Shown here one piece after another: positions 1 to 64,000 of a stretch of DNA of 64,000 nucleotides; position 1 is the first letter of the stretch, and every line of letters begins with the position of its first letter. The DNA is taken from positions 7,686,501 to 7,750,500 of the forward strand of contig NZ_CP108442.1 of NCBI RefSeq assembly GCF_041435355.1, written 5' to 3'. Both the position numbers and the translations under genes were made by a program. The DNA comes from Streptomyces sp. NBC_01276 (lineage in GTDB: Bacteria; Actinomycetota; Actinomycetes; Streptomycetales; Streptomycetaceae). The notes under the pieces are model-generated. The model searched no databases and was not told the DNA's origin. It saw nothing but the letters and a program-made list of their open reading frames with translations.

Positions 1-74
1 GGAACGGCATGCGGCACGGCGGAGGGGGAGGCCGGGAGGCGGACCGGGCGGCGGCGCCGGACGACGGGCCCGCG

Positions 75-905
75 ATGACGTCGTTCGACGAGATCTACGA
101 CCGGCCGGACCCGAGGGACTTCTTCCGCGGCCTCGGCCGCTGGCGGTACCGGACCCCGCACCACGCGCAGGACGTCTTCCGCCGCCTGACGGCCGCACGC
201 CGACGGGCCGCGGCCTCCGGGCCCCTCGCCGTCCTGGACATCTGCTGCTCCTACGGGATCAACGCGGCCCTGCTCAACCACGACCTGACCCTGGACGACC
301 TCTACGCCCACTACACGTCGCCGCGGGCGGCCGGGCTCACCACCGCGGAGCTGATCGAACGGGACCGGGCCTTCTACGCCGCCCGGCGGCGCCCCGACGC
401 CGTGCCGGTGATCGGGCTCGACCCGGCCGCCGGTGCCATCGCCTACGCGTGCTCCGTCGGCCTCCTGGACGAGGGGTTCGCCGTGAACCTGGAAACGGAG
501 CCTGCCGATGCCCGTCTCCTGGCCGCCGTACGCCCGGTGGGGCTGATCACCGTCACCGGCGGTGCGAGCTTCCTGTCCCCCCGCACCTTCCGGCCGCTCC
601 TCGGCGCCGCGCGGGAGGAGGTGTGGGTCGCCGCGTTCGTCCTGCGCACCGGCTCGTACCGGACCATCGCCGACGGGCTGGCACCCTTCGGACTGATCAC
701 CGAGAAGGTGGCGGAACCCACCTATCCGCAACGCCGGTTCACGAGCGCCGCCGAGCAGCGGCGCGCCGTCGACGCGGTGACCGCCCTCGGCGAGGACCCC
801 CGCGGCAAGGAGGACGCCGGCTGGTTCCACACCGCCTTCCACCTCTCGCGCCCCTCACCGGACACCACGGCCGTCCCGCTCTCCACCTTCCTGCGCGACG
901 TGTGA
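75..905 (+). CDS. SAM-methyltransferase-like protein
   Basis: A 276-residue protein of unconfirmed activity. A hydrophobic strand followed by DICCSYGINAA (about residues 53-65) resembles the SAM-binding loop of class I methyltransferases. The segment GLDPAAGAIAYACSVGL further on fits the second strand with an acidic residue. The usual GxGxG is absent (CCSYG instead), so SAM binding is inferred. I chose the ATG at 75 because the upstream in-frame stretch from position 9 is low-complexity Gly/Arg and does not look coded. It runs in the same direction as the HAD gene 50 bp downstream. It could also be a non-catalytic Rossmann-fold protein. Confidence 0.6.
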   Translation: MTSFDEIYDRPDPRDFFRGLGRWRYRTPHHAQDVFRRLTAARRRAAASGPLAVLDICCSYGINAALLNHDLTLDDLYAHYTSPRAAGLTTAELIERDRAFYAARRRPDAVPVIGLDPAAGAIAYACSVGLLDEGFAVNLETEPADARLLAAVRPVGLITVTGGASFLSPRTFRPLLGAAREEVWVAAFVLRTGSYRTIADGLAPFGLITEKVAEPTYPQRRFTSAAEQRRAVDAVTALGEDPRGKEDAGWFHTAFHLSRPSPDTTAVPLSTFLRDV

Positions 906-954
906 CCCGGCGCCCGGCGGCCGACCCCCGGACGGACGATGGCATGATCGGCCC

Positions 955-1635
955 GTGACCAGCGAACCCAACCGGCCCGCCGACCGCCGGACCCACGTCC
1001 TGTTCGACGTCGACGGCACACTGATCGACGCCCTGGACAACCAGCGCCGCGTCTGGCGGACCTGGGCGGAGCGCCACGGACTGGATCCCGACGAGGTGCA
1101 CCGGATCGCCCTGCGGACACGGCCCGTGGAGACCTTCGCGCAGGTCGCTCCGGACCGCGATCCGCGGGAGTGCCTGGCGGCCCTGCACGAACTGGAGGAC
1201 GAGGACGTCCGGTCCGGCGCCTACACGGCGTTCGACGGCGCGGCGGAGCTGCTGTCCCGCCTGCCGTCCGCGTCCTGGGCGTTGGTGACCTCGAACTACG
1301 AGCACCGGGTGCGCGGCCGCTTCGCCCGGACCGGCCTGCCCGTCCCGGCCCTGATCGTGGACGCGGCCGCCGTCGACGAGGGCAAACCCTCACCGGCCCC
1401 CTACCTCAGTGCCGCCGCCCGGCTGGGCGCCGACCCGCGGGACTGCCTGGTCGTCGAGGACGCCCCGTCGGGAGTGCTGTCGGGACTGCGCGCCGGGATG
1501 ACGGTGTGGGGCGTCAACACCCCGGCCGCGGTGGAGGGCGTCCACCGCCACTACCCGACCCTGCGCGCAGCCGTCCCCGACATCCTCGCGTTCGCCTCCG
1601 GAGCGCGCGGGGAGGCGTCGCACCCCTCCCGGTAG
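955..1635 (+). CDS. HAD-superfamily phosphatase (phosphoglycolate-phosphatase-like)
   Basis: 226 residues, the normal size for a HAD subclass I phosphatase. Motif I is LFDVDGTLID (nucleophile Asp18, general acid Asp20). Motif II is the TS of ALVTSNYEHR, the motif III lysine is in DEGKPSP, and motif IV is VVEDAPSG. The small cap between motifs I and II has the alpha-helical form seen in Gph and beta-PGM-like enzymes, so a small phosphorylated metabolite is the likely substrate. The GTG start sits six bases after CATGAT (943-948), a -10-like hexamer, so the mRNA is probably leaderless. The true substrate cannot be read from the sequence. Confidence 0.85.
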   Translation: MTSEPNRPADRRTHVLFDVDGTLIDALDNQRRVWRTWAERHGLDPDEVHRIALRTRPVETFAQVAPDRDPRECLAALHELEDEDVRSGAYTAFDGAAELLSRLPSASWALVTSNYEHRVRGRFARTGLPVPALIVDAAAVDEGKPSPAPYLSAAARLGADPRDCLVVEDAPSGVLSGLRAGMTVWGVNTPAAVEGVHRHYPTLRAAVPDILAFASGARGEASHPSR

Positions 1636-1659
1636 CCCGCCGGCCCGCGGCGCGGCGGC

Positions 1660-2256
1660 TCAGCCCGTGAAGAGGGCCGTGAGACGGGCGTCGAGGACGT
1701 CCTGGGCCGCCCGGGGGGTGAGGTGGCCGATCAGGACGTGGGTGGTGAGCCCGTCCGCGAGGGCGAGGAGGGTGCGGGCCTCGCGCCGCGGGTCCACGGG
1801 GACGGCGCGGGCGGGGTCCTCGACGGCCTCCGCGACGAGACCCGCGAAGGACTCCTCCAGCGCGGCGTAGCTCGCCCTGAGGGTGCCGGCCAGGGCCTCG
1901 CTGACCGCTGCCTGGGCGACGAAGGCGAGCCAGACCCTGGCCTCGGCGCGGTGTTCCTCCCGCAGCAGGGCGACCTCCGTGGCCGCGTGCCCCAGGGCGG
2001 TGGCGGCCGACTGGGCCGGGCTCCTGACGAGGCGGGCCCGCACGCGGCGCCCGATCCGCTCGCCGATGTGCCCGAGCGCGAACACGAGCATCTCCTCCTT
2101 GGTGCGGAAGCACCGCTGCACGGCGCCCATCGACACCTGGGCGCGGGCCGCGACGTCGCGCAGGGTCACGCCCTCCAGCCCGTGCTCGTCGGCGAGTTCG
2201 CAGACGGCCTCGGCGACGATGCGGCGCCGGTCCGCGTGGTCCACCTGTCTGGGCAT
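1660..2256 (-). CDS. TetR-family repressor, divergent from amidase
   Basis: 198 residues. The N-terminal TetR DNA-binding domain has helix-turn-helix VTLRDVAARAQVSMGAVQRC (about residues 26-45) followed by FRTKEEML. The C-terminal ligand domain is all-helical. The reading frame is open far upstream, but the conserved HTH spacing and the AAAGG ribosome-binding sequence place the start at the ATG ending at 2256. It is divergent from the amidase at 2405, with two palindromes in the 148-bp gap, so it most likely represses itself and the amidase. The inducer is unknown. Confidence 0.88.
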   Translation of the reverse strand: MPRQVDHADRRRIVAEAVCELADEHGLEGVTLRDVAARAQVSMGAVQRCFRTKEEMLVFALGHIGERIGRRVRARLVRSPAQSAATALGHAATEVALLREEHRAEARVWLAFVAQAAVSEALAGTLRASYAALEESFAGLVAEAVEDPARAVPVDPRREARTLLALADGLTTHVLIGHLTPRAAQDVLDARLTALFTG

Positions 2257-2296
2257 GTCCGCCGCCTTTCCCGGGAGGGGTCCTCTTCCGCTCCGG

Positions 2297-2357
2297 ACTT
2301 TATCCGATGCGGGCGCATCGGTTCGCGGGCTACAGTTCCGATGCGCACGCATCGGAA
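2297..2357. promoter_or_regulatory. Paired palindromic operators and divergent -10 boxes (TetR/amidase)
   Basis: Two near-identical palindromes, CCGATGCGggCGCATCGG (2304-2321) and CCGATGCGcaCGCATCGG (2338-2355), are spaced 34 bp start to start. Each has 8-bp arms around a 2-bp centre; the second extends to TT...AA (2336-2357). Candidate -10 boxes are TACAGT (2331-2336) toward the amidase and TAAAGT (complement of 2297-2302) toward the TetR gene. Operator 1 covers the amidase -35 region and operator 2 its start site, so one regulator could block both promoters. Confidence 0.75.
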
Positions 2358-2404
2358 CGTGTGCGCGAACGTGCACGTGAAGGTCAACGGGAAGGAGGCG
2401 TGCC

Positions 2405-3889
2405 ATGCGGGACGCCCTGTGGAGGATGTCGGCCGGCGCACAGGCGAAGGCGGTGCGCGACGGGGAGGTCTCGGCCCTCGAACTGGTCGACGCCCACCTG
2501 GAACGCATCGCCGAGGTCAACCCGATGGTCAACGCCGTGACCCGCACCCTCGCGGACCGTGCCCGGGAGGCCGCCGAGCGGACGGACCGCCGCCGGGCCG
2601 CGGGCGAGGTGCTCGGGCCGCTCGCGGGCGTGCCGTTCACCGTGAAGGAGAGCACGCCGGTCGAAGGCGTACCGACCACCTTCGGCGTCGAGCGCTTCCG
2701 CGACCTCGTCGCCCCGGCCGACGCGATCCCCGTGGCGCGGCTGCGTGCGGCCGGCGCCGTCCCCATCGGGCACACCAACATCCCGACCCTGATCCTGGCC
2801 GGGATGCACACGCGCAGCGAACTGTTCGGGGACACGGTCAACCCCTGGGACCCCGCCCGGACCCCCGGCGGCAGCAGCGGGGGCGACGGGGTCGCCGTCG
2901 CCACCGGTATGGCGGCCCTCGGGCTCGGCAACGACTCCGGCGGATCGGTCCGCATCCCCGCCCAGTTCTGCGGGGTGGCCGCGCTGAAGCCGACCACCGG
3001 GCGCTTCCCGGCCGACCGGCGCGTCCTCGGCCCGGACGACCCCGGCCCAGCGTCCCAGTTCCTGGTCACCGACGGCCCGCTGGCCCGCAGCGTCGCCGAC
3101 CTGCGACTGGCCTACGAGGTGCTGGCCGGCCCCGATCCGCGCGATCCGCAGGCCGTCCCCGTGCCCCTCTACGGGGAGCCGCTTCCCGGCCCCGTGAAGG
3201 TCGCGGTCGTCGCGGACCCCGGGGGACACGGCGTGCACCCCACGGTCCGCGCCGCCGTCGAGGCCGCGGCCGCCGCCCTGCGGGACGCCGGATACGACGT
3301 GCGGGAGGTGCCGGACGTCCCCAGGCTGGACGAGGCCCTCGACGCCTACGGGCGGATCACCGTCACCGAGTTCGCCCCGGCCTGGCCGGTGGTGCGCGGG
3401 CTGCTCGGCGAGGGCGGCGACCGCTACATCGCCATGGCGATGGAACGTACCCCGCCCGCGACCGCGGACGAGCTGGTGAAGCTGATGGGCACCTGGTTGG
3501 GCATCCGCCGCTCGTGGGCCGAATTCCTCGACGAGCACCCGCTGTTGCTGGGCCCGGTGTTCACCGAGCCGCCGGTCGGGCCGGGCCTGGAATCCCGTGA
3601 CCGGGCCGGCCGGGACCGGGTGGCCACGGCCATGCGCCTGTGTACCGCGACCAGTTTCGTCGGCGTGCCGGCCGTGGCCGTTCCCACCGGGGTGACGGAC
3701 GGGCTGCCCTGCGGAGTCCAGATCGTCGGGCGCGCGTTCCGCGAGGACCTGTGCCTGGCCGCGGCCCGTGCGGTCGAGGAACGGCTCGGGGGCCTGGCCC
3801 CGGTCGATCCGCGCCGGCCTGCGGGAGCCCCGGCTCCTACGGGTACCGGACCCGGCCGGGGCCGGTGCGGCCCGGACGCTCGTCCGTGA
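2405..3889 (+). CDS. Amidase (amidase-signature family)
   Basis: 494 residues, typical of amidase-signature hydrolases, which cleave C-N amide bonds in the cytoplasm. The Ser-cisSer-Lys triad is visible: Lys81 in VPFTVKES, the cis-Ser in GGSSGG (about residues 155-160), and nucleophile Ser181 in NDSGGSVRIP. The C-terminal part includes the substrate-pocket segment GVPAVAVPTGVTDGLPCGVQ. A good AAGGAGG lies just upstream of the ATG. The divergent TetR gene and its two operators suggest substrate- or amide-inducible expression. It could be a general amidase or an aryl or peptide amidase. GatA is unlikely because no gatB or gatC is nearby. Confidence 0.9.
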   Translation: MRDALWRMSAGAQAKAVRDGEVSALELVDAHLERIAEVNPMVNAVTRTLADRAREAAERTDRRRAAGEVLGPLAGVPFTVKESTPVEGVPTTFGVERFRDLVAPADAIPVARLRAAGAVPIGHTNIPTLILAGMHTRSELFGDTVNPWDPARTPGGSSGGDGVAVATGMAALGLGNDSGGSVRIPAQFCGVAALKPTTGRFPADRRVLGPDDPGPASQFLVTDGPLARSVADLRLAYEVLAGPDPRDPQAVPVPLYGEPLPGPVKVAVVADPGGHGVHPTVRAAVEAAAAALRDAGYDVREVPDVPRLDEALDAYGRITVTEFAPAWPVVRGLLGEGGDRYIAMAMERTPPATADELVKLMGTWLGIRRSWAEFLDEHPLLLGPVFTEPPVGPGLESRDRAGRDRVATAMRLCTATSFVGVPAVAVPTGVTDGLPCGVQIVGRAFREDLCLAAARAVEERLGGLAPVDPRRPAGAPAPTGTGPGRGRCGPDARP

Positions 3890-4055
3890 GGGAGACCGTC
3901 AGGCCCCGGTGGACGGAAGCCGGTTCGCGAAGCCGGTCCGCCAGGGTGGCGAACGCGAGGCCGGAGGCCCCCGGCGGGGACGTCCGGCACACCGCGTCGG
4001 GACCGCTTTCCGGCGGGTCCGGCGCCTGGCGGCCGCGGCCGGTCAGTGCGGCCGG

Positions 4056-5087
4056 TCAGTGCGGGAGGTCGACCGACACGTACGGGGCCAGCGCCCGCAG
4101 GAAGTCGGCCGCGTCGAACACGGCGCCCGCCGAGGCCACGCCCGTGGTCCGCGCCCGGCCCGTCAGCAGGCGCTGGACGGCCTCCACCGCCAACGGGGCG
4201 GTGACCGCGTAGATGTCCCGCCCGCGGGCCGTGACGCGCCGCTCGACGCCGTCCGCGCGGACCAGGACGTCGACGGCGAAGAGCTGGTCCGAGCGCCCCA
4301 GCGCGTCCACCGCCTCGGGAGCGGGAGTGTCCTGTGAGGCCAGGTCCCCGGCCGCCTCGACGCTCATGTACGTCCGCACGTCCGGCACTTCCAGGTGGCT
4401 CGGCACGGTGACGACATCGGCCATCGTGAACTCCGCGATCACCGACCGCCGTCCGAGCGGGCCGGGGAAGTCCCAGTCCACCACCTTCGGTTCGTCGTCG
4501 TGGTACCGCAGCGCACCGTCCGCGAAGCGCACCCGACGCCCCGCGCGGCGCTCGTGGGACACCGCCCCGGCCGCCCGCGTGCCCTCCGTGGGGTGCCAGC
4601 TGCTCAACCCGTACGCCACGTGCACCTCGTCCGCCGCCGTCCTGTCACCCAGGGCCGCGGTCACCAGGAGGTCGCCCAGACCGCCGTAGAACGCCATCGC
4701 CGGCACCACCGCCACCCCGGCCTTCCGGGCGGCCTCGGCGTGCTCGGCGAACGTGGCGGCGTTGGCCTCGATCTCCGCCGCCACGTCCACGTACGGGATG
4801 CCCGCGCGCAGCGCCGCCTCCACCACCGGGCCGGCCGTCACCGCGAACGGTCCGGCGCAGTTGACGACCGCCGCCGCACCCGCCAGGGCCCGGTCCAGGG
4901 AATCCGGGTCGTCCACGGCGGCCGGCCGCACCGCCACCCCGCCCCACTCGGCGGCCAGCTCCTCCAGGCGCGCCGCGTTCCGCCCCGAGACCACCGTGGT
5001 GATCCCGCGCCTCAGGAGCTCGGCCACGACGAAACGCCCCGTGTGCCCCGTCGCCCCGTACACCACCACTGCCGCCGCTGTGCTCAT
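4056..5087 (-). CDS. Saccharopine-dehydrogenase-like NAD(P)-binding oxidoreductase
   Basis: 343 residues. It begins with a Rossmann fold whose dinucleotide loop is VVVYGATGHTGRF, then SGRNAARLEELA, as in the saccharopine dehydrogenase / trans-acting enoyl reductase group. The middle segment (VVNCAGPFAVTAGPVVEAAL, DVAAE) matches the family's conserved N-terminal domain. The start is the ATG ending at 5087, because the upstream in-frame extension runs into the divergent GlxA gene. True saccharopine dehydrogenase activity is not implied. Relatives reduce or isomerise lipid or polyketide intermediates. It is divergent from the GlxA-type regulator at 5186, its likely controller. Confidence 0.8.
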   Translation of the reverse strand: MSTAAAVVVYGATGHTGRFVVAELLRRGITTVVSGRNAARLEELAAEWGGVAVRPAAVDDPDSLDRALAGAAAVVNCAGPFAVTAGPVVEAALRAGIPYVDVAAEIEANAATFAEHAEAARKAGVAVVPAMAFYGGLGDLLVTAALGDRTAADEVHVAYGLSSWHPTEGTRAAGAVSHERRAGRRVRFADGALRYHDDEPKVVDWDFPGPLGRRSVIAEFTMADVVTVPSHLEVPDVRTYMSVEAAGDLASQDTPAPEAVDALGRSDQLFAVDVLVRADGVERRVTARGRDIYAVTAPLAVEAVQRLLTGRARTTGVASAGAVFDAADFLRALAPYVSVDLPH

Positions 5088-5185
5088 CGTTCCCCCTGCT
5101 CTCGCTGTGCCGATGCGGTAAGTCTCGTCGCGGGGGAGGCCGGGGTGTGATGGTCCGGAACGACACCGCCCGTACACTTTCGGAC

Positions 5186-6142
5186 ATGCCCACTGTCGCG
5201 CTGCTCGCCGCTGGTGACCTGCTCCACTTCGAACTGGGGGTGGCCTACGAGATCTTCGGGAATCCCCCGCGCGAGGCCGTGGACGGCTGGTACGACGTAC
5301 TGCTCTGCGGGCCGGGGCCGGTACGCGTCGGGCCGTTCCGGGTCGAGCCGGACCACGGGCTGGAGCGCCTCGCCGCCGCCGACACCGTGATCGTGCCCGC
5401 GTGCGCCGACATCGACGTACCGCCGTCCCCGGAGCTGGTCGAGGCCGTACGCGCGGCCCACGAGGCGGGTGCCCGGGTGGCCTCCCTGTGCACGGGGGCG
5501 TTCCTGCTCGGCGCCGCCGGCCTGCTGGACGGCCGCCGGGCCACGACCCACTGGGCGCACGCCGAGGAGCTGAGCGCACGTCATCCCCGAGCCGTGGTCG
5601 ACCCGGACGTGCTGTACACGGACAACGGCAGCGTCCTCACGGCGGCGGGGAAGGCCGCAGCCGTGGACCTCTGCCTGCACCTGGTCCACCTCGACCACGG
5701 CGCGCTCATCGCCAACTCCGTGGCCCGGCGCCTGGTCATGCCGCCCCACCGGCCCGGCGGCCAGGCCCAGTTCGTGGCCTCGCCGGTGCCGGTGAAGGGC
5801 GACCACGTGCTGGCGGGCCTGCTCGCCTGGGTCCTGGAGCGGCTGGACCGGCCACTGACCGTGGCCGACATGGCCCGCAAGGCGAACACGAGCCCGCGCC
5901 ACCTCGGCCGGCAGTTCCGGTCGGTGACCGGGCAGACGCCGCTGCAGTGGCTCCTGACCCAACGGGTGCGGCGTGCGCAGGAGTTGCTGGAGGCCACCGG
6001 CATGAGCGTCGAGTCGGTCGCCCTCGCCACCGGGATGGGCACCGCGACCACGCTCCGCCGCCAGTTCAAACGCACCGTCGGGGTCCCGCCGGACACCTAC
6101 CGCCGCTCGTTCCGCAGCGCCAACCCCTCACGGATCCCATAG
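5186..6142 (+). CDS. GlxA-family transcriptional regulator (DJ-1/PfpI + AraC HTH)
   Basis: 318 residues in two parts. Residues 1 to about 180 form a DJ-1/PfpI-like sensor fold with the elbow segment SLCTGAFLLGAAGLLDGRRA. A tandem AraC-type helix-turn-helix occupies about residues 215-312 (MARKANTSPRHLGRQFRSVTG, then VALATGMGTATTLRRQFKR). Such proteins usually activate or repress an adjacent catabolic gene. The ATG at 5186 lies seven bases after TACACT (5173-5178), which indicates a leaderless transcript and rules against the in-frame ATG at 5147. It faces the saccharopine-dehydrogenase-like gene across about 98 bp. The effector is unknown. Confidence 0.87.
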   Translation: MPTVALLAAGDLLHFELGVAYEIFGNPPREAVDGWYDVLLCGPGPVRVGPFRVEPDHGLERLAAADTVIVPACADIDVPPSPELVEAVRAAHEAGARVASLCTGAFLLGAAGLLDGRRATTHWAHAEELSARHPRAVVDPDVLYTDNGSVLTAAGKAAAVDLCLHLVHLDHGALIANSVARRLVMPPHRPGGQAQFVASPVPVKGDHVLAGLLAWVLERLDRPLTVADMARKANTSPRHLGRQFRSVTGQTPLQWLLTQRVRRAQELLEATGMSVESVALATGMGTATTLRRQFKRTVGVPPDTYRRSFRSANPSRIP

Positions 6143-6455
6143 CCTCCCGTACGTCGTGCTTCATGTGAAATGGTGCAGAAGTGATGAGGTGATGAGAACG
6201 GTCTCAACGGGGGGCGTCCCGTGATGAGATGGTCCATCCCGGGTACCTCGCCCCGGGCAGGCACCCCGATTTCGTGACAGTGATCGTTGCTCTCTGGTGG
6301 GCGCCGGTTCCGACGTGTAGCGTCTGCGGCAGCTGTCGTGGTTCGCAGTACCTGCCCGCGCCCTGGCGTGGGCGCTTTGCTGTGCAGTGCAGGACCAGGG
6401 CGATCACCTCCGGGTCCGCGCGGTGCGGATCCGACATCGACTGAGAGGCACGGCC
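6143..6455 (+). promoter_or_regulatory. Long non-coding leader of cold shock gene
   Basis: 313 bp with no convincing gene. It contains a -10-like TAGCGT (6318-6323). A small hairpin at 6358-6375 (GCGCCC, loop TGGCGT, GGGCGC) is followed directly by TTT, which looks like a weak attenuator or folding element. If transcription starts near 6330, the 5' untranslated region is about 125 nt, consistent with the structured leaders of cold shock mRNAs in other bacteria. The regulatory role is inference. Confidence 0.4.
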
Positions 6456-6659
6456 ATGGCCAGCGGCATCGTGAAGTGGTTCAACTCCGAAAAGGGCTTC
6501 GGTTTCATCGCGCAGGACGGCGGCGGTCCGGACGTCTTCGCGCACTACTCCAACATCAACTCCACCGGCTACCGCGAGCTCCAGGAAGGCCAGGCCGTGA
6601 CCTTCGACGTCACGCAGGGCCAGAAGGGCCCGCAGGCGGAGAACATCACCGTCGCCTGA
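6456..6659 (+). CDS. Cold shock protein (CspA family)
   Basis: 67 residues, the full length of a single cold shock domain. It begins [17 protein letters not shown]; the RNP1 motif is KGFGFI and the RNP2-like motif is VFAHYS (usually VFVHFS, so two conservative changes). It binds single-stranded RNA/DNA in the cytoplasm as an RNA chaperone. The ATG at 6456 matches the family N-terminus; an upstream in-frame ATG at 6387 lies in the leader. A strong terminator follows at 6681. Streptomycetes carry several paralogues, so I give no gene number. Confidence 0.95.
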
Positions 6660-6680
6660 CCTCGGTCGCAGGCACACCCC

Positions 6681-6713
6681 ACCGCCCCGGAGCACCTGCT
6701 CCGGGGCGGTTTG
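6681..6713 (+). terminator. Rho-independent terminator after cold shock gene
   Basis: A perfect 14-bp GC-rich stem (6681-6694 with 6697-6710) with a 2-base loop, followed by TTGGG. It lies between the convergent cold shock and P450 genes and may serve both strands. Confidence 0.8.
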
Positions 6714-6724
6714 GGTGCCGGGTC

Positions 6725-7939
6725 CTACCGGAGCCGGGTGACCGGCAGCTCCCGCAGGGCGCGGAACCTGAAGGTGCTGTGCCAGCGGAGCCGGTCCGGC
6801 GGGCAGGCCGCCCGCAGGCCGGGGAACCGGTCCACGATCGCCCCCAGGGCCAGCGTGAGCTGCAGCCGGGCCAGGGGCGCCCCCAGGCAGTAGTGCATGC
6901 CCTGTCCGAGGGCGAGGTGGGCCTTGTCGGCGCGGTCGATGTCGAAGCGGTCCGGGTCCGGGTAGCGGTCCGGGTCGCGATGGGCGGAGGCCAGGGCGAA
7001 CAGCACGGTGTCCCCGGCCGGGATCCGTACGCCGCCGATCTCCACCGGCTCCGTGGGGAACCGGCGGATCGCCGTCTGGTTGGGGCTCGTGTACCGCAGG
7101 AGTTCCTCGACCGCGTCCGCCGTGCGCGCGGGTTCGGCCCGCAGGCGGGCCGCCTGCTCGGGGTGGTCGAGGAGGGCGAGCACACCGGCGCTGATGACGT
7201 GCTGGACGTTCTCGCTGCCCGCCCCCAGGATCAGGAAGGCGAGCGAGACGAGCTCCTCCTCGGTGAGCCGGTCCCCCTCGTCGCGGGCCGTGATCAGGTC
7301 CGAAAGCAGGTCGTCGCCGGGTCGGGCGCGCCGCACGGCCACGAGGTCGACCAGGAAGCGGTGGACCTCGCCGATGGACCGGACCAGGTCCTCGCCGGAG
7401 GCAGGGGTGAGCATCGCGGAGATCCAGCCGGAGAACCGTTCCCGGTCGTCGGACGGGACGTCGAGCAGGGCGCCGATGACCCGCAGCGGCAGCGGCCGGG
7501 CGAACTCCGCGACCAGGTCGGCCTCGCCGCCGCCGTCGAGCCGCGCGGCGAGGTGCGCGGTCCGCTCCTCGACGGCGTCCCGGACGGCGTCGCGCAGCCG
7601 GTCCACGTGCCGGGGGGTGAAGCCGTGGGCCACCAGCCGGCGCAGGCGCAGGTGGTCCTCGGGTCCGACGTTCAGCAGGTTGCTGTCGAGCGCCGGCGGC
7701 AGGGAGAAACCGCTGAAGCCCGTGGCCGAGTGCCTCTTGTCCACCGAGAGGCGCTGGTCGGACAGCCCGGCGCGGACGTCCGCCTCGCGGACCACCAGCC
7801 ACACCGCGGAGCCGTCGGGCAGCGCCACCCGGTGCACCGGTCCGGCGGCGCGCAGGGCCGCGTAGACGGCGTGGGGGTCGTGTGCGAAGGGTTCTCCGAA
7901 CGGCTGCGGCAGGGTGACGTCTTGCGATATCCGCGTCAT
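6725..7939 (-). CDS. Cytochrome P450
   Basis: 404 residues, standard for soluble bacterial class I P450s. The I-helix segment is LGAGSENVQ, in which Asn replaces the usual acid-alcohol Thr position of AGxxT. The ExxR of the K-helix is in EELLRYT. The haem loop is ALGQGMHYCLGAPLAR, with the axial Cys near residue 350. It would need ferredoxin and reductase partners, none of which is adjacent. The ATG has AAGGA upstream. An atypical I-helix Thr position is known in some biosynthetic P450s that use substrate-assisted proton delivery. The substrate is unknown. Confidence 0.93.
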   Translation of the reverse strand: MTRISQDVTLPQPFGEPFAHDPHAVYAALRAAGPVHRVALPDGSAVWLVVREADVRAGLSDQRLSVDKRHSATGFSGFSLPPALDSNLLNVGPEDHLRLRRLVAHGFTPRHVDRLRDAVRDAVEERTAHLAARLDGGGEADLVAEFARPLPLRVIGALLDVPSDDRERFSGWISAMLTPASGEDLVRSIGEVHRFLVDLVAVRRARPGDDLLSDLITARDEGDRLTEEELVSLAFLILGAGSENVQHVISAGVLALLDHPEQAARLRAEPARTADAVEELLRYTSPNQTAIRRFPTEPVEIGGVRIPAGDTVLFALASAHRDPDRYPDPDRFDIDRADKAHLALGQGMHYCLGAPLARLQLTLALGAIVDRFPGLRAACPPDRLRWHSTFRFRALRELPVTRLR

Positions 7940-8103
7940 GCGCGTTCCTTACGTGCCCGGGGCGGCCGGCCGCGGCCGCCGGTCGGCGCCGCGGTCCGGA
8001 TGATCATCTCCATCATCGTCGACGACGCATCCTCTCGACCGTCTCCCGCGGGGCGGGCGAGGAGCGACGGCCCGCCGGACGGCCGCCCGGCTACGCTGGC
8101 GCC

Positions 8104-9084
8104 GTGGCCAGCGCGGGAGTGAGTCGTCGACGGGTGATGGGCGCCGGGTGCGGCGCGGTCGCGGCGGCGCTGGCCGGATGCTCCGGGGCGTCCGTCCCGG
8201 CACGGCGGCTGCGGTTCGCCACCGGACCCGAGGGCGGCCCGTACAACGCGTTCGGGCAGGCCCTGGCCCGGGCGGTCGCCGCGTACGGCGACCGCGGGGG
8301 CGGCCCGCCGGTCCTCCCCGTGACCACCGCGGCGAGCGTGGACAACCTGCGGCGACTGGACGAGGGCACCGTCGATCTGGCCCTCGCGATGGCCGACGCG
8401 GCCGAGGACGCCGTCCTCGGCCACGAGCCGTTCTCCCGGCCCGTCACCGGCGTGACGGCGCTGGCCCGGGTCTACGTGAACTACACGCACCTGCTGGTAC
8501 CGGCGGACGGCCCCGTGCGCGAGGCCGGAGCCCTCGCGGGCCGGCCGGTCGCGACCGGCGCCGCCGGGTCGGGGGTGCAGGTGGTGGCGGGCCGGATCCT
8601 GCGGGCCGCCGGTCCGGGCGCGGCCGCCGCGGCACCGCTCGAACGTCCCCTGGGCCTGGCCGAGTCCGTGCGCGCCCTGCGCGGCGGCGAGGTCGACGCG
8701 CTGTTCTGGTCCGGCGGCGTACCCACACCCGCCCTGACCGGGCTGGCACACGAACTGCCGCTCCGCTTCCTGCCGTTGGACGCCCATGTGGGGCCGCTCC
8801 GGGAACGCTACGGTCCCGTCTACACCGCCGTCACCCTTCCGGCCGGCGTGTACGGGCTCACGGAGCCGGTGGGCACCATCGGGGTCGGAAACTACCTCCT
8901 GGCCCGCGACGACGTACCGCGCGACACCGTCGAGGCCCTGCTGCGCGTGGTGTTCGACCGGTGGCGGGACCTGCTGCGCGAGGTCACCGCCGGGGTACGG
9001 CTGGAGCCCCGGTTCGCGATCTCGACGGGCAGGGTGCCGCTCCACCCGGGCGCCGTCGCCTACTACCGGTCGGTGTACGGCTGA
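8104..9084 (+). CDS. TAXI-family solute receptor lipoprotein (TRAP-type)
   Basis: 326 residues. A signal peptide with a twin-Arg start (SRRRVMGAGCGAVAAALAGC) ends in lipobox LAGC, so it is an exported lipoprotein. The mature part begins LRFATGPEGGPYNAFGQALA, the hallmark first strand and ligand loop of TAXI receptors. DLALAMADAAEDA and WSGGVPTPALTGLA are further family blocks. Such receptors normally feed a TRAP 4TM/12TM permease, but none is present here. The GTG start is six bases after TACGCT (8092-8097), so it is probably leaderless. It is convergent with the histidine kinase gene and may act as an extracellular sensor partner for it. Confidence 0.85.
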   Translation: MASAGVSRRRVMGAGCGAVAAALAGCSGASVPARRLRFATGPEGGPYNAFGQALARAVAAYGDRGGGPPVLPVTTAASVDNLRRLDEGTVDLALAMADAAEDAVLGHEPFSRPVTGVTALARVYVNYTHLLVPADGPVREAGALAGRPVATGAAGSGVQVVAGRILRAAGPGAAAAAPLERPLGLAESVRALRGGEVDALFWSGGVPTPALTGLAHELPLRFLPLDAHVGPLRERYGPVYTAVTLPAGVYGLTEPVGTIGVGNYLLARDDVPRDTVEALLRVVFDRWRDLLREVTAGVRLEPRFAISTGRVPLHPGAVAYYRSVYG

Positions 9085-9088
9085 CCGC

Positions 9089-10483
9089 TCACGGGGGCGG
9101 CAGCCGGAGCTCGACGGCCAGGCCGCGCGGCTCGTTCGCGCCGGCCGTCAGCCGGCCGCCGCTGGTGCGGGCGAGCTCATCGGCGATGGCCAGCCCCAAC
9201 CCGCTGCCCCGCACGTTCTGGTGCTCCGGTGAACGCGTGAAGCGGCGGAGCAGCGAGGGAAGCTGGTCCGGCGCCACGCCGGGGCCGTCGTCGGCGACGC
9301 GCACGACGGCGTCCCCCGCGGCGGCCTGCCGGACGCTCACCTCGACGCGTCCGCCGCCGGGCACGAACTTCACGGCGTTGTCGAGGAGGGCGTCCAGTAC
9401 CCGGCCCACCGTGTCCGGCAGGGCCCGCACCCCCAGGGTGTCCGGGAGGCCGTGCGCGGTCAGCTCCAGTCCGGCGTCGCGGAACACCGGATGCCAGGCC
9501 GCCACCCGGTCCCGTACCGCACGCGCGGCGTCCTGGTCGCGCAGCTCCGCCGTGCCGGACTCCACCCGGGCCAGGGCCAGCAGTCCGTCGAGCAGCTCCT
9601 CCAGGCGTTCCGCCTCGTCCAGGGCGCGCGCGTGCTCGGTGCGGCCGGGTCCGGGGGCGATGTACGGCTCGACGTTCTCCATCTGCAGTACCAGCGTGGC
9701 CAGGGGGTTGCGCAGCTGGTGGGAGGCGTCGGCGACGAAGTCGCGCTGGCGGCCGAGGGAATCGGCCAGGGCCTGCGCCATCGTGTTGAAGTGCCGCCTC
9801 AGGTGACGCAGTTCGGGCGGCCCGGTGTCGGACACCGCCCGGGCCTGGAGGCGGCCCGCGGTCAGCCTCCCCACCGCCCGGTCGAGATCGCGGACCGGGC
9901 GCAGCAGCCAGCGCGCGATCCCGACCGCGACCAGGGCGGCCGCGGCGAAGGCGGCGAACGCCCCCACCGCGATGAGGGACCAGCGGACCGTCACGTCCCG
10001 GCGGGCCGCTCCGGTGGGCAGGGTCATCAGCACGGCCCCGCTCACCCGCTCGTCGCGGCCCACCGGCTCGGCCACCACCACGGTCGCGGGCCCCCAGGGG
10101 CGGACGGCCGGCAGCCGGTCGGTGGACCGGCCGGTGAGCGCGCGGGCCAGGGCGTCCGCCGCCGGTGAGGGCGCCCGGCCCGCACCACCCTCCGGGGGAG
10201 CGGCCGTACCGGCCCGCGCGACCGTCCCGCCGGCCGTGTCGACCACGGCCACCGAAGCCCCGTAGAGCTGCGCGTACCGCTCGATCTCGTCGGACAGTTC
10301 GCGGCGGTCGGCCGCGGTGCGCATCCGTTCGGCGAGATCCGCGAACCGTACGGCCTCCGAGCGGCGTTGCAGCAGCAGGTGTTCGGTCCGCCCGCGCGCG
10401 TAGGCGTCGGCGAGGGGCAGGCAGAGCAACAGGGTGGCCGCGCCCATGAGCACCAGCAGCACGGCGAGGAGCCGACGCCTCAC
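9089..10483 (-). CDS. Sensor histidine kinase (HAMP-HisKA-HATPase)
   Basis: 464 residues. TM1 is at about residues 5-24, an extracytoplasmic sensor runs to about 165, and TM2 lies near 170-190. HAMP is followed by the HisKA box DASHQLRNPLATL, the N box DNAVKFVPGGGRV, the G1 box ADDGPGVA and the G2 box GSGLGLAIADEL. It autophosphorylates the His and passes phosphate to the regulator encoded just upstream. The GTG start overlaps the regulator stop by four bases (GTGA at 10480-10483), so the pair is translationally coupled. The sensor is of TctE-like size. Its signal may be the ligand of the neighbouring TAXI receptor, by context only. Confidence 0.9.
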   Translation of the reverse strand: MRRRLLAVLLVLMGAATLLLCLPLADAYARGRTEHLLLQRRSEAVRFADLAERMRTAADRRELSDEIERYAQLYGASVAVVDTAGGTVARAGTAAPPEGGAGRAPSPAADALARALTGRSTDRLPAVRPWGPATVVVAEPVGRDERVSGAVLMTLPTGAARRDVTVRWSLIAVGAFAAFAAAALVAVGIARWLLRPVRDLDRAVGRLTAGRLQARAVSDTGPPELRHLRRHFNTMAQALADSLGRQRDFVADASHQLRNPLATLVLQMENVEPYIAPGPGRTEHARALDEAERLEELLDGLLALARVESGTAELRDQDAARAVRDRVAAWHPVFRDAGLELTAHGLPDTLGVRALPDTVGRVLDALLDNAVKFVPGGGRVEVSVRQAAAGDAVVRVADDGPGVAPDQLPSLLRRFTRSPEHQNVRGSGLGLAIADELARTSGGRLTAGANEPRGLAVELRLPPP

Positions 10484-11277
10484 CGGGCGCGGTCCGCCCC
10501 GCCGTGGGCTCCGTCGTCGGCCGTGTCGTGGGCCCCGTCGTCCGCCGGGCCCCACGCCCCGTCCCGCGGGCCGCCGTCGCCGGTGGCGGGGCGGCCGAGC
10601 CGGTACCCGTACCCGCGGACGGTGCGCACCAGACCGGAGCGGCCGGTCTTGGCGCGGATGCCCGCCACGTGGACGTCCAGGGAGCGGGAGGCGCCGAGGA
10701 AGGCGTCCCCCCAGATCCGGTCCATGATCTCCTCGCGGGAGTGCACCTCGTCCGGGCGTGCGGCCAGGAAGGCCAGCACGTCGAACTCGCGCCGGGTGAG
10801 CCGGACTTCGGCTCCCGCCACCGTCACCGTCCGGCCCGCCGGATCCACCTCGACGTCCCCGGCGCGCACGGGACGGTGGCGGTGGTCGCCGTGCCCGGCG
10901 TCGGCGTCCCGGAGGCCGGTGCGCCGGTCCGTACGGCGGCGCACGGTGTCGACGCGCGCCATCAGCTCGGCCATCCGGAACGGCTTGACGACGTAGTCGT
11001 CGGCGCCGGCCCGCAGGCCCTGCACGATGTCGCGTTCCTCGCAGCGCGCGGTCACCACGATCAGCGGGGCGTCGCAGACGGTGCGCAGCCGCCGCAGCAG
11101 TTCGAGCCCGTCCAGGTCGGGCAGGCCGAGGTCGAGCAGGACGAACTCGGCCTCGCGCAGGTGCAGCAGGGCGTCCAGGGCCCGGCCGACCCGGCGGACG
11201 GTGTGGCCGCGCTGGGTGAGGGCGGTGCCGAGGGCCTGGGCCATCCGGTCGTCGTCCTCGACGAGAAGCGCGTGCAT
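10480..11277 (-). CDS. OmpR/PhoB-family response regulator
   Basis: 265 residues. The receiver domain (1 to about 120) has the acidic pocket VEDDD, phosphoacceptor Asp in LLDLGLPDLDG, TA of VVTARC and Lys of VVKPF. The winged-helix domain (about 145-245) contains LTRREFDVLAFLAARPDEV and the recognition region SRSLDVHVAGIRAK. The C-terminal tail is Gly/Asp/Ala-rich and dispensable-looking. It is first in an operon with the kinase at 9089. The MHS permease at 11362-12786, transcribed toward it, is a plausible target along with the TAXI gene. Confidence 0.92.
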   Translation of the reverse strand: MHALLVEDDDRMAQALGTALTQRGHTVRRVGRALDALLHLREAEFVLLDLGLPDLDGLELLRRLRTVCDAPLIVVTARCEERDIVQGLRAGADDYVVKPFRMAELMARVDTVRRRTDRRTGLRDADAGHGDHRHRPVRAGDVEVDPAGRTVTVAGAEVRLTRREFDVLAFLAARPDEVHSREEIMDRIWGDAFLGASRSLDVHVAGIRAKTGRSGLVRTVRGYGYRLGRPATGDGGPRDGAWGPADDGAHDTADDGAHGGADRAR

Positions 11278-11361
11278 GACCGGTTCCCCTCACCCGATGA
11301 CCCGTGCCGTGGCCGGGGACAGCAGCCTACGGGAGCGGCCGCCCCGGGTCACCGGTCCGTG

Positions 11362-12786
11362 TCAGCGTCCGGCCCCCACCGACGGGGCCCGGGAATCCCC
11401 GGTGCCCGGCCGGGCACCGGCACCGGTATCGCCATCGGCTTCGGCCTCGGCGCGGCTGAGTGCGGCATCGCGGGTGTCGGGCATCAGGAGGTAGGTCACC
11501 AGGGAGACCAGCGCGCACCCGGAGACGTACCAGAAGAACAGCTTCTCGTGGCCGCCGCTCTTGAACCACAGCGCCACGTACTCGGCCGTGCCGCCGAAGA
11601 GCGCGTTGGCGATGGCGTACGGCAACGCCACACCGAGGGCCCGGACCCGGGTCGGGAACAGCTCGGCCTTGACCGCGGCGTTGATGGAGGTGTAGCCGGT
11701 GACGATCACCAGCGCCAGGAGGGACAGACCCAGGGCGGACCAGTACGAGGACGCCGAGCCGAGGGCCGTCATGATCGGGTACGTGCCGAAGGTGCAGCCC
11801 ACGGCGAAGGTGATCAGCAGGGGGCGCCGTCCGATCCGGTCGGACAGCATTCCGGCGAAGGGCTGCAGTGCCGCGAAGAGGGTGAGCGCGGTGAAGCTGA
11901 CGAGGGTGGCGGTCGTCTTCGCCATGCCGGCGCTGCCGACCAGGTACTTGGTGAGGTAGGTGGTGTACGTGTAGTAGGCCACGGTCCCGCCGAGGGTGAG
12001 TGCCATGACCAGTCCGGCCTGCCGCCGGTGCTGCCACAGGACCTTGAGTGTGCCCCGCGTGCTGTCGTCGCCGGCGTCGTCCCCCTGCGACGCCTGCTCG
12101 GCGAAGGCGTCGGTCTCCTGGAGACGCCGCCGCAGCCAGAAGACGACGACCGCGAACAGGGCGCCGAGGACGAAGGGGATCCGCCACCCCCAGCTCTCCA
12201 ACTGGGCGGTGGTCAGCGTGTGCTGCATCGTGATGAGGATGCCCAGTCCGAGCAGCTGGCCGCAGGTCATCGACACGTACTGGAACGAGGAGCCCAGGCC
12301 GCGCCGGTTCCGGGCGGAGACCTCGGTGAGGTAGGTGGCGCTGGCGGCGTACTCGCCGCCGATGCTCATGCCCTGGAGCAGGCGCGCGAGCAGGAGCACC
12401 AGGGCGCCGAAGTAGCCGGCCTGTCCGTAGGTCGGGGCGACGGCGATGAGCAGGGCGGCCACCGACATCATGGTGACGGTGAGCGTGAGCGCGCTCTTGC
12501 GCCCGCGCCGGTCGGCGGCGCGGCCGAGGATCCACCCGCCGACGGGGCGCATGAGGAAGCCGACGGCGAAGATCCCGGCCGTGTTCATCAGCTGCGTGGT
12601 CGGGTTGTCGCCGGGGAAGAAGGAGTCGGCGAAGTAGATCGCGAAGCTGGCGTAGACGAACCAGTCGTACCACTCGACGAGGTTGCCGAGCGAACCGCCG
12701 ATCAGGGCCGTGCGCCGCTTCCTGCGGAGGTCGGCGCCCTGCGGCAGCGGCGGGGGCGGTGCGGGGACTGCGGTGGACGAGGGCAT
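11362..12786 (-). CDS. MHS-family MFS permease (metabolite:H+ symporter)
   Basis: 474 residues with 12 predicted membrane segments. The MHS signature is clear: GNLVEWYDWFVYASFAIYFA in TM1, FLMRPVGGWILGRAADRRGR between TM2 and TM3, and GEYAASATYLTEV in the middle. Family members (KgtP, ProP, ShiA and citrate types) import dicarboxylates, tricarboxylates or zwitterions with protons. GGAGGCGTC precedes the ATG. It lies just upstream of the response regulator and kinase genes on the same strand, with a TAXI receptor beyond, suggesting an organic-acid uptake locus. The substrate is inferred only from family. Confidence 0.88.
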   Translation of the reverse strand: MPSSTAVPAPPPPLPQGADLRRKRRTALIGGSLGNLVEWYDWFVYASFAIYFADSFFPGDNPTTQLMNTAGIFAVGFLMRPVGGWILGRAADRRGRKSALTLTVTMMSVAALLIAVAPTYGQAGYFGALVLLLARLLQGMSIGGEYAASATYLTEVSARNRRGLGSSFQYVSMTCGQLLGLGILITMQHTLTTAQLESWGWRIPFVLGALFAVVVFWLRRRLQETDAFAEQASQGDDAGDDSTRGTLKVLWQHRRQAGLVMALTLGGTVAYYTYTTYLTKYLVGSAGMAKTTATLVSFTALTLFAALQPFAGMLSDRIGRRPLLITFAVGCTFGTYPIMTALGSASSYWSALGLSLLALVIVTGYTSINAAVKAELFPTRVRALGVALPYAIANALFGGTAEYVALWFKSGGHEKLFFWYVSGCALVSLVTYLLMPDTRDAALSRAEAEADGDTGAGARPGTGDSRAPSVGAGR

Positions 12787-13029
12787 GACGCCTCCAGTCG
12801 GAGGTCCCCGCGAGGGGACGGGGGAGGGGCCCCGGCGGTGGGGAGTGCCCAGAGCATGCGTCCGCGGCCGCCCCCGTACAACGCCCGGCCCGCAGATCTA
12901 ACGTGCCGCTAAGAAAGGACGGCACGGGACCGGCGCATTGCGCGGAAGCGGCCACCGGGCCTCACATTTCCGGGGCCTGCCTCGTCGGACTCTCGGACAC
13001 CGACGAGGGATCGACGAGGGGACCGGGCC

Positions 13030-13410
13030 ATGGCCACACAGATGACGACAGGACGACGCGGCCTCACGTTCGTGCGGACGGCGATCGCGCTGCAGACCGC
13101 GGCCGTCTTCTTCCAGGCTGCCACCGCCGGGCTGTTGCTCGCCTCGTCGCACGGCGAGCTGCTGCACGGCGTCGGAGCGCGCGTGATGTACGGCGCGTCG
13201 ATGCTGTACCTGCTCGCCGCGATCCTGGCCTGGCGGCCCGGCGGCGGTCCCTTGCGCCCCGTCCTGCACGCGTCCGGATTCCTCGTCCTGGCCTCGGTGC
13301 AGGTGGTGCTCGGCATCGCGCACGTTCCGTCGGTCCACGTCCCCCTGGGCGTCCTGATGTTCGGCCTGAGCCTGCTGGACCTGGGCCGGGTGGTGACGGC
13401 CCGTCCGTAG
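13030..13410 (+). CDS. Small four-helix membrane protein, unknown function
   Basis: 126 residues. Four hydrophobic stretches (about 20-38, 48-68, 78-96 and 104-122) suggest four membrane spans with short loops and a basic N-terminus (TTGRRGLTF), so an inside N-terminus is likely. No catalytic motif is visible. A GAGGGGA ribosome-binding sequence precedes the ATG. The stop is only about 60 bp from the TetR start at 13472, but the TetR gene has its own promoter and operators. I cannot assign a function. Confidence 0.7.
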   Translation: MATQMTTGRRGLTFVRTAIALQTAAVFFQAATAGLLLASSHGELLHGVGARVMYGASMLYLLAAILAWRPGGGPLRPVLHASGFLVLASVQVVLGIAHVPSVHVPLGVLMFGLSLLDLGRVVTARP

Positions 13411-13436
13411 GCGCCGCGCGGAACCGGGAGAAGGGT

Positions 13437-13471
13437 GGTAACAGCGTTACCTCTGGGTTATGTTGTTACCC
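13437..13471 (+). promoter_or_regulatory. TetR autoregulatory operator and leaderless promoter
   Basis: A palindrome GGTAACagcGTTACC (13437-13451) is followed by a second, weaker copy GGTTATgttGTTACC (13456-13470). The GTTACC half-sites are 19 bp apart. The -10 box TATGTT (13459-13464) lies inside the second copy, and the ATG follows seven bases later. Binding of the TetR product would occlude both the -10 box and the start codon, so autorepression of the TetR/carotenoid-oxygenase operon is expected. Confidence 0.7.
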
Positions 13472-14116
13472 ATGATCACGCTCTACCAAGACGCCCTGCG
13501 GGCCGGTCAGGAAGCCGCGCGGACCGCCGTTCTCGACCGCGCCATCGGGCTGCTGGTCGAGGAGGGGGCCGCCGCCCTGACCGTCCGGCGGATCGCCACC
13601 GAGATCGGCACCTCGACCAAGGTCCTCTACACCGTGTTCGGCGGAAAGGAGGGCCTGGCCGACGCCCTGTACCGGGAGGGCTTCGCACGGCTGCGCCGGG
13701 CCCAGGAACAAGTCCCGCCGACCGACGACCCGTTGGCCCACCTGAGCAGCCTCGGCACGGCCTACCGGGAGCACGCGCTGGCCGAACCGGCCTACTACCG
13801 CGTCATGTTCGAAGGGGCCATCCCCCACTACACCCCCGGTGCCGAGGCCCTCGCCGTCGCCGAGACCGCCTTCGACGCCTCGGCCGCGGCCGTCGCCGCC
13901 TGCATCGACTCCGGGGTGTTCCGGCCGGACGGCGACGCCCACGAGATCTCGAAGCTGTTCTGGGCCGCCGCGCACGGCGCGGTGAGCCTCGAACTCGCCG
14001 GCCACTTCCCGCCCGACACCGCGGCCCGCCGCTACACCACCCTCATGACCGCGCTCGGCCAGGCCTTCCTGGCCACGCCGGCCCCGTCCAGCGACCCGGA
14101 ACGGACCCCCCGATGA
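13472..14116 (+). CDS. TetR-family regulator, coupled to carotenoid oxygenase
   Basis: 214 residues. The HTH is ALTVRRIATEIGTSTKVLYTVFGGKEGL (about residues 33-60), followed by a C-terminal effector domain of the TetR_C_33/WHG-like type (YREHALAEPAYYRVMF). The ATG at 13472 is preferred over 13460 because it sits seven bases after a -10 hexamer. Its stop overlaps the start of the carotenoid oxygenase (ATGA, 14113-14116), so the two are translationally coupled. Palindromes over its own promoter indicate self-control. The effector may be an apocarotenoid or stilbene-like compound, by context only. Confidence 0.87.
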   Translation: MITLYQDALRAGQEAARTAVLDRAIGLLVEEGAAALTVRRIATEIGTSTKVLYTVFGGKEGLADALYREGFARLRRAQEQVPPTDDPLAHLSSLGTAYREHALAEPAYYRVMFEGAIPHYTPGAEALAVAETAFDASAAAVAACIDSGVFRPDGDAHEISKLFWAAAHGAVSLELAGHFPPDTAARRYTTLMTALGQAFLATPAPSSDPERTPR

Positions 14117-15537
14117 CACCCCCGACGACGCGTACGACGACCAACCGCTACCTCTCGGGGAACTTCGCACCCGTCACCGAGGAGACCACGGCCCACGACC
14201 TGCCCGTCACCGGCCGGATACCCGGCCACCTCAGCGGCCGCTACCTGCGCACCGGCCCCAACCCGCTGGGCATCGAGGACGCCGCCGCGCACCTGTGGAC
14301 CCTCGGCGAAGGCATGGTCCACGGCGTCCGCATCCGCGACGGCCGCGCCGAGTGGTACCGCAACCGCTGGGTCCGCTCCTCCTCCGTCGCCGACCGGCTC
14401 GGCGAACCGCGCCGCGGCGCCCCCGTCGACCCGCGGACGGACTTCGCCCCGAACGTCCAGGTGGCAGGCCTGGCCGGCCGCACGTTCGCTCTCATCGAGG
14501 GAGGGTTACGCCCGTACGAACTCACCTACGACCTGGACACGCTCGGCCCCTGCGACCTCGGCGCGACCCCCGAGGGCTACAACGCCAACGCCCACTCCCT
14601 CTTCGACCCCCGCACCCGCGAGCTCCACTCGCTCGCCTTCCGCTACGGCTCCGAACACGTCCAGCACATCGTGATGGACGACACCGGCACCGTGCTGCGC
14701 GCCACCACCGTGCACACCCCCGGCCGCCCCTACATGCACGACTTCGCGCTCACCGACCGCCACGTGATCCTCTTCGACGGCCCCGTGGTCTTCAGCGCGG
14801 CCCACCTCGCCACCGGAGTCCCCTTCCGCTGGGACGACACCCATCCGGCACGCGTGGGCGTGATGCCCCGCGAGGGCGGCCCGGTGCGCTGGTTCCCCGT
14901 GGCCCCGAGCCTGGTCGGCCACACCCTCAACGCCCACGAGAACGGCACGGACGTCGTCGTCGACCTCGTCCGCCACCCCGAGGGCTTCGACATCCGCGAC
15001 TTCGGCACCAGCCGCCCCACCCTCTACCGCTGGACCATCGACCTCGCCGCCGGGACGGTCCGCGAGGAGCGGCTGGACGACCGCACCCAGGAGTTCCCCC
15101 GCGTCAACTCCCGCTACACCGGGCTCCCGTACCGGTACGGCTACGCCGCCGCGGTCGAGCTGTACGCCCCGCCGGCCGGCCCCGGGGACCGGCGACCCGA
15201 CGCGGGCTTCAGCAACGCGCTCCTCAAACACGACCTGTCCCGCGGCACCACCGAGGCGCACGAGTTCGGACGCTTCGCCGCCGTCGGCGAAGGCGTGTTC
15301 GTCCCCGCCGAGACGCCCGGGGCCGAGGACGACGGTTACGTGATGGCGTACGTCCACAGCCCGGAGCGCGGCGCCGCCGATCTGGTCATCCTCTCCGCCC
15401 GGGACTTCACCGGGGAACCGCTCGCCCGCGTCCACCTGCCCGTACGCGTGCCCCTCGGCCTCCACGGGAACTGGGTCCCGGACGAGGACCCGGCCGCGCG
15501 GCCCGCCGCCCGGCCGCCGGGGGCCGGGCGCGGCTGA
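14113..15537 (+). CDS. Carotenoid oxygenase family dioxygenase
   Basis: 474 residues, full length for the seven-bladed beta-propeller carotenoid cleavage / lignostilbene dioxygenase family, which splits a C=C bond with Fe(II) and O2. The four iron-ligand His positions are present: NANAHSLFD, YMHDFALTD, LNAHENGTD and the C-terminal LHGNWVP. The early family block GRYLRTGPNP is also intact. A large reading frame extends upstream, but the ATG overlapping the TetR stop is the clear start. Substrates in the family include carotenoids, apocarotenals and resveratrol-type stilbenes. No carotenoid genes are nearby, so an imported aromatic or apocarotenoid is as likely. Confidence 0.9.
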   Translation: MTPPTTRTTTNRYLSGNFAPVTEETTAHDLPVTGRIPGHLSGRYLRTGPNPLGIEDAAAHLWTLGEGMVHGVRIRDGRAEWYRNRWVRSSSVADRLGEPRRGAPVDPRTDFAPNVQVAGLAGRTFALIEGGLRPYELTYDLDTLGPCDLGATPEGYNANAHSLFDPRTRELHSLAFRYGSEHVQHIVMDDTGTVLRATTVHTPGRPYMHDFALTDRHVILFDGPVVFSAAHLATGVPFRWDDTHPARVGVMPREGGPVRWFPVAPSLVGHTLNAHENGTDVVVDLVRHPEGFDIRDFGTSRPTLYRWTIDLAAGTVREERLDDRTQEFPRVNSRYTGLPYRYGYAAAVELYAPPAGPGDRRPDAGFSNALLKHDLSRGTTEAHEFGRFAAVGEGVFVPAETPGAEDDGYVMAYVHSPERGAADLVILSARDFTGEPLARVHLPVRVPLGLHGNWVPDEDPAARPAARPPGAGRG

Positions 15538-15613
15538 CCCAAAGGGCGGGCTCCCCGGCGCGGACTCCAGAAGTGCCACGCGGCCCCCGGCCGGGGCGGT
15601 GTATGCAGGAGGG

Positions 15614-16738
15614 ATGGACCTTGGGCGCCCGCGTGCGAGCAGTCATCCGGCAGGGGAGCAGGGCCACGCGCTCCTGGCGGTCCCGCTCGCGCTGATCACC
15701 ATCGTGACCGTGGTCGACATCCTGGCCCCGCCCGAGGTGCACCTCGGGCCCTTCCTGGTGGCCGCCCCGGCCGTCACCGCGTCGTTCGCCGGCCCCTGGA
15801 CCACCGCGGCCGTCGGAGCCGTCGCCGTCGTCGCCCAGGCGGTGACGGCGACGGTGCGCAGCAGCCTGACCGACCTGAACCACACCTTCCAGATCATCGC
15901 CCTCATCCTCATCTCCGTGATCGTGACGCTCTTCGCCCACCTGCGCGAAGTCCACGAGAAGGAGCTGACCCAATTGCGCTCGGTCGCCGAGACCGCGCAG
16001 CAGGTGGTGCTGCGGCCGCTCCCGGAGCGGATCGGCCCGCTGCGCCTGGCATCCGTCTACCTCGCCGCCGAGGCCGAGGCCCAGATCGGGGGAGACCTGT
16101 ACGCCGTCGCCCGCACGGCCCGCGGAACGCGACTGATCATCGGTGACGTCCGGGGCAAGGGGCTGGAAGCGGTCGGGGACGCGGCCCTCGTCCTCGGCGC
16201 GTTCCGCGCCTCCGCCCACCAGGAGGCCGACCTGGCGGGGCTGGTCGCCTACCTGGACGGATCCGTGGCCCCGGGCCCGGACGGGTCACGGGTGCCCGAC
16301 GGCTCTCCGGACGACCTGGGCGAGGGGTTCGTCACCGCCGCCGTCCTGGAACTCCCCGACCAGGAGCGGGCCCTGCACCTCATCAACTGCGGCCATCCGC
16401 CACCGCTGCTGTTCCGCGGTCCCCGGGTCACCGCGCTGGAGGTGGACCATCCGGCACCGCCCCTGGGCCTGGCCGGGCTGGTGGACGCGCGGGCCACCGC
16501 GCAGACCTTCCCCCTGGCGCCCGGGGACATCGTCCTGCTCTACACGGACGGGGTCATGGAGGCCCGCGACCGGGACGGGACGTTCTACCCGCTGACGGAG
16601 CGGGCCGCGGCCTGGACCGGGGCGGACCCGCACGCCCTGCTGGAGTACCTGCGCGCCGACCTGCTCGGCCACGCGGCCGGCGGCGTCCTGGGGGACGACG
16701 CGGCCATGGTCGCCATCCAGCGGTTCGTGCCGCCCTGA
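15614..16738 (+). CDS. Membrane-bound SpoIIE/RsbU-type PP2C phosphatase
   Basis: 374 residues. Three membrane helices (about residues 20-105) are followed by a cytoplasmic linker and a PPM-type SpoIIE domain (about 140-370). The domain contains AQIGGDLYAVA with the metal Asp, IIGDVRGKGLEA, INCGHPPPLLF, VLLYTDGVMEARD and GDDAAMVAI. Such proteins dephosphorylate anti-anti-sigma factors in partner-switching control of sigma factors. No anti-sigma or STAS gene adjoins it. TATGCA (15602-15607) lies six bases before the ATG, which favours a leaderless start here over the GTG at 15599. The GGAGG directly before the ATG is too close to act as a ribosome-binding site. Confidence 0.88.
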   Translation: MDLGRPRASSHPAGEQGHALLAVPLALITIVTVVDILAPPEVHLGPFLVAAPAVTASFAGPWTTAAVGAVAVVAQAVTATVRSSLTDLNHTFQIIALILISVIVTLFAHLREVHEKELTQLRSVAETAQQVVLRPLPERIGPLRLASVYLAAEAEAQIGGDLYAVARTARGTRLIIGDVRGKGLEAVGDAALVLGAFRASAHQEADLAGLVAYLDGSVAPGPDGSRVPDGSPDDLGEGFVTAAVLELPDQERALHLINCGHPPPLLFRGPRVTALEVDHPAPPLGLAGLVDARATAQTFPLAPGDIVLLYTDGVMEARDRDGTFYPLTERAAAWTGADPHALLEYLRADLLGHAAGGVLGDDAAMVAIQRFVPP

Positions 16739-16752
16739 GACGGACGCGGAAC

Positions 16753-16794
16753 GGCCGCCGCCCCGGCGGAACGAAGTCCACCGGGGCAGCGGCC
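16753..16794. terminator. Convergent terminator between phosphatase gene and argG
   Basis: A 14-bp stem with one mismatch (16753-16766 with 16781-16794) and a 14-base loop, sitting between two convergent genes. No long T-run is present, as is usual at this GC content. Confidence 0.6.
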
Positions 16795-16825
16795 GCCGAC
16801 GCGCGTACGACGGTCGGTCCGTCCG

Positions 16826-18310
<1,485 letters not shown>

Positions 18311-18565
18311 GCGGCGTCGGGGTGGACTTTCCGGAACCGGTCCGCCGGGGCCCTCCCGGGTCCCTGCGTGCCTGGTCGGAGCCCTGGACGCGCCGGCCAC
18401 TCGTACATGCGTCCCCGTGACCGGCGTGACGCGGCCGACGGCGCTACGCTGGACCCACCAGTGATCATCCGCGGCCGGGCGGGGGAGCACGGGGGGTGCC
18501 GGCCCGCCGGGACAGGGGAGCGGGCGCCCCGCCCGTCCCCGCTCCGCCACCCCACCGGAGGCGCC

Positions 18566-20110
18566 ATGTACCGCGCGTCACTGCTGTGCGCCGCGGCGGC
18601 ACTCGTCGCGACGGCCCTCGCGCCGGTCGGAGACGGCACCACCGCGCCGGATCCACAGGACCCGAAGCTCGCCCGCTTCTACCGGCAGCGGATCGACTGG
18701 GGCCGCTGCCCCTCCGGCTACCCGGCGTCCATGCGGTGCGGCCACCTCGACGTCCCGCTCGACTACACCGACCCGGCGAAGGGCACCGTGGCCCTCGCCG
18801 TGGCGCGCCGCCCCGCCACCGGGCGGCACCGCCTGGGCTCCCTGGTGCTCAACTACGGAGGTCCGGGAGGCGCCGGCCTGCCCTCCCTCGCGAAGGGGCT
18901 CACGGAGCCCGAGCGGGCGCTGCGCTACCGGAACCTCGCCGCCTCCTACGACCTGGTGACCTTCGACCCCCGCGGCGTCGGCGGCTCCGCCCCGATCAGC
19001 TGTGCCGGCGCGCTGCCCGTGCGGCGCACCGAGTCGATGGACGCGGCGGCCCTGCTGCGCGCCTCGGACGCCGCCGTACGCTCCTGCAGAGCCCACTCGG
19101 GGCCCGTCCTGCCCCACGTCGGCACCGTCAACGTCGCCCGGGACATGGACGTGCTCCGTCAGGCCCTCGGCGAGCGCAAGCTCGACTACCTGGGCTGGTC
19201 CTACGGGACCAGGCTGGGCGCCGTGTACGCCGCCCGGTTCCCCGAGCGCGCCGGCCGCATGGTGCTCGACGGGGTCGACACCCTCTCCGAGCCCCTCGCC
19301 GACCAGGAACTGGAGACGGCGCGCGGCCAGCAGATCGCCTACGACGCCTTCCTCGACTGGTGCGCCCGGCAGCCGGGCTGCGTGTACGAGGGCGTCGACC
19401 GGGCCCGGGCGAACCGGCGGACCGGGGAACTCGTCGCGCGGCTCGACGCGAACCCGCTCCCGGTGCCGGGCGGTGGCAGGTTCACCGGCGCGGACCTGGC
19501 GCTGGCGATCGAGAACGACCTCTACTCGCCCTGGGACTGGCCCGACCTGGAGCGCGGCCTGGGCACCCTCGTACGGCACCGTGACCCCGCGGGGCTGCTG
19601 GAGGCCGCCCAGCCCGAGAAGGACAACGAGGGCGCCGCCTGGGCGGCCGTGAGCTGCGCGGACTATCCCGACCGCGGAGCCGGCGGGGACCCGCGGGCCC
19701 TCCAGCGGCAACTGGACGAGCTCCGGCCGCGGTTCCTCGAAGCCTCCAGGATCTTCGGGCCGGGCGAGCTGAGCGAGATCGCCTACTGCCACGGCTGGCC
19801 CACCCCCACCGACCCCACCTCGGGCCTGACGCCGGAGAACGTCCCGCCGATGCTCCTGATCGGCGTGCGCGGCGACCCGGCGACCCCGTACGCGTGGACC
19901 GAGGAGACGGCCCGGCTGCTCGGCCCCCGGGCGATCGTCATCGACTACAAGGGCCAGGGGCACACCGGGTTCCGCCACTCCGCCTGCGTCAAGCGGCACG
20001 TCGAGCGCTTCCTCCTGGACGGCCGGCTCCCGCGGGAGAGCACGTCCTGCCCGGCCCTGGGCATCGACGCCCGCGGCCACGAGGTGACCACCCCGGCCCC
20101 CCAGCCGTGA
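18566..20110 (+). CDS. Secreted alpha/beta-hydrolase, tripeptidyl-aminopeptidase (TAP) type
   Basis: 514 residues. A Sec-type signal peptide (YRASLLCAAAALVATALAPV) precedes the mature enzyme. The oxyanion strand is LNYGGPGGAG, the nucleophile elbow is LGWSYGTRLGA (Ser), the Asp region is IGVRGDPATPY, and the catalytic His is in KGQGHTGFRHS. The last 100 residues match the TAP-like C-terminal domain. Streptomyces relatives (SlpD/SlpE, Tap) remove tripeptides from exported protein N-termini. The in-frame region upstream is antisense to argG, so the ATG at 18566 with CCGGAGG is the start. A short hairpin follows at 20126. Confidence 0.9.
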   Translation: MYRASLLCAAAALVATALAPVGDGTTAPDPQDPKLARFYRQRIDWGRCPSGYPASMRCGHLDVPLDYTDPAKGTVALAVARRPATGRHRLGSLVLNYGGPGGAGLPSLAKGLTEPERALRYRNLAASYDLVTFDPRGVGGSAPISCAGALPVRRTESMDAAALLRASDAAVRSCRAHSGPVLPHVGTVNVARDMDVLRQALGERKLDYLGWSYGTRLGAVYAARFPERAGRMVLDGVDTLSEPLADQELETARGQQIAYDAFLDWCARQPGCVYEGVDRARANRRTGELVARLDANPLPVPGGGRFTGADLALAIENDLYSPWDWPDLERGLGTLVRHRDPAGLLEAAQPEKDNEGAAWAAVSCADYPDRGAGGDPRALQRQLDELRPRFLEASRIFGPGELSEIAYCHGWPTPTDPTSGLTPENVPPMLLIGVRGDPATPYAWTEETARLLGPRAIVIDYKGQGHTGFRHSACVKRHVERFLLDGRLPRESTSCPALGIDARGHEVTTPAPQP

Positions 20111-20125
20111 CGGCGCCCCCGAGCC

Positions 20126-20149
20126 CCGCCCCCCGGCGACGGGGGGCGG
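20126..20149 (+). terminator. Short hairpin after TAP-like peptidase gene
   Basis: A 9-bp perfect GC stem (20126-20134 with 20141-20149) and 6-base loop, 16 bp after the stop codon. It has no T-run, so termination strength is uncertain. Confidence 0.45.
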
Positions 20150-20188
20150 CCCCGCGCGGGCGCCCGGCGGAGGCTAGCGTGTGCGCAC

Positions 20189-20665
20189 GTGGCCGATGTC
20201 TTCGAACTCATGCTGGCGCTGGACCTGCGCGCCGACCCGCCGGAACCCGAACTCGCCGAACTCCGCTGGCACCTCGGTCTGGGCCCGGAACCGCGGGCGC
20301 TCCGCATCGTGACCGGGTTCCCCTGGGTGGTGGAGGACGACGAGGGGCGGCCCGTCGTCGAGAACCACCCCGAGCCCCTGCTCGCCCAGCGGGGCGAGGC
20401 GTACGCGATCGGCGGCGCCCTCGTCTCGCTCCTGGTCCCCCGGGAGCGCGCCGGACGCGGCGCCTGGGCCCTGACCAGCCGCCAGGAGATCCATCCCGAC
20501 GGCTTCGAACGCACCGGTGAGCTCCTCGCCTGGCTCGCCACCAGGGCGGCCGACGCCCACCGCCGCCACGACGGCGGTGTCGACCTGGGCTGGACCCGCT
20601 TCCACGAGGAGCGCCGGCCCACACCCCTGACGGTCCGGGACGGCGTGGTCGTCTGGCCCTCCTGA
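20189..20665 (+). CDS. Hypothetical cytoplasmic protein
   Basis: 158 residues, acidic, with no signal peptide, membrane span or recognisable motif. It starts DVFELMLALDLRADPPEPEL, and the end carries DLGWTRFHEERRPTPLTV. The composition and codon use look like a genuine gene. The GTG follows a -10-like TAGCGT (20175-20180) by eight bases, consistent with a leaderless transcript. It stands alone between the peptidase and an oppositely oriented small gene. I do not recognise the family. Confidence 0.65.
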   Translation: MADVFELMLALDLRADPPEPELAELRWHLGLGPEPRALRIVTGFPWVVEDDEGRPVVENHPEPLLAQRGEAYAIGGALVSLLVPRERAGRGAWALTSRQEIHPDGFERTGELLAWLATRAADAHRRHDGGVDLGWTRFHEERRPTPLTVRDGVVVWPS

Positions 20666-20691
20666 GCCACGGCCCGGGGGCGGGCCCGCGG

Positions 20692-20994
20692 TCACGACGC
20701 GGACGCGGGCCCGCCGGGGTCGTTGGGGTGGGGCTCGAGGGGGGTGACGACGTGGGTCATCCACGCCCGCAGCGGCAGGGTGCCGAGCACCTCCTCCCGC
20801 AGCGCGGCCTCGTCGGCGGCCCGCCACAGACCGATGCTCCGCAGCTCGCCGACCGGGCGCCACAGCCGTACGAGGTGTCCCGCGGCGGCCAGTTCCCGCG
20901 CCCGGACCGCTTCGGCGGCGCGACGCTCGTCCACGAGGGCCGGGTCGGTGCCCTCGGGGATGGTGGTGGTGATCTCGACCAGGAACTCGCGCAT
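20692..20994 (-). CDS. Muconolactone delta-isomerase family protein
   Basis: 100 residues. The start MREFLVEITTTIPEGTD and the segment RELAAAGHLVRLWRPVGELRSIGLWRA are typical of the muconolactone isomerase (CatC-like) ferredoxin-fold family, whose founder acts in the catechol branch of the beta-ketoadipate pathway. No other cat genes adjoin it. Stand-alone members are common in actinomycetes and may have other small-molecule roles. GGAGG lies upstream of the ATG. Family assignment is sound; the reaction is not established. Confidence 0.8.
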   Translation of the reverse strand: MREFLVEITTTIPEGTDPALVDERRAAEAVRARELAAAGHLVRLWRPVGELRSIGLWRAADEAALREEVLGTLPLRAWMTHVVTPLEPHPNDPGGPASAS

Positions 20995-21169
20995 GCTCCC
21001 TCTTCCTCCGCAGGGCCGCCGGCCAACAGGCTACGGCCGCCCCGGCCGGCGCGCGTGCCGGCGGGTACCGGCCGTCCGGGGGAGGGCCCCGCTTCGCGAC
21101 CGCCCGCTCCCCGCCCCGCCTCCGCGCCCGCCCGGGCCCCCGCGGCGGATCCGGGCGGTGCCGACACTC

Positions 21170-21199
21170 TTGACGGATGGTCTGGACCAACTTTACGTT
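21170..21199 (+). promoter_or_regulatory. Chitinase promoter with DasR-type (dre) site
   Basis: TTGACG (21170-21175) and TACGTT (21194-21199), 18 bp apart, form a promoter. Between them is TGGTCTGGACCA (21178-21189), one base from the DasR-responsive consensus TGGTCTAGACCA found at Streptomyces chitinase and GlcNAc-uptake genes. Repression relieved by glucosamine phosphate, with chitin induction, is the expected control. The rest of the 392-bp gap (20995-21386) shows no gene. Confidence 0.8.
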
Positions 21200-21386
21200 G
21201 TGGCGCACCGGGCCGCGCACGCCGCCGCCGGGCCCCATCCCGTCGGCGACCGCCCTCGCGGCCCGCTCCGCACCCCGGCCCGCTCCGTACCCCGGCCCGC
21301 CCCGCTCCTCCCCCCACTCAGCCCCCGTCCTCCCGCCCCGGGCGCCCCCGGGCACCCGCGCGGAAGCGGCACGAAGGGAGCACTCC

Positions 21387-22451
21387 ATGATCCGCCGGAC
21401 CATCCGCCTGCTCGGCGCGGGACTCGCGGCCGCGCTCCTCGCGCAGTTACCCGCCGCCGCGGCGGCACCGCCACCCGCCGCGCCCGCCGCGGCCGACACC
21501 TGCCCGGTGAAGCCCAGGCCCGCGGGCAAGGTCCTCCAGGGCTACTGGGAGAACTGGGACGGCTCGGCCAACGGCGTCCACCCGCCCCTGGGCTGGATAC
21601 CGATCACCGACGCCCGCATCCGCGCCCACGGCTACAACGTCGTCAACGCGGCCTTCCCGGTCATCCGTTCCGACGGCACCGTGCTGTGGGAGGACGGCAT
21701 GGACAGCACCGTGAAGGTGCCGACCCCCGCCGAGATGTGCCAGGCCAAACAGGACGGCCTCACCGTGCTGATGTCCATCGGCGGCGCGGCGGCCGGCATC
21801 GACCTCGGCTCCGGTGCCGTCGCGGACCGGTTCGTGGCGACGATCGTGCCCATCCTGCAGAGGTACAACTTCGACGGCATCGACATCGACATCGAGACCG
21901 GCCTCGTCGGCTCCGGCTCCATCACCCAGCCGTCCGCGTCGCAGGCCAACCTGATCCGCATCATCGACGGCGTTCTGGCCCGGATGCCGGCCGGCTTCGG
22001 CCTGACGATGGCCCCCGAGACGGCCTACGTCACCGGCGGCAGCGTGGCCTACGGCTCGATCTGGGGCGCGTACCTCCCGATCGTCAAGAAGTACGCGGAC
22101 AACGGCCGGCTGTGGTGGCTGAACATGCAGTACTACAACGGCAGCATGTACGGCTGCTCCGGGGATTCCTACTCCGCGGGAACCGTCGCCGGCTTCAGGG
22201 CGCAGACGGACTGTCTCGACCGCGGTCTGGTCGTCCAGAACACCACCGTCAAGGTGCCGTACGACAAGCAGGTGCCGGGGCTGCCGGCCCAGCCGGGCGC
22301 GGGCGGCGGCTACATGTCGCCGAGCCTGGTCTCCCAGGCGTGGAACCCCTACGGCGGCCGGCTCAAGGGACTGATGACCTGGTCGCTCAACTGGGACGGA
22401 TCCAGGAACTGGACCTTCGGCGACAACGTCCGGGCGCTGCAGGGCCGTTGA
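21387..22451 (+). CDS. Secreted GH18 chitinase
   Basis: 354 residues. A Sec signal peptide (IRRTIRLLGAGLAAALLAQL, Ala-rich cleavage region) is followed by a single GH18 barrel. The catalytic motif is FDGIDIDIE (DxxDxDxE, Glu as general acid) and the SxGG strand is VLMSIGGAA. QYYNGSMYG and GLMTWSLNWDG are late GH18 blocks. It hydrolyses chitin outside the cell. There is no carbohydrate-binding module, so it resembles small ChiC/ChiD-type catalytic-domain enzymes. The start is the ATG at 21387 with AAGGGAG, about 190 bp downstream of the promoter with the DasR-like site. Confidence 0.95.
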   Translation: MIRRTIRLLGAGLAAALLAQLPAAAAAPPPAAPAAADTCPVKPRPAGKVLQGYWENWDGSANGVHPPLGWIPITDARIRAHGYNVVNAAFPVIRSDGTVLWEDGMDSTVKVPTPAEMCQAKQDGLTVLMSIGGAAAGIDLGSGAVADRFVATIVPILQRYNFDGIDIDIETGLVGSGSITQPSASQANLIRIIDGVLARMPAGFGLTMAPETAYVTGGSVAYGSIWGAYLPIVKKYADNGRLWWLNMQYYNGSMYGCSGDSYSAGTVAGFRAQTDCLDRGLVVQNTTVKVPYDKQVPGLPAQPGAGGGYMSPSLVSQAWNPYGGRLKGLMTWSLNWDGSRNWTFGDNVRALQGR

Positions 22452-22523
22452 CGGCGTGCCCCCTGGGCGTGACATGTGGCCGAGGGGGCCTCCCTTGTTG
22501 GAGAGTTGCACTATCTTACTTCC

Positions 22524-25019
22524 GTGGAGCAGCTGATCGCCGAAGATCCGGCGCGCATCGGTCCGTACCGTCTGATCGCCCGGCTGGGCGCGGGCGGGAT
22601 GGGCCTGGTCTACCTCGGGCGTTCCGAAGCCGGACGCACCGTCGCGGTCAAGGTCGTGCAGGCCGAGTACGCCGGGCACCCGGAGTTCCGCCGGCGTTTC
22701 GCCCGCGAGGTGGCGGCGGCGCGCAGGGTGGGCGGAAGCTGGACGGCGGCGGTCCTCGACGCCGATCCCGAGGCCGCCGTGCCCTGGGTCGCGACGCAGT
22801 ACGTGCCGGGACCCGACCTGCACACGGTGGTCGCCAGGGACTTCGGGCCGCTGCCCGAACACTCGGTCCACGTGCTCGCCAACCGGCTCGCCCTCGCCCT
22901 CGGGGCCGTGCACGGGGCGGGCCTGATCCACCGCGATCTGAAGCCGTCCAACGTCCTCGTCACCGTCGACGGCCCCCGCGTCATCGACTTCGGCATCGCC
23001 CGCGCGATGGACAGCCTGGGCGGGGACAGCCTGCACACGCGCACCGGCATGCTGATCGGATCTCCGGGCTTCATGTCGCCGGAACAGGTCCGCGGTCTCG
23101 CGCTCACCCCCGCCAGCGACGTCTTCTGCCTGGGCGCCGTCCTCGTCTACGCCGCCACCGGCCGGTTCCTGTTCGGCGCCAGGGACGCCGGCCTCAACGT
23201 CCACCTCTTCCGGGTGGCCGAGGAGGAGGCGGACCTGGCCGGCGTACCGCCACCGCTGGCCGAACTCGTCGGCGCCTGCCTGGACAAGGACCCGGCCCGG
23301 CGGCCCACCCCGGCGGAGGTGGCCGCCCACACGGCGACGGACCCGGCGGCGGAGTGGCTGCCGGGCCCGGTGCTGGCCCAACTCGGGCGCCATGCCGCCC
23401 GGTTGCTGGACTACGCCCCCGCGCAGCGCGCCGGGACACTGGCCCCGGCCGCCGAGACCGCCCCGGCCGCCCCGGCCGTCACCCCCGTCGCACCGCCGCC
23501 CGTGCCCGACCCGCGGGCGCGGTCCCCGCACGCACCTCCCGCGTACGCCCCGACCCTCCCGGTCCCGGCCGGTCCCCCGCCCGGATTCGGTCCGGCCCCG
23601 GGCCCGGTCGGCGTCCCGGCGCAGGGCGTGCCCGCCGCCACCGCCCAGGACCAGCCGCCCCCGCCCGCCGGACGGCGCCGGAGCCTCGTGGTGGCCGCCA
23701 TGGCGCAGCTGGTGGTGGTGCTCGACGGAGCGGTCTTCCGGTCGGCCCGGGCCGACCTGGGCCTCTCCTCCGACGGCCTGTACGTGCTCTTCTGCGTCTA
23801 CCTCCTCGCCTTCGGGGGGCTGCTCCCGCTCAGCGGACGCGTCGTGGACCTCGTGGGCCGCAGACGGGTCATGCTCGTAGCCCTGGCCGGGTTCGCCACG
23901 GCGGCCGTGCTCGGCGGCCTGACCAGTGTCCCGGCCGTGCTGATCTGTTCCGCCGCCCTGCAGGGCGGCGCCGCGGCGTTCCTGCTGCCGGCCGCCCTCG
24001 CCCTGGTGGTCGCGGGCTCCACCGAGCCGAACGCGCGCCGCCGGGCCCTCGGGATCTACGCCGCGGTCGCCGGCAGCGGTTCCGCCCTCGGGGTACTGCT
24101 GGTGGGAGTGCTCGTCGAGGACGTGTCGCGGCGTTGGTCCCCGTTCGCGGGCGCGCTCTTCGCCGTGATCGCGGCCGTCACCGCGCTCGGCCTGCCGGCG
24201 GACCGTCCGGGCCGCCCCGGGACCCGACTCGACGTGCCGGGCGCGCTGCTCGGGGCCGGCGGCCTCGGCGGTCTCACTTTCGGCTTCGGCGAACTGAGCC
24301 GCCGCCATGGGTTCGTGCCCCCCGTCACGGCCTCCCTCGTGCTCGGCGTCATCCTGCTCGCGGCCTTCCTGAGGCGGCAGACACGGAGGCCGGAGCCCCT
24401 CCTGCCGCCGTACCTCTTCGGGGCTCCGGGCCGCACCGGCTGCCTCGTGACCTCGGTCCTGGCCGGCGCGGGCCTCCTCGTCATCGTCCCGGTGTTCGAG
24501 GCCGTCCTGGGCCCCTACCTCGGCTACCGGCCGGAGATGGTCGGGGTCCTCCTCCTCCCGCTGGCCGCCGCCGTCGCCCTCGGCTCCACGCAGGTCTCCG
24601 CCCGCCTCCTGGACCGCGTCGCGCCCCGCGTGCTGATCGTCGGCGGTCTGCTGACCACGACCCTCGGTCTGCTCCTCTTCACCAGGGCGAGCGACGCGGG
24701 GTACGCCGGCTGGGTGCTGCCGGGCATGCTCCTCGCCGGCGGCGGCGCCGGCGTGGCCCTCGTGCCGGTTCTCGCCGTCATGACCGAGGCCGTCCCCGAG
24801 GGGCACTCCGGTGCGGCCTCGGCGGCACTCGCCGCGGCTCAGCACACGGGCGTCTCCCTCGGCACCGTGCTGCTCGGCGGCCTCGTCCACGTCGACGACC
24901 AGGTGCTCGCCTTCCCCTTCACCATCTGGTGGGCGTGCGGATTCCTGCTGCTGGCGGCCCTCGTCGCCGGGTTGACGATCAAGGTCAAGGCGCCCGGGGG
25001 AGCGCAGGTCCGCCCCTGA
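22524..25019 (+). CDS. Ser/Thr protein kinase fused to MFS-type (DHA2-like) membrane domain
   Basis: 831 residues. Residues 1 to about 275 are an intact Hanks-type kinase: P-loop LGAGGMGLVY, Lys43 in AVKVV, catalytic HRDLKPSNVLV, metal-binding IDFGIAR, and activation segment TRTGMLIGSPGFMSPEQ. A roughly 110-residue Pro/Ala-rich linker follows. Residues from about 385 to the end form a 12-14-helix MFS domain like EmrB/QacA exporters, including a motif A-like GRVVDLVGRRR. The motif C region (GSGSALGVLLVG) lacks the usual GP...GG. Most streptomycete kinases carry a single TM and an outer sensor, so this fusion is unusual. The reading frame is continuous. The GTG at 22524 is six bases after TATCTT (22512-22517). 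Transport and substrate are unproven; the membrane half may instead be a receptor. Confidence 0.88.
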   Translation: MEQLIAEDPARIGPYRLIARLGAGGMGLVYLGRSEAGRTVAVKVVQAEYAGHPEFRRRFAREVAAARRVGGSWTAAVLDADPEAAVPWVATQYVPGPDLHTVVARDFGPLPEHSVHVLANRLALALGAVHGAGLIHRDLKPSNVLVTVDGPRVIDFGIARAMDSLGGDSLHTRTGMLIGSPGFMSPEQVRGLALTPASDVFCLGAVLVYAATGRFLFGARDAGLNVHLFRVAEEEADLAGVPPPLAELVGACLDKDPARRPTPAEVAAHTATDPAAEWLPGPVLAQLGRHAARLLDYAPAQRAGTLAPAAETAPAAPAVTPVAPPPVPDPRARSPHAPPAYAPTLPVPAGPPPGFGPAPGPVGVPAQGVPAATAQDQPPPPAGRRRSLVVAAMAQLVVVLDGAVFRSARADLGLSSDGLYVLFCVYLLAFGGLLPLSGRVVDLVGRRRVMLVALAGFATAAVLGGLTSVPAVLICSAALQGGAAAFLLPAALALVVAGSTEPNARRRALGIYAAVAGSGSALGVLLVGVLVEDVSRRWSPFAGALFAVIAAVTALGLPADRPGRPGTRLDVPGALLGAGGLGGLTFGFGELSRRHGFVPPVTASLVLGVILLAAFLRRQTRRPEPLLPPYLFGAPGRTGCLVTSVLAGAGLLVIVPVFEAVLGPYLGYRPEMVGVLLLPLAAAVALGSTQVSARLLDRVAPRVLIVGGLLTTTLGLLLFTRASDAGYAGWVLPGMLLAGGGAGVALVPVLAVMTEAVPEGHSGAASAALAAAQHTGVSLGTVLLGGLVHVDDQVLAFPFTIWWACGFLLLAALVAGLTIKVKAPGGAQVRP

Positions 25020-25035
25020 CCCGCGGGGAGCGCGG

Positions 25036-25692
25036 TCAGCCGACGCCGTAGCGGGCCGCGATGCCTGCCAGAACCAGTTCCAGGCCTTCCTCGAAGCCCT
25101 CGTCGTAGTCCTGGAAGAGGTCGGCGCCGGCGGTCGCGGCGAGCGGGTAGTCGGCCAGCCGGGCGGCGCGTTCGTCGATGTCGTAGCCCTCCCGGCGCTG
25201 ACCCGGCAGGGGTTCCACGCCCTGTTCCTCGGTGACGAAGCCCAGGGTGAAGAAGTAGGCCGTGGAGGTGGCGCGGACCGCCTGGGGGAGGGCGAAGCCG
25301 GCGTCGACGAGGGCGCGCAGGTTCGCCTCCATCTGGGCCGCGTGCTCGGTGCCCGTGAAGCGGGAACCGCTGAAGACCTTCGCGCCGTCGCGGTACCCCA
25401 GCAGGGCCGCGCGCAGGCTCCGGTTGCCCTCCAGGAGACGCTCCCGCCACGTGGCGCCGGGGGCGAGCCGCGCGTCGGCGTCCGCGGCCATCCGCCGGTA
25501 CATCTCCGTGGCCATCTCGTCGAGCAGCTCCTGCTTGCCCTTGAAGTGCCAGTACAGGGCGGGTGCCTGGACGTTCAGCTCCTTGGCGATGGCGCGCAGG
25601 GTGAGGCCGTCGAGGCCGGTCTCGTTGAGGAGCCGCAGCGCGGTCTCCACGACCTGCTTCTTGTCGAGTCTGGGAGCTTTCCGGGTCGTCAC
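25036..25692 (-). CDS. TetR-family repressor (tetracycline-repressor-like C-domain)
   Basis: 218 residues. The HTH GLTLRAIAKELNVQAPALYWHF, followed by KGKQELLDEM, and the C-terminal region with FFTLGFVTEEQG and LFQDYDEGFEEGLELVLAG match the TetR_C_1 class that includes tetracycline repressor. The start is the GTG ending at 25692: TAAGCT (complement of 25700-25705) lies seven bases before it, so it is probably leaderless, and this -10 overlaps operator 1. It is divergent from an FAD monooxygenase whose transcription it most likely controls in response to the monooxygenase substrate. Confidence 0.9.
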   Translation of the reverse strand: MTTRKAPRLDKKQVVETALRLLNETGLDGLTLRAIAKELNVQAPALYWHFKGKQELLDEMATEMYRRMAADADARLAPGATWRERLLEGNRSLRAALLGYRDGAKVFSGSRFTGTEHAAQMEANLRALVDAGFALPQAVRATSTAYFFTLGFVTEEQGVEPLPGQRREGYDIDERAARLADYPLAATAGADLFQDYDEGFEEGLELVLAGIAARYGVG

Positions 25693-25694
25693 GC

Positions 25695-25753
25695 TTGACA
25701 GCTTAACAGCGTTAAGGCAATGCTGTGCGGAGACGGAACTTAACAGCGTTAAG
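25695..25753. promoter_or_regulatory. Twin operators and divergent promoters (TetR/FAD monooxygenase)
   Basis: Two identical 15-mers CTTAACAGCGTTAAG lie at 25702-25716 and 25739-25753, 37 bp apart. Toward the monooxygenase, TTGACA (25695-25700) pairs with AATGCT (25719-25724) at 18-bp spacing, with operator 1 in the spacer; operator 2 runs into the ribosome-binding sequence. Toward the TetR gene the -10 TAAGCT overlaps operator 1. The arrangement predicts tight joint repression. Confidence 0.82.
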
Positions 25754-25762
25754 GAGAATGTC

Positions 25763-27214
25763 ATGCGCAAGGACGAATGCGACGTGCAGGATGTGCAGGA
25801 TGTAAAGGACGTACTGGTCATCGGCGCGGGTCCCACCGGCCTCGCCCTCGCCGTGGACCTCGCACGGCGCGGTGTGCGGGCCCTCGTCGTGGAACGGGCC
25901 GAGGGCCTCTTCCCCGGTTCGCGCGGCAAGGGCGTCCAGCCCCGTACCCGGGAGGTCTTCGACGATCTGGGCGTGGGGGAGGCCGTCGGCGCGGCCGGCG
26001 GTCCGTACCCGGTCGCGGTGATCTGGCAGGACGGCGTGCGCCAGGGCGAGCACCGGATGTTCGACGAGAGCGAGGAGACGGAGGACTCGCCGTACCGCGA
26101 GCCCTGGATGGTCCCGCAGTGGCGCACGCAGGAGATCCTCGCCGCCCGCCTCGCGGAACTGGGCGGTGAGGTCGCCTTCGGCCGCGAGCTGGTGGGCATC
26201 ACCCAGGACGCGCAGGGGGTGACGGCGCAGTTCGCCTCGGGCCCGCCGCTGCGCGCCCGCTACGCCGTCGCCGCCGACGGCGGCCGCTCCACCGTGCGGC
26301 GGGCGCTCGGCATCGGCATGGCCGGCGAGACCGTGGACCCGAACCCGGTCCTGGTCGCCGACGTCCGTGTCGACGGCCTCGACCGCGAGAACTGGCACGT
26401 CTTCCCGCCCGCCGCCGGCGAAGGCGGGTACCTCGCGCTCTGCCCGCTCGCCGGGACGCGGGACTTCCAGCTCACGGCCCAGTTCCCGGAAGGCGCGGAC
26501 ATCGACCTCTCCCTCGAGGGGATCCGGGCCGTCGTCGCCGCACGCTCGCACCTCGCCCCCGAAGCCGTGACGCAGGTGCGCTGGGCCTCGGACTTCCGGC
26601 CGCGCGCCGCACTGGCCGACTCCTTCCGGCAGGGGCGGATCTTCCTGGCCGGGGACGCCGCTCACGTCCACTCGCCCGCGGGCGGCCAGGGGCTCAACAC
26701 CAGCGTCCAGGACGCGTACAACCTGGGCTGGAAGCTCGGCGCGGTACTGGGCGGACGCGCGCCCGAGTCCCTCCTGGACACCTACGAGGAGGAACGGCGG
26801 CCCGTCGCCGCCGAGATGCTCGGCCTGTCCACCCGGATCCACCGGGGAGAGGCCCGGCGCGGTGCGGCCACGCGTCAACTGGGCCTGGGCTACCGGGAGT
26901 CCTCCCTCGCGGTGGAGACCCGTACGGACCTGCCCGAGGACGCGGTGCGCGCGGGCGACCGCGCGCCGGACGGCGAAGCGGGCGACGGCGGACGGCTCTT
27001 CGACGCGTTCCGGGGCCCGCACTGGACCCTGCTGGCCGTGGGCACCGCGCCGGGGGCCGCCCTGCCGGCGCTGCCCACCGTCCGCACGGTGCGGGCGCCG
27101 TCGCAGGCGGCGTACGGGGACGGCCTCTTCCTCGTCCGGCCCGACGGCTACGTCGGCTGGGCGGGCACCACGGCCGCGGGGGCCGCGCGGTACGCGGTCC
27201 GGACCGGCCTGTAG
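25763..27214 (+). CDS. FAD-dependent aromatic monooxygenase (PHBH/TetX-like)
   Basis: 483 residues. The FAD-binding GxGxxG is VLVIGAGPTGLALAVDLARR, the DG motif is AVAADGGRSTVRRALG, and the GD motif is IFLAGDAAHVHSPAGGQGLN. A C-terminal thioredoxin-like extension is typical of aromatic-polyketide hydroxylases and rifampin- or tetracycline-type monooxygenases. It would hydroxylate an aromatic or polyketide substrate with NAD(P)H and O2. The N-terminus has an odd repeat VQDVQDVKDV before the first strand. AAGGAG precedes the ATG at 25763. The divergent tetracycline-repressor-like regulator with twin operators suggests drug-inducible inactivation; a catabolic phenol hydroxylase is the alternative. 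Confidence 0.9.
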   Translation: MRKDECDVQDVQDVKDVLVIGAGPTGLALAVDLARRGVRALVVERAEGLFPGSRGKGVQPRTREVFDDLGVGEAVGAAGGPYPVAVIWQDGVRQGEHRMFDESEETEDSPYREPWMVPQWRTQEILAARLAELGGEVAFGRELVGITQDAQGVTAQFASGPPLRARYAVAADGGRSTVRRALGIGMAGETVDPNPVLVADVRVDGLDRENWHVFPPAAGEGGYLALCPLAGTRDFQLTAQFPEGADIDLSLEGIRAVVAARSHLAPEAVTQVRWASDFRPRAALADSFRQGRIFLAGDAAHVHSPAGGQGLNTSVQDAYNLGWKLGAVLGGRAPESLLDTYEEERRPVAAEMLGLSTRIHRGEARRGAATRQLGLGYRESSLAVETRTDLPEDAVRAGDRAPDGEAGDGGRLFDAFRGPHWTLLAVGTAPGAALPALPTVRTVRAPSQAAYGDGLFLVRPDGYVGWAGTTAAGAARYAVRTGL

Positions 27215-27253
27215 GCCGGCCCGGTCCCGCCCCGGGCGCTCTATGCTGAACGG

Positions 27254-27844
27254 ATGATCATCTCCCTGCCGCCCGGCGAGTTCCGCGCCTACCTGTTCGA
27301 CTGCGACGGCACCATCGCCGACTCCATGCCCCTGCACTACCGGGCCTGGACCCAAGCCCTCGGCGAGTGGAACTGCACGTTCCCGGAGGACCTCTTCTAC
27401 GCCTGGGGAGGCCGGCCGGTAGCGGACATCATCGCCTCGCTCAACGAGGCCCAAGGGCTGTCCATGCCGGTCGGAGCCGTCGCGGACCGCCGGGAGCACC
27501 TCTACCGGGAACTCCTGCCCCAGCTCACGGCCGTCCCGGGAATCCTGGCGCACATCGAGGACTCCCGCGGACGCATACCGACGGCCGTGGTGTCCGGCAG
27601 CACCCGCGACTCCGTCACGGCGTCGCTGACCGTCCTCGGCCTCCTCGACTCGTTCGACGTGCTGGTGTGCGCCGGTGACTACACGAGGGCCAAGCCCGAC
27701 CCCGAGGCGTTCCTCAGGGCGGCCGGTCACCTCGGCGTCCCGCCGGAGCACTGCCTGGTCTTCGAGGACACCGACCTGGGGATCCAGGCCGCCACGGCGG
27801 CGGGCATGGCGTCCGTACGCGTCCCACAACCCCGCCTCGGGTGA
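27254..27844 (+). CDS. HAD hydrolase, beta-phosphoglucomutase-like
   Basis: 196 residues. Motif I is YLFDCDGTIADSMPLHYRAW, with the HYRAW segment typical of beta-PGM and sugar phosphatases. Motif II is VVSGS, the motif III lysine is in RAKPDPEAFL, and motif IV is CLVFEDTDLGIQAA. It has an alpha-helical cap. Likely action is dephosphorylation or phosphomutation of a sugar phosphate. The ATG is six bases after TATGCT (27242-27247), so it is independently and leaderlessly transcribed rather than co-transcribed with the monooxygenase 40 bp upstream. The 169 bp following the stop shows no gene I can support. Confidence 0.87.
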   Translation: MIISLPPGEFRAYLFDCDGTIADSMPLHYRAWTQALGEWNCTFPEDLFYAWGGRPVADIIASLNEAQGLSMPVGAVADRREHLYRELLPQLTAVPGILAHIEDSRGRIPTAVVSGSTRDSVTASLTVLGLLDSFDVLVCAGDYTRAKPDPEAFLRAAGHLGVPPEHCLVFEDTDLGIQAATAAGMASVRVPQPRLG

Positions 27845-28013
27845 GCGGCGCGCACCGACGGCCGCGGCGGCCGCGTCGCACTCGTCATCGCCGCCTACGA
27901 CGCGGGGCTCGTGTCACCGTCCCGACGACCGCGGCCGGCCCGGTCCCGGGGCCCCGGCATGGGGCGCGGGCTGCGGGGTATGCGCGCAGCGACGGGCGTC
28001 CGAGGGAGGCGTC

Positions 28014-28499
28014 ATGCCCCACGACACCAGGGCCGGGCGGAACGAGACCGTGGAGGAGCGCGCGGACCGGCAGTGGCAGGACCTCCTCCAGGAGATCCGC
28101 GTCGCCCAGACCGGCGTCCAGATCCTCTTCGGCTTCCTGCTCACGGTCGCCTTCACGCCCGTCTTCGCGGGGCTCGCGCCGGCCGAGAAAGCGATCTACA
28201 TCGTCACCGTGGTCCTGGGCTCGCTGGCGACCGGCGCGCTCATCGGCCCGGTGGCCTTCCACCGCCTCGTCACTGGCCGGCGGATCAAACCCGAGGCGGT
28301 CGTGTGGGCCGCGCGCCTGATCTCCACGGGCCTCGTCCTGCTCCTGGCCACCTGCACCTCGGCGCTCCTGCTCGTCCTGCGGGTCGCCACCCACAACGCG
28401 CTCGTGCCCTGGATCGTGGGCGGGGTGTTGACCTGGTACCTGCTGTGCTGGTTCGTGCTGCCGCTGTGGGCGCGGATCCGCTACACGTCAGAGCGCTGA
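28014..28499 (+). CDS. DUF6328-type membrane protein
   Basis: 161 residues. A charged amphipathic N-terminus (ERADRQWQDLLQEIRVAQTGVQ) leads into four hydrophobic spans (about residues 40-60, 68-92, 108-130 and 136-156). The QxGVQILFGFLL block is characteristic of the DUF6328 family found across actinomycetes; function unknown. GAGGGAGG precedes the ATG. Its last 19 bases overlap the 3' end of the convergent CDF transporter gene, so no terminator separates them. Confidence 0.8.
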   Translation: MPHDTRAGRNETVEERADRQWQDLLQEIRVAQTGVQILFGFLLTVAFTPVFAGLAPAEKAIYIVTVVLGSLATGALIGPVAFHRLVTGRRIKPEAVVWAARLISTGLVLLLATCTSALLLVLRVATHNALVPWIVGGVLTWYLLCWFVLPLWARIRYTSER

Positions 28500-29587
28500 G
28501 CGCGCCCGCGCGCGGCGGCCGCGTCGGTGACGTCCAGGAACATCTGGTCCAGCTCGGGCCAGCGACCGCGCGCCTCGCACCGGATCCGTACCATCGAGTC
28601 CTCGACGGTCTCGCTGTCGTACCCCGGCGTCAGATCGATCCGTGCGGCCAGCAGGACGGAGTCCGGCCCCAACCGCATGGTGAGCATGGCGGTGACGGAG
28701 TCGATCTCCGGCTGCCGCACCAGGAACTCGCGCACCTGCCGCTGGACTGCGGGGTCGGCGGCCTCGCCGACCAGCTGTACGCGGGCGGCCCGGCCCAGGG
28801 CGTAGGCGACGTAGACGAGCAGGACGCCGATCAGGACGGACGCGCCCGCCTCGTACGCGATGTTCCCGGTCACCAGGTGCAGGGTGATGCCGGCGATGGC
28901 CAGGAGGACACCGACGCAGGCGGTTCCGTCCTCGGCCAGCACGGTCCGCAGGGCGGGATCGCGGCCCGCCCGGATCTCGGCCGCCACCCCGCGCCCCCGG
29001 GCCCGCGCGGACCGGCGGACCTGGAGCAGCGCCCGGGCGAGGGAGGCCCCTTCGGCGGCGAGGGCGAGGAGCAGCACGAGCAGACCGATGACGTAGCCGT
29101 CGTGCGACTCGGAACCTCCCGAGCGGAAGGCCTGGACGCCCTGGAACACCGAGAAGCAGCCGCCCGTGACGAAGATGCCGACGGCGGCGAGCAGGGACCA
29201 GAAGAACCGCTCCATGCCGTAGCCGAAGGGATGACGCGCGTCCGCGGGGCGTCTGCTGCGCCGCAGGGAGGCCAGCAGGAAGACCTCGTTGAGGCTGTCC
29301 GCGATCGAGTGGGCCGCCTCCGACAGCAGCGCCGGGGAGCCCGAGACGACACCGGCGACGGCCTTGGCCAGGCAGATGACGAGATTGGCGGCGAGGGCGA
29401 CCCACACGGTGCGGCGCGTCTCGCCGTCCCGGCCGGCCGCGTCCGTGGGCGCGACGGGTTCAGGCGTCCCGGCGGTCCCGGGCGTGCCCGCCGTTGCCGT
29501 CCCATCCGCCGGCCCGGCCGCCTCCGTGTCGCGGCCCGCACCGGTTCCCGGCCCTGCCTGCGGCTTGCCGCCGGTTGTCTGCGCCAT
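28481..29587 (-). CDS. Cation diffusion facilitator (CDF) transporter
   Basis: 368 residues. After a disordered Gly/Ala/Thr-rich N-terminus (about 50 residues) come six membrane segments. TM2 carries the metal site HSIADSLNEVFLL (HxxxD), and the TM2-3 loop is HPFGYGMERFFW. In TM5 AEDGTACVGVLL gives the second set of acidic ligands in place of the common HxxxD. The cytoplasmic C-terminal domain ends about residue 355. It would export Zn2+, Fe2+ or Mn2+ against protons; the altered TM5 site resembles the ZnT9/MMT-like branch. The start at MAQTTGG is chosen because the upstream extension looks non-coding. Confidence 0.87.
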   Translation of the reverse strand: MAQTTGGKPQAGPGTGAGRDTEAAGPADGTATAGTPGTAGTPEPVAPTDAAGRDGETRRTVWVALAANLVICLAKAVAGVVSGSPALLSEAAHSIADSLNEVFLLASLRRSRRPADARHPFGYGMERFFWSLLAAVGIFVTGGCFSVFQGVQAFRSGGSESHDGYVIGLLVLLLALAAEGASLARALLQVRRSARARGRGVAAEIRAGRDPALRTVLAEDGTACVGVLLAIAGITLHLVTGNIAYEAGASVLIGVLLVYVAYALGRAARVQLVGEAADPAVQRQVREFLVRQPEIDSVTAMLTMRLGPDSVLLAARIDLTPGYDSETVEDSMVRIRCEARGRWPELDQMFLDVTDAAAARGRAQRSDV

Positions 29588-29766
29588 ACAGAGCGGCTGC
29601 TCGGTGGCGGCGCCCGCAAACCTGCGGATCCCGTCGAGGCATGCGGTGCGGGGCCGCGGGTAGGCGCCGGGCACGCCGGCGGCGGCCGACGCGTCCGCGT
29701 CGCCGTCGCCGTCGGGGGCCACGGAACGGCCCCGCCGACGTTGTCCCTCCGGTCCGAGGAGCGACC

Positions 29767-30090
29767 ATGCCCCGTGGTTCCAGTCCCAAGCGCGAACGCC
29801 AGTACGAGCACATCAAGGAGAGCGCGGAGAAGCGCGGCGAGAGCACCGAACGCGCCAAGGAGATCGCCGCCCGCACGGTCAACAAGGAACGGGCACGCGC
29901 CGGGGAGTCGAAGACGGCCGGTGAACTGTCGCTCCGGGACATGTCCTCGGCCAAGCGCGGCGGGCAGCACTCCCACAGCGGCGCGCGGGGGCCGACGTAC
30001 GACCAGCTCTACGCGGAGGCCAAGCGCCGCAACCTGCACGGCCGTTCCACCATGGACAAGGCCGAACTGAAACGCAGGCTCGGCAACTGA
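29767..30090 (+). CDS. Basic 'plasmid stabilization protein'-type protein with SAP/Rho-N-like tail
   Basis: 107 residues, strongly basic and rich in Lys, Arg and Ser. The start PRGSSPKRERQYEHIKESAE and the middle AKEIAARTVNKERARAGESK are the conserved block of small actinobacterial proteins often labelled plasmid stabilization proteins. The C-terminus TYDQLYAEAKRRNLHGRSTM then KAELKRRLG has the helix-extended loop-helix look of SAP or Rho-N nucleic-acid-binding domains. GAGGAG precedes the ATG. The chromosomal setting gives no sign of a plasmid role; nucleic-acid binding is inferred. Confidence 0.8.
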   Translation: MPRGSSPKRERQYEHIKESAEKRGESTERAKEIAARTVNKERARAGESKTAGELSLRDMSSAKRGGQHSHSGARGPTYDQLYAEAKRRNLHGRSTMDKAELKRRLGN

Positions 30091-30177
30091 CCGCCCCTCA
30101 CCGGCGGAAACCGTTGGCGGTCCGCCCCGGCCGCGGGGATCATGGACGACCACGCGCCACCCCGGGGAGGATCCTGC

Positions 30178-31794
30178 ATGACCCTTGAGCCGTTCGTCCG
30201 CCGAGTCCTCGGCGACCGTCCGTTCGCCGAGATCGGAGAACCGGCCCTGGCCCTGGTCGACGAGACCTCGCGGCTGGTCGCCGTCGGCGGGGACGTGGGC
30301 TCCGTCCAGTGGAGCGGCGGCGCGACCGCGGACTTCGGCTGGACGGGGCACAGGGTCGGGGTCTACGAGCGGGACGGCCTGAGGTGCCGGCACCTCGCCC
30401 GGTCCCGCTACCCCGTGCGCTCGCTCGCCTTCCACCCCGTCCTCCCCCTCCTGGCCGTCGGAACGGGACGTTACGACGGCGGCTACTCCTTCGAGGGCGA
30501 ACTGCTGCTCCTCGACACCGACACCGGCGACGTGGTGTCCGCCCTGTGCGACAGGCGGGAAGTGCTCGGCGTGAAGTGGCTGAGCGGGACGGCGCTGCGC
30601 CTGGTGGTGGCACCCCACGACGACTGGGAGAACCCCCTCGCGCACGAGCAGGGGCACGTGGCCGTGGTCGACCGCGCCGACTGGGGCGCGGTGGGGAAGG
30701 GATCGATCGACTCCGAGGAGCTGGACGCCCCCGCGGAGCCGGCCGCCCGGACCGATCGCGGCGCGGAGGCCCGGGGGCTCCTGACGGACCTCGCGGCGGC
30801 GACCGGCCGGACCTGGTCCGTACGCCGCCGGGTGTGGGCCGTCGAAGCCCTGGAGGACGGCCGCGCGCTGGCGGCCCTGGACGGGGTCCGCGCGGAGTCG
30901 TGGCTTGCGTCGGGGGAACGGCAATGGACGGTCGAGGACGAGGCGGGCGGGCGCCAGCTCCTCCCGGACTCCGACGGCACCTCCCTGTGGACCAACGTGG
31001 AACGCGGCCACCTGCGCGCGGGACGCGGGCAGCAGCCGTCCCCGGGGACCGCCCGGATCACCCGCATCGCCCTGGACACGGGCCAGGTACTGGAATCGGT
31101 GCTCCCTGACGCGCCCGCGGTGCTGCTCGCGGGGGGCTCCCGGATGGTCCTGCGGACGGTGGACGGGCCCCGCGAGCCCCCCGCACGGCTGGTGATGCTG
31201 GATCGGGCCGGTCCGGTGGACGGGCCGGAGGCCGGCGGGTTCGACGTGTTCAACCATCCGTTCCCGGTCCGTCGCGCGAGCGGCACGTACGCCCTGGTGG
31301 GAACGGACCCGGACGAACCGCACCGGGACAAGTGGGTCGTGGCGGTGAGCGCCGACGGAACACCGCGCCGGCTCTTCCCGCACTCCTGGGAGCCGCGGGA
31401 ACACCACTTCGGCGGCCCGGCGGCCGAGATCGGACCGTCGCTGGTGTACGCGGGGCAGGTCCACGACGGCCGCGGTCCGCAACCCGGAGGGGCCTACGTC
31501 GTACGGCGGACGCTGAACGGAGACGTGCGGTGGCAGTACCGCACCGACAGCCCCGCGACCGCGCTCGACACCGACGGGGAGACGGTCTACGTGGCCTACA
31601 ACTCCGGCACCCTGGTGGCACTGGACGCCGAGGACGGCTCCGTGCGGTGGCGCCGGGAGCTGGAGGTCGACGGTGTGCCCACCGTGGCCCTGTCCCTCGT
31701 CGTGGCACCGCGGGGCCACCTGCTCGTCGGGACCGTCGACGGCCGCCTCCTGGAGTGCGCCGGTTCCCCCGCGGGACGGCAGGGCGCGTCGTGA
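30178..31794 (+). CDS. PQQ-like/WD-type beta-propeller protein
   Basis: 538 residues without a signal peptide. Repeated strand blocks with Trp and Asp turns occur through the protein (VRSLAFHPVLPLLAVGTGRY near the start; GDVRWQYRTD, YVAYNSGTLVALDAEDGSVRW and LLVGTVDGRLLECAG at the end), as in PQQ-like beta-propellers. No catalytic residues are evident. The ATG at 30178 with GGGGAGG is chosen over the in-frame ATG at 30142. Its stop overlaps the start of the downstream esterase by four bases (GTGA), so the two are co-translated and may act together, the propeller perhaps as scaffold or sensor. Confidence 0.8.
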   Translation: MTLEPFVRRVLGDRPFAEIGEPALALVDETSRLVAVGGDVGSVQWSGGATADFGWTGHRVGVYERDGLRCRHLARSRYPVRSLAFHPVLPLLAVGTGRYDGGYSFEGELLLLDTDTGDVVSALCDRREVLGVKWLSGTALRLVVAPHDDWENPLAHEQGHVAVVDRADWGAVGKGSIDSEELDAPAEPAARTDRGAEARGLLTDLAAATGRTWSVRRRVWAVEALEDGRALAALDGVRAESWLASGERQWTVEDEAGGRQLLPDSDGTSLWTNVERGHLRAGRGQQPSPGTARITRIALDTGQVLESVLPDAPAVLLAGGSRMVLRTVDGPREPPARLVMLDRAGPVDGPEAGGFDVFNHPFPVRRASGTYALVGTDPDEPHRDKWVVAVSADGTPRRLFPHSWEPREHHFGGPAAEIGPSLVYAGQVHDGRGPQPGGAYVVRRTLNGDVRWQYRTDSPATALDTDGETVYVAYNSGTLVALDAEDGSVRWRRELEVDGVPTVALSLVVAPRGHLLVGTVDGRLLECAGSPAGRQGAS

Positions 31795-32831
31795 GCGCCG
31801 TCGGCGGGCCGTACGAGCCCGGACCGGGTCCGGGTCCGGCCGCGCCCCCCTTCGACCCGGAACTGGGCAGCGCCCTCGCCGCGTTGGGGGACGCCGTGCG
31901 GGAGCCGTTCACCCCCGGGAACCTGGTGGCCCGGCAGGAACGCGACGCCGCCGTCCGGCCCAGGCCGTCGCTGCGGGACCTGCGGGCCGACGGCCGCTTC
32001 GAGGTGGACGAACTGCGCGTGCCGGGAGCGGCGGGCGAGCCCGACGTGACGCTCCTGAGCGCCCGGCCGGCCGGGACCGCGGGCCCCCTGCCCCTGCTGT
32101 ACTACATGCACGGCGGCGGCATGATCATGGGCAACGCGTGGTCCGTGCTCCCGCAACTGCTGCGCGCGTGGGCCCTCCCGCTGGGGCTGGCCGTCATCTC
32201 GGTCGAGTACCGGCTCGCGCCGCGGGCGCGCTACCCCGCACCGCTGGAGGACTGCTACGCCGGGCTCGTCTGGGCGGCCGCGCACGCCGCCGGGCTGGGC
32301 ATCGACGCCGACCGCATCGTGATCGGGGGGAAGAGCGCCGGGGGCGGACTCGCCGCGGCGCTCGCCCTCCTCACCCGGGACCGGGGCGGACCCGCCCCGA
32401 TCGGGCAACTGCTCCTGTGCCCCATGCTCGACGACCGCGACCGGACCTTCTCCGGCCACCAGATGGACGGCGTCGACACCTGGGACCGCACCTCCAACAC
32501 GACCGCCTGGCAGGCGCTGCTGGGCGACCGGCAGGGGGCCGCCGACCTGCCGCCCTACGCCGCTCCCGGCCGGGCCACGGACCTCTCCGGGCTGCCGCCG
32601 GCCTATGTCGAGGTCGGCTCGGCCGAGACCTTCAGGGACGAGGACGTGGCCTACGCCAACGCGATCTGGCAGGCCGGCGGCGAGGCCGAACTGCACGTGT
32701 GGCCGGGGGCCTTCCACGGCTTCGACACCCTCGCACCCCGGGCGGCCCTCAGCCGCGACGCCCGCGAGGCCAGGACCCGCTGGCTGCGCCGCACCCTCGC
32801 GCGGCACGCACCGGCGTCCGAAGGGCCGTAG
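31791..32831 (+). CDS. HSL-family alpha/beta-hydrolase (esterase)
   Basis: 346 residues. The oxyanion motif YMHGGGMIMG, nucleophile elbow VIGGKSAGGGLAAAL (GxSxG; Lys where Asp is common), Asp in GSAETFRDEDVAYA, and His in WPGAFHGFD make the complete triad of hormone-sensitive-lipase-type esterases. It acts in the cytoplasm on short-chain esters or a specific ester. The N-terminal cap (about 70 residues) is Pro-rich at the start. The GTG overlaps the propeller gene stop. A strong hairpin at 32860-32899 ends the operon. Confidence 0.9.
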   Translation: MSAVGGPYEPGPGPGPAAPPFDPELGSALAALGDAVREPFTPGNLVARQERDAAVRPRPSLRDLRADGRFEVDELRVPGAAGEPDVTLLSARPAGTAGPLPLLYYMHGGGMIMGNAWSVLPQLLRAWALPLGLAVISVEYRLAPRARYPAPLEDCYAGLVWAAAHAAGLGIDADRIVIGGKSAGGGLAAALALLTRDRGGPAPIGQLLLCPMLDDRDRTFSGHQMDGVDTWDRTSNTTAWQALLGDRQGAADLPPYAAPGRATDLSGLPPAYVEVGSAETFRDEDVAYANAIWQAGGEAELHVWPGAFHGFDTLAPRAALSRDAREARTRWLRRTLARHAPASEGP

Positions 32832-32859
32832 ACCACCGAGGGGTCGCCGGGCCCGCACG

Positions 32860-32899
32860 CCGCAGGGGCGGCCGACGTGGTGGTCGGCCGCCCCCGCGG
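32860..32899. terminator. Bidirectional terminator hairpin
   Basis: A 12-bp perfect core stem (32865-32876 with 32883-32894), extended by four further pairs beyond one mismatch, and a 6-base loop. It separates the convergent esterase and small exported-protein genes. Confidence 0.7.
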
Positions 32900-32912
32900 T
32901 GGTGCCGGCGTG

Positions 32913-33158
32913 TCAGTGGGCGCCGAGGTGGGCGAAGTCGGCCCACTCCTTCTCGCCCTCCTTGGCGCAGGAGGCGGTGTAGACGGGGCCGAATGCGGCC
33001 GGGATGGCGGCGGCCGACGAGCAGTTGGACGCGAACGCGGCGTGGCCGCCGGAGAACTGCTCCAGGTCGACGCCGTCGTTCGCCAGGGCGGCGCCGGCCC
33101 CGCCCAGCAGGATGCCGGCGGCCAGGACAGAGGCGGTCAGGGCAGAGCGCATACGCAT
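32913..33158 (-). CDS. Small exported protein with two cysteines
   Basis: 81 residues. A Sec signal peptide (RMRSALTASVLAAGILLGGAGAALA) is followed by about 55 mature residues containing two Cys (NCSSAAAIPAAFGPVYTASC) about 20 apart, likely disulphide-bonded. It is smaller than and unlike chaplins, with no VxNGGN-type motif. AGGAGTAGTC gives a good ribosome-binding site for the ATG ending at 33158. The function is unknown. The next gene on this strand is the FtsX permease upstream, but a 137-bp gap separates them, so co-transcription is uncertain. Confidence 0.72.
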   Translation of the reverse strand: MRMRSALTASVLAAGILLGGAGAALANDGVDLEQFSGGHAAFASNCSSAAAIPAAFGPVYTASCAKEGEKEWADFAHLGAH

Positions 33159-33295
33159 GACTACTCCTACAAGATCACTGGAAGACGTGCCGATGAGGTG
33201 GCGCGTCGGCCGGTTCAACATCGTCGGAGGGGCACGGGATACGGCATGTCACTCCAATGCAGGGCATCCGGAGCACCGCCGCCGGCGCTCGAAGG

Positions 33296-35845
33296 TCACT
33301 GCGCCGCCGTCGCGGCCGGAATGTCGATCCGGGCGGCCCTGCGGGCCGGCCAGAGCGAGGCGAGCAGCGCGCCCGCCAGCGCGATGAGCACGCCGACGGC
33401 GAGGCGCCCCCAGGGGAGGACCAGCGTGTAGCCCGCCACGCTCTCCTGGAGCGTGCGCCCGAGCGCCCACCCCAGGAAGACGCCCAGGGCCGTGCCGAGC
33501 GTCGCGCCGAGTCCGCCGAGGAGCAGGGCTTCCAGGCGGATCATGCGGCTCACCCCGGAGCGGTCCACGCCGAGGGCGCGCAGCGTGCCGATCTCCTTGT
33601 GACGTTCGAGGACGGACATCGCGAGGGTGTTCGCGATGCCCAGCGCGGCGATCGCCAGGGCCATGCTCAGCAGCGCGTAGAACACGTTGAGCTGGTCGCC
33701 GATGTCCCCGCTGTCCTGGGCGCGGATGCCGTCACGGTCGAGGACGGCCAGGGCGGGGTTGTCGCCGAGGGCGCGGGTGACCTCGCCCAGTGACGCCCGG
33801 CCCGCTCCGCCGGGCGTGGCGACGAGGACGCCGGCGGTGCTCGGGGCGGAGTCGTACCGGCCCACGAGGGAGTCGGGTGCGGTGATGCTGGGCAGCAGGT
33901 TGCTCTGCTCGTCCGCCCGGTACACGGCGCCGATGGTGACGCTGCCGCGCCGGCCGTCCCGCTCCAGGGGGAGGGTCTGGCCGACGTGCCAGCCGGCCGG
34001 ACCGGCCTTGAAGTCGGCCACGGCGATCCGGCCCTCGGCGAGCGAGTCCAGGGAACCCTCGACCACGTCGTACCGCAGGAGCCCGCCGATGGTGGCCGGG
34101 TCCACGCCCGTCAGGACGGAGGAGACACCGCCCAGACGGTAGTCGGTGGACTGGTCGAGCTGGCTGAACCGGGCGCCCGGGAGCTTCTTGAGGGGCGCCG
34201 CGGTCTCCGGGGTCATCCGCATGCCGCCCTCGGCGGGCTTCACCAGGTAGTCGGCGGTGAAGTCGTGGGTGGTCGCGCGGTCGAGGTACCGGGTGGCGGA
34301 GGCGCCGAGGACGGACAGGCCCGAGGCGAGGGTGAGCGCGATGGCGAGCGCCGCCGCCGTGGCACCCGTACGCCGGGGGTCGCGCACGGTGTTGCGGGCC
34401 GCGAGGGTGCCGTGCACCGGGTGGAGGCGGGTCAGCAGAGGCAGTACGAGGGCCACGAACGGCCGGGCCAGCAAGGGGATCAGGCCGATCGCGCCGGTCA
34501 GTGCGAGGGCCGCGCCGACGCCGATGACGGTCCGGGCGTCCCGCCCCGGGTCGAGGGCACCGCAGACGGCGGCGCCGACACCGCTGAGCAGCAGCGCGGC
34601 GCAGAGGCCGGTGCGCAGGGAGCCGGTCCGCGCCGGCTCTGCGGGCTCGGCCGCACCGAGCGCCGCGACGGGCGGGATCGCCATCGCCCGGCGGATCGGG
34701 AGCCACGCGGCGGCCATGGGCAGGAGGGTTCCGACCAGCAGGGACGTGAGCACGGTGCCCGGGGTGAGGACCAGCGGGGCGGCCGGGGCGTCATCGGCGG
34801 CGAAGACCGTCTGCAGCAAGGCCGCGACCCCGGTCCCGACGGCGAGGCCGGCCGCCGAGGCGAGCGCGCCGACGACGAGCGACTCGGTCAGCAGCACGCG
34901 GCGCACCTGGCGGCGCGAGGCGCCGACGGCCCGCATCAGGGCCAGCTCCCTGGTGCGCCGGGAGACCAGCATGGTGAAGGTGTTGGAGATGAGGAAGGTG
35001 GCGACGAACAGGGCGACGGCGGCGAAACCCACCAGGATCTGGCTCATGGTGTCGCTGTCGTTGCCGGCGAGGTTCGCCTGGATCGCGGCGAGCCGGGCGC
35101 CGGTGGCCGCGCCGGTGCCCGGGGGCAGCGCCGACTCGACCCGCCCGGCGAGTTCCCCCGCGTCGGTGCCGGGCGCCGCCGTGACCTCGGCGTTCCGGTA
35201 GCGGCCGGGCTGCAGGAAGAGCCGCTGCGCGGTGGCGTCGGTGAACAGCGTCAGGCTGCCCCCGGCGGGAAGGGTGGTCCCGTCGGTGCGGAAGGTCCCG
35301 CTGAGCGTGTACGAGGAGGCGCCCTGGTTCGTGCCGACGCGCACGGTGTCCCCGACGCGGTAGCCGCCCTTCGCGGCCGTGGTCTCGTCGAGGGCGATCC
35401 CGTCGTCGCGGGTCGGGCCGGAACCCCGGGTGAACCGGTAGGCCGGGTCCTTGCCGTCGGCGCCGGGCGCGAAGTTGCCGCCCTTGTGGGAGGGGCCGTG
35501 GCCGAGGAGGCGCCCGTCGCGGTCGGCGACGGCGGCGAAGCCGTCGACCCGTCCCGTGACGGAGGCGACGCCCGCGACCTTGGCCAGCGCGGCCACGGTG
35601 GCGGCGTCGACTCCGGGCGGACCACCGCCGCTCGCGGCGCCGCCGGCGGCACGGGAGTCGTCGGGGAAGACGCTGACGGCGATGCGCGCGTAGCCGTCGG
35701 TCGCACGGGCGGTGGCGGCGCGGTTCATGCTGTCGCCGTAGACCAGGCTGCCGGAGATGAAGGTGACGCCGAGCATGACCGCGAACGCGGTCATCAGCAG
35801 GCGGGCCTTGTGCGCGGACACGTTGCGCAAGGCGGTACGGAACAT
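33296..35845 (-). CDS. ABC transporter permease, MacB/FtsX type
   Basis: 849 residues. N-terminal TM (residues about 15-38) is followed by a large extracytoplasmic MacB_PCD-like domain (about 40-255), a first FtsX domain with three TM helices (about 265-385), a central TM pair, a second outer domain, and a terminal FtsX domain (about 720-840, MSVLERHKEIGTLRALGVDR). The conserved FtsX loop RRTRELALMRAVGASRRQV is present. It pairs with the ATPase encoded 77 bp upstream. Such exporters handle lipids, peptides or envelope antibiotics and often work with an adjacent two-component system, as here. Confidence 0.93.
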   Translation of the reverse strand: MFRTALRNVSAHKARLLMTAFAVMLGVTFISGSLVYGDSMNRAATARATDGYARIAVSVFPDDSRAAGGAASGGGPPGVDAATVAALAKVAGVASVTGRVDGFAAVADRDGRLLGHGPSHKGGNFAPGADGKDPAYRFTRGSGPTRDDGIALDETTAAKGGYRVGDTVRVGTNQGASSYTLSGTFRTDGTTLPAGGSLTLFTDATAQRLFLQPGRYRNAEVTAAPGTDAGELAGRVESALPPGTGAATGARLAAIQANLAGNDSDTMSQILVGFAAVALFVATFLISNTFTMLVSRRTRELALMRAVGASRRQVRRVLLTESLVVGALASAAGLAVGTGVAALLQTVFAADDAPAAPLVLTPGTVLTSLLVGTLLPMAAAWLPIRRAMAIPPVAALGAAEPAEPARTGSLRTGLCAALLLSGVGAAVCGALDPGRDARTVIGVGAALALTGAIGLIPLLARPFVALVLPLLTRLHPVHGTLAARNTVRDPRRTGATAAALAIALTLASGLSVLGASATRYLDRATTHDFTADYLVKPAEGGMRMTPETAAPLKKLPGARFSQLDQSTDYRLGGVSSVLTGVDPATIGGLLRYDVVEGSLDSLAEGRIAVADFKAGPAGWHVGQTLPLERDGRRGSVTIGAVYRADEQSNLLPSITAPDSLVGRYDSAPSTAGVLVATPGGAGRASLGEVTRALGDNPALAVLDRDGIRAQDSGDIGDQLNVFYALLSMALAIAALGIANTLAMSVLERHKEIGTLRALGVDRSGVSRMIRLEALLLGGLGATLGTALGVFLGWALGRTLQESVAGYTLVLPWGRLAVGVLIALAGALLASLWPARRAARIDIPAATAAQ

Positions 35846-35922
35846 GGGTGCGGATCCTGGGGGGCGGGCTCGGCGGACGCGAGCGGGCGGCTGGTGCGGA
35901 GCAAGCGGGGGAGGAGGCCGGG

Positions 35923-36738
35923 TCAGCCGGTGTGCGTACGGGTGTCGAAGGCCTTCATCCGGTCCAGGACGCGCTCGGGGGAGGGACGGGCCATCTCGTC
36001 GACGAGGCGGCCGTCGGAGAGGAAGACGACGCGGTCGGCGTACCCGGCGGCGACCGGGTCGTGGGTGACCATGACCACCGTCTGGCCCAGCTCCCGCACC
36101 GAATCGCGCAGGAAGCCGAGGACCTCCGCCCCGGCCCGGGAGTCGAGGTTCCCGGTGGGCTCGTCACCGAAGACGATGGCGGGGCGCGAGACCAGCGCCC
36201 GGGCCACGGCGACGCGTTGCTGCTGGCCGCCGGACAGCTGCCCGGGGCGGTGGCCCAGGCGCTCGGAGAGGCCGACCATCGACACCACGCGGTCCAGCCA
36301 CTGCCGGTCGGGCCGCCGCCCGGCGACGGTCAGCGGCAGCGTGATGTTCTCCAGCGCGGTCAGGGTCGGCAGCAGGTTGAACGCCTGGAAGATGAATCCG
36401 ACGCGGTCGCGCCGCAGCCGTGTGAGCTGCCCGTCGTCCAGGTTCCCCAGTTCTGTCGTGCCGATGCGGACGGAGCCGGAGCTGAAGGAGTCGAGCCCGG
36501 CCGCGCAGTGCATCAGCGTGGACTTGCCGCAGCCGGACGGACCCATGATCGCGGTGAACTCGCCCTCCCGGAAGGAGACGCTGACGCGGTCCAGGGCGAC
36601 GACGCGGGTGTCGCCGCTGCCGTAGACCTTCGACAGGTCGGTGGCGGCGGCCGCGACGGCGGCGCCGGTCGTCGGGCGCGGGGCGAGCGGGGCGGACGGG
36701 GCGGACGGGGCGGACGGGATACGGGGGACGGCGGTCAC
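35923..36738 (-). CDS. ABC transporter ATP-binding protein (MacB/LolD type)
   Basis: 271 residues. Walker A GPSGCGKSTL, Q-loop region FIFQAFNLLPTLTALENI, signature LSGGQQQRVAVARAL, Walker B AIVFGDEPTGNLD, and switch His in VMVTHD are all intact. The N-terminal 40 residues are Ala/Pro-rich and disordered. It energises the FtsX permease downstream. The GTG has GAGGAG upstream. The 182-bp gap to the kinase gene holds a tandem repeat (36834-36853) that resembles one upstream of the response regulator gene, so the ABC genes probably have their own regulated promoter. Confidence 0.95.
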   Translation of the reverse strand: MTAVPRIPSAPSAPSAPLAPRPTTGAAVAAAATDLSKVYGSGDTRVVALDRVSVSFREGEFTAIMGPSGCGKSTLMHCAAGLDSFSSGSVRIGTTELGNLDDGQLTRLRRDRVGFIFQAFNLLPTLTALENITLPLTVAGRRPDRQWLDRVVSMVGLSERLGHRPGQLSGGQQQRVAVARALVSRPAIVFGDEPTGNLDSRAGAEVLGFLRDSVRELGQTVVMVTHDPVAAGYADRVVFLSDGRLVDEMARPSPERVLDRMKAFDTRTHTG

Positions 36739-36833
36739 GGGGACTCCTCTTCGGGTGCGCTGCGGTGCGCTTCGAAGGGTGTCCGGCGAACGTATCGGCG
36801 CCCGGGCGGCCGTGTACGGGCCGCCGCTCCGCT

Positions 36834-36853
36834 GTGTATCGATCGTGTAGCGG
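36834..36853. promoter_or_regulatory. Candidate response-regulator site upstream of ABC genes
   Basis: GTGTATCGATC followed by GTGTAGCGG shows 11-bp periodicity with shared GTGTAnCG, the spacing of tandem OmpR-family half-sites. A closely similar pair in reverse orientation occurs at 39099-39118 upstream of the response regulator gene. A further single CGTATCGG is at 36791-36798. Confidence 0.5.
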
Positions 36854-36920
36854 CCCCGGCGGGGCGGGCGCCCGGGCGGGACGGGTGGCGGGGCGGCGGG
36901 CCGTCGGAGCCGGCCGGATG

Positions 36921-38204
36921 TCAGGACGGCAGCAGCAACGTGGCGACGGCGCCGCCGTCCGGGGCGTTCTCCAGCCGCAGCTCGGCACCCAGGAGCCGGG
37001 CCTGGCCCAGGGCGATCGTCAGGCCCAGGCCGTGCCCGGAGCCGCGCTCGGCCGCACCCGTGTGGAAGCGGCGGGGGCCGCCCAGGAGGAGGTCCCGGGG
37101 GAAGCCGGGGCCGTGGTCGCGCACGACGACGGTACGCCCCTCGACCGTGACCTCGACCGGGGCGGCGCCATGCCGGTGGGCGTTGATGACGAGGTTGCCC
37201 ACGATCCGTTCGAGGCGGCGCGGATCGGTCTCCACCGTCTCCACGGTCTCCGTCGTTCCCGCCGTACGGGCCGCCGCCCCGGGGCCGGTGACGGTGACCC
37301 GGGTGTCGAGGCCGGTGCGTGCCACGGCCTCCGCGACGACCGCCGCGAGCGGCACGTGGGCGCGCACCGGTTGTTCGGCGCCGGCGTCCAGCCGGGAGAT
37401 CTCCAGCAGGTCCTCGACCAGCCCGCGCAGGTCGCGGACCCGGGCCCGCAGCAGATCCTCCGTCTCGCCGGGCGGTAGCAGGTCGACGGCCGCCAACAGG
37501 CCGCCGACCGGGGTGCGCAGTTCGTGGGCCACGTCCGCGGTGAACTGGCGCTCGGTGCGCAGGCGCCGGCTGAGGCTGTCGGCCATGAGGTCGACGGTGG
37601 CGGCGATGTCGGCCACCTCGTCACGGCCCCTGGTGGGCCCCGTCCGGGCGTCGAGGTCACCGGCGGAGATACGCCCCGCCGTCTCGGAGACCCGCCGCAG
37701 CCGGCGGGCGAGCAGCCCGGCTCCGTAGAACGCCACGGGCGTGGCGGCCACGAGGGCGGCCAGGGAGGCCACCGCCATCGTCACATCGAGGCGTTGCAGG
37801 TCGTGGAGTTCCGGGCCCATGTTCACCTGGACGGCCAGCACCCGGCCGTCTGGGCCGTCGGTCCGCACGGCGGCCCAGACGCTCGGGCCCAGATTGCCGT
37901 CGACGTGCCCGTCGTACGCCGTGTGCCGGGTGGTGTCGGTGAGGCGGCGCAGGGAGGAGGGAAGCCCGTCCGGGTCGAGGGCGGCGCCGTTCGTGAGGGT
38001 TCCGGTGCGCCGGTGGACGTCCATGGCGGCGTAGAGCGAGTTGAGGGCCTGCGCTTCGGCCCGGCCGCGGATGTCCCGCGCGGTCCACACGTGCACGATC
38101 GCGCCCACCGCGGCGACGACCAGACAGGCGGTGGCCGCGGCCAGCGCGGCGATCTTCCAGCGCAGGGGTACCCGGTCCGGCCGTCGCCGGGGAATCGGTC
38201 GCAC
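36921..38204 (-). CDS. Sensor histidine kinase of the ABC-linked two-component system
   Basis: 427 residues. Two TM helices (about 15-37 and 145-170) flank a roughly 105-residue outer sensor domain. HAMP follows, then HisKA box DVAHELRTPVGGLLAA, N box NLVINAHRHG, G1 box RDHGPGFPRD and G2 box GSGHGLGLTIALGQARLLG. It controls the adjacent response regulator and probably detects an envelope-active compound exported by the ABC pair. The GTG start lies 5 bp after the regulator stop, so the two are in one operon. The sensor size exceeds that of the intramembrane-sensing BceS type. Confidence 0.92.
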   Translation of the reverse strand: MRPIPRRRPDRVPLRWKIAALAAATACLVVAAVGAIVHVWTARDIRGRAEAQALNSLYAAMDVHRRTGTLTNGAALDPDGLPSSLRRLTDTTRHTAYDGHVDGNLGPSVWAAVRTDGPDGRVLAVQVNMGPELHDLQRLDVTMAVASLAALVAATPVAFYGAGLLARRLRRVSETAGRISAGDLDARTGPTRGRDEVADIAATVDLMADSLSRRLRTERQFTADVAHELRTPVGGLLAAVDLLPPGETEDLLRARVRDLRGLVEDLLEISRLDAGAEQPVRAHVPLAAVVAEAVARTGLDTRVTVTGPGAAARTAGTTETVETVETDPRRLERIVGNLVINAHRHGAAPVEVTVEGRTVVVRDHGPGFPRDLLLGGPRRFHTGAAERGSGHGLGLTIALGQARLLGAELRLENAPDGGAVATLLLPS

Positions 38205-38209
38205 CCCTC

Positions 38210-38962
38210 TCAGCGCCTGAACTTGTAGCCGAAGCCGCGCACGGTCTCGATGCGGTCCCGGCCCACCTTGCCCCGCAGGCGCTGCACGCAGAGGTCCACG
38301 ACGCGGCTGTCGCCGTCCCAGCCGTAGTCCCAGACCTCGCGCAGGAGGGTGTGCCGGTCCAGCACGATGCCCGGATGGGCGGCGAACTCCAGCAGCAGTT
38401 TCAGTTCGGTCGGGGTGAGCGCCACCGGGCTGCCGGAGAGGGAGACCTCCAGGCCGCCGGTGTCGATGGTCAGGTCCCCGAAGACGAGCGACCGTCCGTC
38501 GGAGGCCGGTGCCCCGGTGTCCGGGCCCGGCGCGGGCAGGGGTGCGGGCTGCGGCGAGGGCGCGTAGGTCGCCCGCCGCAGGAGCGAACGGATGCGCGCC
38601 ACGAGCACGTAGGTGTCCACGGGCTTGACCACGTAGTCGTCCGCACCGGCCTCCAGACCGGCGACCACGTCCAGCCCGTCACCGCGGGCGGACATCATCA
38701 GGACCGGCACCAGGCTGGTCTCCCGGACCCTGCGGCAGAGCCCGATCCCGTCGAGACCGGGCAGCATCACGTCCAGGATCAGCAGGTCGAAGTCCTCGTC
38801 GCGCAAGAGCTCCAGGGCGGTCAGCCCGTCGGCGGCGGTCCGCATGCGGTAGCCGTAGCGCTCCAGGGCGACGGCGAACGACCGGCGCATGAGCTCGTCG
38901 TCCTCCACCAGCAGCACGCGCACGGGAGGTGCGGGGGCCGGAGCGGGGGTGGACACGGACAC
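38210..38962 (-). CDS. OmpR-family response regulator of the ABC-linked system
   Basis: 250 residues. Receiver: VEDDELM acidic pair, phosphoacceptor Asp in LLILDVMLPGLDG, MSARGDG, and Lys in VVKPVD. After an Ala/Pro linker the winged-helix domain shows LTPTELKLLLEFAAHPGIV and SRVVDLCVQRLRGKVG. I chose the GTG ending at 38962 (GTG at 38956 is the alternative) because CAGGAG lies about ten bases upstream and it leaves a short disordered N-terminus before PVRVLLVEDD. It likely binds the 11-bp-period repeats upstream of itself and of the ABC genes. Confidence 0.9.
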   Translation of the reverse strand: MSVSTPAPAPAPPVRVLLVEDDELMRRSFAVALERYGYRMRTAADGLTALELLRDEDFDLLILDVMLPGLDGIGLCRRVRETSLVPVLMMSARGDGLDVVAGLEAGADDYVVKPVDTYVLVARIRSLLRRATYAPSPQPAPLPAPGPDTGAPASDGRSLVFGDLTIDTGGLEVSLSGSPVALTPTELKLLLEFAAHPGIVLDRHTLLREVWDYGWDGDSRVVDLCVQRLRGKVGRDRIETVRGFGYKFRR

Positions 38963-39266
38963 GGGCTGACGGCTCCTGTCGGGACGGATGCGGTCGGCGA
39001 CCGGGAGGGGGCGACCTGAAGGGAACGATAGGGCAGACGGCGGACGTGGTCCGCGCATCGCACGGCGGAGACCCGGTTCGATGGACGACCAAGCGTTTCC
39101 CGATACACGCCCGATACAAAACCGGTCCAGGGGCGGGCGCGGGCCCTTTGCCGGACCTCCTTACCATTTCGCTCAAGGATGACATTCACGCACTCGCGGT
39201 CCGGAACGAGGCGCGCGCCCCCGCGTAGCCCGGGAGCCCGGCTCCCCCCGCCGCCCCGCCGGTCAC
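38963..39266. promoter_or_regulatory. Intergenic region with tandem CCCGATACA repeat
   Basis: 304 bp between the response regulator and MarR genes with no gene visible. It contains CCCGATACA twice (39099-39107 and 39110-39118), exactly 11 bp apart, i.e. TGTATCGGG in tandem on the minus strand. This is the arrangement expected for a dimer of an OmpR-type regulator, about 140 bp upstream of the regulator's own start. Confidence 0.5.
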
Positions 39267-39710
39267 TCACTTCTGCGCGGGCTCCTGGCAGGCGGCCGAG
39301 ACGGCCGCCATCCAGGAGCGGGCGGCGTCCCGCTGATCGGCGGTCAGCCCCTCCTCCAGTTCGGCCTCGCGTCGCACGACGGCCGGGAGCGCCTCCTCGT
39401 AGCGCCGGCCGCCGAGGGGGGTCAGGTGCACCTGGTGCGTCCTGCGGTCGGTCGGGTGGGGGGAGCGGGTGATGAGGCCGTCGCGTTCCAGTGCCGCGAG
39501 CATCTCGTTGGCGGCCTGCCGGGTGCTGCCGACCGAGCGGGCCAGCTGGGCCACCGACATGCCGGGGGACGCCCCGACCATCATCAGCGTGGCGAACTGC
39601 GGCACCGTGAGCCCGAACTCCTCCAGCGTGGTGCCGATGGCGGCGCGCATGTTGAGCCAGGTGAGCCGCACCGCGAAGCTCACCACCCGATCGTGACCGT
39701 GCTCGCCCAT
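39267..39710 (-). CDS. MarR-family regulator
   Basis: 147 residues, standard length. The winged helix spans about residues 30-105: MSVAQLARSVGSTRQAANEML is the HTH and RSPHPTDRRTHQVHLTPLG is the wing with the conserved DxR. It is divergent from a DHA2-type drug exporter across 125 bp that contain a duplicated element, so it most likely represses itself and the exporter until a drug or phenolic ligand binds. GGGGAGG precedes the ATG. Confidence 0.9.
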   Translation of the reverse strand: MGEHGHDRVVSFAVRLTWLNMRAAIGTTLEEFGLTVPQFATLMMVGASPGMSVAQLARSVGSTRQAANEMLAALERDGLITRSPHPTDRRTHQVHLTPLGGRRYEEALPAVVRREAELEEGLTADQRDAARSWMAAVSAACQEPAQK

Positions 39711-39731
39711 GAGGCGGCCTCCCCAATCTGA

Positions 39732-39787
39732 TTGACAGGAACTTGACGAGTTGCCACGATGGGCGAACCGTCAGGAACTTGACGAGT
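39732..39787. promoter_or_regulatory. Duplicated 16-bp element between MarR and MFS genes
   Basis: CAGGAACTTGACGAGT occurs at 39736-39751 and again at 39772-39787, 36 bp apart. Each copy contains the partial dyad AACTtgacgAGT(T). A TTGACA (39732-39737) abuts the first copy. The 36-bp spacing (between three and four helical turns) and the location fit paired MarR binding sites. Confidence 0.65.
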
Positions 39788-39835
39788 CTACGTTGCGGCC
39801 GCGCCGAAACCCTCCTGAGCCGAAGGCAGTCACGC

Positions 39836-41449
39836 ATGTCCTCCGCCACACCGCCGATGCCCTTACGCCCGTCCGCGCCACCACCGGCCCGCCGCCGGCT
39901 CATCCTCGGCGTCCTCGTCTTCGCCCAACTCCTCATATGGCTCGACGGCACCATCCTCACCACCGCCTTCGAGACCCTGTCCGACCCCGTCCTCGGCTTG
40001 GGGGCCACCCCCGGCCAGCTCCAGTGGGCCACCGGCGCCTACACCCTGGCCTTCGCCGGCCTGATGTTCTCCGGGGGTGCGCTCGGTGACCGGTTCGGCC
40101 ACCGCAACACCCTGCTGGCGGGGATGGCCCTGTTCGGCCTCGCCTCGGCCTTCGCCGCCTGTGCCACGACCCCCGGCCAGCTCGTCGCCTGGCGCGCGGT
40201 GATGGGTGCCGGAGCCGCACTCCTCGTACCGGCCACCATGGCGGTGGTCGGCTGGACCTTCGAGCCCGCACAGCGGCCGGCGGCCTTCGCCGCGCTGTCG
40301 TCCTTCGCCGGTGTCGGGATCGCCGCCGGGCCGATCCTGGCCGGCGTGCTGCTCTCCGCGTTCTGGTGGGGTTCGGTGTTCCTCGTCAACGTGCCCGTGG
40401 CCCTCCTCGGCCTCGGCTTCATCGCCCGTTACGTGCCCAACTCCCGCAGCCCCGAAGTCCGTCGGCTCGACCCGGCCGGGCTGGTCCTGTCGACGGGCGG
40501 CCTCGGCCTCCTCGCGTACGGCCTGATCCGCGCCGGCCAGGACGCCTCCTTCGGCCGGCCGGCCGTCTGGGGGAGTGCCGCCGCGGGCATCGCGCTGATC
40601 GCGGCCTTCGTCGCCGTGGAGCTGCGGATGGCGCATCCCAGTTTCGACCCCCGGCTGCTGGCCCAGCGCCGTTTCGCCACCGGGAACGTCACCCTCATGA
40701 TGGTCTTCCTGGCCCTGACGGCCGGATCCTTCTACCTCGCCTTCTACCTCCAGGGCGCCCGCGGGTACTCGGCGTTGCAGGCCTCGCTCCTCGGCCTCCC
40801 GGGAGCGCTCGGAGTGGTCGTCGGCTCGCCGGTCGGCGTCCGGCTCGCCGGCCGGACCTCCGTCCGGCTCGTCTCCTCGGTCTCGCTGGCCGTCGCGGCG
40901 CTGGCGATGGGTTCCGTGTCCCTGTTCGACGCGACCACACCGATCGCCTGGTACTCGGCGGTCATGCTCGTCCAGGGCACCGCGATCGGCATGGTCATCG
41001 CCCCCGTCACGGGCGCGGTCCTGGGCTCCCTGCCGCTGGAGCGCTCCGGCGCCGGCAGTGCGGTCAACAGCACCCTGCGCCAGACGGGGAGCGTGCTGGG
41101 CATCGCGGCCGGCGGCACGATCACCTCGATCGTCTACCGGCGCACCATCGACGGTTCGCTGACCGGCCTCCCGGATCCGGTACGGCAGCAGGCGCGCGTC
41201 TCGGCCGAGCTCGCCCGGCACCTGGCCGCCGCCACGCACGACACCCGGCTCGCCGCGGTGGCCGACGGCGCCTTCCTCCACGCCATGCACGTCGGCGCGC
41301 TCTGGACGGCGGGATTCGCGCTCACCGGCGCGGCGGCCCTCGCTCTCGGCTTCCGGTCCGGCCGTCGTGGCGGGGGGCCGGTGAAGGGCAAGGGCGGGGG
41401 AGCGCGGTCGACGCCCGCCCCCGCCCCCGCCCCGGCCCCAGCTCCCTGA
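39836..41449 (+). CDS. DHA2-family MFS drug exporter
   Basis: 537 residues, 14 predicted helices. TM1 carries LLIWLDGTILTTAFETL, the loop between TM2 and TM3 has motif A GGALGDRFGHRNT, and motif C is AGVGIAAGPILAGVL with the GP intact. It would export drugs or metabolites by proton antiport in the EmrB/QacA manner. The last 30 residues are Gly/Arg then a Pro-Ala repeat tail. The ATG at 39836 gives the expected N-terminus; longer in-frame starts run through the operator region. It is controlled by the divergent MarR protein. Confidence 0.9.
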   Translation: MSSATPPMPLRPSAPPPARRRLILGVLVFAQLLIWLDGTILTTAFETLSDPVLGLGATPGQLQWATGAYTLAFAGLMFSGGALGDRFGHRNTLLAGMALFGLASAFAACATTPGQLVAWRAVMGAGAALLVPATMAVVGWTFEPAQRPAAFAALSSFAGVGIAAGPILAGVLLSAFWWGSVFLVNVPVALLGLGFIARYVPNSRSPEVRRLDPAGLVLSTGGLGLLAYGLIRAGQDASFGRPAVWGSAAAGIALIAAFVAVELRMAHPSFDPRLLAQRRFATGNVTLMMVFLALTAGSFYLAFYLQGARGYSALQASLLGLPGALGVVVGSPVGVRLAGRTSVRLVSSVSLAVAALAMGSVSLFDATTPIAWYSAVMLVQGTAIGMVIAPVTGAVLGSLPLERSGAGSAVNSTLRQTGSVLGIAAGGTITSIVYRRTIDGSLTGLPDPVRQQARVSAELARHLAAATHDTRLAAVADGAFLHAMHVGALWTAGFALTGAAALALGFRSGRRGGGPVKGKGGGARSTPAPAPAPAPAP

Positions 41450-41478
41450 CCGCCGCGGGCCGGTGGACGAAAACGGAG

Positions 41479-41514
41479 GCGGCGTGCCGCGGCCGGGTGG
41501 CCGCGGCACGCCGC
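41479..41514. terminator. Strong terminator between MFS and lamin-tail genes
   Basis: A perfect 16-bp stem (41479-41494 with 41499-41514) and 4-base loop GGGT. On the minus strand the stem is followed by CTCCGTTTTCG, so it best serves the lamin-tail gene, and can also act for the convergent MFS gene. Confidence 0.8.
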
Positions 41515-41566
41515 AGGGGGAACGGCCGGCGGCTCGGCACCCCCGTGGGGCGGCCGCCGGTCCGGG

Positions 41567-42043
41567 TCAGCTGTGGCGGCCGCCGCGGCCCCACGACTGG
41601 CTGTCCAGCACGTTCCCGCGGTTGTCGCGCAGGGTGGCGGTGTCGCGCTTGTCCCAGATCTGCTGGCGGCGGCCCTGGTAGAGGTCGCGGTGGGTGTTGC
41701 GGCCCTGGCCGGTGTGGACCTTGACGCTGGAGCGGCCGTCCAGGCGGAAGTCGCTGAAGCGGTAGCGGTTGCCCTCGCGGTCGGTCAGCGTGAAGCCGCG
41801 CAGGTTGACGCTCTGGCGGCCCGTGTTCTTGACCTCGACCCACTCCCCGTTCAGGGCGCGGTTGGAGCGGTCGTCGCGGTTGGGGCTGTCGTACTGGACG
41901 CCGCCGATGACGACCGCGGAGCGCTGGCCCTTGTGGTCGCGTCCGTGGTCGGCGGCGACGGCCGGCAGGGCCGCCGCGCCGATGAGGGCGCCCGCGGCCA
42001 CGAGGGAGGCGACCACGCGGCGGGTGGCGAGAGAAGCAGACAT
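41567..42043 (-). CDS. Secreted lamin-tail-domain protein
   Basis: 158 residues. A signal peptide (TRRVVASLVAAGALIGAAALPAVAA) precedes an Ig-like lamin tail domain (about residues 50-155): GEWVEVKNTGRQSVNLRGFTL, RFSDFRLDGRSSVKVHTGQG and LRDNRGNVLDSQSW are the family's strand blocks. Such domains in streptomycetes are secreted alone or attached to nucleases; no catalytic domain is present here. The protein is rich in Arg and Asp. The start MSASLATRR is favoured by the signal peptide. Upstream DNA is AT-rich with palindrome CGGATATATCCG (42190-42201). Confidence 0.87.
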   Translation of the reverse strand: MSASLATRRVVASLVAAGALIGAAALPAVAADHGRDHKGQRSAVVIGGVQYDSPNRDDRSNRALNGEWVEVKNTGRQSVNLRGFTLTDREGNRYRFSDFRLDGRSSVKVHTGQGRNTHRDLYQGRRQQIWDKRDTATLRDNRGNVLDSQSWGRGGRHS

Positions 42044-42189
42044 GGAGATGACCCCTTCAACAGACAGCCCGGTCCGGTCTCCTGAAAGCCGGACGGGCTC
42101 CGAACGGTTCCCGGCGTCCTGCCGAGGAGCCACACTCTGGCGCCCCCGGCTCGTCAAAAGGTGGATCATTCGGCGCGTGTTGCCAAATG

Positions 42190-42201
42190 CGGATATATCC
42201 G
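42190..42201. promoter_or_regulatory. 12-bp palindrome CGGATATATCCG in divergent intergenic region
   Basis: A perfect palindrome within an AT-rich stretch between the lamin-tail gene and the GlxA-type regulator gene. It could be an operator for either gene; nothing further supports a specific regulator. Confidence 0.35.
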
Positions 42202-42257
42202 TGACTATCCCTTGAAGTCAATAAACATCTAAGCTGCGTTGGCGTACGCTCCTTCCC

Positions 42258-43214
42258 GTGCCACGTTCCCGCCTGCACCATGTCGCCGTCCTCGTCCTCG
42301 AAGGGGCCAAGCCGCTCGACGTCGGCATTCCCGCGCAGGTGTTCTCGACCCGCGCGAGCATGCCGTACGAGGTACGGGTGTGCGGTGCCGCGCCCGGTCT
42401 GGTGACCGGCGGAGACGGACTCTCGTACTACGTCGCACACGGCCTCGAAGCACTGGCCTGGGCCGACATCGTCTTCGTCCCCGGCTACCGCTTCCCCGAC
42501 CGCGACGACCCGCCGCGGGCCGTCGTCGACGCGCTGATCGCGGCCCACGCCCGCGGCGCGCGACTCGCCGCCATCTCCACCGGTGCCTTCGCGCTCGCCG
42601 CCACCGGACTCCTCGACGGGAAACGCGCCACGACGCACTGGCACTACGCGCGGGCCCTGGCCGCGAAACGCCCGCTCGTACGGGTCGACGAGAACGTCCT
42701 GTTCGTGGACGAGGGCAGCGTGCTGACCTCGGCCGGCGCCGCCTCGGGCATCGACCTGTGCCTGCACGTCCTGCGGGGCGACCTCGGGGTGGCCGCGTCG
42801 AACCACGCCGCCCGGCGCCTGGTCGCGGCGCCCTACCGCAGTGGCGGTCAGGCACAGTACGTGCCCCGCAGCGTGCCCGAGGTGCTGGGCGAGCGGTTCG
42901 CCGCCACCCGCGAATGGGCGCTGCACCGGCTCGGCGAGCCCCTCACCCTGGAGATCCTCGCCCGGCACGCCGCCGTGTCGGCGCGCACCTTCTCGCGCCG
43001 CTTCGCCGAGGACACGGGGTACACGCCGATGCAGTGGGTCATGCGCGCCCGCGTGGACCTGGCCCGCGAGCTGCTGGAGCGGTCGGAGCGCGGCGTCGAG
43101 CAGATCGCCGCCGACGTCGGCCTCGGGACCGGATCCAACCTGCGGCTGCACTTCCAGCGGATCCTCGGCACGACGCCGAGCGAGTACCGGCGCACCTTCA
43201 CCCGGGGCGAATAG
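42258..43214 (+). CDS. GlxA-family regulator (DJ-1/PfpI + AraC HTH)
   Basis: 318 residues. The sensor half (1 to about 190) contains the elbow-like AAISTGAFALAATGLLDGKRA, with Ser in place of the Cys seen in the GlxA at 5186. The HTH pair lies at about 220-315 (LARHAAVSARTFSRRFAEDTG and QIAADVGLGTGSNLRLHFQR). The GTG is seven bases after TACGCT (42245-42250), consistent with leaderless expression. It lies 109 bp upstream of gap on the same strand, though a link with glycolysis is not shown. The lamin-tail gene is divergent. Confidence 0.87.
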   Translation: MPRSRLHHVAVLVLEGAKPLDVGIPAQVFSTRASMPYEVRVCGAAPGLVTGGDGLSYYVAHGLEALAWADIVFVPGYRFPDRDDPPRAVVDALIAAHARGARLAAISTGAFALAATGLLDGKRATTHWHYARALAAKRPLVRVDENVLFVDEGSVLTSAGAASGIDLCLHVLRGDLGVAASNHAARRLVAAPYRSGGQAQYVPRSVPEVLGERFAATREWALHRLGEPLTLEILARHAAVSARTFSRRFAEDTGYTPMQWVMRARVDLARELLERSERGVEQIAADVGLGTGSNLRLHFQRILGTTPSEYRRTFTRGE

Positions 43215-43323
43215 CCGCGTGCCGCCACCCTTGGCGCGATCCTTGCGGACCGTGGCAATCCCGCCGCTGTCACGGCCGCGACCAGCGGGGGAACCTGGTG
43301 GCGAACCCGAAAGGACACGCCTC

Positions 43324-44322
43324 ATGACTCGCATCGCCATCAACGGATTCGGCCGCATCGGACGCAACGTGCTGCGCGCGCTGCTCGAACGCGACAGCGA
43401 CCTCGATGTCGTCGCCGTCAACGACCTCACCGAGCCCGCCACCCTGGCGCGGCTGCTCGCCTACGACACCACCTCGGGCCGGCTCGGCCGCCCGGTGTCC
43501 GTCGAGGGGAACGTCCTCGTCGTCGACGGCCGTCGCATCACGGTGCTGGCCGAGCGCGAGCCGGCGAACCTGCCGTGGGCAGAGCTCGGCGTCGACATCG
43601 TGCTGGAGGCCACCGGTCGTTTCACCTCGGCCAAGGCGGCCCGCGCCCACCTCGACGCGGGTGCGAAGAAGGTGCTGGTCAGCGCGCCGGCGGACGGCGC
43701 CGACGTCACGCTCGCCTTCGGGGTGAACACCGACGCGTACGACCCGGACCTGCACACGATCGTCTCGAACGCCTCCTGCACCACCAACGCGCTCGCACCC
43801 CTGGCCGCGGTCCTCGACGACCTCGCGGGCATCGAGCACGGCTTCATGACCACGGTGCACGCCTACACGCAGGAGCAGAACCTCCAGGACGGCCCGCACC
43901 GGGACGCCCGCCGCGCCCGCGCCGCCGCCGTCAACATCGTGCCGACCACGACGGGCGCCGCAAAGGCGATCGGCCTCGTCCTGCCGAACCTCGACGGCAA
44001 GCTGTCCGGCGACTCGATCCGCGTGCCGGTGCCCGTCGGGTCGATCGTCGAGCTCAACACGACCGTCGCCCGCGACGTGACGCGCGAGCAGGTGCTGGAG
44101 GCGTACCGTGCCGCGGCGCAGGGCCCGCTCGCCGGCGTGCTGGAGTACTCGCAGGACCCGCTCGTCTCCTCCGACATCACGGGCAACCCGGCCTCGTCGA
44201 TCTTCGACTCGGAGCTGACCCGTGTCGAGGGCCGCCACGTCAAGGTCGTCGCCTGGTACGACAACGAGTGGGGCTTCTCCAACCGCGTGATCGACACGCT
44301 GCAGCTGCTCGCCACGCGCTGA
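43324..44322 (+). CDS. gap: Glyceraldehyde-3-phosphate dehydrogenase, type I
   Basis: 332 residues, full length. The NAD site is RIAINGFGRIGRNVLRAL, and the catalytic block SNASCTTNALAPL carries the active Cys; HAYTQEQNLQDGPHRD, RRARAAAVNIVPTTTGAAKA and WYDNEWGFSNRV are invariant family segments. It oxidises glyceraldehyde 3-phosphate to 1,3-bisphosphoglycerate in glycolysis. It is not next to pgk/tpi, so it is probably an additional gap paralogue rather than the main pathway copy. A strong terminator follows at 44347. Confidence 0.95.
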   Translation: MTRIAINGFGRIGRNVLRALLERDSDLDVVAVNDLTEPATLARLLAYDTTSGRLGRPVSVEGNVLVVDGRRITVLAEREPANLPWAELGVDIVLEATGRFTSAKAARAHLDAGAKKVLVSAPADGADVTLAFGVNTDAYDPDLHTIVSNASCTTNALAPLAAVLDDLAGIEHGFMTTVHAYTQEQNLQDGPHRDARRARAAAVNIVPTTTGAAKAIGLVLPNLDGKLSGDSIRVPVPVGSIVELNTTVARDVTREQVLEAYRAAAQGPLAGVLEYSQDPLVSSDITGNPASSIFDSELTRVEGRHVKVVAWYDNEWGFSNRVIDTLQLLATR

Positions 44323-44346
44323 CCGCAGGCCGGTGCACGGGGATGG

Positions 44347-44380
44347 GGACGGGGCGCCCGCGGCGGCGGGCGCCCCGTCC
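44347..44380 (+). terminator. Terminator after gap
   Basis: A perfect 15-bp GC stem (44347-44361 with 44366-44380) and 4-base loop, followed by TGCTCC, 24 bp after the stop codon. Confidence 0.8.
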
Positions 44381-44439
44381 TGCTCCCAGGACGGCCGGCG
44401 GGCCCTTGCCGCCCACCCGGACACCGCCCCCACCGGCGG

Positions 44440-44458
44440 CGACAACGTTCGGTTGTCG
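44440..44458. promoter_or_regulatory. Inverted repeat upstream of SnoaL-like gene
   Basis: CGACAAC-gttcg-GTTGTCG is a perfect 7-bp inverted repeat, with a related half-site CGGTTGTTGG at 44470-44479. It lies about 100 bp before the SnoaL-like start. It is a plausible operator; no regulator gene adjoins. Confidence 0.4.
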
Positions 44459-44559
44459 AGGTGGCCGGACGGTTGTTGGATCCACGGGGGCCTGTGCGGT
44501 GAGCTGTGACCAGAGCGGTCCGACGGACCGCCGGACACAGCCACCGAACGGAGCTCCCC

Positions 44560-44973
44560 ATGACCGGCACCGACCCCAAGGCCGTCGTCACCCGATACGT
44601 CGAAGCGGTGCGCGACGGCGACCTCCCCGCCATCCGCGACAGCTTCGCGCACGACGCCACCTGGACCTACCCCGGCGACCTGCCGATATCCGGCACCTAC
44701 GAGGGCCGCACCGCCATCCTGGAGGACTTCCTCGGCTCCGTCGGCCCGCTGATCCGGCCCGGCACCACCGTGATCGAGCTGACCCACGCCTTCGCCGACG
44801 GCGACCAGGTCCTCGCCGAATGGACCTCGACGGCGACCACGGTCGACGGCGCCGCCTACGCCAACCGCTGCGCCGGGGTGTTCACCGTCCGCGACGGGCG
44901 GATCGCCGCGGTGCGCGAGTACGCGGACACCCGGCACACCGCGGACGTGCTCTTCCCCGCACACCGCCGCTGA
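44560..44973 (+). CDS. SnoaL/NTF2-like small protein (ketosteroid-isomerase-like)
   Basis: 137 residues, a single cone-shaped alpha+beta barrel as in NTF2/SnoaL proteins. Typical blocks are VTRYVEAVRDGDLPAIRDSFAHDATW, GTYEGRTAILEDFL, and the C-terminal FTVRDGRIAAVREYADT. Members are cyclases, isomerases or ligand-binding proteins; the catalytic Asp or Tyr set cannot be assigned here. The ATG at 44560 has CGGAG upstream. No biosynthetic partner is adjacent. Confidence 0.82.
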   Translation: MTGTDPKAVVTRYVEAVRDGDLPAIRDSFAHDATWTYPGDLPISGTYEGRTAILEDFLGSVGPLIRPGTTVIELTHAFADGDQVLAEWTSTATTVDGAAYANRCAGVFTVRDGRIAAVREYADTRHTADVLFPAHRR

Positions 44974-44989
44974 TCCCCCCGGCCACGGC

Positions 44990-45205
44990 CTAGTCGTCGC
45001 CCCACTCGTCGGGCGCCCCGCCCAGCCAGCGGATCGGCGGCCACCCCACGGCGGTCTCCAGACCGGCCGCACGGAACATCTCGACCACATCGGCCAGGGA
45101 GTGCGCCATGCCGAGCGGGCGGTCCTCGCCGTGCACGTGCGCGACCACCGCCCGGCCACCCCCGGGAGCGACCGGATGGACGACGACGTGCAGGCGATCG
45201 GGCAT
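44990..45205 (-). CDS. Small hypothetical protein
   Basis: 71 residues with a Trp/Gly/Asp-rich C-terminus (VGWPPIRWLGGAPDEWGDD) and a His-rich N-terminal half. It has no signal, TM or known domain. On the minus strand CACGCT lies six bases before the ATG, matching the leaderless arrangement of many genes in this window, which supports it being real. It ends 17 bp from the convergent SnoaL-like gene. The function is unknown. Confidence 0.65.
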   Translation of the reverse strand: MPDRLHVVVHPVAPGGGRAVVAHVHGEDRPLGMAHSLADVVEMFRAAGLETAVGWPPIRWLGGAPDEWGDD

Positions 45206-45271
45206 GCCCCCAGCGTGCGTGCGCCGAGGCGCTCCGGCACGCCGGGCGCTCCGTACGGGCGACGCCGTCGG

Positions 45272-45988
45272 TCAGACGATGCCGATGACGAACGAAGCCC
45301 GGTATCCGGCGCCGTCCCGTACCGGGTTCAGCGTCAGCCCGGCGCCCTTGGAGGCGAACCGGTCGTCCCGGGTGTTGGGGTGCGCGGGAGCCTTGCGGCG
45401 GGAGTAGGGATCGCCCGCGTACACCGCGTTGAGCAGTTCCTCGGGCAGGAACAGCTGGGAGGAGACCGCGGTGCGGCGCCCGGGGCGGACCTTGAAGTGC
45501 ACGTGCGGGGCGATGTGCGCGTACCAGCCCGGCACGATGGTGCGGAACGACACGCGGCCGTCCCCGTCGGTGGTCTGGGTGCCGCGCAGATAGGTGGCGC
45601 CGCGCTGCGAGTACAGGCCGGAGGCATCGGCGTGCCAGATGTCCACGGCCGCCTGCGCCAGCGGGGCGCACCCCTTGGCGGCCCGTACGATCTGCAGGTC
45701 CAGCCGCAACGGGACGCCTTGGCGGTCCTCCGTGACGTCGGAGCGGATCTGGCTCTTCGGGGTGTAGTACGGGCCCTCCCCGGTCTCGGCGGCGAGCACG
45801 CAGGACGGTGGCGGGCCGGACGGGTTCGGCGTGACGGCCCGTACGGCGGCGGCCCGGCCGGCGGCCGCCTCCGCCGTACCGTCCCGCCTTCCGGCACACG
45901 CCGATGCCAGACCGGTGAGGGCGGTGGTGCCGACGGCCAGCAGCAGCGTACGTCGGCGGGTGTCCAGGGGGCGGGGCTCGGGAGTCAC
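45272..45988 (-). CDS. Exported (Tat/lipoprotein-type) intradiol ring-cleavage dioxygenase
   Basis: 238 residues. The N-terminus has a twin-Arg start and hydrophobic core ending in a Cys (DTRRRTLLLAVGTTALTGL then ASAC), so export by Tat, probably as a lipoprotein. The mature enzyme has the protocatechuate 3,4-dioxygenase beta-type fold: ETGEGPYYTP, LRLDLQIVRA, VDIWHADASGLYS, and the ligands of GWYAHIAPHVHFKV (Tyr, His, His with an upstream Tyr). Fe(III)-dependent cleavage of catechols outside the cytoplasm is inferred. No cytoplasmic beta-ketoadipate genes are nearby. AAAGG precedes the GTG. Confidence 0.88.
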   Translation of the reverse strand: MTPEPRPLDTRRRTLLLAVGTTALTGLASACAGRRDGTAEAAAGRAAAVRAVTPNPSGPPPSCVLAAETGEGPYYTPKSQIRSDVTEDRQGVPLRLDLQIVRAAKGCAPLAQAAVDIWHADASGLYSQRGATYLRGTQTTDGDGRVSFRTIVPGWYAHIAPHVHFKVRPGRRTAVSSQLFLPEELLNAVYAGDPYSRRKAPAHPNTRDDRFASKGAGLTLNPVRDGAGYRASFVIGIV

Positions 45989-46134
45989 GGCGCGCCTTTC
46001 GCGGGGGTCGGGGCCATGGGCTCCACCGTGGCGCAGCCGCTCCCGCGCCTCTCCCGACACGCCGCCGCGCGGCCCCCGCTTACCTCCCCTCGGCCGACGC
46101 ACCCGACGGGTGCCGGGCCGGCCGGCGCGGCCGC

Positions 46135-46820
46135 CTACGGGTGGCGGGCCGTGACCACGTAGTAGTCGAGGATCCGCCGCTCGTACGCCTTCAGGAAGTT
46201 CCGCGGCCAGGTGCCCGGTGCCCACAGCCGGGACAGCCAGGCGTCCCAGCCGGCCCAGACCCGGTGGCCGATCGACTCGGCCCGCGCCCCCGCGAGCCCG
46301 GACGCAGCACGCGCGCCGTCTCCGCGGCGAAGGCGGCCAGGTCCGCGAAGTGCTGCGCCGCCTCCACGCTGACGACGGCATCGAACTCGCCGTCCGCGAA
46401 GGGCATCCGCTCCGCCGCGCCCCGTACGAATCTCAGCCGTTCCGGAGCTTCGTCCAGGAGGCCCGCGTGAGCCTCCCGGGCCCGCTGCAACTGGGCGGGG
46501 TGGATGTCCATGCCGGTGACCCCGGCGGGGTGGTGCTCGCGCAGGGCCAGCGCACAGCCCATGCCGAGCCCGCAGCCCACTTCGAGGACCCGCAGCCGAT
46601 CCAGCGGCCCGGCGGCGTCGAGGACCCGCCGGTAGAGGTCCTGCTGGCTGCGGATCCGCTCCGCCTCGCCGAGCGGGGCCGTCAGGTCGATGCCGTTCCA
46701 GTAGCCGAAGTTGATGAACCCGCCGGCGAAGACCGGCTCCCCGCTCAGGTCCGCGGGCCCGTACGTCTCCCGCACCGCGGGCCGCATGGCGGGGAAGGAC
46801 TCCTCGGCCTCGAACGCCAC
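46135..46820 (-). pseudogene. SAM-dependent methyltransferase with internal deletion and frameshift
   Basis: The first 170 or so residues are a good class I methyltransferase: LRVLEVGCGLGMGCALAL (motif I), TGMDIHPAQL, FADGEFDAVVSVEAAQHF, and AETARVLRPG. At about 46300 this frame should continue into the last core strands but instead turns to Gly/Arg/Pro nonsense ending at 46191. A shifted frame takes over with LAGARAESIGHRVWAGWDAW and AYERRILDYYVVTARHP, the expected C-terminus. The stretch that normally links RPGG to this end, roughly 45 residues, is missing. So a deletion has removed it and shifted the frame. GGAGG precedes the GTG at 46820. The remnant is unlikely to be active. Confidence 0.75.
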
Positions 46821-47056
46821 GCCGTGCCACCTCCGGGAAAACGCGGAACGCCGCCGAACGTACGGACACGCCCAGTCTGGCACCATCCGTACGCCCGACC
46901 GGGGCGCGCCCGGACCTGTGGCCGGTGTCGTACCCCGGACGGCCGGAAACGAGCGGTGCGGCAGGTGGCCTGCCGGACCGTCAGGCCCGTCCGGACCGGT
47001 GGCGCGAAAGTGATCATCGATCCGGTATCCGGACGTGCGGTCCCTATGCTGACGCC

Positions 47057-48043
47057 ATGCTCGACATACCTCTTTCAGCGCTGGAAGTCGCGATGGTCCA
47101 GACGGACTCCCGCGCCCTTGACACCCTGCGGGACACCGCGGCCTTCGCTCAGGGAATCGAACGACTGGGCTACCACCGCGTCTGGTACGCCGAGCACCAC
47201 CATTCGCCCGCGATCGGAGCGTTCCCGCCGGTCGTGCTGATCGCGCACGCCGCCGCCTCGACCTCGGCCGTCCGTCTCGGCTCCGGCGGCGTACTGGCCC
47301 CCAACCACGCCCCCGTCATGCTCGCGGAGCAGTTCGGAACGCTGGCAGCCCTCCACGAGGACCGCATCGACCTGGGCATCGGCCGCGGCCCCGGGACCTT
47401 CGACGAGGGCATCGCACGGGCACTGCGCCGCGGAGCCGGACCGGTCACCGACGAGGAGTACCGCGACGACGTGGCCGCCACCCTGTCCTTCCTGGTGGAC
47501 GAGGTCGCCCTGGGCCCGCTGCCGGAGCCGTGGCTGCTGGCCTCCAGCACGGCGGGCGCGGCCCTCGCCGCCGAGCTCGGTCTGCCGGTGGCCGTGGCGC
47601 ACCACATCCGGCCGGACAACACCCGGGCGGTCCTGGAGCGTTACCGCGCGGAGTTCACCCCGTCCCGCTGGTGCGAGCGGCCGCGCGTGCTGCTGTGCGT
47701 GGAGACCGTGTGCGCCGAGACGGAAGAGGAGGCCGCGTGGCGCGTCGGACCGATGGACGTCGTCAAGGCCGGGCTCCTCAAGGGGGTGAGCGACCTGCCG
47801 TTCCCCACCCCGGCGGCCGCCGCCGCGCACCCGTTCACGCAGGAGGAGCGGCAGGCGCTGGCCCACTTCCGGGCACAGCAGGCCGTCGGGACGCCCGAGA
47901 CCGTCGTACGACGGCTCGCCGGACTGGCGCGCGAGACGGGCGCGGACGAGCTGATGCTCACCACGCCCGTGTACGACCTCGGCGACCGCCTGCGCTCCTA
48001 CGAGCTGGTCAGGAAGTACGTGGAGGCCACCGCCGCGCCGTAG
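47057..48043 (+). CDS. LLM-class (luciferase-like) flavin-dependent oxidoreductase
   Basis: 328 residues, a TIM-barrel luciferase-like monooxygenase. Family blocks are YHRVWYAEHHHSPAIGAFPP, RLGSGGVLAPNHAPVMLAEQ, and DLGIGRGPGTFDEGIAR. The LLASSTAGAALAAELGLPVA segment is the flavin-phosphate region. It would use FMNH2 or F420; no F420-specific sign is clear. The ATG lies six bases after TATGCT (47045-47050), suggesting leaderless expression and fixing the start. The substrate is unknown. Confidence 0.9.
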   Translation: MLDIPLSALEVAMVQTDSRALDTLRDTAAFAQGIERLGYHRVWYAEHHHSPAIGAFPPVVLIAHAAASTSAVRLGSGGVLAPNHAPVMLAEQFGTLAALHEDRIDLGIGRGPGTFDEGIARALRRGAGPVTDEEYRDDVAATLSFLVDEVALGPLPEPWLLASSTAGAALAAELGLPVAVAHHIRPDNTRAVLERYRAEFTPSRWCERPRVLLCVETVCAETEEEAAWRVGPMDVVKAGLLKGVSDLPFPTPAAAAAHPFTQEERQALAHFRAQQAVGTPETVVRRLAGLARETGADELMLTTPVYDLGDRLRSYELVRKYVEATAAP

Positions 48044-48070
48044 GCGACGGCGGGCCACCGGCGGCGGACG

Positions 48071-48763
48071 TCAGGACGGGCGGGCGGAGGAGAAGGCGGT
48101 GACGGTCACCTTGTTGTCGCACTCCGCGAAGATGCCGTCGTCCATGGCGATCTGGTGCGAGCCCGCGGCCGGGACGCCCAGGACGATCGTGGGGAAGGTG
48201 GCGGGCGTGGCGCCGGACACGCAGTAGCCGTCGGCCTCGCCCTGGACGTTGACGAAGGTGAGCTTGGTCCAGGCGCGGGCGCCCGGGGCCAGGGACACCA
48301 CGGTGGCCGGACCGCTGTGGGTGGTGGCCAGCGGGAGGTTGTGGTCGGGCGAGCCGTTGCCGGCTCCGGCGACCGTCGGGAACCCCTGGACCGTGCAGGG
48401 GTGGGCCGAGGTGTTGGTCACCGAGACGACGGCGGCACCCGTTCCCGTACCCGGCGGCCGGACGTCGGCCTGGTGGGCGTCGGAGACCTTGACCTGCCCG
48501 ATCGCGCAGGCCTTGGTCCCGCCGGCGGCTCCGGTACCGCCGGAGGAGGTACCTCCGGCCAGCTTCGGCTCGGCCGGTGCCGAACCCTTGGGCGTCGCGG
48601 ACGGGGTCGAGGGGGTCGGGGGCGCCGACACCGACCCCGGGGACGACGGCTTCGCGACCGCGCCGTCCTCGCCGGTGGGCGTACAGCCCGTCATCATGGC
48701 CGCGACCGTCACCGCCGCCGCCAGGACCGCTGCGGTCCGGCCGACGCCTGCTGTGTACTGCAT
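48071..48763 (-). CDS. DUF4232-type lipoprotein
   Basis: 230 residues. Signal peptide with lipobox MTGC ([20 protein letters not shown] then MMTGC), a Pro/Ser/Thr/Gly-rich stalk of about 60 residues, then a DUF4232 beta-sandwich (about 90-228): [37 protein letters not shown] and a disulphide-ready Cys set (four in the mature domain). It is anchored on the outside of the membrane; the role of the family is unknown. GGGGAG precedes the ATG. It is convergent with the LLM oxidoreductase gene, 27 bp apart. Confidence 0.87.
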
Positions 48764-49040
48764 GAGCACTCCCCGAGGTCCACGACCGGTTCCACACCGG
48801 CACGCGTGGTCGGACACGCGACCGGGCCCCGCCCGGTTCTGCGGGGCACGCGGTTGTGGCGGTTCCGTGACGTGGGGCGGAGCCGGCGTGGCGAGACGTG
48901 CCGTGACCGGGCGAACCCCCGCCGTCCCCGGACGGGCCGCCCACCGCCCACAGCCCATCGCCAGCCGCCCACCGGCGCCCACCGCCGGCCGCCGCACGGC
49001 GAGGGCGCCCCCGTCCCCACGCCCGGGGCATGATGACGGG

Positions 49041-49652
49041 ATGAACCTCTCCGCGACGGCCGGCGGCGGAAGCGGTGTCCCGGGCTCCCTCCGGGTCGCT
49101 CCCACGTTCCGGACCGCCGTCGCCTGGCTCCCTCCACCCGCGCTGTGGCCCCCCATCCAGGGCATCCGGGCCGAGCACGACCCCCAGATCCGCCGCTGGC
49201 CGCCGCACGTCAACCTGATCTTCGGCTTCGTCCCGGAGAGCGACTTCGCGGCCGCGGCCCCGCTACTGGCCGCGGTGGCCGCCGAGCGGGAGCCCTTCGC
49301 CATCCGCCTCAGCGGAGTGCGTACGTTCCGGCACCGCGCGTACGCCACGGTGTGGCTGGACCCGGCGGCAGCCGGCCTGACCCCCTGGACGGCGCTCCAG
49401 GACGCTCTGGCGGAGCCGTTCCCCTCGTGCCGCGGCCGGTTCCCCCGTTTCACCCCGCACCTGTCACTCGGCCGCGCCGCCCGGGACCCGCGCGGCCTGG
49501 CGGCGGAGTGCGCCGCACGCCTGGAGAGCATGGAGGCGCGGGTGGACCACGTCGTCCTGCTCGCCCGCCGGGACGACGAGCCCATGCGGCCCCGCGCCAC
49601 GATCACCCTGGGCACCGGGGCGGTGGACTGGCACCGGGTCCCCGGCACCTGA
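49041..49652 (+). CDS. 2'-5' RNA ligase / 2H phosphoesterase family protein
   Basis: 203 residues. The two HxS/T-type motifs of the 2H phosphoesterase fold are [10 protein letters not shown] (near residue 54; Asn replaces Ser/Thr) and [10 protein letters not shown] (near residue 142). The order and spacing fit 2'-5' RNA ligase-like proteins, which cleave or form 2',5' or cyclic phosphodiester bonds. The loss of the hydroxyl in the first motif may weaken catalysis. The ATG is six bases after CATGAT (49029-49034), so it is probably leaderless. It precedes the decayed sigma-factor locus. Confidence 0.8.
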
Positions 49653-49702
49653 CGGCCCGACGGGCCCCGTCGCCGTCGACGCCGGCGGCCTGCCCTCCGC
49701 CT

Positions 49703-50217
49703 GTGGCGGAGATCACATGCAACGGGCCGGTGCCCGTCGTCTCCCTCACCTTCCTGGAGGCCTGGCGGCTCCGGGAGTCGCTCGACGAGGTGGTGAACCA
49801 GCGCGCACGGCTTATCGGGATCGCGACGAACGCCATCCGCAACACCCGCAGGGCGGCCCGTCGGCACTGCGAGGCGATGGCCCGGCTGCCGCCCCCCCCG
49901 ACACGGTGCCCGACGTGGCGGACGCCGCCGTCTCCCGCATCGCCGACGCCACGCACGCGGCCGCGGCCCTGGCCGTACTGCACCGCCTGCGCCGTACGGA
50001 CCGCGAAGTGCTCCTCCTGTACGTGTGGTCCGGACTCGGCCACGAGGAGGTGGCGCGGGCGTGCGGGGTGGCCGTGGGCACCGTGCGTTGGCGCCTCTCC
50101 CGGGCCCGCGCCCGCCTGCACAAGCTCACCGAAGCCCACCTCGCCGAGCCTCCGGCCCCGGGGGACGCCCCCGCGCGGCACCCGGCGCCCCGAGCCACCA
50201 GGGAAGGAACCCTGTGA
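49703..50217 (+). pseudogene. ECF sigma factor remnant: 5'-truncated and frameshifted in a C8 run
   Basis: Frame 1 part (to about 49890) reads VVSLTFLEAWRLRESLDEVV and GIATNAIRNTRRAARRH, the end of sigma region 2 and linker. At CCCCCCCC (49892-49899) the frame is lost and continues in another as DTVPDVADAAVSRIADAT, then LRRTDREVLLLYVWSGLGHEEVARACGVAVGTVRWRLSRARARL (region 4). In relatives the first half runs straight into LPPP-DTVPD. Regions 2.1-2.2 (roughly 50 residues) are absent upstream. The stop overlaps the next gene's GTG. With both lesions it should not make a working sigma factor, unless slippage restores the frame. Confidence 0.75.
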
Positions 50218-51187
50218 ACGCCGTCGACCCCGCCGCCGACCACGACCCGCGCCCGGAACCGTCCGAGCCGGGGGACACCCTCCACCGCGTTCCCGGCCTC
50301 TCCGACGCGGACCTCCCCTTCCCCGGGCTGCGCCGGATCAGGGAGCACCTGATGCGCGAAGCGGCACCGACCCCCCGGCGACCGTCCCGCACCCGTCGGC
50401 CGGCGGCCGTGCTGCTCGCCGCCGGAGCGACGGCCTGCGCCGTGGTCCTGGCGGTCACCGTCGGGGGGCGCGGGTCCGAAGGCCGGGGGCCCGTCGCCGG
50501 CCCGCCCGAGCCGGCGGCCGTGCGGCTGCTCGACCGTGTGGCCGTCGCCGCCCGGGCCCTGCCCGCCCCGACGCTCCGCGACGATCAGTTCGTCTACACC
50601 CGGACCACGGGACACTCCACGGCCCTGACCGAGACCGCGAGCGGGGCGATGGCGGCGTCCCGCACGGACGAGTCCGCCGAGCGCTGGCTCTCCGTCGACG
50701 GATCCGCCGAGTCGCTCGTGCGCACCGCTAGCGGCACCTCACGGAGCCTGCCTACGGCAAGGGCACGGGCACCCCCGGCGGTCCCACGTACCGCTTCCTG
50801 GAATCGCTGCCGACGGACCCCGGCGAACTCCTGGAGCCGATCTACGCCGACACCCGCCGCAACCACGGTCCGGGCTCGGGCTCGACCACCGGCCCCGGCC
50901 AGGAGGCGTTTGTCGCCATCGGCGACCTGCTGCGGACGATGGAAGCCCCGCCCGGTGTGAGCGCCGCCCTGTACCGGGCGGCCGCGCGCATCCCCGGGGT
51001 GGTCTTCCTGCCCGAGGCGAAGGACGAGGTCGGGCGCACGGGCGTGGCGGTCGCCCGTGTCCACGACGGCGAACGCACCGTCCTCCTGGAGGACGGTGCC
51101 TGGGGGAAGGCGGGGGACACGGTGACCTCGGTGGCCGTGATCGGGCGGGGCGTCGCGGACCGGGCCGGGCAGCCACCGCGGCCGTAG
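50214..51187 (+). pseudogene. CU044_5270-family protein, frameshifted, partner of the sigma remnant
   Basis: The GTG at 50214 overlaps the sigma-gene stop, the usual layout for this pair. The first frame gives a charged N-terminus, a TM helix (AAVLLAAGATACAVVLAVTV), and an outer part beginning VRLLDRVAVAARALPAPTLR and DDQFVYTRT. Between about 50732 and 50750 the coding frame changes: the other frame has a TAG at 50729 and then reads PAYGKG (approx.), TYRFLESLPTDPGELLEPIY, GVSAALYRAAARIPGV and the C-terminus to 51187. Near VARVHDGERTVLLEDG a block of about 15 residues seen in relatives also seems missing. It is most likely inactive. Confidence 0.7.
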
Positions 51188-51252
51188 CGCCGCGGCCCGG
51201 GGCGGGCCGGCGCCGAGGCGGCGGGAGCGTGTGACGCCCCCGAGCCGTCCGC

Positions 51253-51903
51253 CTACCGCGCCCGCATCAGCAGATGACCCCGCCGGAACCGCTCGCCTTC
51301 GCACGGCTCGCGCAGCATGCGGCCGACCTCCACGAACCCGGCCTCGCCGGCCAGCGCCGCGAGGGTGTCGACCGGCCAGCGGTAGGCCGTCGTCACCTTG
51401 TGGTCGAACGCTTCCACCGGGCCGCCCTCGGACTCGAAGAAGGCGACGAGCAGGGCGCCCCCTGCCGTCAGTACGCGACGGAACTCGGCGAGGTAGGCGG
51501 GTACGTGCCCCGGCGGGGCGTGGATGACCGAGTACCAGGAAAGGACGCCGTCGAGTACGCCGTCGGCCAGGTCCAGGGCGTCCATCGAACCGACGTCGAA
51601 CCGCAGGCCGGGGTACTCCTGGCGGGCGAGCCCGATGAGCGCGGGCGAAAGGTCGATCCCGAACGCGTCGAGTCCCAGGCGCCGCAGATGGTCCGTCACA
51701 TGTCCCGGGCCGCAACCCAGTTCGGCGACGGACGCGGACCCGGATCCGGACCGGGTGGTCTGTGCGAGTTCGGCGAATGCCGCGATGACCGAGCGGTCCA
51801 GTGGGAGACCGTCGAGCGCGTCACGGGCGAAATCGGTGTATACGACGGCGAGCGCGTCGTAGGCGTCGGCGGTCGCGCGCAGGTGCGGGGCTGGTTCGGT
51901 CAC
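51253..51903 (-). CDS. Class I SAM-dependent methyltransferase
   Basis: 216 residues. Motif I SVAELGCGPGHVTDHLRRLG, FGIDLSPALIGLARQ, DLADGVLDGVLSWYSVIHAP and FRRVLTAGGALLVAFF form a complete fold of the Methyltransf_11/25 type. The C-terminus GEAGFVEVGRMLREPCEGER is as in small free-standing methyltransferases. The start is the GTG ending at 51903: TACCGT (complement of 51910-51915) lies six bases before it. The frame is open for over 1.4 kb upstream but without family sequence. The substrate is unknown. Confidence 0.88.
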   Translation of the reverse strand: MTEPAPHLRATADAYDALAVVYTDFARDALDGLPLDRSVIAAFAELAQTTRSGSGSASVAELGCGPGHVTDHLRRLGLDAFGIDLSPALIGLARQEYPGLRFDVGSMDALDLADGVLDGVLSWYSVIHAPPGHVPAYLAEFRRVLTAGGALLVAFFESEGGPVEAFDHKVTTAYRWPVDTLAALAGEAGFVEVGRMLREPCEGERFRRGHLLMRAR

Positions 51904-51954
51904 CGGGACACGGTAAGGGGCCCGGGACCGGACCCGGGCGGCGCTACGTCCACT

Positions 51955-52020
51955 GAAGATTCCACTTCCCGATAAGGCGATCAAAATGTACAATTTCTGC
52001 ATATTTATATGAATTTTACC
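51955..52020 (+). promoter_or_regulatory. AT-rich island upstream of Trp/His-rich secreted protein
   Basis: A stretch about two-thirds A+T (for example TGTACAATTTCTGCATATTT) in otherwise very GC-rich DNA. It ends about 70 bp before the secreted-protein start and probably holds its promoter. I see no standard -35/-10 pair that stands out. Such islands are typical sites for xenogeneic silencers such as Lsr2. Confidence 0.5.
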
Positions 52021-52089
52021 CATCCTTCGCGGGAGTGGCGACGAATCCCCGAGGCAACCGGAATCCGCGCCGTGCAGGAGATGAGATTC

Positions 52090-52572
52090 ATGAACCTTCC
52101 CACCCGCTTCCGGCACCTGGCCGTCGGCGTGGCCACGACGGGCCTGCTGGCCGGGGGCGTGGCCCTCGGAGCCGCCGGATCCGCCTCGGCCGCAGCGGCG
52201 CCGACGTCGCCCACCCCCTCCTCGTCCGTCACCTCCGTCCTCACCGACGACCATGACAACAACGGCAACAGCAACAGGAGCAACAACAGCAACGGCTACG
52301 CCAACCACGACAACAACCGCGACGGCAACCACGATCAAGGGAACCGCCACGACCGCTGCTCGTGGGAGCGCGGCCACTGGAGCAAGATATGGGTCAGGGG
52401 GCACTACGAGAAGAAGTGGCACGAGGGCAGGTGGCACCCCGGTTACAAGGACCACGACGGCCGCTGGCATCCCGGATGGAAGAGCCACGGCTGGTGGGAG
52501 AAGTACTGGGTCCCCGGCCACCAGAGCACCCACTGGGTGAAGGGGCACTGGAACTGCCACGACAAGTGGTGA
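52090..52572 (+). CDS. Secreted Asn/His/Trp-rich repeat protein, unknown function
   Basis: 160 residues. A signal peptide (NLPTRFRHLAVGVATTGLLAGG then ALGAAGSASA) is followed by a Ser/Thr/Pro segment, then an Asn/Asp/His-rich linker (about 50-85), then a C-terminal domain built of near-repeats such as KWHEGRWHPGY, GRWHPGWKSHGWW and THWVKGHWNCH. There are two Cys, one at each end of the repeat domain, likely bridged. The many His and Trp suggest metal or polysaccharide binding; neither is shown. I chose the ATG at 52090 (CAGGAG nine bases upstream) over 52081. Asn/AAC codon use is heavy compared with neighbours. Confidence 0.75.
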   Translation: MNLPTRFRHLAVGVATTGLLAGGVALGAAGSASAAAAPTSPTPSSSVTSVLTDDHDNNGNSNRSNNSNGYANHDNNRDGNHDQGNRHDRCSWERGHWSKIWVRGHYEKKWHEGRWHPGYKDHDGRWHPGWKSHGWWEKYWVPGHQSTHWVKGHWNCHDKW

Positions 52573-52634
52573 CCGGAGTCCGATGCGATCCCGGACCCCA
52601 CCGCGATCCCGACGGTGCGGCGGCAACCGCTCAT

Positions 52635-53078
52635 TCAGGTACAAGACTTGACGGTAGCCAGCCCGCGAGTAGACCCGCAGCGCACCGTACGGCCGGCCCC
52701 GGGGGGTACGGCGGACCGCCACACCCCCCGGGGCCATGAAGGCTCCGGCCCCATCCACTGGATGGGCTTGCGGTTCCGGTCCAGGATCTTGCCCCCCACA
52801 CCGCCGGTCTGGCGGCTGTACCAGCTGCCCACGCTGTTCCAGTCGTACGGGTTGCAGGTGGTGCAGTGCGGCAGCTCGAAGTGGTTGCCGCCTTCCCGGT
52901 ACAGGCAGATGGCGGTCTCCCGGGCGATCTCCGGCATGGCGTCCTGGTGTTCGCGCGGCCGGCACAACGACGCCGCCTGCGCCGGCGCGGCCGCCGCGGT
53001 CAGGGACACGGTGGCGGTCAGTACGGCCGGTACGGCCGCCACCGCCGCCTCCTTCAGCCTTCGTAAGGGTCTTCGCAC
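52635..53078 (-). CDS. Secreted Cys-containing protein, unknown
   Basis: 147 residues. A signal peptide (RRPLRRLKEAAVAAVPAVLTA, cleavage near AQAAS) is followed by a mature domain with REIARETAICLYREGGNHFE-like content: ARETAICLYREGGNHFELPH, then CTTCNPYDWNSVGSWYSRQT and GGKILDRNRKPIQWMG. The Trp/Tyr/Cys-rich core looks folded and disulphide-bonded. The last 40 residues (from about EPSWPRG) are of lower quality and may be out of frame relative to an ancestral end. AAAGGAAAGGGG precedes the GTG ending at 53078. I do not recognise the family. Confidence 0.6.
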   Translation of the reverse strand: MRRPLRRLKEAAVAAVPAVLTATVSLTAAAAPAQAASLCRPREHQDAMPEIARETAICLYREGGNHFELPHCTTCNPYDWNSVGSWYSRQTGGVGGKILDRNRKPIQWMGPEPSWPRGVWRSAVPPGAGRTVRCGSTRGLATVKSCT

Positions 53079-53230
53079 AGCGACCCCCCTTTCCTTTCTC
53101 CGGTCGGGTGACGATCGGGACGTGGTCGGCCGGCCCCCGTGTTCCGCACTCGTGCCGCCGCGGCCCAACGGCCCACGGCCCACGGCATCGTGCGGACCGG
53201 CCGACGTCCACACTCTGCCCGGCCACCGCT

Positions 53231-53530
53231 ATGCGTTCCCGGGTCCGCCGCGCCGCCGGGGAGATGGCCGCACGACACGCGCAAGAGGCGTCGGAGAGCC
53301 TGCGCGCCGCGCTCGGCATGTGGCGCGGCACTCCGCTGGCGGGCGCCAACGCGGCCTTCGTGGAACCGGCTCGGCGCTACGCCGGGACCCGGCGCTTCCT
53401 CGCCGAGGAACTCGGCCTCGACCCCGGTCCGGAACTCTCCGCGATCCACGCGGCGATCCTCCGGGCCGACCCCGGACTGGAGGCTCCCGCGGTCGTCCCG
53501 GCGTTACGACCGGCAGCCCCGCGACAACCG
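53231..53530 (+). pseudogene. SARP/AfsR-type BTAD fragment
   Basis: About 100 residues in one frame. SESLRAALGMWRGTPLAGAN then AAFVEPARRY matches the start of a bacterial transcriptional activator domain, and RRFLAEELGLDPGPELSAIH then AAILRADPGLE matches its end. The 60 or so residues that normally lie between (helices of the TPR-like bundle) are missing, and no OmpR-type DNA-binding domain lies upstream. So this is an internally deleted, headless remnant of a pathway regulator. The frame then runs into Pro/Arg-rich sequence. Confidence 0.65.
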
Positions 53531-53985
53531 GCTCCCCGTACGCGCTCGCCACCGTCGTCACCCTGGCGCTCCGGGACCGAGGAGCCCCCGGGCCCCCGGC
53601 CGGTGCTGCCGCGCCCCGCACCCCGTCCGCCCCGCCCACGGCCGCGCCTACGGGCCCGGTCGGCGCACTGGCGCCCGTACGGGTGTTCAACATCGACGGG
53701 GACTGCAAGACCCAGACCGAACGGCTGCCCGCGTGCAGGCTCGGCCTGGCCAAGAACCCGTACGTGACGTACGACCTGAACAACGTCGTATCGCACCGCG
53801 TCTGGCACGGCGACGTCCTGATGGCCGACTGCGTCGTGGTCAACGGGATCCGCGTCGAGGACGAGCACGGGGTGGGGACCCCCAACTGGTTCCGGGTCCA
53901 CCTCACCGACGTCCCCGGCGGCACCGCCTGGCTCCCGGCAGTACGCACCCACGACGACCCCGGACTGCCCGTCTGCTCCACCTGA
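53500..53985 (+). pseudogene. C-terminal remnant of a membrane-anchored regulator
   Basis: In a second frame the DNA encodes a short hydrophobic segment (SPYALATVVTLAL), a Pro/Ala/Thr stalk, and a well-formed outer domain: VRVFNIDGDCKTQTERLPAC, NPYVTYDLNNVVSHRVWHGD then VLMADCVVVNGIRVEDEHG, and WFRVHLTDVPGGTAWLPAVR. This domain is seen at the end of streptomycete helix-turn-helix or kinase-like proteins with one TM. No N-terminal domain or plausible start precedes it; the upstream frame overlaps the BTAD remnant. It could be a small surviving gene, but a fragment is more likely. Confidence 0.55.
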
Positions 53986-54008
53986 CGCGCCCCGCCCGGA
54001 AGCGGGGG

Positions 54009-54116
54009 TCACCGCCCGACGGTGTTCATCAGGACGATCGCGGCGATGTCCGCGAGGATGACGGCGACGACGCCGATGATCATGGCCCAGGCCCTCTGCG
54101 AGTCGTCCAGCTGCAT
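54009..54116 (-). CDS. 35-residue single-span membrane peptide
   Basis: The minus strand encodes MQLDDSQRAWAMIIGVVAVI followed by LADIAAIVLMNTVGR. A polar, acidic N-terminus leads into one hydrophobic helix of about 22 residues and a short basic tail. A near-perfect AGGAGG lies seven bases before the ATG at 54116, which strongly supports translation. It is too small for routine annotation. It may modulate a membrane protein or be part of a toxin-like pair; nothing in the sequence decides. It is convergent with the regulator remnant. Confidence 0.65.
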   Translation of the reverse strand: MQLDDSQRAWAMIIGVVAVILADIAAIVLMNTVGR

Positions 54117-54433
54117 GTGGTGCCTCCTGAGGGGAACGTCCTCCCGCTCCGTGCCGGGCCCTGCGGGCAGCCCCGCAGGCCCGCCCTCCCGCCATGATGA
54201 CCCCGTCCCGGGCCCACCGCAGCCCGGCCTCCGGCGGCCCGCCCGCCGGAGGCCACGACCAGCGGTTCCACCCGCCGGGACTGCCCCGGGACTGCCCCCG
54301 GGCGCTGCCCTGGGACAGGACCGTGACAGAGGCGTGGTGAACCGTGATCATCCGGGGGGTTAGGGTCACCGAGCCGATCGCCGCCGGAAAGCGGCCGGCC
54401 GCACCACGTCATCAACCTCGGGGGATCCACATC
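54117..54433. other. Intergenic region with hairpin and lipoprotein promoter region
   Basis: 317 bp between the 35-residue peptide gene and the divergent lipoprotein gene. It holds a perfect 12-bp stem (54226-54237 with 54243-54254, 5-base loop) without a T-run, and a possible -10 TAGGGT (54361-54366). I see no gene in it. Confidence 0.4.
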
Positions 54434-55030
54434 GTGTTGACCAACCGCCTGTTCCGTACCGCCGCGCCGATAGCCCTGGCCGCCCTCGCCCTCACCGGCT
54501 GCGGCCCGGACGACGGCGGGGCCCCGGCCGCCGCGTCGAAGGGGACGTTCGCCGCACCGCTCGCCCTCAAGACCGCGGCGGACGTGACCGAGACGCACTT
54601 CCCCGACAACCAGAAGACCCAGCTGAGCGTCACCCCGGTCTCGGTGGTCAAGGGAGACAAGGCCGCGGTGGAGAAGCTCGGTGTCGGGCTGCTGAACGGC
54701 AAGACCCCCTACTACGTCACCACCACCTACACCCACAAGGGCGGCGAGGCGGACAACGGCAGCTTCAACTTCAAGCTGCTGCTGCACGGCACCGACCCGA
54801 AGCGCGCCTACACCTTCGCCCCGTCGTGGGGGGCCAAGTTCGAGCCCTGCCAGGAGGCTTCCGACACCGACCTGCGCCTGGCCGCGGGCAAGCCCGTCAC
54901 CACGTGCGAGATCTACCTGGTCCCGGAGGACGTGCAGCCGGCGTTCGTCGGCTTCCAGGGCGAGCGCGACGCCGGGAAGCCGAGCGACGAGACCGGCACC
55001 GCGCCCGAGGTCGTCTGGAAGGCGAGCTGA
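54434..55030 (+). CDS. Secreted lipoprotein of unknown function
   Basis: 198 residues. Signal peptide and lipobox LTGC (NRLFRTAAPIALAALALTGC). The mature protein is mostly beta-rich with Thr and Lys (THFPDNQKTQLSVTPVSVVK, YYVTTTYTHKGGEADNGSFN) and two further Cys (EPCQEASD, TTCEIYLVPED), suggesting an Ig-like fold as in DUF4352-type lipoproteins. It is anchored on the outer face of the membrane. GGGGGA precedes the GTG at 54434. It is followed 55 bp later by an M15 peptidase gene that has its own promoter signal. Confidence 0.82.
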   Translation: MLTNRLFRTAAPIALAALALTGCGPDDGGAPAAASKGTFAAPLALKTAADVTETHFPDNQKTQLSVTPVSVVKGDKAAVEKLGVGLLNGKTPYYVTTTYTHKGGEADNGSFNFKLLLHGTDPKRAYTFAPSWGAKFEPCQEASDTDLRLAAGKPVTTCEIYLVPEDVQPAFVGFQGERDAGKPSDETGTAPEVVWKAS

Positions 55031-55085
55031 CGGACGCCGCCCGCTCCGCCGTGCCCACCGGCGCGGGCGGGTCTACGGTGGACGG

Positions 55086-55769
55086 GTGCGCTACCGCTTC
55101 GCAGCCGTGGCACTGACGGTCGCGCTCTGCGCGTCCACGCCGTCCTGCGGCGTACCGGAGGCGGCCGCCCCGGGATTCCGGGCGGTGCCCGGGGTCCCGG
55201 TGACGGAGCTCTCCGCAGGCGTCTCGGCCGTTCCCGCCGGGAAGCTGGGCGCCAGCTACCGGCCCGGCTGCCCCGTACCCCCGGACCGGCTGCGGCTCGT
55301 CCGGATGAACCACTGGGGCTTCGACGGCAAGGTCCACCGGGGCGAGCTGATCGTCCACCGCGACGCCGTCGGCCCCGTGCTCCGCGTGTTCGCCCAGGCC
55401 TTCGAGGAGCGGTTCCCGATCCGCCGGATGCGCGTCACCGCCGAGTACGGCGGCAGCGACGAACGGGCCATGGCCGCCGACAACACCTCCGCCTTCAACT
55501 GCCGGCCGGTCACCGGCGACCCGGCCCGGCTCTCGCGGCACGCCTGGGGCGACGCCGTCGACATCAACCCCGTCGAGAACCCGTACGTCGACCGCTACGG
55601 CACGAGCCACCCGCCGAACGGGCGGCCCCACCTCGACCGCGACCGGGCGGGCCCCGGAGCGATCCGCGAGGACGACGCCGTCACCAGGGCCTTCGAGGCG
55701 GTGGGCTGGTCCTGGGGCGCCCGCTGGTCCGACCCGGACTACCAGCACTTCTCCGCGAACGGCGACTGA
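55086..55769 (+). CDS. M15-family peptidase (D-Ala-D-Ala carboxypeptidase-like), exported
   Basis: 227 residues. N-terminal signal sequence with a Cys (ALTVALCASTPSCG) suggests export. The catalytic domain is of the VanY/M15 type: HAWGDAVDINPVENPYV carries the zinc His and Asp (HxxGxAxD), and the C-terminal DYQHFSANGD has the final zinc His. It would trim peptidoglycan peptides or endolysin-type substrates. The GTG is six bases after TACGGT (55074-55079), consistent with a leaderless message. It is convergent with the class C hydrolase gene. Confidence 0.87.
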   Translation: MRYRFAAVALTVALCASTPSCGVPEAAAPGFRAVPGVPVTELSAGVSAVPAGKLGASYRPGCPVPPDRLRLVRMNHWGFDGKVHRGELIVHRDAVGPVLRVFAQAFEERFPIRRMRVTAEYGGSDERAMAADNTSAFNCRPVTGDPARLSRHAWGDAVDINPVENPYVDRYGTSHPPNGRPHLDRDRAGPGAIREDDAVTRAFEAVGWSWGARWSDPDYQHFSANGD

Positions 55770-55796
55770 GTCCCCGCGGGCCCCGGGAGGCGCGTC

Positions 55797-56960
55797 TCAG
55801 CGGCACAGCGCCGTGTCGACCACGTCCTCGACGTGCTCCATGGCCGCCTTGTCGGTCGGCTGGATGGTCACCGCGATGTCGGCGGCCGCGCGGCCGTCCT
55901 CCCTGACCCCGCCCCGGGTCTCGTACCCGGGGAAGCTGCCGCCGTGGCCCCAGTAGACCCCGCCGCACGAGAGCGGCTTGCTGACGAGCCCCAGTCCGTA
56001 GCGCGCGCCGTGGCCGAAGTACTCGGCGGGAACGGTGGTGCGCATCTGGGCGAGCTGGGCGTCCGGGAGGAGACGGCCGGACAGCAGCGCCGTGTAGAAC
56101 GTGTTGAGGTCGGAGTTGGTGGAGATCATCTGGCCCGCCGCCCAGGCCCACGAGGGGTCCATCTCGGTGACGTCGGTCAGGGGCGCGCCCGGCGATTCGC
56201 GGTCGTAGCCCTGGGGATGGGGTTCGCGGATGCCCGTCTCGCCGGGGGAGGGGAAGTAGGTGTGGCGCAGTCCGGCACGCCGGACGACGCGCCGCTCCAG
56301 TTCCTCGGCGAGGGGGTGTTCGGTGACCTTCTCGACGATCAGGCCGGCCAGCACGTAGTTGGTGTTGCTGTACGCCCACTTCTTCCCGGGCTCGGAGGTG
56401 GCCTCGTGCCGCAGGGCGAAGCCGAGGAGCTCGCGCGGGTCGTACGGCCTGGGCCGGGGAACGTCGTTGAGGTAGTCGGGCAGCCCACTCGTGTGCTGCA
56501 GGAGGTGACGGACCTTGATGGCACGGCCGTCGATGCCCTCGCCGCGGACCAGGCCCGGCAGATAGGTGTCGACCGGGTCGTCGAGGCCGATCTTCCCCTC
56601 GCCGACCAGCTGCAGTACGGCCACCGCCGTGAACGCCTTGGTGTTGCTGCCGATCCGCACCTGCCCGTTCCTGGGCACCGCCGCTCCGGTGGCCAGGTCG
56701 CCCACCCCCGCCGTGTACGTACGGGTGTGCCCCTCGCGGTCCTGGACGCTCGCGAGCACACCGGGTATGCCGTCGGCGCGCACCAGCGCGTTCAGGCCTT
56801 GCTGGACGCTGTCGGGCCGGGCGGCGGCGAAGGCCGCGGGCTGGGCCAGGGCACCCGCCGCCAGAACACCGACGGCCACCGCGGCCAGGACCGGGAGGGC
56901 CCTGGGCCGACCGTTCCGCCGGCTGCCGGAACGGTGATCCTGCCCTGAGTGTGCGCGCAC
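55797..56960 (-). CDS. Exported serine hydrolase, class C beta-lactamase / DD-peptidase type
   Basis: 387 residues. A signal peptide (RPRALPVLAAVAVGVLAAGA) precedes a serine beta-lactamase-like fold. SxxK is RIGSNTKAFTAVA, YxN is WAYSNTNYVLAGLI, and the KTG-equivalent is WGHGGSFPGYE (HGG, as in DD-peptidases and esterases of this fold). The set is complete. Substrates include D-Ala-D-Ala peptides or esters; genuine beta-lactamase action is less likely given HGG. AGGAG precedes the GTG ending at 56960. It faces the M15 peptidase gene and both may act on the wall. Confidence 0.92.
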   Translation of the reverse strand: MRAHSGQDHRSGSRRNGRPRALPVLAAVAVGVLAAGALAQPAAFAAARPDSVQQGLNALVRADGIPGVLASVQDREGHTRTYTAGVGDLATGAAVPRNGQVRIGSNTKAFTAVAVLQLVGEGKIGLDDPVDTYLPGLVRGEGIDGRAIKVRHLLQHTSGLPDYLNDVPRPRPYDPRELLGFALRHEATSEPGKKWAYSNTNYVLAGLIVEKVTEHPLAEELERRVVRRAGLRHTYFPSPGETGIREPHPQGYDRESPGAPLTDVTEMDPSWAWAAGQMISTNSDLNTFYTALLSGRLLPDAQLAQMRTTVPAEYFGHGARYGLGLVSKPLSCGGVYWGHGGSFPGYETRGGVREDGRAAADIAVTIQPTDKAAMEHVEDVVDTALCR

Positions 56961-57051
56961 GGCTCAACTCCTGTGTAATCGTCGGGAAACCGGCATGTTC
57001 GCCGGGCCCAGCATGTCCGCAGGCGCGATCCCCCGACGATCCGGCTACCGC

Positions 57052-57084
57052 CCGGCCCGGGGGTGGGGCTAACCCCCGGGCCGG
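57052..57084 (-). terminator. Second of two terminators after the ATP-grasp/MFS operon
   Basis: A perfect 13-bp GC stem (57052-57064 with 57072-57084) with a 7-base loop, downstream of the MFS stop on the minus strand. Confidence 0.6.
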
Positions 57085-57105
57085 TCCGCCTGAGGTGCGG
57101 GCACG

Positions 57106-57153
57106 CCGGGACCCCGCCCCAGCAGTGACATCACGGCTGGGGCGGGGTCCCGG
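57106..57153 (-). terminator. First, very strong terminator after the ATP-grasp/MFS operon
   Basis: A perfect 18-bp stem (57106-57123 with 57136-57153) with a 12-base loop, starting 28 bp after the MFS stop codon. With the hairpin at 57052 it insulates the operon from the beta-lactamase-like gene. Confidence 0.8.
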
Positions 57154-57181
57154 GCGGTCGGGCCCGTCGGGGCGGGAGGGG

Positions 57182-58465
57182 TCAGGTCCGGGCCGGCTCC
57201 GCGGAGGGGCCCGGCGCCGGCTGCGGCTTCGGCAGGGGCTCCGGACGCGGACGCGGGTGGACCGCCTCCTCCGGCAGCCTGGGCTCCAGGCGGAGGACTC
57301 CCAGGGCCGAGACGGTCGCGCCCGCCGCGAGCACCACCCACATCGCCGTCGGCGACAGGGTGAGCAGGGCCGTGAGCACGGCCGGCGCCAAGGCACTGGG
57401 CACCGCCCACGAGAGCTGGTAGACCGCGAGGTGACGGCCCCGGGTCTCCTCCGGAGCGGCCTGCGCGCACAACGCCGACGCCGTGGCGCCGTGCATCAGC
57501 TCGCCCGCCGTGAACAGGGCCGTCGCCACGAACACCCCGACCAGGACGACCGACTTGTCGCCCACCCCGGCGAGCGCCGCGAACACCACGAACGACGAGG
57601 CGAACACGGCCGCGCCCAGCGCCACCGCACGGGTGCGGCGGAAGGCGACGAGCGCCCGGGTGACGGGGATCTGCAGGAGCGCGATCCCGACCGTGTTGAC
57701 CGCGTACAGGACGCCCACCAGCGAGGTCGACGCCCCCAGGTCCTGGGTGACGTACGCCGGGATGCCGACGGCCAGCACCGTGTAGCCGAACGCCGTCGGC
57801 ACGTTGAGCAGGGTCAGGGCGAGGAAGGGCCGGTTGCGGGCGACCAGCCGGTAGCCGCCCTTGCGGGAGACCCGGGGGGCCGCGGAGTCCGGTGCCGTCC
57901 TGGGAATCGGGATGGAGCCGAAGCACACGGCGGCCAGCACGTACCCCGCGGCCGTGCAGAACACGATCACGTAGTAGAACGCGTCGCTGCCCAGGGCGAG
58001 GACCGCACCCGCGATCAGACCGCCCACACCCAGACCGGCGTTGCGCAGACTGCGCTGCGCGGCGAGCAGTTTGTCCCGCTCGGTGCCCCGGACGAACTCG
58101 GCGATGAAGGACTGGATCGCCGGCGGGTACGAGGTGTCGCCGAGCGCGACCAGGAGGATCACGGCGAACATGCTGACGCCGTTGTCCACCAGCGGGTACG
58201 TACAGAACCCGGCCGCCCGCAGCAGGTAGCCGCCGGTGACCACGGCCCGGGCCCCGAACCGGTCGATGAGGACGCCCGCCGCCGGATTGCTGACCAGCCC
58301 GATCACGGCGGCGGCGGTCATCAGGGTGCCGACCTGGGTGAGCGGGAGCCCGGTGACGTGGTGGAAGTACAGCAGGGACAGGGGCAGGTACATGCCGGCT
58401 CCGGTGGCGTCGACCACCATGCCCAGCATGTAGCGCGTCTTCGCCGACAGGCGGGCTCCGGTCAT
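57182..58465 (-). CDS. MFS exporter coupled to ATP-grasp ligase
   Basis: 427 residues, 12 predicted helices. The TM1-TM3 region is DATGAGMYLPLSLLYFHHVT and GVLIDRFGARAVVTGG (motif A-like D..G.R). VALGDTSYPPAIQSFIAEF is in TM4 and the loop. It belongs to the multidrug or metabolite efflux branch of MFS. The ATG overlaps the ATP-grasp stop (ATGA, 58462-58465), so it is translationally coupled to the ligase and likely exports its product. Alternatively it could import the ligase substrate. The C-terminal 50 residues are Pro/Glu-rich and cytoplasmic. Confidence 0.88.
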   Translation of the reverse strand: MTGARLSAKTRYMLGMVVDATGAGMYLPLSLLYFHHVTGLPLTQVGTLMTAAAVIGLVSNPAAGVLIDRFGARAVVTGGYLLRAAGFCTYPLVDNGVSMFAVILLVALGDTSYPPAIQSFIAEFVRGTERDKLLAAQRSLRNAGLGVGGLIAGAVLALGSDAFYYVIVFCTAAGYVLAAVCFGSIPIPRTAPDSAAPRVSRKGGYRLVARNRPFLALTLLNVPTAFGYTVLAVGIPAYVTQDLGASTSLVGVLYAVNTVGIALLQIPVTRALVAFRRTRAVALGAAVFASSFVVFAALAGVGDKSVVLVGVFVATALFTAGELMHGATASALCAQAAPEETRGRHLAVYQLSWAVPSALAPAVLTALLTLSPTAMWVVLAAGATVSALGVLRLEPRLPEEAVHPRPRPEPLPKPQPAPGPSAEPART

Positions 58466-61020
58466 GGCGCGTCCCCGATCTCGCTGTGCTCGCGCACCCA
58501 CACCCCGAGCTCACGCAGACGGCGCTCGCACTCCGTGCGGTTCGGTGCGGTGCCCACCGCGGCGGCGAGGAAGTCGGAGGAACCCGAAGCGGGCGCGATG
58601 ACCTGGCCCTCCTCGGCGTACAGCCAGAACCCGGCGAGCCACGGCTCCTGCGGCAGCGGCGGCAGCGAGCGCACCAGCCCCGGCTGCTTCATCAGGAGCA
58701 TCTGTCCCGCCATGCACCGTGGCGCGGGCAGCTCACCGGACTCCGCGCGCTGCCGTACGGCAGCGTGGAGCTCGTGGCCGGCGTCGGCGCGCACCGCGTA
58801 CTCGCCGAGGTGCACGTCGAACAGCGTCCCGAAGACCTCGCGGATCTTCGCGCCGCCGGGCCGGCAGGCGATCTCGCACAGCACCAGCCGGTCGTCCGGG
58901 GTGTGGAAGACCTCCATGTGGAAGGCGAAGTCGCGCAGCCGGGAACCCTCGGGGGCGAGCGCTGCCAGGACCTGCTCGGAGAGTTCGAGCAGGCGCGGGG
59001 TGATCGGGTCGTCCGCGTCGAGGGTGAGGTCGATGCGCGGGCCCGCGTCGGAGGCGAAGGAGGACAGGTCGTACTGGTACTGCGAGGGCCAGGCCATCGC
59101 CACCCGCCCGTCCGCCACCAGACCGTCCACGTGGCACATGCGGCCCGGGACGTAGTCCTCCAGCAGGACGTCGTCCCGCTCGCCCGCGCCGTACACCTCC
59201 GTCAGGCACTCCTCGAAGGACGCCTCGTCCTGCAGGATGCGCAGGCCGATCGCGTTGAAGCCCTGACGCTCCTTGAACACGACCGGGAAGCCCTCGGCCG
59301 CGGCGAACGTCCGCGCCTCTTCGGCGGTGCGCGGCTGCAGCCAGGCCGCGACCTCGATGCCCGCCGCCTGCGCGCGGGTCTTCATCAGCGCCTTGTCGCG
59401 GAACGGCAGCACGTCGCCGTACCAGGCGCCCGGCAGCCCGAACCGCTCGCGCAGCCGCGCGGCCCGCAGCATGTCCGCCTCGTGCAGCGCCGTCACCCCG
59501 GTGATCTCGTGCGCGGCGGCCAGTTCGAGCGCGCGGGCGTCGACCTCGTCCGCGTCGAAGTCGTCGAAGATCTCCAGGCGGGTGTAGCCGAGGTCGCCGT
59601 CGGGCACCTTCTCACCGGCGAGTTCGATCTTCTCGCGGGAGCCGAGGACGACGATGTCGCCGGTGTGCTCCGGCAGCCAGGACCGGAACGGGAACGGCTC
59701 CAGCGGATTGCGGTGCAGGATCAGCAGGTTCTCGCGCCGCTTGACCTCGGCCGGCCGCGCGAGGACGGTCTCCCCGTCCGGCTGCGCGAGGGTGATGCGG
59801 ATGTGCTCCCGTATCACCTCGGCGCCGCGGCGTATCGCCGCCGTGGTGTCCCCGGCGGAGACGGCGATCAGGCCGAGCCGGTCCCAGTTGTCCTTCAGCG
59901 GCCGTACGTCGTCGCCGGGCCGGGCACTGACGCGGACGTCGATGACACCCTGCGCGGCACGTGCCTCATCGACCCCGGCGACGGACTCCACACGGGTGCC
60001 GGGCGTGCCGACCAGGGTGCGCACGGCGGCGCCCCCGCGGGCCACGGGCCGGTCGGGCAGCTCCTCGGCCAGGCCGAAGGGGTGGGCGAGCGCCAGCGTG
60101 CTCAGGTCGATGCCGAACGCGCTCTGCACCAGCTCGGGGATGGCGTCACCGGCGATCCGGTTGTGGCCCTCGATCACGCGAGGGCCCTTGGCGGTGAGGC
60201 GCACCTCGGTGTGGCAGACCCCGTCGCGCATGCCCATCACGTCCAGGAAGCCGCGCACCGCGTCGCGCGCCGCGTCCTCGTCGGCCGCCGAGAGCCGGGC
60301 CGGTACGGCGTGGCCGAGCTCGGCGAAGTGGCCGTCCGAGGTGAACTTCTCCGTGATCGTCACGATCACGTGGCGGCCCGCGAAGCTGAAGGACTCGACG
60401 CTGAACTCGGGTCCGTCCAGGAACTCCTCCATCAGGAAGTCCTGCAGGACGAACAGCGAGGAGACGCGGTCGGTCCGGGTGCCGGAGAGCCGGACCACCT
60501 CGTCCCAGACCCGGTCGGCGTCCTCGGGTCCCTCGACCCGCTGGACACCGATGCTCGCGGTCGCGTCGACGGGCTTGACGATGAAGGGGAAGCCGTACGC
60601 GGCCCCGAAGGCGTCCAGGTCCTCGCGGGCGCGCAGGGAGCGGGCACCGACGGCGTGCGCCGGGTCGTGCTCGGCCACGTACCGCCGCATGGCGGCCTTG
60701 TCGCGGATCCGGGCGGTCACCTCGTAGCCGGTTCCCCCGAGGCCGTACAGGTCGTTGATCCGACCCGCGTTCTCCAGTCCGGGTTCGGTCAGGGAGAGGG
60801 CCGCCGCGAAGCCGGGACTCTCGTGCCAGGCCCGCACCAGGGGCTCGACCAGCGACCAGTCCGTGAAGTCCACGACCTCGACGGCAGCGGCGAGCGTGTT
60901 CTGCTCCTCGCTGACCTTGGTGGGGTGTTGGAGCAACAGCACGCTCAGTCCCAGGTCGTGGGCCTTCCGCACGGTCTCGTCGGTCCCGCCGACGAGCACC
61001 AGGGTGCGCTCGGGGTTCAT
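58462..61020 (-). CDS. Double ATP-grasp carboxylate-amine ligase
   Basis: 852 residues, about twice the usual ATP-grasp length, with two complete units. Unit 1 (1 to about 410): preATP-grasp strand TLVLVGGTDETVRKAHDLGL, ATP-binding lysines in GFPFIVKPVDATASIGVQ, LMEEFLDGPEFSVESFSF, and metal site CHTEVRLTAKGPRVIEGHNR. Unit 2 (about 415-852): FPVVFKERQGFNAIGLRIL, VLLEDYVPGRMCHVDGLVAD, and FHMEVFHTPDDRLVLCEIAC with RPGG. Each unit should activate a carboxylate as acyl phosphate and join it to an amine, so a di- or tripeptide-like product is plausible. It is coupled to an MFS gene. GGGGAG lies upstream of the ATG. The substrates are unknown. Confidence 0.88.
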   Translation of the reverse strand: MNPERTLVLVGGTDETVRKAHDLGLSVLLLQHPTKVSEEQNTLAAAVEVVDFTDWSLVEPLVRAWHESPGFAAALSLTEPGLENAGRINDLYGLGGTGYEVTARIRDKAAMRRYVAEHDPAHAVGARSLRAREDLDAFGAAYGFPFIVKPVDATASIGVQRVEGPEDADRVWDEVVRLSGTRTDRVSSLFVLQDFLMEEFLDGPEFSVESFSFAGRHVIVTITEKFTSDGHFAELGHAVPARLSAADEDAARDAVRGFLDVMGMRDGVCHTEVRLTAKGPRVIEGHNRIAGDAIPELVQSAFGIDLSTLALAHPFGLAEELPDRPVARGGAAVRTLVGTPGTRVESVAGVDEARAAQGVIDVRVSARPGDDVRPLKDNWDRLGLIAVSAGDTTAAIRRGAEVIREHIRITLAQPDGETVLARPAEVKRRENLLILHRNPLEPFPFRSWLPEHTGDIVVLGSREKIELAGEKVPDGDLGYTRLEIFDDFDADEVDARALELAAAHEITGVTALHEADMLRAARLRERFGLPGAWYGDVLPFRDKALMKTRAQAAGIEVAAWLQPRTAEEARTFAAAEGFPVVFKERQGFNAIGLRILQDEASFEECLTEVYGAGERDDVLLEDYVPGRMCHVDGLVADGRVAMAWPSQYQYDLSSFASDAGPRIDLTLDADDPITPRLLELSEQVLAALAPEGSRLRDFAFHMEVFHTPDDRLVLCEIACRPGGAKIREVFGTLFDVHLGEYAVRADAGHELHAAVRQRAESGELPAPRCMAGQMLLMKQPGLVRSLPPLPQEPWLAGFWLYAEEGQVIAPASGSSDFLAAAVGTAPNRTECERRLRELGVWVREHSEIGDAP

Positions 61021-61427
61021 TCGCTCTCATCTCCCCCTGCGTCAGCAGGGCATCTGGCTCGTACGGACTTCGTGGACGGGAAGGATCCGGGGGCGTACGG
61101 GATGTGCCGTCGGTCTTCGAAAGGTAACCAGGCGCGCTCGCGCGCGACTTGCACGCGCCTGGGCCGGAGCTCGCGCGGAGATGAGGCATCGTTCGGGCTC
61201 GACCGGGGAATGCCTCGAACACGGCTCGGGGCCGGCTCGCACGGGAGCGGAGCCGGGGCCGGGCCGGCGGCGGTGACGCGGATGCGGACGCCGATGCGGA
61301 CGCGCGGAGGCGGTACCCGGGCATCGTGGGGGTCCGGGTACCGCCTCCGTCAACACCCCGCCTCCCGGAGCGCGACGGGCGGGCGGGGCGGTCGTTCGCG
61401 GGCCACCTGTTCGGGTGGGCAGCCCGT
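61021..61427. other. Intergenic region upstream of ATP-grasp operon
   Basis: 407 bp with no gene I can support. It should contain the ATP-grasp promoter on the minus strand and the terminator of the ABC importer operon (61306-61348). The stretch 61270-61310 has short repeats of a GATGCGGACGC-like unit. Confidence 0.5.
61306..61348 (-). terminator. Terminator of the ribose-type ABC operon
   Basis: A perfect 15-bp stem (61306-61320 with 61334-61348) and 13-base loop, 80 bp past the permease stop on the minus strand. Confidence 0.75.
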
Positions 61428-62513
61428 TCAGGTGGGGAGCCCCACCGCCCGCTCCCGGGCGCGGCGCTTCTGGATCACCACCGCGGCCACGAGCAGGGCG
61501 CCCTGGGCGACGTTCTGCCAGAAGGGGTTCACGCCCTGCACGGTCAGCCCGTTGTCCAGGGCCCCGAGCAGGGTGACGGCGAGCAGTGTGCCGCCGACGC
61601 CGCCCTTGCCGCCCGCCAGGAGGCAGCCGCCGAGGGCCGCGGCGGTGATCGCCTTCAGTTCGAGGCCCTCGCTGCCGGACACGGGGTGCCCGAATCCGGT
61701 CCGGGCGGTGAGCAGCACTCCGGCGATCGCGGCGACGACACCGGCCAGGCCGTACACGGCGATCAGGTACTTGTTGATGTGGATGCCGGCGAGGCGGGCG
61801 GCCGTGTCGTTGCCTCCGATCGCGTAGATGTTGCGGCCGATGTCCGTGGACTTCAGCAGCAGGTGGACGGCGAGCGTGACCGCGGCGAGGATCCACAGCA
61901 GCACGGGGATCCCGGCGACCGAGCCGTTCGCGAGGAAGACGAAGACATCGTCGTTGCTGACGTAGCCCTGGGCCGCCCCGTTGGAGAGGAGCTGGGCGAC
62001 GCCCTTGTACGCGGCGAGGGTGGCCAGGGTGGCGATGACCGGGTTGACCCGGCCGTAGACGATGACCGCGCCGTTGAGCAGCCCGGCGAGCAGGCCGGTC
62101 CCGAGGGCGGCGGCGATGCCGAGCGGGGCGCTGGATCCGGTGGACGTGTAGACCATGGCCGAGACGACCGAGGCCAGGCCGACCTGGGAGCCGATGGAGA
62201 TGTCCAGCGCGCCGCAGATGACGACGACGGTCTGGACGAGGGCCAGCAGGCCGGAGATGGTCACCGCGTCGCCGATGACCTTGAAGTTGGCCCAGGTCGC
62301 GTAGGCCGGGTTGAGCCAGCCGAAGAGGAGCAGGACGAGGACCAGTGCGGCGACGAGCCCGAGGTTCTGGCCGCCGAGGGCGCCGACGGCCGTGCCCAGC
62401 CGTCGCCCCGCCCCCGGCGCGGCGGCCGGCTCCGGATCCGGCTCCGGTGCGTGCGGGGGCGCGGCGGCGCCCCCGGACGCCTGGTCCCCCGTGGTCGCCG
62501 ATTTCGCGTTCAT
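61428..62513 (-). CDS. Ribose-type (RbsC family) ABC sugar permease
   Basis: 361 residues with 8-10 predicted helices after a Pro/Ala-rich cytoplasmic N-terminus of about 45 residues. Family blocks are VVICGALDISIGSQVGLASV, VNPVIATLATLAAYKGVAQL, YAIGGNDTAARLAGIHINKY, and AITAAALGGCLLAGGKGGVG (BPD_transp_2 family). It forms the membrane channel of a CUT2-type pentose or hexose importer. It overlaps the ATPase stop by four bases (ATGA, 62510-62513). The solute-binding protein gene is not in the window and may lie beyond the right edge. Confidence 0.92.
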   Translation of the reverse strand: MNAKSATTGDQASGGAAAPPHAPEPDPEPAAAPGAGRRLGTAVGALGGQNLGLVAALVLVLLLFGWLNPAYATWANFKVIGDAVTISGLLALVQTVVVICGALDISIGSQVGLASVVSAMVYTSTGSSAPLGIAAALGTGLLAGLLNGAVIVYGRVNPVIATLATLAAYKGVAQLLSNGAAQGYVSNDDVFVFLANGSVAGIPVLLWILAAVTLAVHLLLKSTDIGRNIYAIGGNDTAARLAGIHINKYLIAVYGLAGVVAAIAGVLLTARTGFGHPVSGSEGLELKAITAAALGGCLLAGGKGGVGGTLLAVTLLGALDNGLTVQGVNPFWQNVAQGALLVAAVVIQKRRARERAVGLPT

Positions 62514-64000
62514 GTGAGCCCTCCGTCGGTCGGTATCGGCGTCGGCGTGTGCTGCGGTGCGGGCGCCGTCGTGGTCAGGTCGTCGGCCATGGCCAGGGCG
62601 AGGACCGCCTCCTCCGTGGCCGCGGCGCGGTCGAGCTCGCCCGTGATCCGGCCCCCCTGCATGACGAGCACCCGGTCGGCGAGACCCAGTACCTCCGGCA
62701 GCTCGGAGGAGATGACCAGGAGCGCCACACCGGCGCGGGCCAGCTCGGCGATGATGCGGTGGATCTCCGCCTTGGCGCCGACGTCGACCCCGCGCGTCGG
62801 TTCGTCCAGGATCAGCACCCGGGGCCGACGGGCCAGCCAGCGGGCGAGTACCACCTTCTGCTGGTTGCCGCCCGACAGCGTGCGCACGTCCTGTTCCGTG
62901 GAGGGCGTACGGATCCGCAGCCGGCCGCCGTACTCGCGGGCGAGTTCCCTCTCGGCCGCCCGGCGTACGAAACGCAGCCGGCGCAGGCGTTCCAGGACGA
63001 CGAGGGAGATGTTGTCGCGGACCGACCGGTCGAGGAACAGGGCCTGTTCCTTGCGTTCCTCAGGGGCCAGCCCGATGCCCGCGCGGATCGCGTCGGAGGG
63101 CCGTCGCAGCCGCAGCTCCTCGCCGAGGACCGAGACCGTGCCGGCGCGCAGCGGGAGGTCGCCGATCAGGGCCCGGGCCAGTTCGGAGCGCCCGGCGCCG
63201 ACCAGTCCGGCCAGTGCGACCACTTCCCCGGCCCGGACCCGCAGGCTGATGCCGCGTACGTCGTCGGTGGTGAGCCCGCGTACGTCGAGGACGATCCGGC
63301 CGGTGGGCGCGCGGTCGCGGGCCGGGGCCGCCGAGAGGTCCCGGCCGACCATCATCCGTACGATCTCCGCCTCGTCGGTGGCCGCGGCGTCGCGCGTGCC
63401 GGCCAGGGCCCCGTCGCGCAGTACGGCCACCCGGTCGGCGAGCCGGAAGATCTCCCGCATGCGGTGGGAGACGTAGATGACGGCGATGCCCCGCGCGCGC
63501 AGTCGGCGGATCAGCGCGAACAGGGCCTCCACCTCGCTCTCGGAGAGGGAGGAGGTGGGCTCGTCGAACGCGACGACCTTGGCGTCACCCGTCAACGCCC
63601 TCAGGATTTCGACGAGTTGACGCTGGGCCGGGGTCAGTCCGATGCCCGGGGTGTCCGCGTCGAGGACCTGGTCGAAGCCGATCCGGACGAGGTCGTCCAC
63701 GAGCCGGCGGCGCAGGGCCGCCCGGTCGAAGCGGCGGGCGCCACGGGTGGGCAGGGCTCCGAGGTAGACGTTCTCGGCGACGGTGAGGTGGGGGACGATC
63801 TCCGGCTCCTGGGGGATGAGCCGGATGCCCGCCCGCCGGGCGTCGGCGGGGGAGCGGAGCCGGACCGGGGCCCCGTCGACCTCGACCGTGCCGGAGTCCG
63901 GCGGGTGGTCACCACAGACGATCTTCAGCAGGGTCGACTTCCCGGCGCCGTTCTCGCCCATGAGCGCGGTGACCGTACCGGCGGGGAAGTCCAGGCCGAC
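62510..64000 (-). CDS. Ribose-type (RbsA family) ABC sugar ATPase, partial at right edge
   Basis: At least 496 residues are visible; the start lies past the window edge. Two ATPase domains are present. The first has Walker A MGENGAGKSTLLKIVCGD, signature-like LTPAQRQLVEILRAL, and Walker B VVAFDEPTSSLSE. The second has degenerate Walker A ALAGLVGAGRSELARAL, signature LSGGNQQKVVLARWL, and Walker B VLILDEPTRGVDVGAKAEIH. This is the CUT2/RbsA layout. It energises the permease encoded downstream, with which it overlaps by four bases. Sugar specificity cannot be read. A stretch of ordinary ABC sequence continues to position 64000, so only the N-terminus is missing. Confidence 0.93.
   Translation of the reverse strand, partial: VGLDFPAGTVTALMGENGAGKSTLLKIVCGDHPPDSGTVEVDGAPVRLRSPADARRAGIRLIPQEPEIVPHLTVAENVYLGALPTRGARRFDRAALRRRLVDDLVRIGFDQVLDADTPGIGLTPAQRQLVEILRALTGDAKVVAFDEPTSSLSESEVEALFALIRRLRARGIAVIYVSHRMREIFRLADRVAVLRDGALAGTRDAAATDEAEIVRMMVGRDLSAAPARDRAPTGRIVLDVRGLTTDDVRGISLRVRAGEVVALAGLVGAGRSELARALIGDLPLRAGTVSVLGEELRLRRPSDAIRAGIGLAPEERKEQALFLDRSVRDNISLVVLERLRRLRFVRRAAERELAREYGGRLRIRTPSTEQDVRTLSGGNQQKVVLARWLARRPRVLILDEPTRGVDVGAKAEIHRIIAELARAGVALLVISSELPEVLGLADRVLVMQGGRITGELDRAAATEEAVLALAMADDLTTTAPAPQHTPTPIPTDGGLT

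Follow-up and report, generated by a model that had tools for sequence, protein, structure and literature searches.

A Streptomyces Ser/Thr Kinase Fused to a DHA2-Type MFS Domain: A Probable Receptor with a Former Transporter as Its Sensor

Fusions of a kinase with an MFS transporter are already catalogued. TCDB lists, as family 2.A.1.34, a Sensor Kinase-MFS Fusion (SK-MFS) family in which one protein is entered for S. coelicolor, its substrate being given as "unknown" (PMC3924187), and the passage on the family in that source is silent on whether the kinase is of the Ser/Thr or the histidine type. The protein studied here is encoded in a window of 64,000 nucleotides from Streptomyces sp. NBC_01276 (the window being the whole stretch of DNA that was analysed) and likewise has a kinase and an MFS domain in one protein, a likeness drawn by description only. 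Streptomyces proteins entered in NCBI and UniRef as "bifunctional serine/threonine protein kinase/MFS transporter" or under the name "MDR family MFS transporter" have the same domains and belong to the same sequence family, and the first of these NCBI names is already carried by homologues of the window protein. The window copy differs from them in coming from a divergent clade of 12 proteins, and what they offer for comparison is a name only. The sequence-only reading of this locus had allowed that homologous fusions might be characterised already; they are indeed catalogued in NCBI and TCDB, but our literature searches yielded no study of a Ser/Thr kinase-MFS fusion beyond the TCDB table line, and the words "facilitator" and "mfs" had 0 occurrences each in PMC1262709 and PMC2877116.

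The functionally nearest described protein that we found is CbrA, which transports histidine and carries a kinase in one polypeptide (PMC7096432); CbrA and the SLC5/STAC histidine kinases are called transceptors (PMC13022988, PMC7096432). As in the window protein, a transporter fold and a kinase share a single polypeptide, but CbrA combines SLC5, histidine kinase and STAC, whereas the window protein combines an MFS domain, a Ser/Thr kinase and a Pro-rich linker. None of SLC5, STAC and histidine kinase was among the seven Pfam families that matched the window protein at E ≤ 0.1.

Each half of the protein also has described counterparts. The DHA2 drug transporters EfpA and QacA (8ufd, 8ufe, 7y58) have the fold of the window MFS half but no kinase, and their identities to the window protein in the Foldseek alignment were 24% and 19%, respectively. 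Residues conserved in free DHA2 relatives are partly lost in the window protein. AfsK-type and other Streptomyces kinases that bear a C-terminal sensor part share the kinase module and a post-kinase segment with the window protein, but have other C-terminal parts in place of the MFS domain; AfsK itself bears a PQQ propeller. The AfsK equivalog profile NF053615 matched residues 17-359 of the longer, 847-aa form of the window protein with 284.8 bits against a curated cut-off of 1300, only profile positions 1-337 of 809 being matched. The kinases of S. coelicolor have reportedly been surveyed by Petrickova and Petricek in 2003.

The gene occupies a frame on the + strand (22524-25019) that is open over 831 codons with no stop. 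A second in-frame GTG upstream, at 22476, gives an 847-aa ORF; the family start corresponds to the GTG at 22524, with homologues opening with M-x-Q-L. Codon-position GC was alike in the kinase (0.79/0.52/0.92) and the MFS part (0.79/0.54/0.94), which indicates that the MFS half is coding. The features of the locus are as follows:

22524..25019, + strand: complete gene for the kinase-linker-MFS fusion (831 aa), start codon GTG
22498..22517, + strand: upstream element TTGGAGAGTTGCACTATCTT, from by-eye comparison of 12 loci
22566..23333, + strand: Hanks Ser/Thr kinase domain, residues 15-270, from Pfam and residue check
23352..23420, + strand: conserved post-kinase segment, residues 277-299, EWLPG...LAQLGRHAA..LLD..P, from alignment
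23412..23672, + strand: Pro-rich linker, residues 297-383, from AlphaFold2 pLDDT
23541..23555, + strand: short linker motif AYAPT, residues 340-344, from Y.PT counts
23673..24977, + strand: DHA2-type MFS domain, predicted 14 helices, residues 384-818, from Pfam and AlphaFold2
23724..23726, + strand: TM1 Asp401, kept in the window protein
23835..23867, + strand: MFS motif A GRVVDLVGRRR, residues 438-448, intact
23952..23954, + strand: motif B position 477, Ala instead of Arg, from alignment
24072..24107, + strand: motif C region GSGSALGVLLVG, residues 517-528, from alignment

The upstream element contains TATCTT at 22512-22517, ending 6 nt 5' of the GTG at 22524. By eye, TATCTT lay six or seven bases 5' of the GTG at five of the 12 loci compared (the window, G019, L015, L016 and G012); the element was present in part at two (G000b, G002) and not evident at the other five (L017, L018, L019, G003, G004). 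Its placement resembles that of a leaderless -10 box and would suit a leaderless transcript. A simple scan of 22200-25400 for sigma-70 promoters and terminators gave no match.

The fusion of kinase, Pro-rich linker and MFS domain in one frame, as first read from the sequence, proved real, with 831 open codons and Pfam matches to both domains. In the homology search 7990 candidates were scored and 4688 passed; among the matches listed, all 120 homologues (120/120) had both domains in one protein, which makes a frameshift artefact behind the fusion unlikely. The same genome holds a second fusion (C1:7406405-7408900), whose kinase was 86% and whose MFS half was 46% identical to that of the window copy. 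Sequencing error and chance fusion were rejected as origins on the basis of the two-domain homologues, this second copy and the kinase tree. The divergent clade of 12 proteins that holds the window copy sits beside the common copy; seven of its members are named S. lavendulae, and its mean identity was 97% in the kinase and 83% in the MFS domain. Nor is the fusion restricted to this genome, a possibility raised at the outset: at E <= 1e-190 it occurred in 6 of 61 sampled genomes. All six belong to the 37 genomes of the genus, and the 24 others had 0; the sample is small, and scoring was limited to 15 candidates in each genome. Most of the 79 loci found by scanning contigs match the kinase only, because the patterns used fall within that domain; L015-L019 were treated as fusions. 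G002, G003, G004 and L019 were very divergent fusion members.

In the kinase tree, 43 fused rows fell on one side of a branch that separated them from 22 other kinases; support was moderate (SH-aLRT 84, under the program's star), and several long rows call for a long-branch warning. The MFS tree was built from 45 free proteins and a sample of 47 of the 154 fusions, and it placed 41 of the free rows in one clade with support of 100. The other four (P0123, P0127, P0131 and P0134) were nested among the fusions and look like 5'-shortened gene models. The simplest reading of the two trees is that they fit one fusion event. Gene neighbourhoods at 12 loci, as called with a crude gene caller of our own that recovered the fusion itself at 11 of them (it was missed in L111), contained no conserved operon that could serve as a substrate clue. 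L015, L113 and L114 shared some neighbour genes and two further pairs shared one gene each, while the window copy had no neighbour gene in common with the other 11 loci.

The kinase motifs are intact, as had been proposed. Pfam Pkinase matched the 847-aa ORF with E 3.9e-34, the PF00069 score being 118.7 bits against a gathering cut-off of 31.7. The catalytic and activation-loop residues Lys43, Glu62, Asp138, Asn143, Asp155, Thr172 and Thr174 were all present, and all seven were invariant across the 121 full-length rows (121/121, window included) and the 46 truncated relatives described below (46/46). By sequence, the nearest solved kinases were PknA and PknB. In the post-kinase segment, 20 of 23 positions were invariant or at least 90% conserved across 121 sequences. 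A similar segment was seen in kinases of different architecture, e.g., L020 and L021.

The AlphaFold2 model (mean pLDDT 80.8, pTM 0.62) showed a kinase fold, then the linker, then membrane helices. Residues 294-376 had pLDDT <50, indicative of a disordered linker. The linker was variable across fusions apart from a Y.PT motif. This motif occurred in 129 of 149 full-length fusions and in 43 of 45 truncated ones, compared with 4 of 54 other kinases, in which it was looked for within a fixed 120-residue stretch; rows left unparsed were 3 of 152, 1 of 46 and 26 of 80, respectively. AYAPT (Thr344) in the window protein is a candidate autophosphorylation or docking site, although Thr344 is not universal: the window protein's nearest relative, P0003, carries YAPA at the motif.

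The assignment of the C-terminal half as DHA2-like was supported by sequence and by the predicted structure. Pfam MFS_1 matched the 847-aa ORF with E 1.2e-39, and NCBIfam efflux_EmrB (TIGR00711) gave 93.9 bits, below its curated cut-off of 230.2. By our own helix assignment the model has 14 membrane helices, mostly at pLDDT >90, and its top Foldseek matches were EfpA (8ufd and 8x6x, next 8ufe), with TM-scores to target of 0.83-0.86. EfpA, then QacA, were also the nearest solved transporters by sequence.

Within this fold, residues of the kinds that matter for proton coupling, as known from work on MdfA and QacA, were unevenly retained. Motif A was intact in the window protein, and the Asp and Gly of its D-x-x-G were each present in 154 of 154 fusions. 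The motif-B Arg of TM4 was found in 45 of 45 free relatives, a set that includes the four doubtful rows P0123, P0127, P0131 and P0134, and in 142 of 154 fusions, but the window protein has Ala477. The TM1 Asp, kept in the window protein, was present in 62 of 154 fusions versus 43 of 45 free relatives; Glu stood at the site in 41 further fusions, such that 103 of 154 had an acid there. Directly after Asp401, at the outer end of TM1, the window protein and P0003 have a 4-residue deletion in common. Two Asn residues were much rarer in fusions than in free relatives (TM1 Asn, 55/154 versus 42/45; TM6 Asn, 9/154 versus 41/45).

The loss of motif C in GSGSALGVLLVG had been taken as a sign of lost transport. 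For the Pro this argument fell away, as 0 of 45 free relatives have it at either candidate column (first column, A 18, G 16, S 11; second column, L 37, F 4, V 3, M 1) and absence of the Pro was rejected as evidence that transport is lost; a Pro at the first column was seen in 12 of 154 fusions. For the closing Gly pair part of the claim stood: both positions were Gly in all free relatives (45/45 and 45/45) and in 116/154 and 131/154 fusions, and the window protein has Val-Gly.

The two halves of the fusion differ in their rates of divergence. Over 7260 pairs of 121 proteins, mean identity was 89% in the kinase and 53% in the MFS half. Among seven fusions from six genomes (21 pairs), kinases were 80-91% and fused MFS domains 34-59% identical, while one free DHA2 homologue from the same six genomes was 79-89% identical; this yardstick is a single gene, the nearest in this genome, and may be unusually conserved. 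Sister kinases served as a control, with the last 130 residues taken as the sensor: the kinase was 71-88% and the C-terminal sensor part 41-61% identical, a divergence similar to that of the fused MFS domains. This control comprised 6 usable of 10 pairs, the other four being unused because L025 is cut at a contig end, and three of eight loci (L037, L044, L057) were dropped by pattern.

In the closest DNA pair, L015/G019, the kinase had a dN/dS of 0.07-0.13 and the MFS half one of 0.14-0.35, which points to purifying selection on the MFS half that is weaker than in the kinase. By NG86, the MFS half came to 0.58-1.17 and the kinase to 0.09-0.21 in deeper pairs, but these pairs are saturated and dN/dS was trusted only for L015/G019; one YN00 value was 0.09 (L016/G019).

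The direction of this divergence was analysed with helix positions taken from the model and the N-terminus assumed to be cytoplasmic, P0123, P0127, P0131 and P0134 being dropped. With 84 fused and 35 free proteins, the fused/free entropy ratio was 0.87 in cytoplasmic loops and 1.48 in outer loops, and it rose along the helices from 0.93 in the inner third to 1.21 in the middle and 1.53 in the outer third.

A matched-identity comparison of 152 fused and 41 free proteins, from which the same four rows were dropped, agreed. In the band of overall identity 0.42-0.48 (694 of the 4000 fused pairs sampled, and 124 free pairs), fused pairs were more alike than free pairs in cytoplasmic loops (0.51 versus 0.36) and less alike in outer loops (0.27 versus 0.47) and outer TM thirds (0.36 versus 0.46). 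Three other bands agreed with this one, the lowest having only 19 free pairs. In this larger set, the fused-minus-free entropy difference was greater for the outer half of the helix than for the inner half in all helices (14 of 14), although the margin was only 0.02-0.03 in TM10 and TM12; over the whole of TM10-TM12, the fusions were the more conserved of the two groups. In a circular-shift control the observed polarity was reached in 10 of 421 shifts, a moderate result in which the rows are related. At matched overall identity, it is the outer side that diversifies in fused MFS domains, with the cytoplasmic side retained, and free relatives do not share this pattern. This mode of evolution of the fused MFS half is what is newly found here; the fusion itself was already known.

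Further information on the family came from a truncated group of 46 cluster representatives of 608-673 aa (P0184-P0229, from the top of the search list; P0184 is L017), which keep the kinase and stop after about nine helices. The C-terminus of 41 of the 46 lies at window residues 660-665, within the C-bundle's first helix; the remaining five (P0198, P0206, P0211, P0212 and P0229) are of similar length, their last residues seemingly misaligned. The DNA of L017 and L018, which likewise stop in this first C-bundle helix, contained no MFS continuation downstream in three forward frames. Mean identity over 1035 pairs was 92% in the kinase and 61% in the half-MFS, and the motif-A Asp (39/46) and TM1 Asp (45/46) were mostly present. 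A predicted structure of P0188 (mean pLDDT 61, the membrane part mostly 73-96, the kinase poor) served only for the helix count. Since both bundles are required in a canonical MFS transporter, this branch should not transport by the usual mechanism, an argument that bears on the family and not on the window copy.

Based on these data, the window protein is probably a Ser/Thr receptor kinase of the membrane, with a DHA2/EfpA-like MFS transporter domesticated as its sensor. The intact kinase motifs, the linker motif, the predicted 14-helix fold and the trees that fit a single fusion support this reading, as do the fast outward-facing divergence of the MFS half, the similar divergence of the sensor parts of sister kinases, the frequent loss in fusions of residues kept in free relatives, and the truncated sister group. 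That the MFS part acts as the sensor had also been suggested from the sequence; it is the likelier reading, on the better basis of that divergence and of the natural truncations. The window copy, with its change of the motif-B Arg to Ala and its deletion in TM1, probably has little or no vectorial drug:H+ antiport left. We propose that a small molecule or lipid, coming from outside or from the membrane, would bind in the outer-facing cavity, and that the resulting change would be relayed via the conserved cytoplasmic MFS face and the linker to the kinase. The kinase would then autophosphorylate its activation loop at Thr172/Thr174, and perhaps the AYxPT motif, and could go on to phosphorylate targets. 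For the family as a whole, we put the chances at about even that these are Streptomyces receptor kinases with the MFS as sensor, the outer face being a fast-diversifying ligand site and the cytoplasmic face a relay, with one branch lacking most of the C-bundle.

Some observations run against a receptor. Motif A in the full-length fusions and the acid kept in TM1 are what one would expect of proteins that retain some proton-coupled movement. In the closest pair, purifying selection acts on the MFS half, and a working pump with changing substrates would likewise diversify on its outer side. These observations fit a bifunctional transceptor, in which the MFS domain exports or imports and the kinase gates transport or is driven by it, as do the intact predicted 14-helix fold and the precedent of CbrA, in which one polypeptide does both (PMC7096432). 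We nevertheless consider a working transceptor unlikely, at perhaps one chance in a handful, in view of the residues kept in free relatives and lost in fusions, the absence of the motif-B Arg from the window protein, an MFS half that diverges faster than the free DHA2 homologue, and a group that lacks most of the C-bundle.

That the MFS part is a mere membrane anchor or scaffold in slow decay, with the kinase doing the work, we regard as improbable. Rapid MFS divergence, truncations, the very divergent members G002, G003, G004 and L019, and the deep-pair NG86 values from saturated pairs would all suit decay, but dN/dS was below 1 in the closest pair, codon-position GC was intact, and the divergence was uneven, with a cytoplasmic side conserved at least as well as in free transporters; such an outer bias would not be expected of uniform decay. 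It is very improbable that the window copy is a redundant paralogue heading for loss while the second copy at C1:7406405-7408900 does the job, for although the genome has two copies and the window copy and its nearest relative share the loss of the motif-B Arg and the 4-residue TM1 deletion, the window clade of 12 is conserved in both halves, and the reading frame, codon-position GC and upstream element have been kept.

If the receptor reading is correct, Streptomyces would monitor something at its membrane, plausibly drugs, lipids or secondary metabolites, through a Ser/Thr kinase coupled to what was once a multidrug transporter. The full-length, very divergent and nine-helix members would then form a natural series for studying how a transporter becomes a receptor, and the automatic name "MDR family MFS transporter" may cover proteins that are not transporters.

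The genome that holds the window carries another kinase-MFS fusion (G000:C1:7406405-7408900; loci L003 and L109). Some 300 kb separate it from the window copy, and the MFS halves of the two copies share only 46% identity. The surroundings of the window copy, all labelled or compared by eye, were as follows:

21177-22451: GH18 chitinase-like frame, upstream of the fusion
22498-22517: element upstream of the fusion gene
within about 25036-27214, minus strand: TetR regulator-like frame, downstream of the fusion
within about 25036-27214, plus strand: FAD monooxygenase-like frame, downstream of the fusion and adjoining the TetR-like frame

None of these chitinase-, TetR- or FAD monooxygenase-like flanking genes was shared with any of the other 11 loci compared. 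The upstream element was common to the window copy and some relatives, including the related locus in genome G012 (L095), where it reads GATAGTTGAACTATC and was seen by eye to have two arms of 7 bases each that are mutual reverse complements. A leaderless promoter or operator is a possible identity for this element and its G012 counterpart.

Four database entries for free MFS proteins (P0123, P0127, P0131 and P0134) were placed among the fusions. The start of P0134 falls within the linker, suggesting that these entries are shortened gene models. The 993-aa protein P0265 (Cellulomonas sp. ATA003) was listed as carrying, besides MFS domains, a domain of the FMN-dependent monooxygenase family (PF00296).

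Separate kinase and free DHA2-like MFS genes were observed in Kitasatospora phosalacinea (locus L091; open frames 7305-9003 and 8992-11263), the kinase frame lying immediately 5' of the MFS frame on one strand. This kinase belongs to the same broad group as the fusion kinases. A kinase gene directly 5' of a free MFS gene, as here, could be the route by which a fusion arises.
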